From assembly GCA_945887835.1 (NCBI GenBank), contig CAMCZQ010000012.1, forward strand, positions 1 through 35,133: a stretch of 35,133 nt of DNA, read 5' to 3'. Shown here piece after piece: positions 1-35,133 of this stretch; positions within the stretch are counted from its first letter, which is position 1; every line of letters begins with the position of its first letter. The notes under the pieces are model-generated. The model was given only the letters and a program-made list of their open reading frames with translations. It was not told where the DNA came from and searched no databases. This stretch comes from Bordetella parapertussis (GTDB lineage: Bacteria; Pseudomonadota; Gammaproteobacteria; Burkholderiales; Burkholderiaceae_B). The position numbers and the translations under genes are program-made.

Positions 1-696
1 GTCTACGGCGCCACGCACCATAATCGCGCCCGACATCAGACTTGCCACTTGCAGAGCGCTTGAGCCATGATATTGCGGGTGGTAATAGAACGGCCCAGCA
101 GGATGATCTTTGGGTATGCGATAGACGTGCTGGCGAGAACCTCCGTTTGGCAATACGCCACCGTAATTAGGATCCACCACATAGTCACCATACTCAGGCG
201 GGCTGACATCGCCATAAATCCCCGGAAACACATGCAGTCCATGTACGTGCAAATTCGTCGTATTCGGTCTGATGTAATTCGTCGGATCGCGAAACGCTTG
301 CACTGGGGGGTTCTCGGGCAGCTGATTCAGCAACCGAATCCTCAATTCGTCACCGCCTCGAACAACTAAGGTTGGACCTGAGTAGCCTGCCCGTTGAGAG
401 TCATAACCGTAGGCGCGTAGCGACGCAGGATGGCGCACGGTCGGCTTTGAGCCAGATAGCCGGGTATCAAAATATGAAATCGTGAGGGTGACCTCTAACA
501 AACCATTCTTTGCTTCGAGTAAAGGCGGTTGCACGAAGGTCTGCATCGGCAATGCATGACGATCACTCTCGTATTGATCACAGGCCGTTAAACCAAGCGG
601 CACCGCCATGCCCGAGGCAATGCTCACGCCATAGCGTAAAAAATCACGCCTAGCGTTTGCTTGTTCGCTATGATTGGTCATATTCGCTTTAGCCAT
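1..696 (-). CDS. Multicopper oxidase, N-terminal part (cut by window edge)
   Basis: The 232 visible residues have a twin-arginine leader (ARRDFLRYG near residue 15, then a short hydrophobic stretch ending LTAC) and a plastocyanin-like Cu-oxidase_3 domain. A type 2/3 copper motif LHVHGLH lies near residue 150. The second motif reads YYHPQYHG, where the family normally has HxH, so one predicted copper ligand is Gln. This suggests an exported copper enzyme acting in the periplasm; the C-terminal copper motifs lie outside the window. The ATG at 694-696 overlaps the stop of the upstream RCC1 gene by 8 bases, suggesting translational coupling. No Shine-Dalgarno is visible, and ATG 679-681 (MTNHSEQ) is an alternative start. 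A LTAC lipobox-like end to the leader could instead mean a Tat lipoprotein. Family is secure; substrate is unknown. Confidence 0.88.
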   Translation of the reverse strand, partial: MAKANMTNHSEQANARRDFLRYGVSIASGMAVPLGLTACDQYESDRHALPMQTFVQPPLLEAKNGLLEVTLTISYFDTRLSGSKPTVRHPASLRAYGYDSQRAGYSGPTLVVRGGDELRIRLLNQLPENPPVQAFRDPTNYIRPNTTNLHVHGLHVFPGIYGDVSPPEYGDYVVDPNYGGVLPNGGSRQHVYRIPKDHPAGPFYYHPQYHGSSALQVASLMSGAIMVRGAVD

Positions 697-1756
697 TTTT
701 CCAAAAGGGAGAAGGCATCAATTGTTGCCGGGCTGCACGACCAATCTGCCCCGTCTCATTGCTGCCCCAGCCGTACAGCGCGTGCCTGCTAATTGCCAGA
801 GCATGCATCTCACCGGCAGCGATCGCCTGCACTTGGGTAAGGCCCAACACTTTTGTAGGAGTGCTTCGAGGTTGTGTGTCATTTGCACCGAGCTGGCCAT
901 AACCGTTCCACCCCCAAGCGTATACGCTACCAGATTTTGCTAGTGCCATTGAAAAATGCGTGCCAGCTGCGATTGCTGTTATTTGTTCTGGCATCTGAAT
1001 CAAAGCTGGTTGACTGCCATAGCGCTTATGCTGATGGCCCAACTGCCCATATTGATTACTACCCCAGCCATACAGCTCGCCCTGACTGCTGAGGGCTAAA
1101 ACGTGAGTCGAGCCAACGGCGATACTATTAATCGAACCCGTGACACGAACAAGCTCTGGAGTGGGCGCATTTCTTAAATGCCCTAGCCCTAATTGCCCTG
1201 CAGAATTACTGCCAAAAGAAAGAACTTCTCCCTGCCGTGACAACGCGATCATGAAGTTATCGCCCAATGCGATCAGCTGCAAGGCTGGTAAACCACGGAC
1301 CACACCAGGCGATGCATTCATTTGCGCGGTTACACGGCCCAGTGCCTGATCAACGTTGAGACCCCAAGTGTGAAGACTGCCCGCTTGACCAATTGCCGCA
1401 AAGATTGACTGCCCCGCGGCAACGGACTCTGGTCCAATGATGCCTTCAATGGGAGTGGGTATTTCAGAAGTTGCCTGATCACCACCGACCCCAATTGGAT
1501 TCCAACCCCAAACGAGTAGCTCTTTTTGGGTCGACACCCCAAGACTAACGGCATAGCCTGCCGACATACGACTCAATCTTAATGACGAGCCTACATATAC
1601 TGGCTGACTGTCTAAACTAGGCGCACTACAAATATCGACATTACCAGGTTTGTAGCGCCCGCTGCCTGCACCGCCCCAACCCAGCACTTCGCCAGATTCT
1701 AAAAGCGCCAAAGTCTGGCTCTTGCCAGCACTTACCTCACGAATGATAAAGGACAC
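689..1756 (-). CDS. RCC1-repeat (beta-propeller) protein
   Basis: The 355-residue protein is built almost wholly of RCC1/ATS1-type repeats. Seven units can be counted, each with an 'aGxxHtlAL...GevyxWGsNxxGQLG' pattern (clear examples begin IAVGSTHVLAL, IAAGTHFSMAL and IAAGEMHALAI). That number suits a closed seven-bladed propeller. Such proteins usually mediate binding; no enzymatic motif is seen. The start is GTG at 1754-1756, because an in-frame stop lies only about 11 codons upstream and the first blade begins immediately, so there is no signal peptide although both neighbours are exported. It follows the YHYH gene by 13 bp and overlaps the multicopper oxidase gene by 8 bp, so the three look like one operon. 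Function is unknown. Confidence 0.85.
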   Translation of the reverse strand: MSFIIREVSAGKSQTLALLESGEVLGWGGAGSGRYKPGNVDICSAPSLDSQPVYVGSSLRLSRMSAGYAVSLGVSTQKELLVWGWNPIGVGGDQATSEIPTPIEGIIGPESVAAGQSIFAAIGQAGSLHTWGLNVDQALGRVTAQMNASPGVVRGLPALQLIALGDNFMIALSRQGEVLSFGSNSAGQLGLGHLRNAPTPELVRVTGSINSIAVGSTHVLALSSQGELYGWGSNQYGQLGHQHKRYGSQPALIQMPEQITAIAAGTHFSMALAKSGSVYAWGWNGYGQLGANDTQPRSTPTKVLGLTQVQAIAAGEMHALAISRHALYGWGSNETGQIGRAARQQLMPSPFWKNG

Positions 1757-1769
1757 GTTTAGATCTAGC

Positions 1770-2891
1770 CTAGCGAATCCCCCCCTTTAGGGTTCCAATC
1801 AAGCCCGGAAGAACAATGTTCCCCGCAAGGTCTGGAAGTTGCGAATAAGGGATCCCCTCTTGCATCGCAGCAGAGCCAAGTGCCGCGTTATAGTCAGGCG
1901 TCCCTCTAAAACATCCTACAGAAAACGGATATTGATTGTTCAGATGGTAATGGTAGATATTTTGCATCGAACCGTTCCATTCAACCGGGTGTATGTGGCC
2001 ATGGCACTCGTCTAACTCGGCATTCGTCACCATCTTTCCATCCACGCCGCGCGGGCCAAAAATCCCGAAGCCATCCAGTGCATAACCAAATAATGGTGAA
2101 TGACCCGAGGTACCTTGATTCGGAAAGCACTTCCAAGAGTAACCATGATAGTGATATTGCTGCGCATAAGGATGGCCAAAGCACTGATCATTAGGGAGTG
2201 CATTGGTCGGGCTATACCAATTACCACTAGAATCGTTCGCGAGTTCTACATGCCAAGCGGCTCCAGTCAAAGTAATGCCAATGATCAACGAGTTAATCGG
2301 ATTAAATCCCGTTATTACCGGGTTTAAGGGCAATTTGCTGGTGAGGTCGTAAGGAGAGATACCAATGGCAGCTGCTGAAGAATAGTTACTACCCGTTCGC
2401 GGATCGGTACCACCTGGCAAAGCCGCATAGTAGGCGTACGCCGCTGTGCCTGGCTGCACAGGATAATTTCCCATTGGCGTACTTGGCAAGCCATTCCCTT
2501 TTAAGTAGCGAAATTTGTCATCGGTTGTCATTGAGAAAACGCTGCCCGCCGGGTCGATCTGCGACGCCGTGACCGCACCCTCTACGAATGGTGTTTGGGC
2601 GATCGTAATGATGTTAGTGGTGGTGTTGGTCCAACTCGTAGCAGCCAAGGTCAGCTTATTCGCAACCTGTGCTGCTGCAGTAAAGAGTGGTGAAATACAG
2701 AGCCCATTGGGGGCACAGGCTTGAGTGCTTGTGCCATTGGCCGCGGTCACCAGTATGGTTGGCGTTCCGGAATCACTTCCACTGCTCGAGGTAGAGGATT
2801 TAGACGTACTTCCATCCCCGCAAGCCACCAGCAAAGTCACAAGACCGACCACTCCAAGGACAGAACTGAGATTTTTACTGAAGCCAAGCAT
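1770..2891 (-). CDS. YHYH-domain lipoprotein
   Basis: This is a 373-residue protein. The start chosen is the ATG at 2889-2891, preceded by AGGAG at good spacing and giving a clean lipoprotein leader (MLGFSKNLSS, then VGLVTLLVAC with lipidated Cys24). A longer reading to 2933 would bury the leader. A Ser/Thr/Gly-rich linker follows. The C-terminal two thirds contain the repeated histidine motifs QYHYHGYSWKCF and IYHYHLNNQYP and paired cysteines typical of the YHYH domain (PF14240). The domain is of uncharacterised function; the His-rich motifs suggest metal binding, which is inference. It is first in an apparent operon with the RCC1 protein and multicopper oxidase, so a periplasmic or outer-membrane copper-linked role is plausible. 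Confidence 0.85.
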   Translation of the reverse strand: MLGFSKNLSSVLGVVGLVTLLVACGDGSTSKSSTSSSGSDSGTPTILVTAANGTSTQACAPNGLCISPLFTAAAQVANKLTLAATSWTNTTTNIITIAQTPFVEGAVTASQIDPAGSVFSMTTDDKFRYLKGNGLPSTPMGNYPVQPGTAAYAYYAALPGGTDPRTGSNYSSAAAIGISPYDLTSKLPLNPVITGFNPINSLIIGITLTGAAWHVELANDSSGNWYSPTNALPNDQCFGHPYAQQYHYHGYSWKCFPNQGTSGHSPLFGYALDGFGIFGPRGVDGKMVTNAELDECHGHIHPVEWNGSMQNIYHYHLNNQYPFSVGCFRGTPDYNAALGSAAMQEGIPYSQLPDLAGNIVLPGLIGTLKGGIR

Positions 2892-2967
2892 GGTCGCTCC
2901 TGTTTCTGCGTTTTTAGACAACTGTCTGCGCATTTGTTCTTAAAAAATAATGCACGAAATGTCATAA

Positions 2968-2996
2968 TGACAAACAGTATACGAATTCATTTGTCA
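2968..2996. promoter_or_regulatory. Inverted repeat, possible TetR operator
   Basis: A perfect 7-bp inverted repeat, TGACAAA-N15-TTTGTCA, lies between the YHYH operon (minus) and the first TetR gene (plus). The string CAAACAGT inside it (2971-2978) recurs at 3040-3047 next to another TTTGTCA. Its location between a regulator and a divergent operon suggests an operator. No protein binding can be shown from sequence. Confidence 0.4.
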
Positions 2997-3034
2997 GCCT
3001 GTCAATGCAATCTCTAACAATGATTGGCTGATGC

Positions 3035-3050
3035 TTTGTCAAACAGTGAC
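3035..3050. promoter_or_regulatory. Second copy of the TTTGTCA/CAAACAGT element
   Basis: The string TTTGTCAAACAGTGAC contains the dyad GTCA-N5-TGAC. It shares both TTTGTCA and CAAACAGT with the inverted repeat about 65 bp away. The two copies in one divergent intergenic region make a repressor-binding pair plausible. Assignment to the adjacent TetR proteins is inference. Confidence 0.35.
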
Positions 3051-3139
3051 CTGTGAGACTCAAAAGCCTTATGTGCGAATAAAATGCCACAAAACCTCGC
3101 GACTCTTAAAAAATCACCTACATGATTTAAAATATCGAC

Positions 3140-3820
3140 ATGCTTAAAATACAAGACCATCGAATTAGAGTTGCAGCCTCAAGACGCGAAGAGATGCAAA
3201 ACTCTCTTATGTTTAGCGCGCTTGCTCTGGCGTCTGATAAGTCTATTCACGAAATTGATGTTGATGACATCATTCAACATGCGGAGGTATCGCGGGGCAG
3301 TTTCTACAAGTACTTTCCCTCGGTTCAGGCATTAATTCCAGCCTTAGCAGACCAACTGGCGCAAGAACTCACTGCAGAGATCGATGCGATCACCCACCAG
3401 ATTCCCAGCACGTCTGCCAGATTGGTCATTACCGCGAAGTTAGCCATGCGCCGCTTAGTGAGGGTTAAGGTTTTAGGAAACTTTCTCATCCAGCTGCCGT
3501 GGCCGAGTCAAAACCCTGAAGTCAACATATTTAAAAACATCAGCTCAGATATTGAACTTGGCATTAAAGAGGGGCTATTCACCAAAATGCCTGCCTCAAT
3601 AGGATGCAACCTTTTTATCGGCAGCCTCATCGGTGGTATTCACGCCATGCTTGGTAATTCACACTCTGCCAGTTATGAGAATAAAGTGCTATACCAAGCG
3701 CTCATTGGCTTGGGTCTGGCTTCAACAACAGCAGATGAGCTATTAAAAGCCCCCGTGCCTTCTTTACCGAAACTGACGGAAACTGGCTTGCTGGGTAAGA
3801 TCGCCAAGATGCAGTCTTGA
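3140..3820 (+). CDS. TetR/AcrR-family transcriptional regulator (copy 1)
   Basis: The protein has 226 residues. The N-terminal third holds a TetR-type helix-turn-helix (residues about 32-62, IHEIDVDDIIQHAEVSRGSF followed by YKYFPSVQAL, matching the family's 'vdDIa..AgVsrgtfYryFpsk..L'). The rest is a helical ligand-binding domain. It ends in a tail LPKLTETGLLGKIAK that the next gene also has (LPDLPKKGLVGKILK). It is divergent from the YHYH operon, with dyads in the 248-bp gap, so it may repress that operon or itself. No clear Shine-Dalgarno precedes the ATG. The effector is unknown. Confidence 0.85.
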   Translation: MLKIQDHRIRVAASRREEMQNSLMFSALALASDKSIHEIDVDDIIQHAEVSRGSFYKYFPSVQALIPALADQLAQELTAEIDAITHQIPSTSARLVITAKLAMRRLVRVKVLGNFLIQLPWPSQNPEVNIFKNISSDIELGIKEGLFTKMPASIGCNLFIGSLIGGIHAMLGNSHSASYENKVLYQALIGLGLASTTADELLKAPVPSLPKLTETGLLGKIAKMQS

Positions 3821-3896
3821 CATCCTCGCCGCCCTCGTCCTGACGGACGCCGCTGACGCGGGAAGAGCAGGGAAGACTTCCGTGCATCCGGTTCAC
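3820..3896. other. GC-rich hairpin block between the TetR genes
   Basis: Starting at the stop codon of the first TetR gene, this GC-rich stretch contains a hairpin CGTCC-TGAC-GGACG (3836-3849) and a near-palindrome GGAAGACTTCC (3871-3881). It then changes abruptly to AT-rich sequence. No T-run follows, so it is not a typical intrinsic terminator. The opening GACATCCTCGCCGCCCT faintly recalls the ends of IS200/IS605-type elements; this is recollection, not a database match. Confidence 0.3.
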
Positions 3897-3996
3897 ACAA
3901 ATTAAATTTAAAGTTAATTTAGCTATTTTGCCGTCGATCTAAGCTTATCTACGAGAATTTTAGAGCCGCGCTTAACTTTTAGATCTAACATCAGGG

Positions 3997-4677
3997 ATGT
4001 CTAAGATCATTCACCACCTCTTTCGCGATGATAAAACCGAGCACCAACAGGTGCACGCGCGTCTCGTGTCAAGTAGCCCCGAATTAATCTCGACGACATC
4101 CATCAACGAAATTAAAGTCGAAGATATCGCTACGCAAGCCGAAGTGTCTAAAGCCGCCTTCTATAAATGCTTTCGAAGCGTAGAAGATTTATTGAATACC
4201 AGCGCTAAACAAGCGGGGGCTGAGTTATTAATCCCCATCCACTCGGTTGGCTTGACGATTTCTGACATTGCCTTACGAACGGCGACTAAAACCAGAATTG
4301 CAATACGGATGATGACTGGCATACCATTGTTGGGTAGGTTAATGTTGAAAACTGAGTGGCCGTTTGGCGACGCTCGACACAAAGGCTATCAAGACATTCA
4401 ACAGGATATTGCCGCAGGCATTGCACAAGGCTGCTTTACGGATACGCCTCTTGAGATTGGTGCCAACCTTGTGGTCGCCACCTTACGAATTGCGGTTCAA
4501 GACATACTCAATTCGACACGTACAGAGGACTATGAGGCTCAGGTCATTTACACCCTGCTCTTAAGCTTAGGGGTCGACCCCAAAAAAGCGGACGAAATTT
4601 CTAAAATACCGTTTGATCAATTACCGGATCTACCAAAGAAAGGCTTGGTCGGTAAAATTTTAAAGTTGGTTGCTTAA
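3997..4677 (+). CDS. TetR/AcrR-family transcriptional regulator (copy 2)
   Basis: This is 226 residues, exactly the length of copy 1 upstream and alignable end to end. It shares the helix-turn-helix (IKVEDIATQAEVSKAAFYKC then FRSVEDLL), an internal pattern 'DI..GI..G.FT..P..IG.NL', and the C-terminal 'LP.L...GL.GKI.K' tail. The pair therefore looks like an old tandem duplication. The recognition helix differs (SKAAFYKCF versus SRGSFYKYF), so the two probably bind different sites. AGGG sits directly against the ATG, too close for a normal ribosome-binding site. No effector can be assigned. Confidence 0.83.
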   Translation: MSKIIHHLFRDDKTEHQQVHARLVSSSPELISTTSINEIKVEDIATQAEVSKAAFYKCFRSVEDLLNTSAKQAGAELLIPIHSVGLTISDIALRTATKTRIAIRMMTGIPLLGRLMLKTEWPFGDARHKGYQDIQQDIAAGIAQGCFTDTPLEIGANLVVATLRIAVQDILNSTRTEDYEAQVIYTLLLSLGVDPKKADEISKIPFDQLPDLPKKGLVGKILKLVA

Positions 4678-4869
4678 AACTCTGTCCGCACACTGGCACA
4701 GCCATTTGGCCGAGCAGAGTGAAGTTGGCACCGATGGCAGATCAAGACTGCTGCTGTCAGCCCCCATGAATTGCGCAAAAACTGTCTTTTTTCTAATACC
4801 CAAGCGCACCTCATAATAAACAATAATATATTATGAAGTACTATCGCCCGTATTTAGAGGAGAATAAGC

Positions 4870-5433
4870 ATGACCTTGCTCATTTGTGGACTAATTCTTT
4901 TTTTAGGGATTCACTCTGTCAGTATCTTCGCTGACCAATGGCGCAACGATCAGGTTGCGAAATTAGGCGCTCTAACTTGGAAGCTTATTTATTCGCTGAT
5001 GTCAATTGTTGGCATAGCATTGATGACCATTGGTTATCTAGAGGCCAGACCACAGCCCATCACGATCTGGTCACCCCCGTCCTGGGCTTGGCAAATCACC
5101 GTTTACTTCAGTCTGGTCTCTCTAATTTTGATTGCCGCGGCCTATGTTCCTAAGAATGCGATCAAACTAAAACTGAAAGATCCTATGCTGGTGGGTGTCA
5201 TTGTTTGGGCGATTTGCCATTTAACGACCATTGGATCTCTTGCCGGGATCCTATTATTTGGCAGCTTTTTGCTTTGGGGAGTTCTCGACCTCCTATCCTG
5301 TCGAGCAAGAAGGTCGAAACCACCCCTTGCCCAAGAGAAGGCCTCGGTCGTGATGACCCTTGCAACAATTGCAGCAGGTACCGTTGCATTTTTACCCTTT
5401 GCTCGTATAGCCTACGGGGTCGTGAGGTCGTGA
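4870..5433 (+). CDS. NnrU-family integral membrane protein
   Basis: The 187-residue protein is almost entirely hydrophobic, with five or six predicted membrane segments (residues about 2-18, 38-58, 73-95, 105-135 and 158-183). It starts with the NnrU-like pattern LFLGIHSVSIFADQWR and carries the internal ICHLTTIGSLAGILLFGSFL segment typical of PF07298. NnrU is known from nitric-oxide/nitrite metabolism clusters, but many homologues lie outside denitrification loci, as here. The start is well supported by AGAGGAG upstream of the ATG. It ends 14 bp from the convergent M81 gene. Confidence 0.8.
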   Translation: MTLLICGLILFLGIHSVSIFADQWRNDQVAKLGALTWKLIYSLMSIVGIALMTIGYLEARPQPITIWSPPSWAWQITVYFSLVSLILIAAAYVPKNAIKLKLKDPMLVGVIVWAICHLTTIGSLAGILLFGSFLLWGVLDLLSCRARRSKPPLAQEKASVVMTLATIAAGTVAFLPFARIAYGVVRS

Positions 5434-5447
5434 TGGGGGCTCTCGGG

Positions 5448-6977
5448 TTAGGCCCATTCAGGCTCCTTCCAAACCGCATCCTCATCAATCGGCCACACTG
5501 GCCTAGGCAAAGCTTTAAAGCTTAAGCGTTTTAAATTAGGCGTGGTTAACCCTGGACTATCGACATCCATGATTTGATCATCTAAAAAGAACTCGTCAAA
5601 GCCCGCGCGATAGTGGCCACGACTTTTGACGATGAGGCATTGGATTTTTGAAATATCAATTCCATGCATCTCAAGCATCACAGGTTCGGCTAACTGGCGG
5701 CGTAACGTGCCAACGACAACTTGCAGACCCGAATCAACTAACTCAAGCAATGCACTGGCCCCGAGTGAAAACTTGCGATCTTTCATAATGCCGCGTCGGC
5801 CCGTTTGAAAGCCGTCGCGCAAACAAATAATTTTTGCACGCGCAGTAAAACGTTTTGAATGTTCGAGCTCTGTTGCGTTAAAGACTGCATCGAACACAGC
5901 GCCCTCACCCAGCGCATGTGCTTGTGCCGCCAACTCAGGGGCAATAAACACACCCAGCACCACACCTTGGATACGTGCCTCGTGAAACGCCTGTAGTAGC
6001 CACGAAGTGCTGCCCCGCCCACCGCCACCGGGGTTATCGGCCACATCGGCAAACAACATCGGCGCCAACCCAGCGCGAGCAAGCTTGACTGCCTGTTCAA
6101 CTTCGATCGTATCTGCGACGTAGCGCGCACGATCAGCCCACGCCGCACGGGCCACGGTTAAAGCCGCCGCGCGAGCGGCAGCCAAATCTCCACGCGAGGT
6201 CACCGTAATCGTCATGCCGCACTTAGGCACATCCGCAAACACAAAGCCACCCGCCACCGAGACGTTTGCAACAGGTCCTTCAGAGGGCTTTTGCATCAGC
6301 GAATAAGCAAGCTTCAACAAATCGGCATAGGGGCCGCGTGACGAAAGCAAGGTCACGGAAGGCGGTGTAATCGGCATGCGAATAAAAGCTTTTACCGTTT
6401 TCATGCCTGCAAACATTTCGTTTAACAGGTCGGCGGCTTCAGCACCACGCTCGCGTTGATCGACGTGCGGATTGGTGCGATATGCCACCAAGGCATCCAG
6501 CGCATCAACGGTCTGGGGTGAAACATTGCAATGCAAATCGTGTGTGGCAATCACCGGGATGTCGGGGCCCACAAGTCGGCGAATCAGCGTCATCATGACG
6601 CCTTCGGTATCGTCTTCGTGGTCGGCAGTCGAGGCGCCATGGTTACAAACATACACCGCATCGACAGGTAAAGCAGCGCGCAACGACGATTCAGCTTTTT
6701 GTATGAACTCTTTCCAGACCTCGTCACTGGTTGGCCCGCCTGGTGGCGCACCAATCACGATTAAGGGTACGGGCGCCCAGTCGCCATACGAATCCATTTT
6801 TTCGTAAAACCCACGAATCTCGCCCGGCAAGTGACTAGCCTGGCGCGCTAAGTCGGTAATACGTGCGCCCTCTTCCCAACAGCTTTTTTCAAAATCTTCT
6901 CGCACTGACAAAGGCGCGAAACGATTCGATTCAAGCACAAAGCCAACGATAGCAACTCGGGGGTTCAGTTTAGACAT
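5448..6977 (-). CDS. M81-family metallopeptidase (MlrC-like)
   Basis: The 509-residue length fits the M81/MlrC family (N-terminal DUF1485-type domain plus MlrC C-terminal domain). Visible motifs are CNHGAS (111-116), the zinc-site HDLHCN (146-151), YRTNPHVDQRERG (166-178) and DNPGGGGRG near residue 314. Characterised members include the microcystinase MlrC, which cleaves linearised toxin peptides; most homologues have unknown substrates. It is the last gene of the ABC-transporter operon, 53 bp after the binding protein, so cleavage of the imported peptide in the cytoplasm is the natural inference. No signal peptide is seen. Confidence 0.88.
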   Translation of the reverse strand: MSKLNPRVAIVGFVLESNRFAPLSVREDFEKSCWEEGARITDLARQASHLPGEIRGFYEKMDSYGDWAPVPLIVIGAPPGGPTSDEVWKEFIQKAESSLRAALPVDAVYVCNHGASTADHEDDTEGVMMTLIRRLVGPDIPVIATHDLHCNVSPQTVDALDALVAYRTNPHVDQRERGAEAADLLNEMFAGMKTVKAFIRMPITPPSVTLLSSRGPYADLLKLAYSLMQKPSEGPVANVSVAGGFVFADVPKCGMTITVTSRGDLAAARAAALTVARAAWADRARYVADTIEVEQAVKLARAGLAPMLFADVADNPGGGGRGSTSWLLQAFHEARIQGVVLGVFIAPELAAQAHALGEGAVFDAVFNATELEHSKRFTARAKIICLRDGFQTGRRGIMKDRKFSLGASALLELVDSGLQVVVGTLRRQLAEPVMLEMHGIDISKIQCLIVKSRGHYRAGFDEFFLDDQIMDVDSPGLTTPNLKRLSFKALPRPVWPIDEDAVWKEPEWA

Positions 6978-7030
6978 GAGCGAAGTCTCAATGAATAGTT
7001 TTTTTGATGATGACCAGCTTAAACAAAGGC

Positions 7031-8623
7031 TTAAGCCCTGCGAAAGGTATAGAACAACGGCATTTCAGGTTGAAAGTCACGCCACTGTTTACGTAGTGCC
7101 GTGACACCATAGACTGCCCCTAGTGGTATGTAGGGTACATCTTCAAAGACTTGTAATTGAATCTCACGCGCGATCTTTTTTTGTACTTCTAAGTCTGCAG
7201 CCTCAAACCAAGCCAGACGCAACTGTTCAAGGCGTTCGCTTGTCGGCCAGCCAAACCAAGCCTGCTTCCCATTGCCACGCAAAGCGAGGTGGCCAGCAGG
7301 ATCTAAGTTGTTGGGGCCCGTGATGGCCGTAAACGCCACATTCCAACCACCTTTCAAAGGCGGTTCTTGGCTATTGCGCCGCTGCACCGCGGTGCCCCAA
7401 TCCATTGCAAGTAGCTCAACCTTAATGCCGAGTCGCTTAAATAAATCGGCCGTCACCAGCGCAGCCGCGTGGTGAGCCGGAAAATCAACCGGATCTAAGA
7501 GCACCACCGTCTCGCCTTTGTAGCCGGCTTCTTTGATCATTGCACGCGCGCGATTCAGATCACGCTTGCCTTTTAGTTTTTCCATTCCCGCATCGCTATC
7601 TAAGGGGGAACCGGGCACGAAGACACCACAACGATCGTTCCAGTATTCAGGAAAGTCGGCTCCGTTGACTGCGGTCATATACTCCGACTGATCAATCACT
7701 GACAAAATGGCCTGACGCATCAGCGGACTATTAAAGGGAGCGTGCAAGTGATTAAAACGCAAGATAGAAATCGAAGGCAGAGTACGTTTTAACAGCGTAA
7801 TCGACGGATCCTTGCGTAGCACGGGTAAAAAATCGTTGTCGATGGTTTCGATGCCATCCACTTCGTTTGTTTGCAAGGCGGCAATGGCCGTCGCGCGATC
7901 CGGCACGATCACCCATTTGACCTGATCGACATGCACGATTTTGGGGCCTGCCGTAAACGACGGAGCAAAGCTATCTGTGCGTGGCACGTAGTCTTGAAAT
8001 TTGTCATAAATGATGTGCGAGCCCGACACCCATTGATCCGCCATAAATTTTAACGGACCGCTACCCACCATCTCTTTAACGGGCACGCTCTCGGGCCCTG
8101 CCGCCAAACGCTCGGGCATGATTGCTGCCATGCTTCCTTGTTGACGCGCAAGCGCCTGCAAGAGCAGCGGAAAAGGTTTAAGCAACTTGAACTGTATCGT
8201 TTTGTCATCAAGCACAGTAAGGGCTTCGGTTGCTTGCATCAGCGAGGCTCCCATCAGATCGCGCTTGGCCCAACGCACTAAACTGGCGCGAACATCGGCG
8301 GCTCGCACCAACGAGCCATCATGAAATTTCAAACCGCCGCGCAGGGTGATCTTCCAGAGTAACCCGTCATTTTCCACCGTATGTCCCGCCGCCATCTGCG
8401 GCGAGGGCCGATATTGCGCATCTAAGCCGAAAAGCGTGTCAAACACCAATTGCGCGTGAATATTGGTAATAAACGCTGTTGTAAAAAGAGGGTCAAGCAA
8501 GGTGAGATCTGCATGCGGCACCCAGCGAAAAGTGGTTTTTGGCGCTTGCGCGCCTACCCAGGAAGGGGCACCCGCCAGCGCGATGGCCGCGCTCGATCCT
8601 TGCAAAAAATGTCGGCGTTTCAT
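7031..8623 (-). CDS. ABC transporter peptide-binding protein (SBP_bac_5)
   Basis: The 530-residue protein begins with a twin-arginine leader ([20 protein letters not shown], cleavage likely after VGAQA). It continues as a family-5 extracellular solute-binding protein, with features such as DPLFTTAFITNIHAQLVFDT, a 'LKFHDGSLVRAADVRASLVR' stretch and EMVGSGPLKF. It should deliver oligopeptides or similar solutes to the two permeases encoded upstream. Its ATG shares one base with the stop of the ATPase gene (TAATG) and is preceded by GGAGGG, so translation is coupled. Export by Tat rather than Sec is an inference from the RR motif. Confidence 0.92.
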   Translation of the reverse strand: MKRRHFLQGSSAAIALAGAPSWVGAQAPKTTFRWVPHADLTLLDPLFTTAFITNIHAQLVFDTLFGLDAQYRPSPQMAAGHTVENDGLLWKITLRGGLKFHDGSLVRAADVRASLVRWAKRDLMGASLMQATEALTVLDDKTIQFKLLKPFPLLLQALARQQGSMAAIMPERLAAGPESVPVKEMVGSGPLKFMADQWVSGSHIIYDKFQDYVPRTDSFAPSFTAGPKIVHVDQVKWVIVPDRATAIAALQTNEVDGIETIDNDFLPVLRKDPSITLLKRTLPSISILRFNHLHAPFNSPLMRQAILSVIDQSEYMTAVNGADFPEYWNDRCGVFVPGSPLDSDAGMEKLKGKRDLNRARAMIKEAGYKGETVVLLDPVDFPAHHAAALVTADLFKRLGIKVELLAMDWGTAVQRRNSQEPPLKGGWNVAFTAITGPNNLDPAGHLALRGNGKQAWFGWPTSERLEQLRLAWFEAADLEVQKKIAREIQLQVFEDVPYIPLGAVYGVTALRKQWRDFQPEMPLFYTFRRA

Positions 8624-10491
8624 TAATACTGCCCTCCTACGTGATGTTGTGCAACAAAATGACCTTCACCGACTTGCACCAATGGCAACACCAGCGGTTC
8701 ATCGCCAAGCTTTCTTGCGGGGCTCGGGATCTCAGAGACCTCAAGACTAGTCGTGCGTCGAACCGTCGGATCAGCAACCGGCACCGCAGACATCAATTTG
8801 CGGGTGTAAGGGTGCTGGGGATTTTCAAAGATCGCCTGACGTGGCCCAATTTCAACGATCTGACCGAGATACATCACCGCGACGCGATGACTGACGCGCT
8901 CAACGATCGCCATATCGTGAGAAATAAACAAATAAGACACCCCTAAATCTTTCTGTAGATCCATCAGCAAATTGATAATGTGGGCGCGAATCGATACGTC
9001 AAGCGCCGATACCGCTTCATCTGCAATCAATACTCGCGGCTTGACGGACAAGGCACGAGCAATGCAAATCCGCTGACGCTGTCCTCCTGAAAACTCATGC
9101 GGCCAGCGTTTTGCCATCGAAGCTTCTAGGCCGACGCGTTCCATGAGTTCGGCCACCAGACGCTCTGCTTCAAGCCCTTGCGCAAGCCCCTGTATCAATA
9201 ACGGCTCTTTAATACAGTCGCCTACTCGCATGCGCGGATTCAGCGAAGCAAAGGGGTCTTGAAACACGAATTGCAAATTACGCCGCAAGGCCCGCAAAGA
9301 GTGCGTATTCGTGGTGTCGACGCGCGCACCATCAAATTCGATCGTACCCCGAGTGATTTTTGCCAAGCCCACAAGCGAGCGGCCCGTCGTTGTCTTGCCG
9401 CACCCCGATTCACCCACCAACGAAAGTGTTTCGCCTTCGTGCAGCTCAAAGCTGACTTGTTCGACGGCATGAATACGTTTTTTTATGAAGCCAAACACAC
9501 CGCTACGCACATCGAAGCGTGTCACCAGATTTTTTACGCTCAATACAACCTGAGCCGTCTGTGTTGACTGTTCGGCAGCAGATGGCTGCGCTGCTGATAC
9601 CGACTGTGCCTGACCGTTGAGCACCAAGTTAAAGCGAGCGGGTTGCGCTGTCCCGCGCATCGCTCCTAATTTTGGCACTGCAGCCAAAAGTGTTTGGGTA
9701 TAGGGGTGCTGAGGACTGGCGAACAACGGAATCACCGCGTTGTCTTCCACGACCTCGCCGTGACGCATCACCAACACGCGATTGGCGACCTCTGCTACGA
9801 CGCCCATGTCGTGGGTGATAAAGATCACCCCCATATCCATCTCTTTTTGCAATTCACGGATGAGTTGCAAAATCTGCGCCTGAATCGTGACATCAAGCGC
9901 TGTTGTTGGTTCGTCGGCAATTAATAAGGCGGGCTTGCAGGATAGAGCCATCGCAATCATGACACGTTGCCGCATGCCTCCAGATAATTCATGGGGATAA
10001 CGACCCAGAATCGCGGCCGAGTCCGAAATACGCACCTGGTCAAGAATTCTTTTTGCCGCGGCAACGGCTTGCTGATGGTTCAAATCCTGATGCAACTGAA
10101 TCGCCTCGACGATCTGCGAGCCAACGGTGAAGACAGGATTGAGCGAGGTCATGGGTTCTTGAAAAATCATGCCTAAATCGGCACCACGCATCCTGCGCAT
10201 CTGCTCTTCAGAGTTTGCGCGCAAGTCAACCTGTGATCCATCGGCGCGATGAAACAGCAACTCGCCCTGATGGATGTGCCCGCCTCCGAATTCGACTAGC
10301 CGCATAATTGCCAGTGACGTGACGGATTTACCAGAACCCGATTCGCCCACAATCGCTAGGGTCTCGCCTCGGTCAACGTGTAGATTCAAGCCCTTCACCG
10401 CATGCACCGCTGTCGCACCCTGACCAAACGATACAGACAAATTACGGATATCAAGCACCCGACGTTCAGAGGTCAGTTCTGAGCTTGTCAT
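8623..10491 (-). CDS. Fused double ATP-binding protein of a Dpp/Opp-type ABC transporter
   Basis: The 622 residues hold two complete nucleotide-binding domains, equivalent to DppD plus DppF and resembling GsiA in layout. Domain 1 has Walker A GESGSGKS (49-56), signature LSGGMRQR (169-176) and Walker [13 protein letters not shown] (189-200). Domain 2 has GESGCGKT (360-367), FSGGQRQR (467-474) and [11 protein letters not shown] (488-498). Each domain is followed by the HPYT element common to oligopeptide/dipeptide ATPases. A low-complexity linker (about 290-315) joins them. The start codon lies 3 bp after the stop of the permease gene and the stop overlaps the binding-protein ATG. Confidence 0.94.
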
Positions 10492-10494
10492 GAC

Positions 10495-11328
10495 TTAAAT
10501 CCTTTTGGCCATACGAGGATCGATCGCATCACGCAAACCATCGCCCAACATATTGATCGCTAAAATCGTGATCGATAAAAACAGAGCCGGAAACGCGATC
10601 AGATGCGGCTTAATCTGCCACAGGGCGCGCCCCTCGGCCATAATGTTTCCCCAAGAGGGAATCGAAGGCGGCACCCCTGCGCCAATAAAAGACAAACTCG
10701 CCTCAGCCAAAATCGCCAGGCCACAGATGTAGGTCGTTTGCACGGTCAAGGCGGCGATTGTATTGGGAAAAATATGCTTATAAACAATGCGCAAACGACT
10801 TGCCCCCGCGGCAACAGCCGCTTCGACGTACGGCTGCTCACGCAGCGATAGGGTCAGGCTTCGCACTAAGCGTACGACCCGCGGGACTTCAGCAATCGTG
10901 ACCGCTAAAATCACGTTTTCCAAAGAGGCACGCGACAGAGCGATCAGTGCAATCGCCAGCAAAATGGTCGGAATCGACATGAAGCCATCCATGATGCGCA
11001 TCACCACGGCATCAATCCATTTGATAAAACCTGCCGCCAACCCAATCACCGTGCCGATGACCGCTGAAAGCAAGGCCACTGAAAACCCCACTGTTAACGA
11101 GACTCTTGCCCCATACACCACGCGTGAATAAACATCGCGCCCCAGCAAATCCGTTCCAAACCAAAATTTTTCACTCGGTACCCGTGTGCGATGAATCGGC
11201 GAGAGTGCGGTTGGATCGATTGTGCCGAGCCAGGGCGCCAAAAGCGCCATCAGAAACAATAACAACAACAAAAAACCACCCACAACAATGGTGGGATGTC
11301 GTCTGAACGTTTGAGCGAAGCCGAGCAT
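10495..11328 (-). CDS. ABC transporter permease, DppC/OppC type
   Basis: This is a 277-residue inner-membrane permease with about six membrane spans. An N-terminal OppC_N-like segment precedes the BPD_transp_1 domain. Typical family sequence is visible: FGTDLLGRDVYSRVVYGARV, the EAA-loop region EAAVAAGASRLRIVYKHIFP, and the C-terminal LGDGLRDAIDPRM. The start is set at the ATG at 11326-11328, which overlaps the stop of the upstream permease (TGATG); a TTG one codon earlier is possible but less likely. It pairs with the DppB-like protein to form the channel. Confidence 0.93.
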   Translation of the reverse strand: MLGFAQTFRRHPTIVVGGFLLLLLFLMALLAPWLGTIDPTALSPIHRTRVPSEKFWFGTDLLGRDVYSRVVYGARVSLTVGFSVALLSAVIGTVIGLAAGFIKWIDAVVMRIMDGFMSIPTILLAIALIALSRASLENVILAVTIAEVPRVVRLVRSLTLSLREQPYVEAAVAAGASRLRIVYKHIFPNTIAALTVQTTYICGLAILAEASLSFIGAGVPPSIPSWGNIMAEGRALWQIKPHLIAFPALFLSITILAINMLGDGLRDAIDPRMAKRI

Positions 11329-12269
11329 CAATATTTAATCCTTGGATCAAACACACGATATAAAAGATCGACTGTCAGGTTCACTAGAACGTACAGCAGG
11401 CTAAACATCAGGATCACGCCCTGAATAATCGGATAGTCGCGTCTTAAAATCGCGTCAACAGTCAGGCGTCCGACACCCGGGATCGAGAAAACCGTTTCGG
11501 TCACGACGGCGCCACTAATTAACAGTGCCACTCCGCTGCCCACCACCGTGACGATCGGCACACCAACATTTTTTAAGGCATGACGAAACAAAATGCCCTT
11601 GTTACTCACCCCTTTTGAGCGCGCGGTGCGTATGTAGTCTTGGGATAAGGTTTCGAGTAAGGTCGCACGACTAATGCGAGTGATGAGCGCAACGTATACG
11701 CTGCCCAATGCACAGGTGGGTAGTATCAACGTTCGAATCGAGGGCCAAAAGCCTTGCGAAAAAGGAACATAGCCTTGCACAGGCAGCCAGCGCAGCTCTA
11801 AGCCAAAACCGTAGGCCAGCAAATAGCCGACCACAAACGAGGGGATTGAGAAACTCAGCACCGCCAGCATCATGATGCTGCGGTCATACAATTTATTATG
11901 TCGCCAGGCCGCTAAGGCGCCAAGTGGCACGGCAAGCGATACCGATAAAATCAGCGTCATGATCATCAGCGTAAAGGTCGGCGCCAGTCTTTGCCCGATC
12001 ATTTGGCTGACCTGCAAGCCCGTAAAAAGCGACACCCCTAAGTCGCCATGCAAGACTTTCCAAAGCCAGTCGCCAAAACGTATCAAAAAGGGCTGATCTA
12101 AACCCAAGGTCATACGGATTCGGGCAATATCCGCGGGGGTCGCGTCTTCACCCGCCAATAAGACAGCGGGGTCGCCTGGCGTCAGGCTTAACAGGCCAAA
12201 AACGAATAGCGCCACAAAGAGCATGACCGGCAGCGTCAAAAGCACGCGTCGGAGGGTGTAAGCCAGCAT
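11328..12269 (-). CDS. ABC transporter permease, DppB/OppB type
   Basis: The 313-residue permease is first in the operon. It begins MLAYTLRRVLLTLPVMLFVA and has the family landmarks LTPGDPA, the loop QDYIRTARSKGVSNKGILFR (EAA-type motif contacting the ATPase), and the ending 'LTVDLLYRVFDPRIKY'. Six membrane spans are expected. AAGG lies 5-7 bases upstream of the ATG. The whole operon reads permease B, permease C, fused ATPase, binding protein, M81 peptidase with overlaps or very short gaps, so it is probably transcribed as one unit from the 127-bp region shared with the LON-domain gene. Confidence 0.93.
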   Translation of the reverse strand: MLAYTLRRVLLTLPVMLFVALFVFGLLSLTPGDPAVLLAGEDATPADIARIRMTLGLDQPFLIRFGDWLWKVLHGDLGVSLFTGLQVSQMIGQRLAPTFTLMIMTLILSVSLAVPLGALAAWRHNKLYDRSIMMLAVLSFSIPSFVVGYLLAYGFGLELRWLPVQGYVPFSQGFWPSIRTLILPTCALGSVYVALITRISRATLLETLSQDYIRTARSKGVSNKGILFRHALKNVGVPIVTVVGSGVALLISGAVVTETVFSIPGVGRLTVDAILRRDYPIIQGVILMFSLLYVLVNLTVDLLYRVFDPRIKY

Positions 12270-12396
12270 GAAAACCTTTCAGACCGCGAGTGTTGGGAGC
12301 CGTCGGAACTCGTGATGATGTTAGAGGGTGGCTCGCTTAACGTCAATCTCAGGCACAATAGATGTTATTGAACTTGTCAGACGAACCTTGATTTTT

Positions 12397-13026
12397 ATGC
12401 AAACGCTCAGCATTCCAATTTTTCCACTCGGCGCCACCTTGTTTCCCGACGGAATGATGGCACTCAAGATCTTTGAAGTGCGCTACCTTGACATGACAAA
12501 AAAGTGTTTGCGCGACAACACTCCTTTTGGCATCGTGACCCTAAATCAAGGGATAGAAGTCCAAGTCGCCGGCAAACAGGTTGAGTTTGCCGAGGTCGGC
12601 ACCTTGGCCACTATCATTCACTTTGAGGCAGTACAGCCCAGCCTGTTTATGCTGCGTTGTCAGGGCGGTCAACGCTTTAAGATTCTTCAGTGCGAGTTAC
12701 AAGCAAATGGCTTGTGGCGTGCTGAGGTTGAACTGATCGCACCCGATGAGGTGGTCGGCATCCCACCAGAGCTTCTGCCAACCGCGGACGCCCTGACTAA
12801 AATTATTCGTACGCTCGAAGACCAAGGGATTGCGCCCGATCAACGACCCATTATTCAACCTTATCAGTTGCAAGACTGTGCGTGGGTCGCCAACCGATGC
12901 GCCGAGTTACTCGATTTGCCTTCGCAACAAAAGCAGCACCTTCTCACCATGGAAAACCCCAGACTCAGGCTTGATCTGGTACAAGAGCTTCTAGAAGACA
13001 TGGGCGTATTCAAAGAGCCTGAATAG
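12397..13026 (+). CDS. LON peptidase substrate-binding-domain protein
   Basis: This 209-residue soluble protein consists of a LON N-terminal domain (PF02190) without the protease or ATPase parts. Its start, IPIFPLGATLFPDGMMALKI followed by FEVRYLDM, is the hallmark of the family. Free-standing LON-domain proteins of this length are common in beta-proteobacteria, and their function is poorly known. The start is placed at the ATG at 12397, because the family begins just before 'IPIFPLG'; a GTG at 12328 would add 23 poorly conserved residues. It is divergent from the ABC operon and followed by an unrelated catabolic block. Confidence 0.88.
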   Translation: MQTLSIPIFPLGATLFPDGMMALKIFEVRYLDMTKKCLRDNTPFGIVTLNQGIEVQVAGKQVEFAEVGTLATIIHFEAVQPSLFMLRCQGGQRFKILQCELQANGLWRAEVELIAPDEVVGIPPELLPTADALTKIIRTLEDQGIAPDQRPIIQPYQLQDCAWVANRCAELLDLPSQQKQHLLTMENPRLRLDLVQELLEDMGVFKEPE

Positions 13027-13028
13027 GG

Positions 13029-13056
13029 ACGCGTGATTCATAGGATCATTACGCGT
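13029..13056. repeat. Dyad with two ACGCGT ends after the LON gene
   Basis: The hexamer ACGCGT occurs at 13029-13034 and 13051-13056. Between them GAT and ATC add to an imperfect inverted repeat. It starts 3 bases after the LON gene stop and lies just before the tandem repeat upstream of the Bug gene. No T-run follows, so a terminator role is doubtful; it may be an operator. Confidence 0.3.
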
Positions 13057-13065
13057 TAAGTAAAG

Positions 13066-13109
13066 GATACGTTCGCGCCCCCCACAAGATAAGTTCGCGT
13101 TCATCACAA
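13066..13109 (+). repeat. 22-bp tandem repeat (2 copies) before the Bug gene
   Basis: Two adjacent 22-bp units (13066-13087 and 13088-13109) match at 17 of 22 positions. The shared parts are GATA, GTTCGCG and CACAA. The second unit ends 3 bases before the first possible ATG of the Bug gene. The units may be half-sites for a regulator or a simple local duplication. Confidence 0.45.
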
Positions 13110-13112
13110 AAA

Positions 13113-14102
13113 ATGAGACCACTCAAAATGACCACTTTTTATCAGATCTTTTTAGCAAGCGCGCTTGCCTGTTTAACCTCGCTTTCGTTTGCGCAAACGG
13201 CGGCTAACTTTCCGAATCGCAGTATTAAAATTGTGGTGCCGTTCGCACCGGGCGGCTCGAGCGACTTCTTAGCACGCCTAGTGGCACAACGGATGACCAC
13301 CGACTGGGGCCAGACCGTTATTGTCGAGAACAAGCCTGGCGCAGGTGCAACCTTGGGCGCTGACCTGGTTGCCAAAGCGCCAGCCGATGGCTACACCCTG
13401 CTGCTGGCTGCCACGCACCACATCATTGCTCAAAACGTCTATAAAACCGTACCCTACGATATTGGCCGTGATTTTGCCCCTGTGAGCGTCATTGCCCTGA
13501 TCCCCAACATGGTTGTTATCAACGCAAAGGTTCCGGCCAATACGATTCAAGAGTTTGTTGCGTTGGCCAAAACGCAACCGGGCAAACTGAACTATGGCTC
13601 TGCGGGTGCAGGCACTGCCCATCACTTGATTGGCGAAATGTTTAATCTGCGGGCCAAAACAGACATCGTCCACGTTCCTTACAAAGGCAGTGCGCCCGCG
13701 ATCGCTGACCTAGTCAGCGGTCAAATTCAGTTAATGTTTGACACCATCACCGCTGGCTTGCCACAAGTCACAGGCGGCAAAACGCGTGCGCTGGCAGTGA
13801 CCACCGCCAAGCGCTCGTCTGCCTTGCCCGATGTGCCGACACTGAGCGAAACAATTTTGCCGGGTTTCGACGTGGGTACCTGGTTTGGACTGATGGCGCC
13901 TGCCAAAACCCCAAGCGATATTGTGAATAAGCTCAGTGCAGAGATCACGAAAATCGTCAACATCCCTGAGGTGAAAAAGCAACTATTGGCCACTGGCGCT
14001 GAGCCTATCGGCAACACTTCAGCAGAGATGTCAGCGCAAGTTAAAAAAGAACTCGACAGCTTTGCGGCGCTGCTTAAGCAGATTAAGTTGACGGTTGAAT
14101 AG
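13113..14102 (+). CDS. Bug/TctC-family tripartite tricarboxylate receptor
   Basis: The protein has 329 residues if started at 13113, or 324 from the ATG at 13128, which gives the tidier signal peptide (TFYQIFLASALACLTSLSFA then Q). The mature part shows Bug hallmarks: FPNRSIKIVVPFAPGGSSD, the 'ENKPGAGATLGADLVAKAPADG' region, and HVPYKGSAPAIADLVSGQIQ. Bug proteins bind small carboxylates or related solutes in the periplasm, and most are orphans with no adjacent TctAB permease, as here. The CitE-like lyase follows after 35 bp, probably in the same operon, so a C-C-cleavable organic acid is a plausible ligand. Confidence 0.92.
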   Translation: MRPLKMTTFYQIFLASALACLTSLSFAQTAANFPNRSIKIVVPFAPGGSSDFLARLVAQRMTTDWGQTVIVENKPGAGATLGADLVAKAPADGYTLLLAATHHIIAQNVYKTVPYDIGRDFAPVSVIALIPNMVVINAKVPANTIQEFVALAKTQPGKLNYGSAGAGTAHHLIGEMFNLRAKTDIVHVPYKGSAPAIADLVSGQIQLMFDTITAGLPQVTGGKTRALAVTTAKRSSALPDVPTLSETILPGFDVGTWFGLMAPAKTPSDIVNKLSAEITKIVNIPEVKKQLLATGAEPIGNTSAEMSAQVKKELDSFAALLKQIKLTVE

Positions 14103-14137
14103 AACCTAAAAATACAACATCACTTCAGGAAATCAGC

Positions 14138-15010
14138 ATGGGGACTTTTAGAACATTTTTGTTCGCACCCGCCAATCATCCACGACGCACCGAGAAGGCC
14201 TTTACGCTCGGGGCTGACGCCGTCATTCTTGACTTGGAGGATGCCTGTGCGGTCTCAGAAAAAGTCATTAGCCGCCCCCTTGCCGTGCAAGCCATGCAGC
14301 GGCCACGCAACTGTCTGGGGTATATCCGCGTCAATCCAATGTCAACGATTTACGCCTATGGCGATCTCGTGGCCACTGTCCAAGCTGGCGTCGACGGTTT
14401 GATTTTGCCCAAGGTCGAAAATGCGAGTCAGGCTCAAACCGCTGACTGGCTCATAACCGAGCTTGAGCGCGAGCGAGGCTTAGTGTTGGGCAGTATCGAT
14501 CTGATCCCAATTATTGAGACCGCCAGAGGCATCGCCAACTTAGGCGAAATCCTCTCAAACTGCTCGCGCATCAAGCGCGTGGCGTTTGGCGCCGGCGACT
14601 TTACCCTAGATCTAAATTTGAAGTGGTCGCGTGACGAGACTGAACTGCTAGCCTACCGCAATCAGGTTGTCTTAATGTCTCGTGCACACGACAAAGAACC
14701 CCCGATCGATACCGTTTGGGTCGATTTAAAAGATACCGAAGGCTTTGAGATCTCGACCAACAAAATTCGCGACCTTGGTTTTCAGGGAAAACTCTGCATT
14801 CATCCCGATCAGATTCCGGTCGTCAACAAAGCCTTCACCCCAACCGATGCACAAGTCGCACGTGCCACAAAAATTGTTGAAGCCTTTGCTGCAGCGGAAG
14901 CCGCGGGTTCCTCATCGATTCAGTTAGATGGGCAATTTATTGATTACCCAATCGTCTATGCCGCCCAACGTGTTGTTGCCATCAGCGAAAAACTGCGTGC
15001 GGTTGCTTAA
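14138..15010 (+). CDS. HpcH/HpaI aldolase/citrate lyase (CitE-like) family protein
   Basis: The 290 residues form the CitE-like TIM barrel. An early LFAPANHPRRTEKA segment is followed by VILDLEDACA (Mg-binding Glu/Asp), then PKVENASQAQ, PIIETARGIANL (conserved Glu), FGAGDFTLDL and the terminal CIHPDQIPVVN loop. Family members cleave or form acyl-CoA esters such as malyl-, methylmalyl- or citramalyl-CoA; which one cannot be told here. AGGA lies 8 bases before the ATG. It lies 35 bp after the Bug gene and ends 54 bp from the convergent TauD-type gene. Confidence 0.88.
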   Translation: MGTFRTFLFAPANHPRRTEKAFTLGADAVILDLEDACAVSEKVISRPLAVQAMQRPRNCLGYIRVNPMSTIYAYGDLVATVQAGVDGLILPKVENASQAQTADWLITELERERGLVLGSIDLIPIIETARGIANLGEILSNCSRIKRVAFGAGDFTLDLNLKWSRDETELLAYRNQVVLMSRAHDKEPPIDTVWVDLKDTEGFEISTNKIRDLGFQGKLCIHPDQIPVVNKAFTPTDAQVARATKIVEAFAAAEAAGSSSIQLDGQFIDYPIVYAAQRVVAISEKLRAVA

Positions 15011-15064
15011 GTCTGGCGCCTCTGATGACACGGGTTTGAGTAAGTTCAGCCCGGGCCAAGGCGG

Positions 15065-16153
15065 TCAGTGCGCGGCGGCGTCGCGCATGGCACAGTCTTG
15101 CGCCTGGCGTGCTTCAAACTGAGCGCAACGCTCGTCGTAGCTAAAGCCACGTATACCACCACGCACCGAGCCTGCTTCGCAGGTGCGATATAAATCGCGC
15201 CAGCACTCTGGCAACACTAAGCTGTCGGGTGGTGCGATCCAAAGACGATAGAGCAAACGCTTAAGCGCGGGGTCTTCATGATCTTGAAACTCAGTGCGCG
15301 AATGTAGCGTTACATGACTATTCACGATTTGCAAGTCACCGGGCTCAAGCCACATCTCAAAAGCGATCTCAGGGCGCCGAACCACCTGATCAAACTGTTC
15401 AAGGGCCGCATAATGCTCAGCACTGATTTGCGGAGCCCCCTCGATTTTTTGAGCACTGCGCACGCGGTTCCAGTTCCAGCGACCAAACCACTTTTCGCCT
15501 TGCTGCGAAAATACGGGCTGCATCACGTAAGGCCCCTCGTCGGGCGCGCCTTCGCCCTGCCGACTAAACGCAATCGGCTCGTACAGCCACTTCAATTGAT
15601 CAGGATATTCACGCGCCATTACGTCATGGCCGGCCATCGAGCTGCTGACAATGGTCTTGCCGCCCGAGACAGCCTGATTGAAACAGCTTAAAAAAATCAC
15701 ATCAGACGAGTCTGTATGAAAATCTAGCTCAGCGCTTGACGAATAACCGCGGCCTGTGCCTGTGCGGTAAGTCATCCCAGCATCTTTCACCGCTGAAATA
15801 TAGTGCGTGTCTTTACCTTGCGGACGAGGCACGCCGCTATACAGACCCAGGCTCCATGTCAAGATTTCAAACTGTTTGGCAGTCAACTCTCGTCGTGGCA
15901 AGCCCTTAATCAAGGCAACGCCCAACCCGCGTTTGACCTCTTCGAGCGCTGCGCCCAGCGTGACCAAGGTCTTGCTCAAGGCAAAATCAGCGCGGCGGTA
16001 ATCGAGTAAAGATTTATTGGAGTCTTCCGCCTTTAGTACCGCGTCGATCATCTCTTGGCGCGTGCCTGCATCAATTCTGAAAATCCAACGCTGATCACGC
16101 TCAAGGTCGGCGACACGCCAGTTTGAGGGATGCTTCAAAGAATTTAAGACCAT
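15065..16153 (-). CDS. TauD/TfdA-family Fe(II)/2-oxoglutarate dioxygenase
   Basis: This is a 362-residue protein of the TauD/TfdA fold. The iron-binding HxD is seen in LDFHTDSSD (His146, Asp148), the distal His in NSHVTLHSRTEF (probably His284), and the 2-oxoglutarate-binding Arg in LKRLLYRLWI. The spacing and the LHSRTEF motif resemble the gamma-butyrobetaine-hydroxylase/clavaminate-synthase branch more than taurine dioxygenase. It should hydroxylate or oxidatively cleave a small organic substrate. GAGG precedes the ATG. It is downstream of PrpD-1 in the same direction (58-bp gap), suggesting co-transcription. Confidence 0.88.
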   Translation of the reverse strand: MVLNSLKHPSNWRVADLERDQRWIFRIDAGTRQEMIDAVLKAEDSNKSLLDYRRADFALSKTLVTLGAALEEVKRGLGVALIKGLPRRELTAKQFEILTWSLGLYSGVPRPQGKDTHYISAVKDAGMTYRTGTGRGYSSSAELDFHTDSSDVIFLSCFNQAVSGGKTIVSSSMAGHDVMAREYPDQLKWLYEPIAFSRQGEGAPDEGPYVMQPVFSQQGEKWFGRWNWNRVRSAQKIEGAPQISAEHYAALEQFDQVVRRPEIAFEMWLEPGDLQIVNSHVTLHSRTEFQDHEDPALKRLLYRLWIAPPDSLVLPECWRDLYRTCEAGSVRGGIRGFSYDERCAQFEARQAQDCAMRDAAAH

Positions 16154-16211
16154 ATGCCCGCCTCACACTACGTTATTTCTTTCAACTATAAATTGATTTG
16201 ATCGTTGACTC

Positions 16212-17585
16212 TCAGAGCCACGTTAATAACCCTCGTACTTCAAAATCGTCCGCCCCCATTACGGTTGACTCAACGCGACCTGCAATCTCACTGCCACATG
16301 CTTCAGTCATCAGCCCGCGCGCTTTATCGCGAATTTTCTGAGGTCCGACTGGACGGGTCCAACTGCCCAAGGGCGCATCGCAGCGTTGCCTCAACTCGCG
16401 ACCATCACGCAATACAACCTTGATCTCAACATGCATCTGATCCAATCGACCTGAAATCGCCGTGTCACTGTTCAGACGGATTTTTTCAAGCATACCAACA
16501 ACGTCGATCGCAAAGCGACGCTCGTGCGTAAAGCTCTTGGGTTCAACGTGCCCGTCAAGCAGCGCTACCGCTGTCGTATATTGCCACGAGAACTTACCAT
16601 CTAAACCCGTTTCAGGCTTGGGTCGATCGATGTAATGCATCACCGGAGTGCGCAACTCGATGCTCTGCACCTCAGTCGCCCACTGCACTTCAGTATTGGA
16701 CGCACGTAGCTCAAGTGCTGCCGTAATCACAAAATGGGTCGCAAACTGCGACGGAAACAACTTCCAGGCGGGGCCCGGCGACAAGGCACGCGCAGTGTGA
16801 AGAGGCGCAATTAAATGCTCAGGTTCGAAGCTTGCGCCAAACAACGCAGGCCCCCAGCCCCTCGGACTGCCGATCGCATCTGCGTTTGCCGTAAAGCCTT
16901 CGGCCGCCAATAGCGCCGCCTCTACCCCATTTGCCGCGGCATCGCCACAGTGCAGCGCTTTGGTCATCGTGCCAACATTGGCCAAGACCGAGCCGCAGCG
17001 CGAAGCCGCGATCCCCACCGCCGCCAAGGCTTGCTTTTTAGGCAACTCGAGTAAGGCCGCGCAGGCAAGTGCGGCCGCTAACGGCCCTACGGCACCCGGC
17101 GGGTGCATTGTCAACTTGCTTGGTTCAAGCTGGCCTGAAGCCAGCCGCAACCGTCCCTGTGCTTCGATTCCTTTGGCAAGGGCTCGCAACAATGCAAGCC
17201 CCTGAGGCCCGCGCCCTTCGTGCTCGCGCATTTCGGCAAGAGCAAGCAAGGCGGGTAATAACGGAGAAAGCGCGTGATTGGGAGGATTCCACATCGGCTC
17301 AAAATCGAGCACGTGCATCGACGCGCCATTAATCCGTGCAGCCTGCACTACGCCGGTCAAAAACCCCTTGCCGATTACCCGGGCGAGGCCCTCGGGCACC
17401 GCGCGTTGGGCAAGCTTTGCCAAAATACTGGGACCAGGCTCGTTTGCCCCTGCCAAAGCGACGGCCAGACCATCTAAGAGCAGCAAACGACACTGCCGCT
17501 CGAGTACCGGTTCGCTCGCTGGCCAGTCGAGCAAGGTCTCAACAAAATGACGAGTCAACTCCTCAGCAGGCAGTACTTCCTTCAC
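16212..17585 (-). CDS. MmgE/PrpD family protein (PrpD-1, divergent)
   Basis: The 457-residue length and pattern are typical of MmgE/PrpD (2-methylcitrate dehydratase, cis-aconitate decarboxylase and many unassigned enzymes). Conserved pieces include INGASMHVLDFEPMW, LANVGTMTKALHCGDAAANG and RDGRELRQRC. Compared with the other two copies here, the LDxDD motif reads LDFEP and the GWHxT segment is replaced by TMHPPGAVG, so activity may differ. The start is a GTG at 17583-17585 with only a weak ribosome-binding site. It is divergent from PrpD-2, with dyads in the 214-bp gap, and followed by the TauD-type gene. Confidence 0.85.
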   Translation of the reverse strand: MKEVLPAEELTRHFVETLLDWPASEPVLERQCRLLLLDGLAVALAGANEPGPSILAKLAQRAVPEGLARVIGKGFLTGVVQAARINGASMHVLDFEPMWNPPNHALSPLLPALLALAEMREHEGRGPQGLALLRALAKGIEAQGRLRLASGQLEPSKLTMHPPGAVGPLAAALACAALLELPKKQALAAVGIAASRCGSVLANVGTMTKALHCGDAAANGVEAALLAAEGFTANADAIGSPRGWGPALFGASFEPEHLIAPLHTARALSPGPAWKLFPSQFATHFVITAALELRASNTEVQWATEVQSIELRTPVMHYIDRPKPETGLDGKFSWQYTTAVALLDGHVEPKSFTHERRFAIDVVGMLEKIRLNSDTAISGRLDQMHVEIKVVLRDGRELRQRCDAPLGSWTRPVGPQKIRDKARGLMTEACGSEIAGRVESTVMGADDFEVRGLLTWL

Positions 17586-17620
17586 TCGATTGTGTCTCGT
17601 CTGTGTTCAAATTTTTATCT

Positions 17621-17648
17621 GGAACGATATAAAACTTTTATTCGTCCC
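17621..17648. promoter_or_regulatory. Dyad centred on ATAAAACTTTTAT
   Basis: A perfect inverted repeat, ATAAAA-C-TTTTAT (17629-17641), is extended outwards by GGAACGA and TCGTCCC with a one-base bulge and one mismatch. It lies about 36-63 bp upstream of the PrpD-1 start, in the divergent region shared with PrpD-2, where a regulator would be expected to bind. No regulator gene is adjacent. Confidence 0.4.
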
Positions 17649-17728
17649 GACATTCTCACCCAATTAGGTCCTTAAAAAACAGAACTTGCTCCACTATTTG
17701 GACTCTTGCTTGCCTCGAGCGTAAAATG

Positions 17729-17740
17729 GGGGTTAACCCC
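17729..17740. promoter_or_regulatory. Perfect 12-bp palindrome GGGGTTAACCCC
   Basis: The string GGGGTTAACCCC is its own reverse complement and lies 59 bp before the PrpD-2 ATG in the divergent PrpD-1/PrpD-2 region. It is a candidate operator for PrpD-2. Chance occurrence cannot be excluded at this length. Confidence 0.35.
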
Positions 17741-17799
17741 AATCGACTGGCCTGCGCACGCACCACAGACTTTAGGCTTAACATCAAAACAACAACAGG

Positions 17800-19209
17800 A
17801 TGCCACCCTTGAAGCAGCCAGAGCCTAACCAAACAGTCCTTGAGCAAATCGCCGAACGTATTGTCGCTTTTGATCTCAAGGCCATCACGCCACAAGCGAT
17901 CATGCTGTCGCGCACCGCGATCATCGACACGCTTGGCGTCTCGCTTGCAGGCGCGATTGAGCCTTGCACCACCAACCTGTTGCGCACCCCTGGCGTAGCC
18001 TCGGCCCCGGGTGTTTGCACCATTTTTGGTACCGCACAAAAAACCTCGGCCCTTGATGCAGCCTTTATCAACGGCACGGCCTCGCACGCGCTGGATTATG
18101 ACGACTTTAGTCAACCCATGGGCGGACACCAATCGGCTCCGTTAGTCGCGCCACTGATGGCACTGGCTGAAGAGCGCGGGGCCTCTGGCCTTCAATTACT
18201 TCAATCGTATGTGGTTGGAATCGAAACCGAGATTCGTCTGGCTCGCGCCGTGAATTTCTATCACTATGACAAGGGCTGGCACCCAACCGCCACGCTCGGC
18301 GTGTTTGGTGCCGCCGCCGCCTCGGGTCATTTGCTTGGACTCAATGCAAAAAAACAAGCCATCGCGCTGGCAATTGCCGCGTCTTTTGCCTCGGGGATCA
18401 AAGCTAACTTCGGCACAATGGTTAAACCCTTGCATGTGGGTCAATGTGCGCGTAACGGCTTGCTTGCAGCGTTGATGGCAGATGCAGGCTATGACGCCAA
18501 CCCAGAAGCACTTGAACACCATCAGGGCTTTTTTAATGCGTTTAATGGCAAAGGTAATTACGACGCTAGTTTGATTTTTGAAAACTGGGCGAATCCCCTT
18601 GAAGTATTGAGCCCGAGCATGGGGCTCAAACAATTCGCCTGTTGCGGCAGCACGCATCCCGCGGTCACGATGGCCTTGCAATTACGACAACAAGAAACCT
18701 TCAGCCCGCAAGACATCACGAAAGTCGATATTCTGCCTCACCGCCGACGCCTGCCGCACACCAACAATCCCGATCCGCAAACGCCGCTTGCCGCCAAATT
18801 TTCAGTGCAGTACGCCGTCGCCCGCGCACTGGTCGATGGTGCTGTTCGCCTAGACGATTTTGAGGGTGAAGCACATTTTGATAGCAACGTGCGCGCAATC
18901 ATGGCAAAAACAAGCGCCAACCCACATCCAGATATGCCCGATGACTCACCCGATCAATTTGGCGCCGAGGTGATCGTCGCGCTCAAAGACGGTCGCACTC
19001 TTTCGCGGCGCATCAACAGCCTGGTGGGGCGTGGTGGAGACTATCCGCTGACCAGCGACGAGCTCTGGGAGAAATTCAACGACTGCGCCAAACGCGTCCT
19101 GCCCGCGAGCGAGATCCCCGCACTCTTCGCCAAACTTGAAAAGCTCGAACAAATTAAAAATATCCGCGAGCTCACCCCCTTGCTGACGAAGTTTTCAAAA
19201 GCGGCCTAA
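17800..19209 (+). CDS. MmgE/PrpD family protein (PrpD-2)
   Basis: The 469-residue protein has full MmgE/PrpD features: 'INGTASHALDYDDF', DKGWHPTATLGVFGAAAASG, KANFGTMVKPLHVGQCARNG, FACCGSTHPAV and a C-terminal LKDGRTLSRR segment. Known members dehydrate 2-methylcitrate or decarboxylate cis-aconitate, but paralogues near Bug proteins in Burkholderiales are mostly uncharacterised. The ATG at 17800 is preceded by CAGG. It is transcribed away from PrpD-1 and is followed after 67 bp by the aldo/keto reductase. It is clearly more like PrpD-3 than PrpD-1 at the LDxDD and GWHxT motifs. Confidence 0.9.
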   Translation: MPPLKQPEPNQTVLEQIAERIVAFDLKAITPQAIMLSRTAIIDTLGVSLAGAIEPCTTNLLRTPGVASAPGVCTIFGTAQKTSALDAAFINGTASHALDYDDFSQPMGGHQSAPLVAPLMALAEERGASGLQLLQSYVVGIETEIRLARAVNFYHYDKGWHPTATLGVFGAAAASGHLLGLNAKKQAIALAIAASFASGIKANFGTMVKPLHVGQCARNGLLAALMADAGYDANPEALEHHQGFFNAFNGKGNYDASLIFENWANPLEVLSPSMGLKQFACCGSTHPAVTMALQLRQQETFSPQDITKVDILPHRRRLPHTNNPDPQTPLAAKFSVQYAVARALVDGAVRLDDFEGEAHFDSNVRAIMAKTSANPHPDMPDDSPDQFGAEVIVALKDGRTLSRRINSLVGRGGDYPLTSDELWEKFNDCAKRVLPASEIPALFAKLEKLEQIKNIRELTPLLTKFSKAA

Positions 19210-19237
19210 GTCCAAACGCGCAACGCTTCACTCAACA

Positions 19238-19276
19238 AAGATTCACACAACTAAGATTCACACGCTAAAGATTCTC
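19238..19276 (+). repeat. 15-bp direct repeats (3 copies) abutting the aldo/keto reductase start
   Basis: AAGATTC recurs at 19238, 19253 and 19268 with an exact 15-bp period. The first two copies extend to AAGATTCACAC, and the third runs straight into the ATG at 19277. No other ribosome-binding sequence is visible, so the repeats occupy the place of the normal leader. Confidence 0.5.
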
Positions 19277-20299
19277 ATGACGACTCAAACTCCTAGCTAC
19301 GCGCCCCTCGGTCTGAGCGGCTTGCGTGTCCCTCGCCTTTGGTTAGGCACCATGATGTTTGGTGACCAAACTGACGAAAACGTTGCGCGGGATATCGTAG
19401 CGGCCACCCGAGACGCCGGCTATAACGCCATCGATACGGCAGACAGCTACGTTGGCGGAGAATCCGAACGCATGGTCGGGCGTCTGATCGCACAAGACCG
19501 TGCTCGCTGGATCTTGGCCACGAAGGTTGCCAACCCAATCGGTCAAGAGCCCAATGACCGAGGCACCTCACGACGCTGGCTGCTTACCGAGGTCGACAAT
19601 AGCCTCAAACGCCTAGCCACCGACTGGATCGATGTTTACTACATGCACCGCGATGATGAAGTCACGCCAATGGAAGAAACACTGTCCACCTTTGCGCGAC
19701 TCATTGAGCAAGGAAAAATTCGCTACTACGGTGTGTCTAATTTCAGATCCTGGCGCATCGCCAAGATGGTAGAGATGGCAAAAAAAATGGGGATCCCGCA
19801 GCCGATTGTCTGCCAGCCCCCCTATAGCGCCGTCACCCGCCTGATCGAGACCGAAGTTATTCCCTGCTGCGAACACTATGGCCTGGGTGTGATTGCCTAC
19901 AGCCCGCTCGCGCGCGGCGTTTTAACCGGAAAATATCAACCCGATGTCGCCCCCGATGCCACGAGTCGGGCCGGGCGCGGCGATCGTCGCTTACATCAAA
20001 CAGAGTTTAGACAAGAATCTTTTTCGGTTGCGAATGCTTTAAAAGAACACGCCCAACAACGCGGCTTAAGCCCCACTCAGTTTGCGATTGCCTGGGCGTT
20101 GAACAACAAACTGATCAGTGGTGTCATTGGCGGGCCCAGAACGCTCGAGCAATGGCACGATTATCTGGCAGCAATGTCGGTTGCCATCACGGCTCAGGAC
20201 GAAACCGTCGTCGACGCGCTTGTGCCGCCAGGCTATGCCTCAACCCACGGCTTCACAGACCCGCAATATCCGATCGTTGGACGCCGCCCGCGCGCTTAA
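19277..20299 (+). CDS. Aldo/keto reductase
   Basis: The 340-residue (beta/alpha)8 oxidoreductase has the AKR catalytic tetrad: Asp53 and Tyr58 in AIDTADSYVGGESE, Lys83 in ILATKVA, and His124 in DVYYMHRDD. The NADP-binding C-terminal loop (GVIGGPRTLEQ) is present. It resembles the voltage-gated-channel-beta/YajO-like AKR branch that reduces small aldehydes. The position downstream of PrpD-2 suggests it may act on a product of that pathway, which is inference. The start codon directly follows a 15-bp repeat array. Confidence 0.9.
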   Translation: MTTQTPSYAPLGLSGLRVPRLWLGTMMFGDQTDENVARDIVAATRDAGYNAIDTADSYVGGESERMVGRLIAQDRARWILATKVANPIGQEPNDRGTSRRWLLTEVDNSLKRLATDWIDVYYMHRDDEVTPMEETLSTFARLIEQGKIRYYGVSNFRSWRIAKMVEMAKKMGIPQPIVCQPPYSAVTRLIETEVIPCCEHYGLGVIAYSPLARGVLTGKYQPDVAPDATSRAGRGDRRLHQTEFRQESFSVANALKEHAQQRGLSPTQFAIAWALNNKLISGVIGGPRTLEQWHDYLAAMSVAITAQDETVVDALVPPGYASTHGFTDPQYPIVGRRPRA

Positions 20300-20384
20300 C
20301 CAAATCGCAATCCTACCTGAAGCAACACCTAGTTTGATAGGCGATAATAGCGGCTCAGCCCTTACCAGTGAAGCCGGTCTAGTC

Positions 20385-22556
20385 ATGAACAATCGCGATA
20401 TGGTCATCCAGAGCATCGTCTATCTGCGCGGACCGAATTTATGGACATACTGCTCAGCGATCGAGGCGGTGGTTGATATTGGCGACCTTGAAGATTGCCC
20501 GTCGGACGTCGTACCCGGGCTTTATGAAAGGCTAGTAGCCTGGCTGCCAAGTTTAATTGAGCACCGCTGTAGCCCCGGCGTGCGTGGCGGCTTTTTGCAG
20601 CGCCTGAAAACCGGCACCTGGCCTTGTCACATCCTTGAGCATGTCACTCTGGCGCTGCAAGATTTGGCGGGCGTGCCCGGGCATGGCTTTGGCCGCGCAC
20701 GCGAGACTGAAAAACGAGGCGTCTACAAGGTGGTTGTCAGTGGCTGGCAAGAAGAGGTCACACGCGCCGCGCTTTACGCCGGCCGAGATCTGGTGATGGC
20801 GGCGATCGAAGACCGGCCCTACGACTTAGAGGGCGTGCTTGAGCACCTCAGAGACCTGACACAAGACCTTTGTTTAGGCCCAAGCACTGCCTCGATGGTG
20901 CTCGCAGCCGAAGACCGCGCCATCCCAGCCGTACGCTTAAATGACGGCAATTTAGTTCAGTTTGGCTACGGTAACCAACAGCGCCGCATCTGGACAGCAG
21001 AAACCGATCAAACTAGCGCCATCGCCGAAACGATTTCGCGTGACAAAGACTTAACAAAGTCAATTCTTGAGGCTTGCGGGGTCCCTATTCCGCAGGGGCG
21101 AGCCGTCGCCAATGCGCAAGACGCCTGGCAAGCCGCACAAGAGCTTGGCTTGCCTGTCGTGGTCAAACCCGTTGATGGGAATCACGGCCGCGGGGTATTT
21201 ATTAACCTCAACACACAACCAGAAATCGAAGCTGCCTACGCGGTTGCGGTTGACGAGGGTTCGGGCGTCTTGGTTGAGCGGTTTATTCGCGGCAATGAAC
21301 ACAGATTGCTGGTCGTCGGCGGCAAACTTGCGGCGGCGGCAAAAGGGCAAGCGGCGCTTGTCACCGGAGACGGCAAGCACACGATTGATGAACTCATTGC
21401 ACTGCAAATCAATTCGGATCCTCGTCGTGGGCGCGGCGAAGATCAACCCCTGAACCCAGTACGCATTGACTCGGCCGCAAGACTCGAGCTCAAACGGCAA
21501 GGCTTTGATTCTCAGAGCGTTGCGCCCGCTGGGTGCGAAGTCTTAATTCAGCGCAACGGCAATGTTGCCTTTGACTGCACCGATGACGTGCACCCCGAAG
21601 TCGCCGCACTCGCCGCGCTCGCCGCCAAAGCCGTAGGTCTCGATGTCGCCGGTATCGATTTAGTCACTGAAGACATCTCCAAGCCGCTCTCAGCGACAGG
21701 CGGTGCGATTGTTGAAGTCAATGCGGGCCCTGGGCTTTTGATGCATTTAAAACCGGCTGAAGGTCAGCCGCGCGAAGTGGGCAAAGCCATTATCGACTAC
21801 ATGTTTCCGCCAGAGAACTATCAGGTGTTTCCGTTGATTGGCGTGACGGGTGCCTCCGGCACCACGCTGGTCACGCGTTTACTGTTTCATTTTTTGAAGC
21901 AAAGCGGCCTTCACGTTGGCTTATCTAACAGCGAAGGTGTGCGTGTCAACGACCGCGCTTTGCCCGTCAACGTGTCTTCGTCTTGGTCAAATACGCAGCG
22001 TTTGCTTTTAAACTGCCAACTTGAGGCGGCCGTTGTTGAAAACGACGGCATGCAACTACTGACCCAAGGTCTGGACTACAACAGATGCCTCGTGGGCATT
22101 GTCACCGACATCACCTTTAGCGAAGCTTTCAAAGATCCCACCGTTGAACATCACAACTTTAAGACTGCGCAAGACTTGATTAAGGTCTACCGCACTCAAA
22201 TTGACGTGGTCTACACAACCGGCACGGGGGTACTGAACGCCGACGACCCTATCGTTGCGGCGTTCGCCGAATATTGCGATGGCTCGCTGACATACTTTAG
22301 CCAACACCCTGACTCGGCGCTGATCCAGACACATCTCGCTGGCGGGCACCGTGCAGTATTGCTGGTTGCAGAGCAAATTATTCTGGCAGAGGGCTTGGTT
22401 CGCACCCCACTTTGTCAGGTCTCGACACTGCCCCTGCTCAGCGCCAACCCAGCGTCTTTTCAAGAAAACATCGTGCCGGTTTTGGCTGCAGTCGCGGCGG
22501 CCTGGGCGTTAAATCTGCCTTTAGATTTGCTGCACAACGGTCTACAAACTTACTGA
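20385..22556 (+). CDS. cphA: Cyanophycin synthetase-like protein with degenerate Mur domain
   Basis: Starting at ATG 20385 the protein has 723 residues, shorter than the roughly 870-900 of CphA1. An earlier in-frame start at 20118 would lie inside the reductase gene and is rejected. Residues 10-160 form the CphA N-domain (LRGPNLWTY near 14, PGVRGGFLQRLKTGTWPCHI at 64-83). Residues 215-475 form a complete ATP-grasp domain (KPVDGNHGRGV at 261-271, EVNAGPG at 444-450). The Mur-like half begins at 484, but its P-loop reads GVTGASGTT with no Lys. The Glu/ARGG segment is lost (VVENDGMQLL), and the protein stops where CphA1 continues into the Mur C-terminal domain. It may resemble CphA2-type enzymes, which polymerise beta-Asp-Arg dipeptides. 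Confidence 0.85.
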   Translation: MNNRDMVIQSIVYLRGPNLWTYCSAIEAVVDIGDLEDCPSDVVPGLYERLVAWLPSLIEHRCSPGVRGGFLQRLKTGTWPCHILEHVTLALQDLAGVPGHGFGRARETEKRGVYKVVVSGWQEEVTRAALYAGRDLVMAAIEDRPYDLEGVLEHLRDLTQDLCLGPSTASMVLAAEDRAIPAVRLNDGNLVQFGYGNQQRRIWTAETDQTSAIAETISRDKDLTKSILEACGVPIPQGRAVANAQDAWQAAQELGLPVVVKPVDGNHGRGVFINLNTQPEIEAAYAVAVDEGSGVLVERFIRGNEHRLLVVGGKLAAAAKGQAALVTGDGKHTIDELIALQINSDPRRGRGEDQPLNPVRIDSAARLELKRQGFDSQSVAPAGCEVLIQRNGNVAFDCTDDVHPEVAALAALAAKAVGLDVAGIDLVTEDISKPLSATGGAIVEVNAGPGLLMHLKPAEGQPREVGKAIIDYMFPPENYQVFPLIGVTGASGTTLVTRLLFHFLKQSGLHVGLSNSEGVRVNDRALPVNVSSSWSNTQRLLLNCQLEAAVVENDGMQLLTQGLDYNRCLVGIVTDITFSEAFKDPTVEHHNFKTAQDLIKVYRTQIDVVYTTGTGVLNADDPIVAAFAEYCDGSLTYFSQHPDSALIQTHLAGGHRAVLLVAEQIILAEGLVRTPLCQVSTLPLLSANPASFQENIVPVLAAVAAAWALNLPLDLLHNGLQTY

Positions 22557-22739
22557 GGCACAGAACAAAACCCACACGCGCGCGTGAATTTGAAGTCAGC
22601 GCTGTGATAAATCAGTAAACTAGCCCATTACGGTGCAAAAAGTGATGCGCCCACTGTGACCCGCCCCGCCAGTGTTTTGCTCAATACGTTTCGCTAAATT
22701 CGGTTACCTCTTTCCTCTTTTTATGTAAGGCTGTCTAGC

Positions 22740-24962
22740 ATGACTGCACGCACTCAAATTCATCGTCTTCAAGTCGCAACCTCTTTATTCCGTTTTATTG
22801 AAGACAGCGTGCTTCCGGGTTCGGGCGTCGACAGCCTCACCTTCTGGAAAGGCTTTGATGCGTTGGTGCATGACCTGTCGCCCAAAAACCTTGCTTTACT
22901 TGCAGAACGCGACCGTATCCAGACCGCCATGGATACTTGGCACAGCGCTCACCCTGGCGCAATCCAGGATATGACAGCCTATCGCACGCACCTGAGCGCG
23001 ATTGGTTACCTGGCACCCGCACCGGGCGCGGTCACCATTACCACCACCAATGTCGACGCAGAACTTGCCTTGCAAGCGGGGCCGCAGCTGGTGGTACCCG
23101 TACTCAATGCCCGCTACGCCTTAAACGCCGCCAATGCACGCTGGGGCTCTTTATACGATGCGCTATACGGCACCGATGTCCTACCCGAAACCGAGGGTGC
23201 CTCTAAAGCGGCCGCTAACGGTACGGGCTACAACCCAGTGCGCGGCGCGCGCGTCATTGCGTTTGGCCGCCAATTTTTAGATCAGTCAGCCGCCCTGGCC
23301 ACGGGCTCGCATGCCCAAGCCCAGAGTTATAGGGTGCAAGCGGGTGAACTGAGCGTCACCTTACAAAACGGCAGCACCACCGGCCTGGCTCAGCCCAAAC
23401 AATTTGTCGGCTACCAAGGCAGCGAGGCTGAACCCTCGGCGATTTTGCTGGTGAATCATGGTTTGCATATCGATCTGCAGCTCGATAGCACTAAAGGCAT
23501 TGGTAAAGATGATCTTGCCGGCGTGAACGATATCGTGATCGAATCGGCACTTTCAACGATTCTCGACCTTGAAGACTCGGTGGCAGTGGTGGATGCAGAC
23601 GACAAAGTTTTAGCCTATACCAACTGGCTGGGTATCCTCAAAGGCACGTTGGTTGAAAGTGTCACTAAAAACGGCAAAACCTTCAACCGCACACTCAACG
23701 CTGACCGTAAATATCAAGCGGGTGTCGGCGCGCTGCAGGCCAAGAATGGCGTAGTGACTTTGCACGGTCGCTCGCTTTTGTTTTTGCGCAACGTCGGCCA
23801 TCTGATGACCAACCCTGCCATTCTGGATGGTCAGGGCAACGAAATTTTTGAAGGTATTCTTGATGCGGTCGTCACCGTCACGATCGCGCTGCACGATCTC
23901 AAGCGCACAACAGAACACTTGTACGGCAACTCTCGCACAGGTTCGGTTTATATCGTTAAGCCAAAAATGCACGGCCCCGCCGAAGTGGCTTTTGCCAGCG
24001 AACTGTTTGGTCGCGTTGAAGCCGTTTTGGGTTTACCCGTAAACACCGTCAAGCTTGGCATCATGGACGAAGAGCGCCGCACCAGCGCCAATTTAAAAGC
24101 CTGCATCAACGAAGCGCGTGCGCGAGTCGCGTTTATCAATACCGGTTTTCTAGATCGCACCGGTGACGAAATGCACACCGCCATGCAGGCAGGCCCCATG
24201 ATGCGCAAGGGCGACATGAAGTCAAGCGCCTGGTTGTCTGCCTACGAACGCAGCAATGTTTTAACCGGCTTGTCTTGCGGCTTACGAGGTCGCGCGCAAA
24301 TTGGCAAAGGCATGTGGGCAATGCCCGACCTGATGGCCGCCATGCTCGAACAAAAAATTGGTCACCCAAAGGCCGGTGCAAATACTGCCTGGGTGCCCTC
24401 GCCCACTGCGGCGACCTTACACGCTTTGCACTATCATCAGGTCAATGTAGCAACCATTCAGCAAGACCTTGAAAAAACAGCCAGCGATGCGGAAATCGAT
24501 CGTTTGCTAAACGAGATCTTGCAAGTGCCCGTCGCCACAAAACCCAACTGGTCTGCCGCCGACATCGCCCAAGAACTTGATAACAACGCCCAAGGGATTT
24601 TGGGCTATGTGGTGCGCTGGGTGGATCAAGGCGTTGGTTGCTCAAAGGTGCCTGACATCCACAACATTGGTCTGATGGAAGATCGCGCCACCTTGCGTAT
24701 TTCAAGTCAGCATATTGCGAACTGGCTCTTGCACGGCATCACCACCGAAGCGCAAGTCAACGAGACCTTGCAGCGCATGGCCAAAGTCGTTGATAATCAA
24801 AACAGCAACGATCCGCTCTATACGCCAATGGCGCCAGATTTTGAGGCATCGTCGGCCTATCGGGCAGCACGTGACTTAGTTTTTAAAGGGCTGGTACAAC
24901 CGAGTGGCTATACCGAGCCACTTTTGCACGCCTGGCGCCTCAAGGTCAAGGCGAAAGCATAA
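22740..24962 (+). CDS. glcB: Malate synthase G
   Basis: This 740-residue protein matches malate synthase G (about 720-740 residues) along its length. Landmarks are the N-terminal [60 protein letters not shown], '[16 protein letters not shown]', [20 protein letters not shown] and the C-terminal [17 protein letters not shown]. It condenses glyoxylate with acetyl-CoA to malate in the cytoplasm. TAAGG lies upstream of the ATG. The M20 peptidase follows 17 bp later, so the two are probably co-transcribed. No glycolate oxidase or isocitrate lyase proper is adjacent. Confidence 0.97.
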
Positions 24963-24979
24963 TTTTTTCAGGACTCAAC

Positions 24980-26440
24980 ATGAACGCACCCGTCCCAATG
25001 CTTGATACCGCAGAAATGCTCTCAACGGTTAGTCGCGCCTGGGACGACGATCTCGTCAAACAGTTAAGCGACTACATCGAGATTCCGGCAAAGTCACCCG
25101 CCTTTGACGCCAACTGGGCAAAAGCGGGTTACCTTGAAACCGTGCTTCAGCGGGCCACCACCTGGGTTGAGCAGCAAAAAGTCCCCGGTTTGAAAGCTGA
25201 AATCATTCGACTGCCAGGCCGCACACCCCTCATGTTTTTTGAGGTCGCCGCAACGCGCCCCCAAACACCAACAAGCCAGACCGTCTTAATGTATGGCCAT
25301 CTGGACAAACAACCTGAGTTTGATGGCTGGCGGGCGGGCTTAGGCCCCTGGACCCCAAAATATTTCGACGGCAAGCTGTTCGGCCGCGGCAGCGCCGATG
25401 ATGGCTACGCCACCTACGCAGCAATCACCGCGATTCAAGCGCTCAAAGCGCAGCACGTCGAACACCCCCGTATTGTCGGCATCATCGAAACCTGCGAAGA
25501 AAGTGGGTCACCCGATTTATTGCCCTATATCGACGTCATCAAACCACGACTCGGTGACGTGGGCCTGGTGATTTGCCTGGACAGCGGCGCGGGTAATTAT
25601 GACCAGCTGTGGCTGACGACCAGTCTGCGCGGCATGGCAGCGGGCGTACTGAAAGTTGAAATCCTGACTGAAGGTATTCATTCCGGCGACGCGTCAGGTT
25701 TGGTGCCCTCAAGTTTCAGAATCATGCGACATGTGCTTGACCGCCTTGAGGACAGTGAAACCGGTCGTTTATTGCCCAAAAGTTTTCACTGCGAGATCCC
25801 TGGTGAACGCCGCGACCAAGCGCGTGCCACAGCCGCTATTTTGGGCGATGAGATTTATAAGCGGTTTCCTTGGGCGCACCACGATTGCGGTGGCTCGACC
25901 TTGGTGGCGATTCCAACGACCCTGGATCCAGTCGAAGCGTTGATGCGACGCACCTGGATGCCGACCTTAAGCGTGACGGGGGCAGAAGGATTTCCGGCCC
26001 TGCAAGACGCAGGTAATGTTTTGCGCCCTTACACCGCGTTCAAACTGAGTCTGCGCCTACCACCCTTGATCGATGCGGCCACCGCGGTCGCCGAACTCAA
26101 GACACTGTTAGAAGACAACGCGCCTTATCAAGCCAAAGTCACGTTCGAGTCGCAAGGTGCCTCGACGGGCTGGAACGCCCCGACCATCGCCCCCTGGTTT
26201 GAACAGGCGCTCAATCAAGCCAGCCTTGCGCATTTTCAGGCGCCTGTCGGCTATATCGGTCAGGGCGGGACGATTCCCTTAATGAACCTGCTCAGCCAGG
26301 GATTCCCCACCGCACAGATGATGGTGTGTGGCGTCTTAGGCCCTAAATCCAACGCACATGGCCCGAACGAATTTTTACACGTGCCTTTTGCAAAAAAGCT
26401 GACGGCGGCAGTGGGTCAGATCATCACACAATTACCCTAA
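24980..26440 (+). CDS. M20-family metallopeptidase (carnosinase/CNDP-like dipeptidase)
   Basis: The 486 residues show the two-zinc M20 site: MYGHLDKQPEFDGW (His107, Asp109), GRGSADDGYA (bridging Asp140), TCEESGSPDL (catalytic Glu173 and ligand Glu174), LDSGAG (Asp201) and the C-terminal HGPNEFLHV. The 'LDKQPEFDGW' wording resembles CNDP/DUG1-type dipeptidases rather than ArgE or DapE. It would hydrolyse a dipeptide in the cytoplasm. It sits between malate synthase and a D-aminoacylase-like gene, and AGGA precedes the ATG. Substrate is unknown; beta-aspartyl or beta-alanyl dipeptides are possible. Confidence 0.9.
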   Translation: MNAPVPMLDTAEMLSTVSRAWDDDLVKQLSDYIEIPAKSPAFDANWAKAGYLETVLQRATTWVEQQKVPGLKAEIIRLPGRTPLMFFEVAATRPQTPTSQTVLMYGHLDKQPEFDGWRAGLGPWTPKYFDGKLFGRGSADDGYATYAAITAIQALKAQHVEHPRIVGIIETCEESGSPDLLPYIDVIKPRLGDVGLVICLDSGAGNYDQLWLTTSLRGMAAGVLKVEILTEGIHSGDASGLVPSSFRIMRHVLDRLEDSETGRLLPKSFHCEIPGERRDQARATAAILGDEIYKRFPWAHHDCGGSTLVAIPTTLDPVEALMRRTWMPTLSVTGAEGFPALQDAGNVLRPYTAFKLSLRLPPLIDAATAVAELKTLLEDNAPYQAKVTFESQGASTGWNAPTIAPWFEQALNQASLAHFQAPVGYIGQGGTIPLMNLLSQGFPTAQMMVCGVLGPKSNAHGPNEFLHVPFAKKLTAAVGQIITQLP

Positions 26441-26521
26441 CAAGCAAACTTATCCAACAGACGGCAGTGGCGCGCTGCATAACCAAAAACAGAATAACTC
26501 AAAATAAAAAGAGACCACATC

Positions 26522-28267
26522 ATGACAAAACCTGCATCTTTGATTATTCGCAACGGCCTGATCGCCGACGGCACTGGCAACAAACCCTATGTCGGCGATC
26601 TTAAAATTGTCGATGGCATTATTGAACAAGTTGGTACCGTCACCGGTACGGCAAGTGAAGAAATCGATGCCAAGGGTCTGCTGGTCACGCCAGGCTTTGT
26701 CGATATTCATACACACTACGACGGGCAGGTGACCTGGAGTAATCAAATCGCCTCGTCCTCACAACTTGGGGTGACCACCGTTGTGATGGGTAACTGTGGC
26801 ATCGGCTTTGCACCCTGCAATCCAGAGCATCGCCAAGTCATGATGAAGCTCATGGAAGGCGTGGAAGATATCCCAGGCGTCGTGCTCGATGAAGGCCTGC
26901 CCTGGAACTGGCGCACGTTCCCCGAGTATCTTGACGCCCTTGAGGCTCGCCAATACGACGCCGATATTGCGACTCAAATCGGTCACGCCCCCTTGCGCAT
27001 TCATGTGATGGGCGCACGCGGTGCTGCGCGTGAAGTCGCAACCGAAGCTGACAGTGCCGAAATGGCGCGCTTAGCAGTCGAAGCGGTTCAAGCCGGCGCG
27101 CTAGGCTTTACGACCTCACGCACGATCCTACACAAGAGCAGTGATGGCAATCACACACCAACTTTAGGCGCAGCCGAAAGCGAACTGACGACGATTGCCA
27201 AAGGCCTAGGCACTATAGGTCAGGGCGTGCTGCAGCTGGTTTCAGATTTTGATGATACTGACAATGAATTCGCGATGCTTCGACGCATCGTCGAGGCCTC
27301 TGGGCGCCCGCTCTCTTTGACGCTGTTGCAACATGAACACTTGCCCATGCGCTGGCGCCGAGTGATGCAGCACATGCACGAGGCGACCGATGCAGGTCTA
27401 AAAATGAAAGCACAAGTCGGCGCGCGACCCGTGGCTTTATTACTGAGTTTTTCGTTGTCGATTTGTCCGTTTTCGCAACTGCCTTCGTACGAGGCGCTGG
27501 CCAAGCTCCCCTTGGCCGAGCGGCTCGAACGTTTAAAAGACCCAGCACTACGCGCCAAAATCTTGGCTGAAGAACACACCGAAGCACTTTACAAGCGTCG
27601 CGTCGCGAACTTTGAGAACTTGTATCCGTTGGGCGATCCACCCGAATACGAACCCAAGCCTGAAGACAGCATCGCAGGTCTGGCTCAACGCGCCGGAGTC
27701 AATCCCACAGAGTATGCCTACGACTACTTGTTACAAAATCAAGGCACGGCGATTTTATATCGGCCGCTATATAACTACGCCGAGCAAAATCTTAACGTCT
27801 TGCGCGAGATGTTGCTTGATCGCGATACCGTACCCGGCTTAAGCGATGGTGGCGCGCATTATGGCTTCATTTGCGATGCAAGCTTTCCCACTTATTTGCT
27901 GACGCACTGGGCGCGCGACCGCTCGCGCGGTGAAAAAATCCCCCTCGAGACACTCGTTAAATGGCAAACGCACGACACCGCAGCCACAGTAGGCTTACTT
28001 GATCGTGGCTTACTGCGCCCAGGCTACAAAGGTGATGTCAACGTCATCGACTTTGAAAACCTTAAGCTCAGAGCACCAAAAATTGTCCACGACTTACCTG
28101 CGGGTGGACGGCGTTTAGGTCAAATTGCAGAAGGCTATCGCGCCACGATCGTCGCAGGTGTTGTCACGTATCGCGATGGCGTATCCACTGGAAAATTGCC
28201 AGGCAAACTCGTGCGCGGCGCGCAAGTCGCGCAGACCGCTGCGGTTGCAGCCGAAGCCTTAGCGTAA
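26522..28267 (+). CDS. N-acyl-D-amino-acid deacylase-type amidohydrolase
   Basis: The 581-residue metal-dependent amidohydrolase has TPGFVDIHTHYDGQVTW (metal ligands His63 and His65), GVTTVVMGNCGIGFAP (Cys92, matching the metal-bridging Cys of D-aminoacylases), and a C-terminal 'SDGGAHYG' segment (catalytic Asp). The sequence is of the D-aminoacylase branch, many members of which are longer proteins of unknown substrate. It lies 81 bp after the M20 gene and is followed by a NIPSNAP gene. It would act on N-acyl or ureido D-amino acids, or on a cyclic amide, in the cytoplasm. Confidence 0.88.
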   Translation: MTKPASLIIRNGLIADGTGNKPYVGDLKIVDGIIEQVGTVTGTASEEIDAKGLLVTPGFVDIHTHYDGQVTWSNQIASSSQLGVTTVVMGNCGIGFAPCNPEHRQVMMKLMEGVEDIPGVVLDEGLPWNWRTFPEYLDALEARQYDADIATQIGHAPLRIHVMGARGAAREVATEADSAEMARLAVEAVQAGALGFTTSRTILHKSSDGNHTPTLGAAESELTTIAKGLGTIGQGVLQLVSDFDDTDNEFAMLRRIVEASGRPLSLTLLQHEHLPMRWRRVMQHMHEATDAGLKMKAQVGARPVALLLSFSLSICPFSQLPSYEALAKLPLAERLERLKDPALRAKILAEEHTEALYKRRVANFENLYPLGDPPEYEPKPEDSIAGLAQRAGVNPTEYAYDYLLQNQGTAILYRPLYNYAEQNLNVLREMLLDRDTVPGLSDGGAHYGFICDASFPTYLLTHWARDRSRGEKIPLETLVKWQTHDTAATVGLLDRGLLRPGYKGDVNVIDFENLKLRAPKIVHDLPAGGRRLGQIAEGYRATIVAGVVTYRDGVSTGKLPGKLVRGAQVAQTAAVAAEALA

Positions 28268-28321
28268 ATTTTTTGAACATACCAACATTGACCTCGCCAA
28301 AAATATTCTCTGGAGACACGC

Positions 28322-28639
28322 ATGGCCATTTATGAATTACGCACCTATACCGTCATCGTTGGCAAAATGGGCGACGTTGTTGCCCTGTACAAAGCAGAGG
28401 GCTGGCCCGCGCTTTCTAAACACCCGGCAAAGCTTTGCGGCTATTTCACGGGCGATATCGGCGCCCTGAACCAGTTAGTTCACCTCTGGAAATTCGATGA
28501 CGAGGCAGATCGTCGCAAGTTCTGGGATGGGGTGTTCGGCGACCAGGCTTTCATGGCCTTTGCTAAGCAACTGCGCCCCTTGTTGCAAGTGCAAGAAAAT
28601 AAACTGCTGTTAGCCGCCCCTTGGGGACCGCAGGTATAA
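28322..28639 (+). CDS. NIPSNAP-family protein
   Basis: The 105-residue protein starts MAIYELRTYTVIVGKMGDVV and ends LLQVQENKLLLAAPW, both typical of the NIPSNAP ferredoxin-like alpha/beta-barrel domain (PF07978). Bacterial members are often encoded beside catabolic amidohydrolases; their biochemical role is not established. TGGAG precedes the ATG at good spacing. It ends 8 bp from the convergent UspA-type gene, leaving no room for a separate terminator. Confidence 0.9.
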   Translation: MAIYELRTYTVIVGKMGDVVALYKAEGWPALSKHPAKLCGYFTGDIGALNQLVHLWKFDDEADRRKFWDGVFGDQAFMAFAKQLRPLLQVQENKLLLAAPWGPQV

Positions 28640-28647
28640 GCAGGCAC

Positions 28648-29094
28648 TCAGAGATCGTCTTTCAAAATCACAATCAATACACTGCAGTGAGCGATCTCTA
28701 TCAACGCCTTGGATTTAGAACTTCCCCACCAGCGGGCTGCCCAGTGCGTTTGGTGCTTGTGACCCACAACAATCAGGTCTGAATGATTTTGTTTTGCATA
28801 GTTCGCGATTTCCACTGCTGCATCGCCTTTTAAACAGACACCTTTGACCTGATAACCCGCAGACTTTAGCGTCATCACGCCTGCGTTTAAAATCTCAAGC
28901 TGCGCATGCTCATCTTGATCTATTTTGTCTTGAGTGACAAAGCCGCCGTCTATGCCCAACGACGCGTAGTAATTAGGCGTGACCGTTAATAAAGTTATTT
29001 GTGCCGAGCCCCAGTTGGCAAGCTCTTGACACTCAATCAGTGCTTTTTGATCTAGTACAGAACCGTCGTAGCCAAGCAAAATATTTTTATACAT
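28648..29094 (-). CDS. Universal stress protein (UspA family)
   Basis: This 148-residue Usp domain starts MYKNILLGYDGSVLDQKALI and has the C-terminal stretch LIVVGHKHQTHWAARWWGSS followed by KSKALIEIAHCSVLIV. The nucleotide-binding signature G-2x-G-9x-G-S is present except that the second Gly is His (G-HK-H-9x-G-S), so ATP binding may be altered. GAGG lies before the ATG. The 123-bp upstream region holds tandem repeats and an 18-bp dyad, suggesting specific regulation. Confidence 0.9.
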   Translation of the reverse strand: MYKNILLGYDGSVLDQKALIECQELANWGSAQITLLTVTPNYYASLGIDGGFVTQDKIDQDEHAQLEILNAGVMTLKSAGYQVKGVCLKGDAAVEIANYAKQNHSDLIVVGHKHQTHWAARWWGSSKSKALIEIAHCSVLIVILKDDL

Positions 29095-29116
29095 TTTGAC
29101 CTCTACTGATCAGGCG

Positions 29117-29127
29117 TTTAGGGTTTG
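29117..29127 (-). repeat. Inverted copy of the CAAACCCTA repeat core
   Basis: TTTAGGGTTTG on the plus strand is the reverse complement of CAAACCCTAAA. It therefore matches, in the opposite orientation, the core of the three tandem repeats at 29176-29225. The two could pair in a transcript or form distant half-sites. Confidence 0.35.
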
Positions 29128-29144
29128 AGCTGTTATCGCGCACA

Positions 29145-29162
29145 GAGTAAACGTATTTACTC
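29145..29162. promoter_or_regulatory. 18-bp dyad upstream of the usp gene
   Basis: The string gagtaaacgtatttactc has perfect 7-bp arms (GAGTAAA/TTTACTC) around four bases. It lies 51-68 bp upstream of the usp start, a usual place for an operator. The sequence is not one I can assign to a known regulator. Confidence 0.45.
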
Positions 29163-29175
29163 AAATTTTTGACAC

Positions 29176-29225
29176 GGACAAACCCTAGGGGAGGTCAAAC
29201 CCTAGTGCAGGTCAACCCTAACTGA
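29176..29225 (-). repeat. 17-bp tandem repeats (3 copies)
   Basis: Units begin at 29176, 29193 and 29210, each carrying GGWCAAACCCTAG or a one-base-shorter form; the CAA cores fall at 29179, 29196 and 29213, an exact 17-bp period. The third unit includes the stop codon of the MhpD-like gene. The array lies between that gene and usp, both on the minus strand. Confidence 0.5.
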
Positions 29226-30006
29226 ACGTTGCTGACACGGCGCCAAAGATACCAAAATCGGCCGTCACTTCGTCACCGACCTTGACTGGCACGGGTACCA
29301 AACAGGTGCCCGTCATCACGACATCACCCGCTTGAAGATAATTGTCGTACTCAAGCAGCTCGTTTGCGAGCCACGTTAAAGCCAGACGGGGATCACCCAA
29401 CACGTTGGCGCCCTGCCCAAGCGCTGCAGTTTTTCCGTTACTTAGCATTGTGACCTGATGGTCTTTTAAGTCGACGCTGCGCCAATTTGTTGTGACTTCT
29501 TTTCCTAAAACAAAAAAGCACGCGCAAGCAAATTCCGAAATCAATTGACCCTCGCCTGCTGTTGCAAAATCTTCAAAGCGTGAGGCGGGCACTTCGATCG
29601 CCACGTGTAAGGCCTCAACGCTCTGCATAACGTCTGCCACGCTTAATCGTGCGTGCCCGACACGTTTGATATCTCGCCCGATCCGAAACGCAAACTCTGC
29701 CTCTGCGACAGCCATAAAATTACCTGTTAACGACACCGTGGCGCCGTCTGGCAGGCACCGTGATTGCAAGAGTCTGCCCGCAAGCGGCCCACTCACGCCA
29801 ATATGCTTTTGACCTGCGGCACTCGTGGCGGCGATTTTCCAGCCAAGGCCTGCTTCGCCTGTCGCTTTAAGCAAGGCCGCCTGAATAGCATATCCCTCGG
29901 CGCGCGAGCTTGGACGGCAAGCCGGATCAAGCGCGACAATTCGCCCGTGATCACGAAAGACAGGCAATAAAGTTGCAACGGCTTGGTTAATCTGTGGTGT
30001 TTGCAT
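29218..30006 (-). CDS. 2-keto-4-pentenoate hydratase / oxalocrotonate decarboxylase-like (MhpD family)
   Basis: The 262 residues match the MhpD branch of the FAH superfamily in length and motifs: GWKIAATSAAGQKHIGVSGP near residue 55, the metal-binding AEAEFAFRIGRDI (Glu102 and Glu104), and AGDVVMTGTCLVPVPVKVGD near the end. Such enzymes hydrate 2-oxopent-4-enoate or decarboxylate 4-oxalocrotonate in aromatic meta-cleavage pathways. No ring-cleavage genes are adjacent, so the substrate here may be another 2-oxo acid. GAGG precedes the ATG. It is divergent from the amidase with a dyad in the 63-bp gap. Confidence 0.88.
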   Translation of the reverse strand: MQTPQINQAVATLLPVFRDHGRIVALDPACRPSSRAEGYAIQAALLKATGEAGLGWKIAATSAAGQKHIGVSGPLAGRLLQSRCLPDGATVSLTGNFMAVAEAEFAFRIGRDIKRVGHARLSVADVMQSVEALHVAIEVPASRFEDFATAGEGQLISEFACACFFVLGKEVTTNWRSVDLKDHQVTMLSNGKTAALGQGANVLGDPRLALTWLANELLEYDNYLQAGDVVMTGTCLVPVPVKVGDEVTADFGIFGAVSATFS

Positions 30007-30027
30007 GGAAAGACCTCACTTTGCTAG

Positions 30028-30038
30028 GCATAATATGC
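30028..30038. promoter_or_regulatory. Dyad GCATAATATGC between MhpD-like gene and amidase
   Basis: Perfect 5-bp arms (GCATA/TATGC) around one base lie in the middle of a 63-bp divergent region. The element also contains -10-like AT-rich sequence on both strands. In so short a region a bound regulator would affect both genes. This is a candidate only. Confidence 0.35.
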
Positions 30039-30069
30039 ATTAAAGTACTCTAAAAAGAAGAAACGAGAC

Positions 30070-31365
30070 ATGACAGAACCCTATCAACTGACGCTGGGCC
30101 AAATGGCCAAGGCGTTGCGTACCAAAACCTTGACCTCTGAGGCGCTGGTGACAAGCTGCCTCGAACGCATCGCCGCGGTCGATCCTGAGGTGTTGGCTTG
30201 GGCCCGCTTAGATGGCAACGCAGCACTGAGCCGTGCCCGAGAACTCGATCAAGAGCCACCTCGCAGCCTGCTGCATGGCATTCCGATTGGCGTCAAAGAT
30301 ATTATTGACACTGACGACTTTATCACCAGCTACAACTCTCCGATCTATCAAACGCATCGACCAAGCACCAACGCCAATATCGTCACGAGAGCACTCGATG
30401 CTGGCGCCATCGTTCTCGGAAAAACAACAACGCAAGAGTTTGCCACTCGCGGCAACATCAGCCCCACGCGCAATCCTCACTCAGCCCTGCACAGCCCCGG
30501 TGGGTCATCGAGTGGCTCTGCCGCTGCTGTCGGTGCCAGCATGGTGCCTCTGGCGCTGAGCTCGCAAACCGCCGGATCGATTGTCCGACCTGCCTCGTAT
30601 TGTGGGGTCGTTGGCTTCAAGGCAAGCTATGACTTAATTGATATTTCAGGCGTCAAAAGAATGTCGCCAACGCTTGATACGCTGGGTTGGCATACCCGCA
30701 GCGTTCAAGACGCCGCCATTGCCTTGAGTCTTTTATCCAACTGGCAAGGTTTACAAGAGTTCGAACGAGGCTTAACAACTGAGTTGATCGTTGGCATCTG
30801 TGAAGACCCCTTTTGGCCGCTGGCAGAGACCGCCACCCGCGAGGCGCTGTCTTTAGCTCGCGAGCGACTTGAGCGGGCCGGCGTTCGCATCATCCAGATT
30901 AGCTTGCCCTCTGGTTTTGAAAAACTAGGGGCTGCACTTGACGTAATCGGCGATGTTGAAGGGCTTGCCTCGCTTGAACACGAGTGGCTGAATCACCGTG
31001 GGGGCCTATCGGCCGGTGTGCACGAAAAACTTCAGCGCGCACAGACAATAAAACCGCAAGTTTATGAGGAGGCCAAGCGTTTGGCTCGCACGTGCAGTGA
31101 ACAAAGCGCTAGCCTCTTTGCAGGTGCTACGTGCATCCTGACACCAAGCTCGCCGGGCTATGCACCATTACTTGAACTTAAGGATCCAGGCGACTCTTGT
31201 TTTAGCAAACTCTGGACAATTCTAGGAATGCCCAGCGTCAGTATCCCGATTCCGTTACCCGGTCCGCTTCCTATCGGACTTGAAATTATTTGCCCCAAAG
31301 GCCAGGATACTCTTGCACTGCAGACAGCGCAGCGTATTGAAAACATTATGAATAAAAAACTCTAA
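30070..31365 (+). CDS. Amidase (amidase-signature family)
   Basis: The 431-residue amidase-signature protein has the Ser-cisSer-Lys triad in place: Lys76 in PIGVKDIID, the Gly/Ser-rich SPGGSSSGSAAAVG (143-155), and nucleophile Ser170 in SSQTAGSIVRPASYCGVVGF. The usual D(x)GGSIR reads TAGSIVR, a minor change around the nucleophile. Members hydrolyse carboxamides, ureido acids or aminoacyl amides; the specificity here is unknown. It begins a plus-strand run of catabolic genes continuing to the window end, with PrpD-3 116 bp downstream. Confidence 0.91.
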   Translation: MTEPYQLTLGQMAKALRTKTLTSEALVTSCLERIAAVDPEVLAWARLDGNAALSRARELDQEPPRSLLHGIPIGVKDIIDTDDFITSYNSPIYQTHRPSTNANIVTRALDAGAIVLGKTTTQEFATRGNISPTRNPHSALHSPGGSSSGSAAAVGASMVPLALSSQTAGSIVRPASYCGVVGFKASYDLIDISGVKRMSPTLDTLGWHTRSVQDAAIALSLLSNWQGLQEFERGLTTELIVGICEDPFWPLAETATREALSLARERLERAGVRIIQISLPSGFEKLGAALDVIGDVEGLASLEHEWLNHRGGLSAGVHEKLQRAQTIKPQVYEEAKRLARTCSEQSASLFAGATCILTPSSPGYAPLLELKDPGDSCFSKLWTILGMPSVSIPIPLPGPLPIGLEIICPKGQDTLALQTAQRIENIMNKKL

Positions 31366-31389
31366 TCTATAAAATTCATTTTAAAAAAA

Positions 31390-31425
31390 GAGCGCACGAA
31401 AAAAAACGAGCGCACTAAGTTAAAA
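31390..31425 (+). repeat. 18-bp direct repeat before PrpD-3
   Basis: GAGCGCAC occurs at 31390-31397 and 31408-31415, the first halves of two adjacent 18-bp units with AT-rich second halves. The pair lies in the 116-bp gap between the amidase and PrpD-3. The function is unknown; a third related GAG occurs near 31430. Confidence 0.35.
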
Positions 31426-31481
31426 GCCGAGTAAATTTTTATTAATGACAACCTGCTTACAACACAACAGACTGAGTCAAC

Positions 31482-32816
31482 ATGGGTACGACTGAAGCAC
31501 TCGCAACTTTCATCACAACTTTTGATGGGGCAAAAATTCCTGAACCCGTCCGCGCAATCGCCGTACGCGGTTTCGTGAATTGGGCGGGCTGCGCCTTGGG
31601 CGGCGCACGTCACCCCGCCCTACTGAACGCGATGAGTGCCCTGCGCCCGTTTATTGGCGCCCCACAGGCAAGCGTTATTGGTCGAAATGAACGCGTCGAT
31701 GCACTCAATGCCGCCTTGTTTAACGGCATTAGCTCACACGTTCTCGATTTCGACGATACGCATATGGCGACGCTAATACACCCGAGCGGCCCGGTACTAT
31801 CGGCTTTACTGGCGCTGGCTGAGTACCACCCAATCGACGGCAATGCCTTCGTCGAGGCGATTGTCTTCGGGATCGAAATTGAATGTCGCATCGCGCTGGG
31901 TGTATGCCCTGCTCATTACGATATCGGTTGGCATGTCACGGGTACGGTCGGCGGCTTCGGTGCGGCGGCAGCGGTTGGTCGCGCACTCAAGCTAGACGCC
32001 AAACAAATGGCGTGGGCGCTTGGCATTGCAGCCACTCAAGCGGCCGGGTTACGTGAGGTGTTTGGCACCATGTGCAAAAGTCTTCACCCCGGACGTGCGG
32101 CGCAAAGTGGTCTGAGCGCGGCGTTGATGGCGCAGTCTGGCTTCACCAGCTCACTACGTGCAATTGAAGCGCCGCGCGGGTTTGCTCACGTTTTATCTAC
32201 TGAGCAACATTTTGAAAAAATCACTGACGGCTTAGGGACGGTTTGGCATACGCTAGAAAATAGTTTTAAACCCTATGCCTGCGGCCTCGTGATTCATCCA
32301 ATTATCGATGGCTGCCTAACCTTACGTCAGCAGCATCAATTTAACCCAGCAGATGTCACGCAGATTGATCTAAAGGTTCACCCCTTGGTGCTAGAGCTCA
32401 CTGGAAAAAGTGCCCCCACGACTGGACTAGAGGGTAAGTTCAGCGTGCAGCACTCTGCTGCGATCGTCACCCACGAAGGCAAAAGTCAGGCAAGGCAATA
32501 TTCAGACGCCGCTGTACAAAATCCCGACGTCACAGCACTGCGCAAAAAAGTACAAGTCGAGATTGAGCCTGGACTTCGGGTAGATGAGGCTAAAGTCACT
32601 ATCAGCTTACGGGATGGACGCACACTACACCATCATGTCGTTCACGCACTGGGAAGTATTGAACGGCCGATGAACGATGAACAAGTCGATACAAAATTTA
32701 TGGATCTAGCGTCAACAGTCATGACTCGTGAGCAAGCCACACAGGCACTGACCGCGTGTCGCGCGGTTGGTCAAGCACACGATGCCGGCGCAGTTGGTCG
32801 CGCCTTGAGCGTATGA
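31482..32816 (+). CDS. MmgE/PrpD family protein (PrpD-3)
   Basis: The 444-residue member has 'FNGISSHVLDFDDTHM', DIGWHVTGTVGGFGAAAAVG, REVFGTMCKSLHPGRAAQSG, KPYACGLVIHP and a C-terminal SLRDGRTLHHH segment. It keeps the LDxDD and GWHxT motifs, so it is closer to PrpD-2 than to PrpD-1. With the lyase-type gene downstream it gives the dehydratase-plus-lyase pair seen in the methylcitrate cycle, but no synthase is nearby. The ATG at 31482 has only a weak GAG ribosome-binding site. Confidence 0.9.
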   Translation: MGTTEALATFITTFDGAKIPEPVRAIAVRGFVNWAGCALGGARHPALLNAMSALRPFIGAPQASVIGRNERVDALNAALFNGISSHVLDFDDTHMATLIHPSGPVLSALLALAEYHPIDGNAFVEAIVFGIEIECRIALGVCPAHYDIGWHVTGTVGGFGAAAAVGRALKLDAKQMAWALGIAATQAAGLREVFGTMCKSLHPGRAAQSGLSAALMAQSGFTSSLRAIEAPRGFAHVLSTEQHFEKITDGLGTVWHTLENSFKPYACGLVIHPIIDGCLTLRQQHQFNPADVTQIDLKVHPLVLELTGKSAPTTGLEGKFSVQHSAAIVTHEGKSQARQYSDAAVQNPDVTALRKKVQVEIEPGLRVDEAKVTISLRDGRTLHHHVVHALGSIERPMNDEQVDTKFMDLASTVMTREQATQALTACRAVGQAHDAGAVGRALSV

Positions 32817-32964
32817 CGTTAAGGAGTACTTTCGCAAGCGGTCACGTGTGTGTCTGGTGACATCAAAGTCAATCCAACAAATTTAGTCTTAGACGCAACT
32901 GCTTAATCTCTTTTTTAACACTTTCATCTAAATATCATCCGAATAAAACAAAGGGGATACATGT

Positions 32965-33915
32965 ATGTCAAAGACACAGGCGTTGCGAGAAGCGATCTAT
33001 AAACCCGAAATACTTGTTCTGCCAGGAGTATTCGATGGTTTTAGCACTAGATTAGTTGAACACTTTGGTTATCCGAGCGCTTTCATCACTGGCAGTGGAG
33101 TCAGTGAATCGCGACTTGGGCAAGTAGACGTCGGCCTCATGGGGCTAGAGGAGAACGTCGCCGGAGCGCGCGCAATGGTGGCTTGCTCGGAGTTGGCCTT
33201 ACTTGCCGATGGAGACACTGGCTACGGCAACGCTGTCAATGCGTATTACACCATCCGGGGATTTGAACAGGCTGGCGTCGCAGGCGTCATGCTTGAAGAT
33301 CAAGTTTGGCCAAAACGATGCGGTCACATGCGTGGCAAAGAAGTCATTGCGCAGGAAGAAATGGTCGAAAAACTTCACGCAGCCTGTGAAGCGCGTCGCG
33401 ACCCAAATTTCATCATCAAATCGCGTACCGACACACTCGCCACGCATGGCATTGATGAAGTCATACGTCGCCTAAATGCGTACGCTGAAGCCGGAGCGGA
33501 TTTACTCTTTGCAGATGCACTTCTGGACGCCAAACAGATTCAGTTAGTCGCAAAGAACGTACCCAAGCCCTTGTGCGTAAACATGGGATTTGGAATAAGA
33601 CAGCGTTCCACTACACCTCTGCTCTCGGCCTTTGAACTGCAGAAATTAGGTGTTGCTGTTGTCATTTACCCCCGATTACTGACAGCTTGCGCCCTTGCTG
33701 GCATGAAACTAGGCTTGCAATTGCTTGGACAGTCGCTAGCGAGCGGTGAAGTCGTTGACCGACCAGATGCTGCTTTCAGCTTCGAAGATCTCAATGAAGT
33801 CATGGGGATGGCGCACATTCAATCGCTTGAATCCCGGTTCTTAACCGAGGCACAGAAAAAGGCCAAGTACGGCAACGAGCACGTCGCACCAGTCAATCTA
33901 AAAAAGACAAAATAA
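32965..33915 (+). CDS. Isocitrate lyase/PEP mutase superfamily enzyme (PrpB-like)
   Basis: The 316-residue TIM-barrel enzyme has Mg-binding ADGDTGYGN (81-89), MLEDQVWPKRCGH with the catalytic KRCGH at 117-121, and FIIKSRTD. The Cys in KRCGH is a mark of lyases such as 2-methylisocitrate lyase, rather than PEP mutase, so C-C cleavage of a 2-hydroxy or tricarboxylic acid is likely. The length is close to PrpB (about 295). AAGGGG precedes the chosen ATG. The stop overlaps the next start (TAATG), so the two are translationally coupled. Confidence 0.88.
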   Translation: MSKTQALREAIYKPEILVLPGVFDGFSTRLVEHFGYPSAFITGSGVSESRLGQVDVGLMGLEENVAGARAMVACSELALLADGDTGYGNAVNAYYTIRGFEQAGVAGVMLEDQVWPKRCGHMRGKEVIAQEEMVEKLHAACEARRDPNFIIKSRTDTLATHGIDEVIRRLNAYAEAGADLLFADALLDAKQIQLVAKNVPKPLCVNMGFGIRQRSTTPLLSAFELQKLGVAVVIYPRLLTACALAGMKLGLQLLGQSLASGEVVDRPDAAFSFEDLNEVMGMAHIQSLESRFLTEAQKKAKYGNEHVAPVNLKKTK

Positions 33916-34760
33916 TGAAAGAAAAAGTGAGAAATAGCCTTCCACTTGGCGCGGTGGATTGCCATGCCCACGTGTTGAAGAAAAATGCAGCACTCGTTGC
34001 CCATAGACATTCTGCCCCCACCCGCGATTGCGATGTCCAAGAGTATCTGCAACTATTGGATACGCACGGAATCACCTACGGACTACTCACAGCCCCGAGT
34101 TTTTATGGGTCAAACAATGAAGTGTTGCTTGACGCATTAAAAATCGCGAACGGCCGCTTGCGAGGAACCGCTATCGTAGAGCCTACGATCACTGAAATCG
34201 AACTGGCGAAAATAAAAGCTGCAGGCATCTGTGGTCTGCGACTGAACTGGATCCGCCGCGAAAAACTTCCTGACATCGAATCCGAGCCATACACAGCACT
34301 TCTAGCGAAAGCTCGCGATGCAGGTCTTCACATCGAGGTCTACCTAGAAGGAGAGTTTTTAGCTCCGGTGCTCAAGGCCATCAACCGCAGCGGTGCGAAG
34401 GCTGTCATAGATCACTTCGGCCATCCACTTGGTCCCGCTGCATCGCATAGTCAGGGTTTTATTGCGCTACTTGACGCGATTGATCAAGGCAAAACTTGGG
34501 TAAAACTGTCAGCGCCCTATCGCTTGCGTGATACCAGTCCAAATGAGTTGATTCAAAAAATAACGACACACGGAAACGGTGAACGCGCAGTGTGGGCAAC
34601 CGATTGGCCTTGGGTTGGCTTTGAGAACAGGGTGGTCTATGATCAGTGCATCGAATGGCTATTCGACTGGGTTTCTAATGAAAAAATCCGTAACAACATT
34701 TTAGTCAATACCCCTCAAGCGTTATTCGGATTTCCGGGCAGCACCCGTGCAAACATTTAA
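33915..34760 (+). CDS. Amidohydrolase family 2 protein (LigI-like TIM barrel)
   Basis: The 281 residues begin a TIM barrel with AVDCHAHV (metal-site His17 and His19) and continue through LRGTAIVEPTITE, GICGLRLNW, VIDHFGHPLG and the catalytic ATDWPWVGFEN near residue 229. This arrangement matches Amidohydro_2 (PF04909), including 2-pyrone-4,6-dicarboxylate lactonase LigI and other lactone or decarboxylation enzymes. The start shares a base with the upstream stop and has no ribosome-binding site of its own. It probably handles a lactone or carboxylate intermediate of the same pathway. Confidence 0.85.
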   Translation: MKEKVRNSLPLGAVDCHAHVLKKNAALVAHRHSAPTRDCDVQEYLQLLDTHGITYGLLTAPSFYGSNNEVLLDALKIANGRLRGTAIVEPTITEIELAKIKAAGICGLRLNWIRREKLPDIESEPYTALLAKARDAGLHIEVYLEGEFLAPVLKAINRSGAKAVIDHFGHPLGPAASHSQGFIALLDAIDQGKTWVKLSAPYRLRDTSPNELIQKITTHGNGERAVWATDWPWVGFENRVVYDQCIEWLFDWVSNEKIRNNILVNTPQALFGFPGSTRANI

Positions 34761-34809
34761 CATTCAGTCGCACATCTGGTTATAAAAAACAGGCACTGGA
34801 GACACTATA

Positions 34810-35133
34810 GTGAACAAATATAAAGCTTTAGGTGCAGCGTTTTTATTGGCATTTGCACACATATCAGCAGCCAACGATGTCACAACTCTGATCATCCCCA
34901 CCGGCCCTGGTGGAGGGACCGACACATTATTTCGGGCAATCGCCCGCTATGCAGAACCACATCTGAAGTCAACCATAGTGGTAAAAAATGCGGGGGGTGC
35001 CGGGGGTTCGATTGGCGTCACGCAACTGACAAGAGCTACTCCCGATGGCCATACGCTCGCCGGTGTCTGGATGGGACCGATTACAACAGTTCCCCACACC
35101 ATCAAAACCTCCTACACATTAAACGATTACATA
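34810..35133 (+). CDS. Bug/TctC-family substrate-binding protein (C-terminus beyond window)
   Basis: The 108 visible residues start at a GTG (34810) preceded by GGAG with 8-base spacing, in the TGGAGACA context. A Sec signal peptide (YKALGAAFLLAFAHISA then A) is followed by the Bug pattern TTLIIPTGPGGGTDTLFRAI, KNAGGAGGSIGVTQLTRATP and DGHTLAGVWMG. It is truncated by the window edge. It follows the amidohydrolase by 49 bp, so it probably supplies the carboxylate substrate receptor for the PrpD-3/lyase/amidohydrolase genes. No TctA or TctB permease is visible. Confidence 0.9.
   Translation, partial: MNKYKALGAAFLLAFAHISAANDVTTLIIPTGPGGGTDTLFRAIARYAEPHLKSTIVVKNAGGAGGSIGVTQLTRATPDGHTLAGVWMGPITTVPHTIKTSYTLNDYI

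Follow-up and report, generated by a model that had tools for sequence, protein, structure and literature searches.

SufI of Escherichia coli is a metal-free substrate of the Tat pathway that has the fold of a multicopper oxidase (MCO) and for which a scaffold role has been proposed; according to the account cited here, it kept 2 of the 12 ligand residues and bound no metal (PMC2661564). In Geobacteraceae, the laccase-family oxidase OmpB is described as being secreted by the type II secretion system (T2SS) (PMC3543383). Tat-dependent export can also extend to proteins without a signal of their own, as described for PaoABC and HybOC, in which a partner that lacks a leader, and whose gene accompanies that of a Tat-signal subunit, leaves the cytoplasm by hitchhiker export, and dedicated proofreading chaperones are reported for Tat substrates in the same source (PMC4273604).

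The stretch of DNA analyzed here (35,133 nucleotides, hereafter the window) begins with three genes (the trio) that resemble each of these systems in part. Like SufI (also named FtsP), the MCO of the trio combines Tat export and an MCO fold with the loss of copper ligands, but it differs in its lipobox, its RCC1 partner, its link to a T2SS and the larger number of ligand positions kept. In a structure search with the predicted model, the closest folds were Thermus laccase (Z score of 40.6 over 417 residues) and CueO (35.0), with SufI at 34.3; unlike the laccase and CueO, the trio MCO is without type-1 and some type-3 ligands. It shares with Geobacter OmpB a tie between an MCO-family protein and a T2SS, a likeness at the level of description, but OmpB is presented as a multicopper oxidase, and no RCC1 or YHYH protein is mentioned in the portion of the account drawn on here (PMC3543383). 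The RCC1-MCO gene pair is similar to PaoABC and HybOC in that a leaderless partner gene accompanies a Tat-signal gene; those complexes, as described, carry cofactors, and co-export of RCC1 with the MCO is a proposal. The RCC1 protein belongs to the same repeat family as HERC2, UVR8 and BLIP-II (PDB sequence matches at 6e-57, 4.2e-50 and 2.7e-13, respectively). The propeller of BLIP-II takes hold of an enzyme, and we know of no MCO partner for any of the three. A search of the open literature by titles found no paper on RCC1 paired with an MCO in bacteria, and none of the titles listed dealt with the function of the YHYH domain.

The trio in Zwartia genomes

The window is one entire contig (G000:C12) of a genome in 292 contigs that belongs to a relative of Zwartia, freshwater bacteria of the Alcaligenaceae (Burkholderiales) that include the relative Zwartia hollandica LF4-65 (G005). 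The trio, encoding a YHYH-domain lipoprotein, an RCC1 propeller protein and an MCO-fold lipoprotein, is co-directional on the minus strand (Table 1). An earlier note on this DNA had described an operon-like cluster with a 13-bp gap followed by an 8-bp overlap; the coordinates agree, and the gene order is conserved in relatives. The MCO gene is truncated at the contig end, and the C-terminal half of this organism's MCO opens contig G000:C140 (L179:1-1194). As MCO query residues 4-218 matched C12 and residues 221-600 matched C140, the sole two matches in this genome at E 1e-40, the two halves probably form one gene.

Table 1. Features at the trio end of the window
Feature	Position	Strand	Basis
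MCO-fold Tat-signal lipoprotein, N-terminal half, copper sites degraded	1..696	-	PF07732; ligand table; C-terminal half elsewhere
Leaderless RCC1 propeller protein, MCO partner gene	689..1756, GTG start	-	PF00415 170.9 bits; MCO adjacency; no leader
YHYH-domain lipoprotein	1770..2933 (start 2891 likelier)	-	PF14240 52 bits; lipobox; conserved in 10 genus genomes
Palindrome TGTCATTATGACA, candidate operator, between TetR1 and YHYH	2960..2972	.	Core invariant in 7/7 aligned regions
TetR-type regulator 1 (TetR1), divergent from YHYH	3140..3820	+	PF00440 33.2 bits; adjoins YHYH in 8/8 covering genomes
TetR-type regulator 2 (TetR2), TetR1 paralogue	3997..4677	+	PF00440 27.5 bits; 34% identity to TetR1

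YHYH, RCC1 and MCO follow one another on a single contig in seven genomes of the genus (G000, G001, G005, G010, G016, G020 and G028), with a contig end cutting YHYH in G010 and G028 and the MCO in G000. In G011 the parts lie on two contigs, while the G025 contig stops after RCC1 and that of G026 starts inside the MCO. This conservation of gene order in relatives rules out chance clustering. G031 has a lone YHYH gene, which stops near residue 240, where the DNA looks by eye like the end of an insertion sequence; searches of that genome for RCC1, MCO and T2SS found none of them.

The YHYH protein bears the lipobox LLVAC, and its match to PF14240 (cut-off, 25 bits) covers only profile positions 3-112 of 193, i.e., 110 positions. 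The shorter form of the protein is favored by in-frame stops that cut off the extra N terminus in G005, G011 and G025. The gene was matched in 11 of 150 related genomes, with dN/dS values of 0.057-0.185 (13 of 15 pairs, the other two being without dS; many dS values were near or above 1). No PDB relative was found by sequence up to E 1, and an AlphaFold2 model built from 7 close sequences gave no usable fold (mean pLDDT of 27.5). In a phylum sample, PF14240 matched 21 of 349 genomes at E 1e-8, and RCC1 lay near none of the 24 matches in the 20 genomes other than the window's own (20 matches with flanks of up to 6 kb and 4 with 1.5-kb flanks only). At one locus (L243), some 5 kb separate the YHYH gene from a weak match to the MCO (24-27% identity), which was judged unrelated. 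Nor was a YHYH match found at the 16 loci outside the trio clade that carry the RCC1-MCO pair without YHYH (pair-only loci), among the best 80 of 549 RCC1 loci. As far as the genomes searched extend, YHYH accompanies the RCC1-MCO pair in Zwartia only.

The RCC1-MCO pair and the loss of copper ligands

In addition to PF00415, which it matches above the cut-off, the RCC1 protein matches PF25390 at 287.7 bits, which places it among RCC1 repeat propellers. The observation in the earlier note that it lacks a signal peptide while both neighbors carry one was borne out: in-frame room upstream of its start amounts to about 10 codons in the window, and none of the eight trio loci with a covered start has more than 13 codons ahead of it, leaving no room for a leader. 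The window MCO has a twin-arginine motif and, beyond what the earlier note described, the lipobox LTAC; the twin arginine and lipobox Cys are invariant in 21/21 full-length MCOs (alignment A2, with starts chosen by us). RCC1 homologues in pair-only loci, where a check for leaders had been suggested, likewise open within the first propeller repeat if begun at the aligned start; some GC-rich loci have longer upstream open frames, in which a leader is unlikely. A leaderless gene beside a Tat-signal partner gene is the gene arrangement of Tat hitchhiker pairs.

RCC1 was matched in 26 of 150 related genomes. A species-genome collection was also scanned with the RCC1 alignment, which gave 549 confirmed loci; the best 80 of these were examined, so that counts are lower bounds. 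An MCO gene starts at the RCC1 end in at least 22 of these 80 loci, all beta-proteobacterial; at one further locus (L072) the DNA ends just after RCC1, and the other 57 show no MCO within the DNA examined. By record title, the pairs among these best 80 loci come from Zwartia relatives, Polynucleobacter, Eoetvoesiella, Candidimonas, Pusillimonas, Parapusillimonas, Curvibacter, Simplicispira, Polaromonas, Paracidovorax, Comamonas and MAGs, with two records titled Methylopumilus (L073) and Bordetella parapertussis (L074) being contigs of G010 and G028 in the window's genus. The families are Alcaligenaceae, Comamonadaceae and Burkholderiaceae (three genera looked up). A search that started from the MCO found 16 genes of this MCO clade in 14 of 150 related genomes (E 1e-40), and RCC1 is directly upstream in 15; in the remaining case (G026) the contig end truncates the MCO gene. 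RCC1 searches at E 1e-40, a cut-off that may miss weaker pair-type genes, matched 7 of 399 genomes of the order and 6 of 274 of the class (own genome included), with no MCO in the 1.5-kb flanks, and an MCO profile at E 1e-80 matched the window's own genome alone among the 399. One pair RCC1 had no match at E 1e-40 in plasmid records. The recurring unit is therefore the pair, a leaderless RCC1 gene directly followed by a Tat-type lipoprotein MCO, which is tight but patchy in its occurrence. The earlier note had argued that recurrence of the trio in distant taxa would support a system and that confinement to close relatives would count against one; in the genomes searched the trio is so confined, whereas the RCC1-MCO pair recurs across families.

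Copper ligands were compared in an alignment of 26 rows, with ligand types assigned by the established MCO motifs. All 12 ligands are kept in 16/16 rows of pair-only MCOs. In 9/9 C-terminal halves of the trio MCOs, Asn or Ser stands in place of the type-1 Cys and Gln in place of one type-3 His, and the second type-1 His is also lost; in the N-terminal halves another type-3 His is replaced by Gln in 8/8, the window included. The trio MCO thus lacks the full ligand set of a catalytic MCO (a type-1 Cys-His2 site plus eight His at the trinuclear site), and because type-1 and type-3 ligands are lost, the label "copper oxidase" fails for this locus. Neither the ligand comparison nor the MCO trees include the Polaromonas MCO (L088), which is split over two frames.

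Despite the lost ligands, the model of the Z. hollandica trio MCO (L067 protein; mean pLDDT of 72.3, pTM of 0.76) keeps the fold, and predicted structure, Z scores and Pfam (PF07732 at 29.8 bits in the window MCO, above cut-off) agree on three cupredoxin-like domains. No FtsP family was present among its NCBIfam matches. Values of dN/dS were 0.078-0.130 for copper-dead MCOs (23 of 28 pairs, five being without dS) versus 0.057-0.191 for live ones (10 comparisons), with many dS values that approached or exceeded 1. The trio MCO remains under purifying selection, and dN/dS, open frames and the kept fold together rule out a pseudogene. Dead MCOs form one clade with support of 100/100, also after removal of 16 ligand-region columns, and this clade adjoins a Polynucleobacter-like live clade that includes a second, live pair in G020. 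The type-1 site and part of the trinuclear copper site were lost once, in one Zwartia lineage. The RCC1 tree contains the same trio clade with the same neighbor and a branch with 100/100 support has five rows without MCO together on one side, a placement that carries a long-branch warning; dN/dS of trio RCC1 genes was 0.064-0.233 (25 of 28 pairs, three being without dS; many dS values approached or exceeded 1).

The occurrence of copper-intact and copper-dead MCOs beside the same propeller partner, in one case both within a single genome (G020), offers a natural before-and-after comparison that separates the role of the partner from copper chemistry. In G020, the intact pair is followed by a SCO1/SenC gene. 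In Curvibacter lanceolatus, the pair stands in an operon-like row with a GMC oxidoreductase, a PLP decarboxylase and a phytochelatin-synthase-like protein, and other pair-only loci have unrelated neighbors. Since these contexts vary, RCC1 tracks the MCO and not a pathway, and it remains after copper loss. The simplest role common to the RCC1 proteins of live and dead pairs would be binding of the MCO. Retention of RCC1 with a copper-dead MCO makes a role in binding or export likelier than one in copper loading.

Secretion linkage and candidate roles

Downstream of the trio MCO in Z. hollandica LF4-65 are gspL, M, N, D, E and F by Pfam (gspL below cut-off), and after these lie pseudopilin-like genes, one identified by Pfam (N_methyl) and the others by eye. 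The match to gspC is weak, being present in 7/9 genomes and over cut-off in 2. Together these genes, gspC included, form a T2SS locus next to the trio. MCO, gspL and gspD occur in the identical 9 of 32 genomes of the genus (Fisher 3.6e-8, not corrected for relatedness, and weakened by common ancestry within one genus). The distance from MCO to gspL is 6 nt in G005, G016 and G026 and about 8 nt in G001, and in G011 the two overlap by 4 nt. Of the 10 genomes that have YHYH, 8 carry gspL, compared with 1 of the 22 that do not (G026, whose contig starts inside the MCO); the exceptions with YHYH are G025, in which the contig ends after RCC1, and G031, in which YHYH is interrupted.

We tentatively favor the hypothesis, to which we give somewhat less than an even chance, that the trio heads a locus with an accessory role in secretion, in which a SufI-like, non-catalytic scaffold or surface cargo is bound by RCC1 and tied to the T2SS. 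In the cytoplasm, RCC1 would attach to the folded MCO, and the two would leave together through Tat, by analogy with the hitchhiker export of PaoABC and HybOC. By analogy with SufI, the copper-free MCO may then serve as a scaffold or as surface cargo, and the MCO and the YHYH lipoprotein may reach the cell surface through the linked T2SS, for which OmpB provides a precedent, or help to organize it. The RCC1-MCO pair thus lends itself to testing whether Tat co-exports an RCC1 protein, and YHYH, a domain of unknown function, is now tied to a secretion locus. A broader but rather unlikely proposal is that Burkholderiales RCC1 propellers are dedicated partners co-exported with Tat lipoprotein oxidases, an undescribed two-protein module which in Zwartia was stripped of copper chemistry and rebuilt with the YHYH lipoprotein as a non-catalytic T2SS accessory at the cell surface.

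Counting against co-export, RCC1 could remain in the cytoplasm. An alternative hypothesis, somewhat unlikely in our judgment, is that RCC1 is a folding or Tat-proofreading chaperone specific to the MCO and is never exported, the copper-free MCO alone leaving the cytoplasm as a scaffold. To our knowledge, the RCC1 propeller is not a chaperone fold for Tat substrates, and its retention despite copper loss makes a cofactor-checking role less likely. The leaderless trio RCC1 would nevertheless suit a chaperone, as would the 5-6 Cys of Pusillimonas-type pair-only RCC1 proteins, which are unremarkable in a cytoplasmic protein, and chaperones dedicated to proofreading of Tat substrates have been described (PMC4273604).

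The tie of the trio to the T2SS, on which the accessory secretion hypothesis draws, is interrupted in G000, G010, G020 and G028, where genes, partly on the opposite strand, lie between MCO and gspL. All four have a polysaccharide-lyase-like gene in this interval, to which G000 adds a sulfatase, a sulfatase-modifying-factor-like protein and an unassigned lipoprotein, and G020 a RoxA-like cytochrome. That the site before gspL also takes such genes, and that the RCC1-MCO pair occurs elsewhere in other contexts without a T2SS nearby, would fit a link that is positional only, through a shared insertion site, with the function of pseudo-oxidase and RCC1 unrelated to secretion. We consider this improbable, given the identical distribution of MCO and T2SS across the genus and the near-zero spacing to gspL in five genomes.

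Even less probable is that the trio MCO binds copper at its remaining histidines as a store or sensor instead of an oxidase. Ligands H2, H3, H6 and H7 are kept in all covering trio rows, and H1, H5 and H8 in most; with at least five His ligand positions mostly kept, some metal binding may remain, and His and Cys are abundant in the YHYH domain. SufI, however, bound no metal with the two residues it kept, according to its description (PMC2661564). The trio MCO no longer has the type-1 Cys or two of the type-3 His, and the remaining positions, those four excepted, are each lost in at least one species (H8 in the window organism, H1 in G011 and H5 in G001). The copper-linked envelope oxidase system envisaged in the earlier note fits the pair-only relatives, with their complete ligands and, in one, the SCO1/SenC gene that follows, but as a working system in the trio it is highly improbable, as trio MCOs are without the type-1 Cys, by way of which electrons enter laccase-type oxidases.

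Divergent regulators

Two TetR genes are divergent to YHYH in all eight genomes of the genus that cover that side. TetR2 was found in the same 8 genomes as TetR1, with a contig end cutting TetR2 in G016 and G025. For the palindrome between TetR1 and YHYH, the chance expectation is 0.04 matches in the window with one mismatch allowed.

Neighbours of the oxidase and of the copper-intact pairs

In the window organism, the locus that carries the C-terminal half of the multicopper-oxidase-fold protein (MCO) continues with genes on the opposite strand, which separate the MCO from the T2SS gene gspL and encode a sulfatase, a sulfatase-modifying-factor-like protein, an unassigned lipoprotein and a polysaccharide-lyase-like product. 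A relative of this sulfatase (57% identical) is found in Eoetvoesiella, about 2.5 kb behind one RCC1-MCO pair with intact copper ligands. Genus genome G020 has a second RCC1-MCO pair, whose copper ligands are intact, and directly after it a gene for a copper chaperone of the SCO1/SenC type. The pair of Curvibacter lanceolatus is co-directional with genes for a GMC oxidoreductase, a PLP decarboxylase, a phytochelatin-synthase-like protein (PF05023) and a CitMHS transporter, and two further Comamonadaceae loci (L077 and L080) appear to have a similar row, judged by gene starts.

Coordinates of the features in the window and in the extracted loci
Location	Genome	Feature
window 5448-12269	G000	MlrC-like M81 metallopeptidase, then oligopeptide ABC transporter set
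window 20118-22556	G000	cyanophycin-synthase-like protein (PF18921)
L179:1299-7420	G000	genes between MCO and gspL
L054:2529-4631	Eoetvoesiella (G047:C13)	sulfatase relative
L047:11547-12161	G020	SCO1/SenC gene
L075:1759-12934	Curvibacter lanceolatus	pair and co-directional genes
L060:1-148	G031	YHYH gene interruption
L069:5956-7134	G020	RCC1 with insert
L073:963-2117	G010	RCC1 with insert
L074:210-1364	G028	RCC1 with insert
L062:7490-9148	G024	RCC1-like match
L063:5263-8607	G022	RCC1-like match

Variants of the YHYH and RCC1 genes

The YHYH gene of G031 is interrupted by sequence that, judged by eye, resembles the end of an insertion sequence; the remainder of the trio locus was looked for in that genome and not found. 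In three other genus genomes two of the propeller repeats of RCC1 are separated by an insert of about 25 to 30 residues with a high content of Thr, Ala and Lys. The RCC1-like matches of G024 and G022 fall within proteins of 552 to 557 aa, which by eye adjoin lysozyme-like and tail-like frames; these two loci are perhaps prophage.
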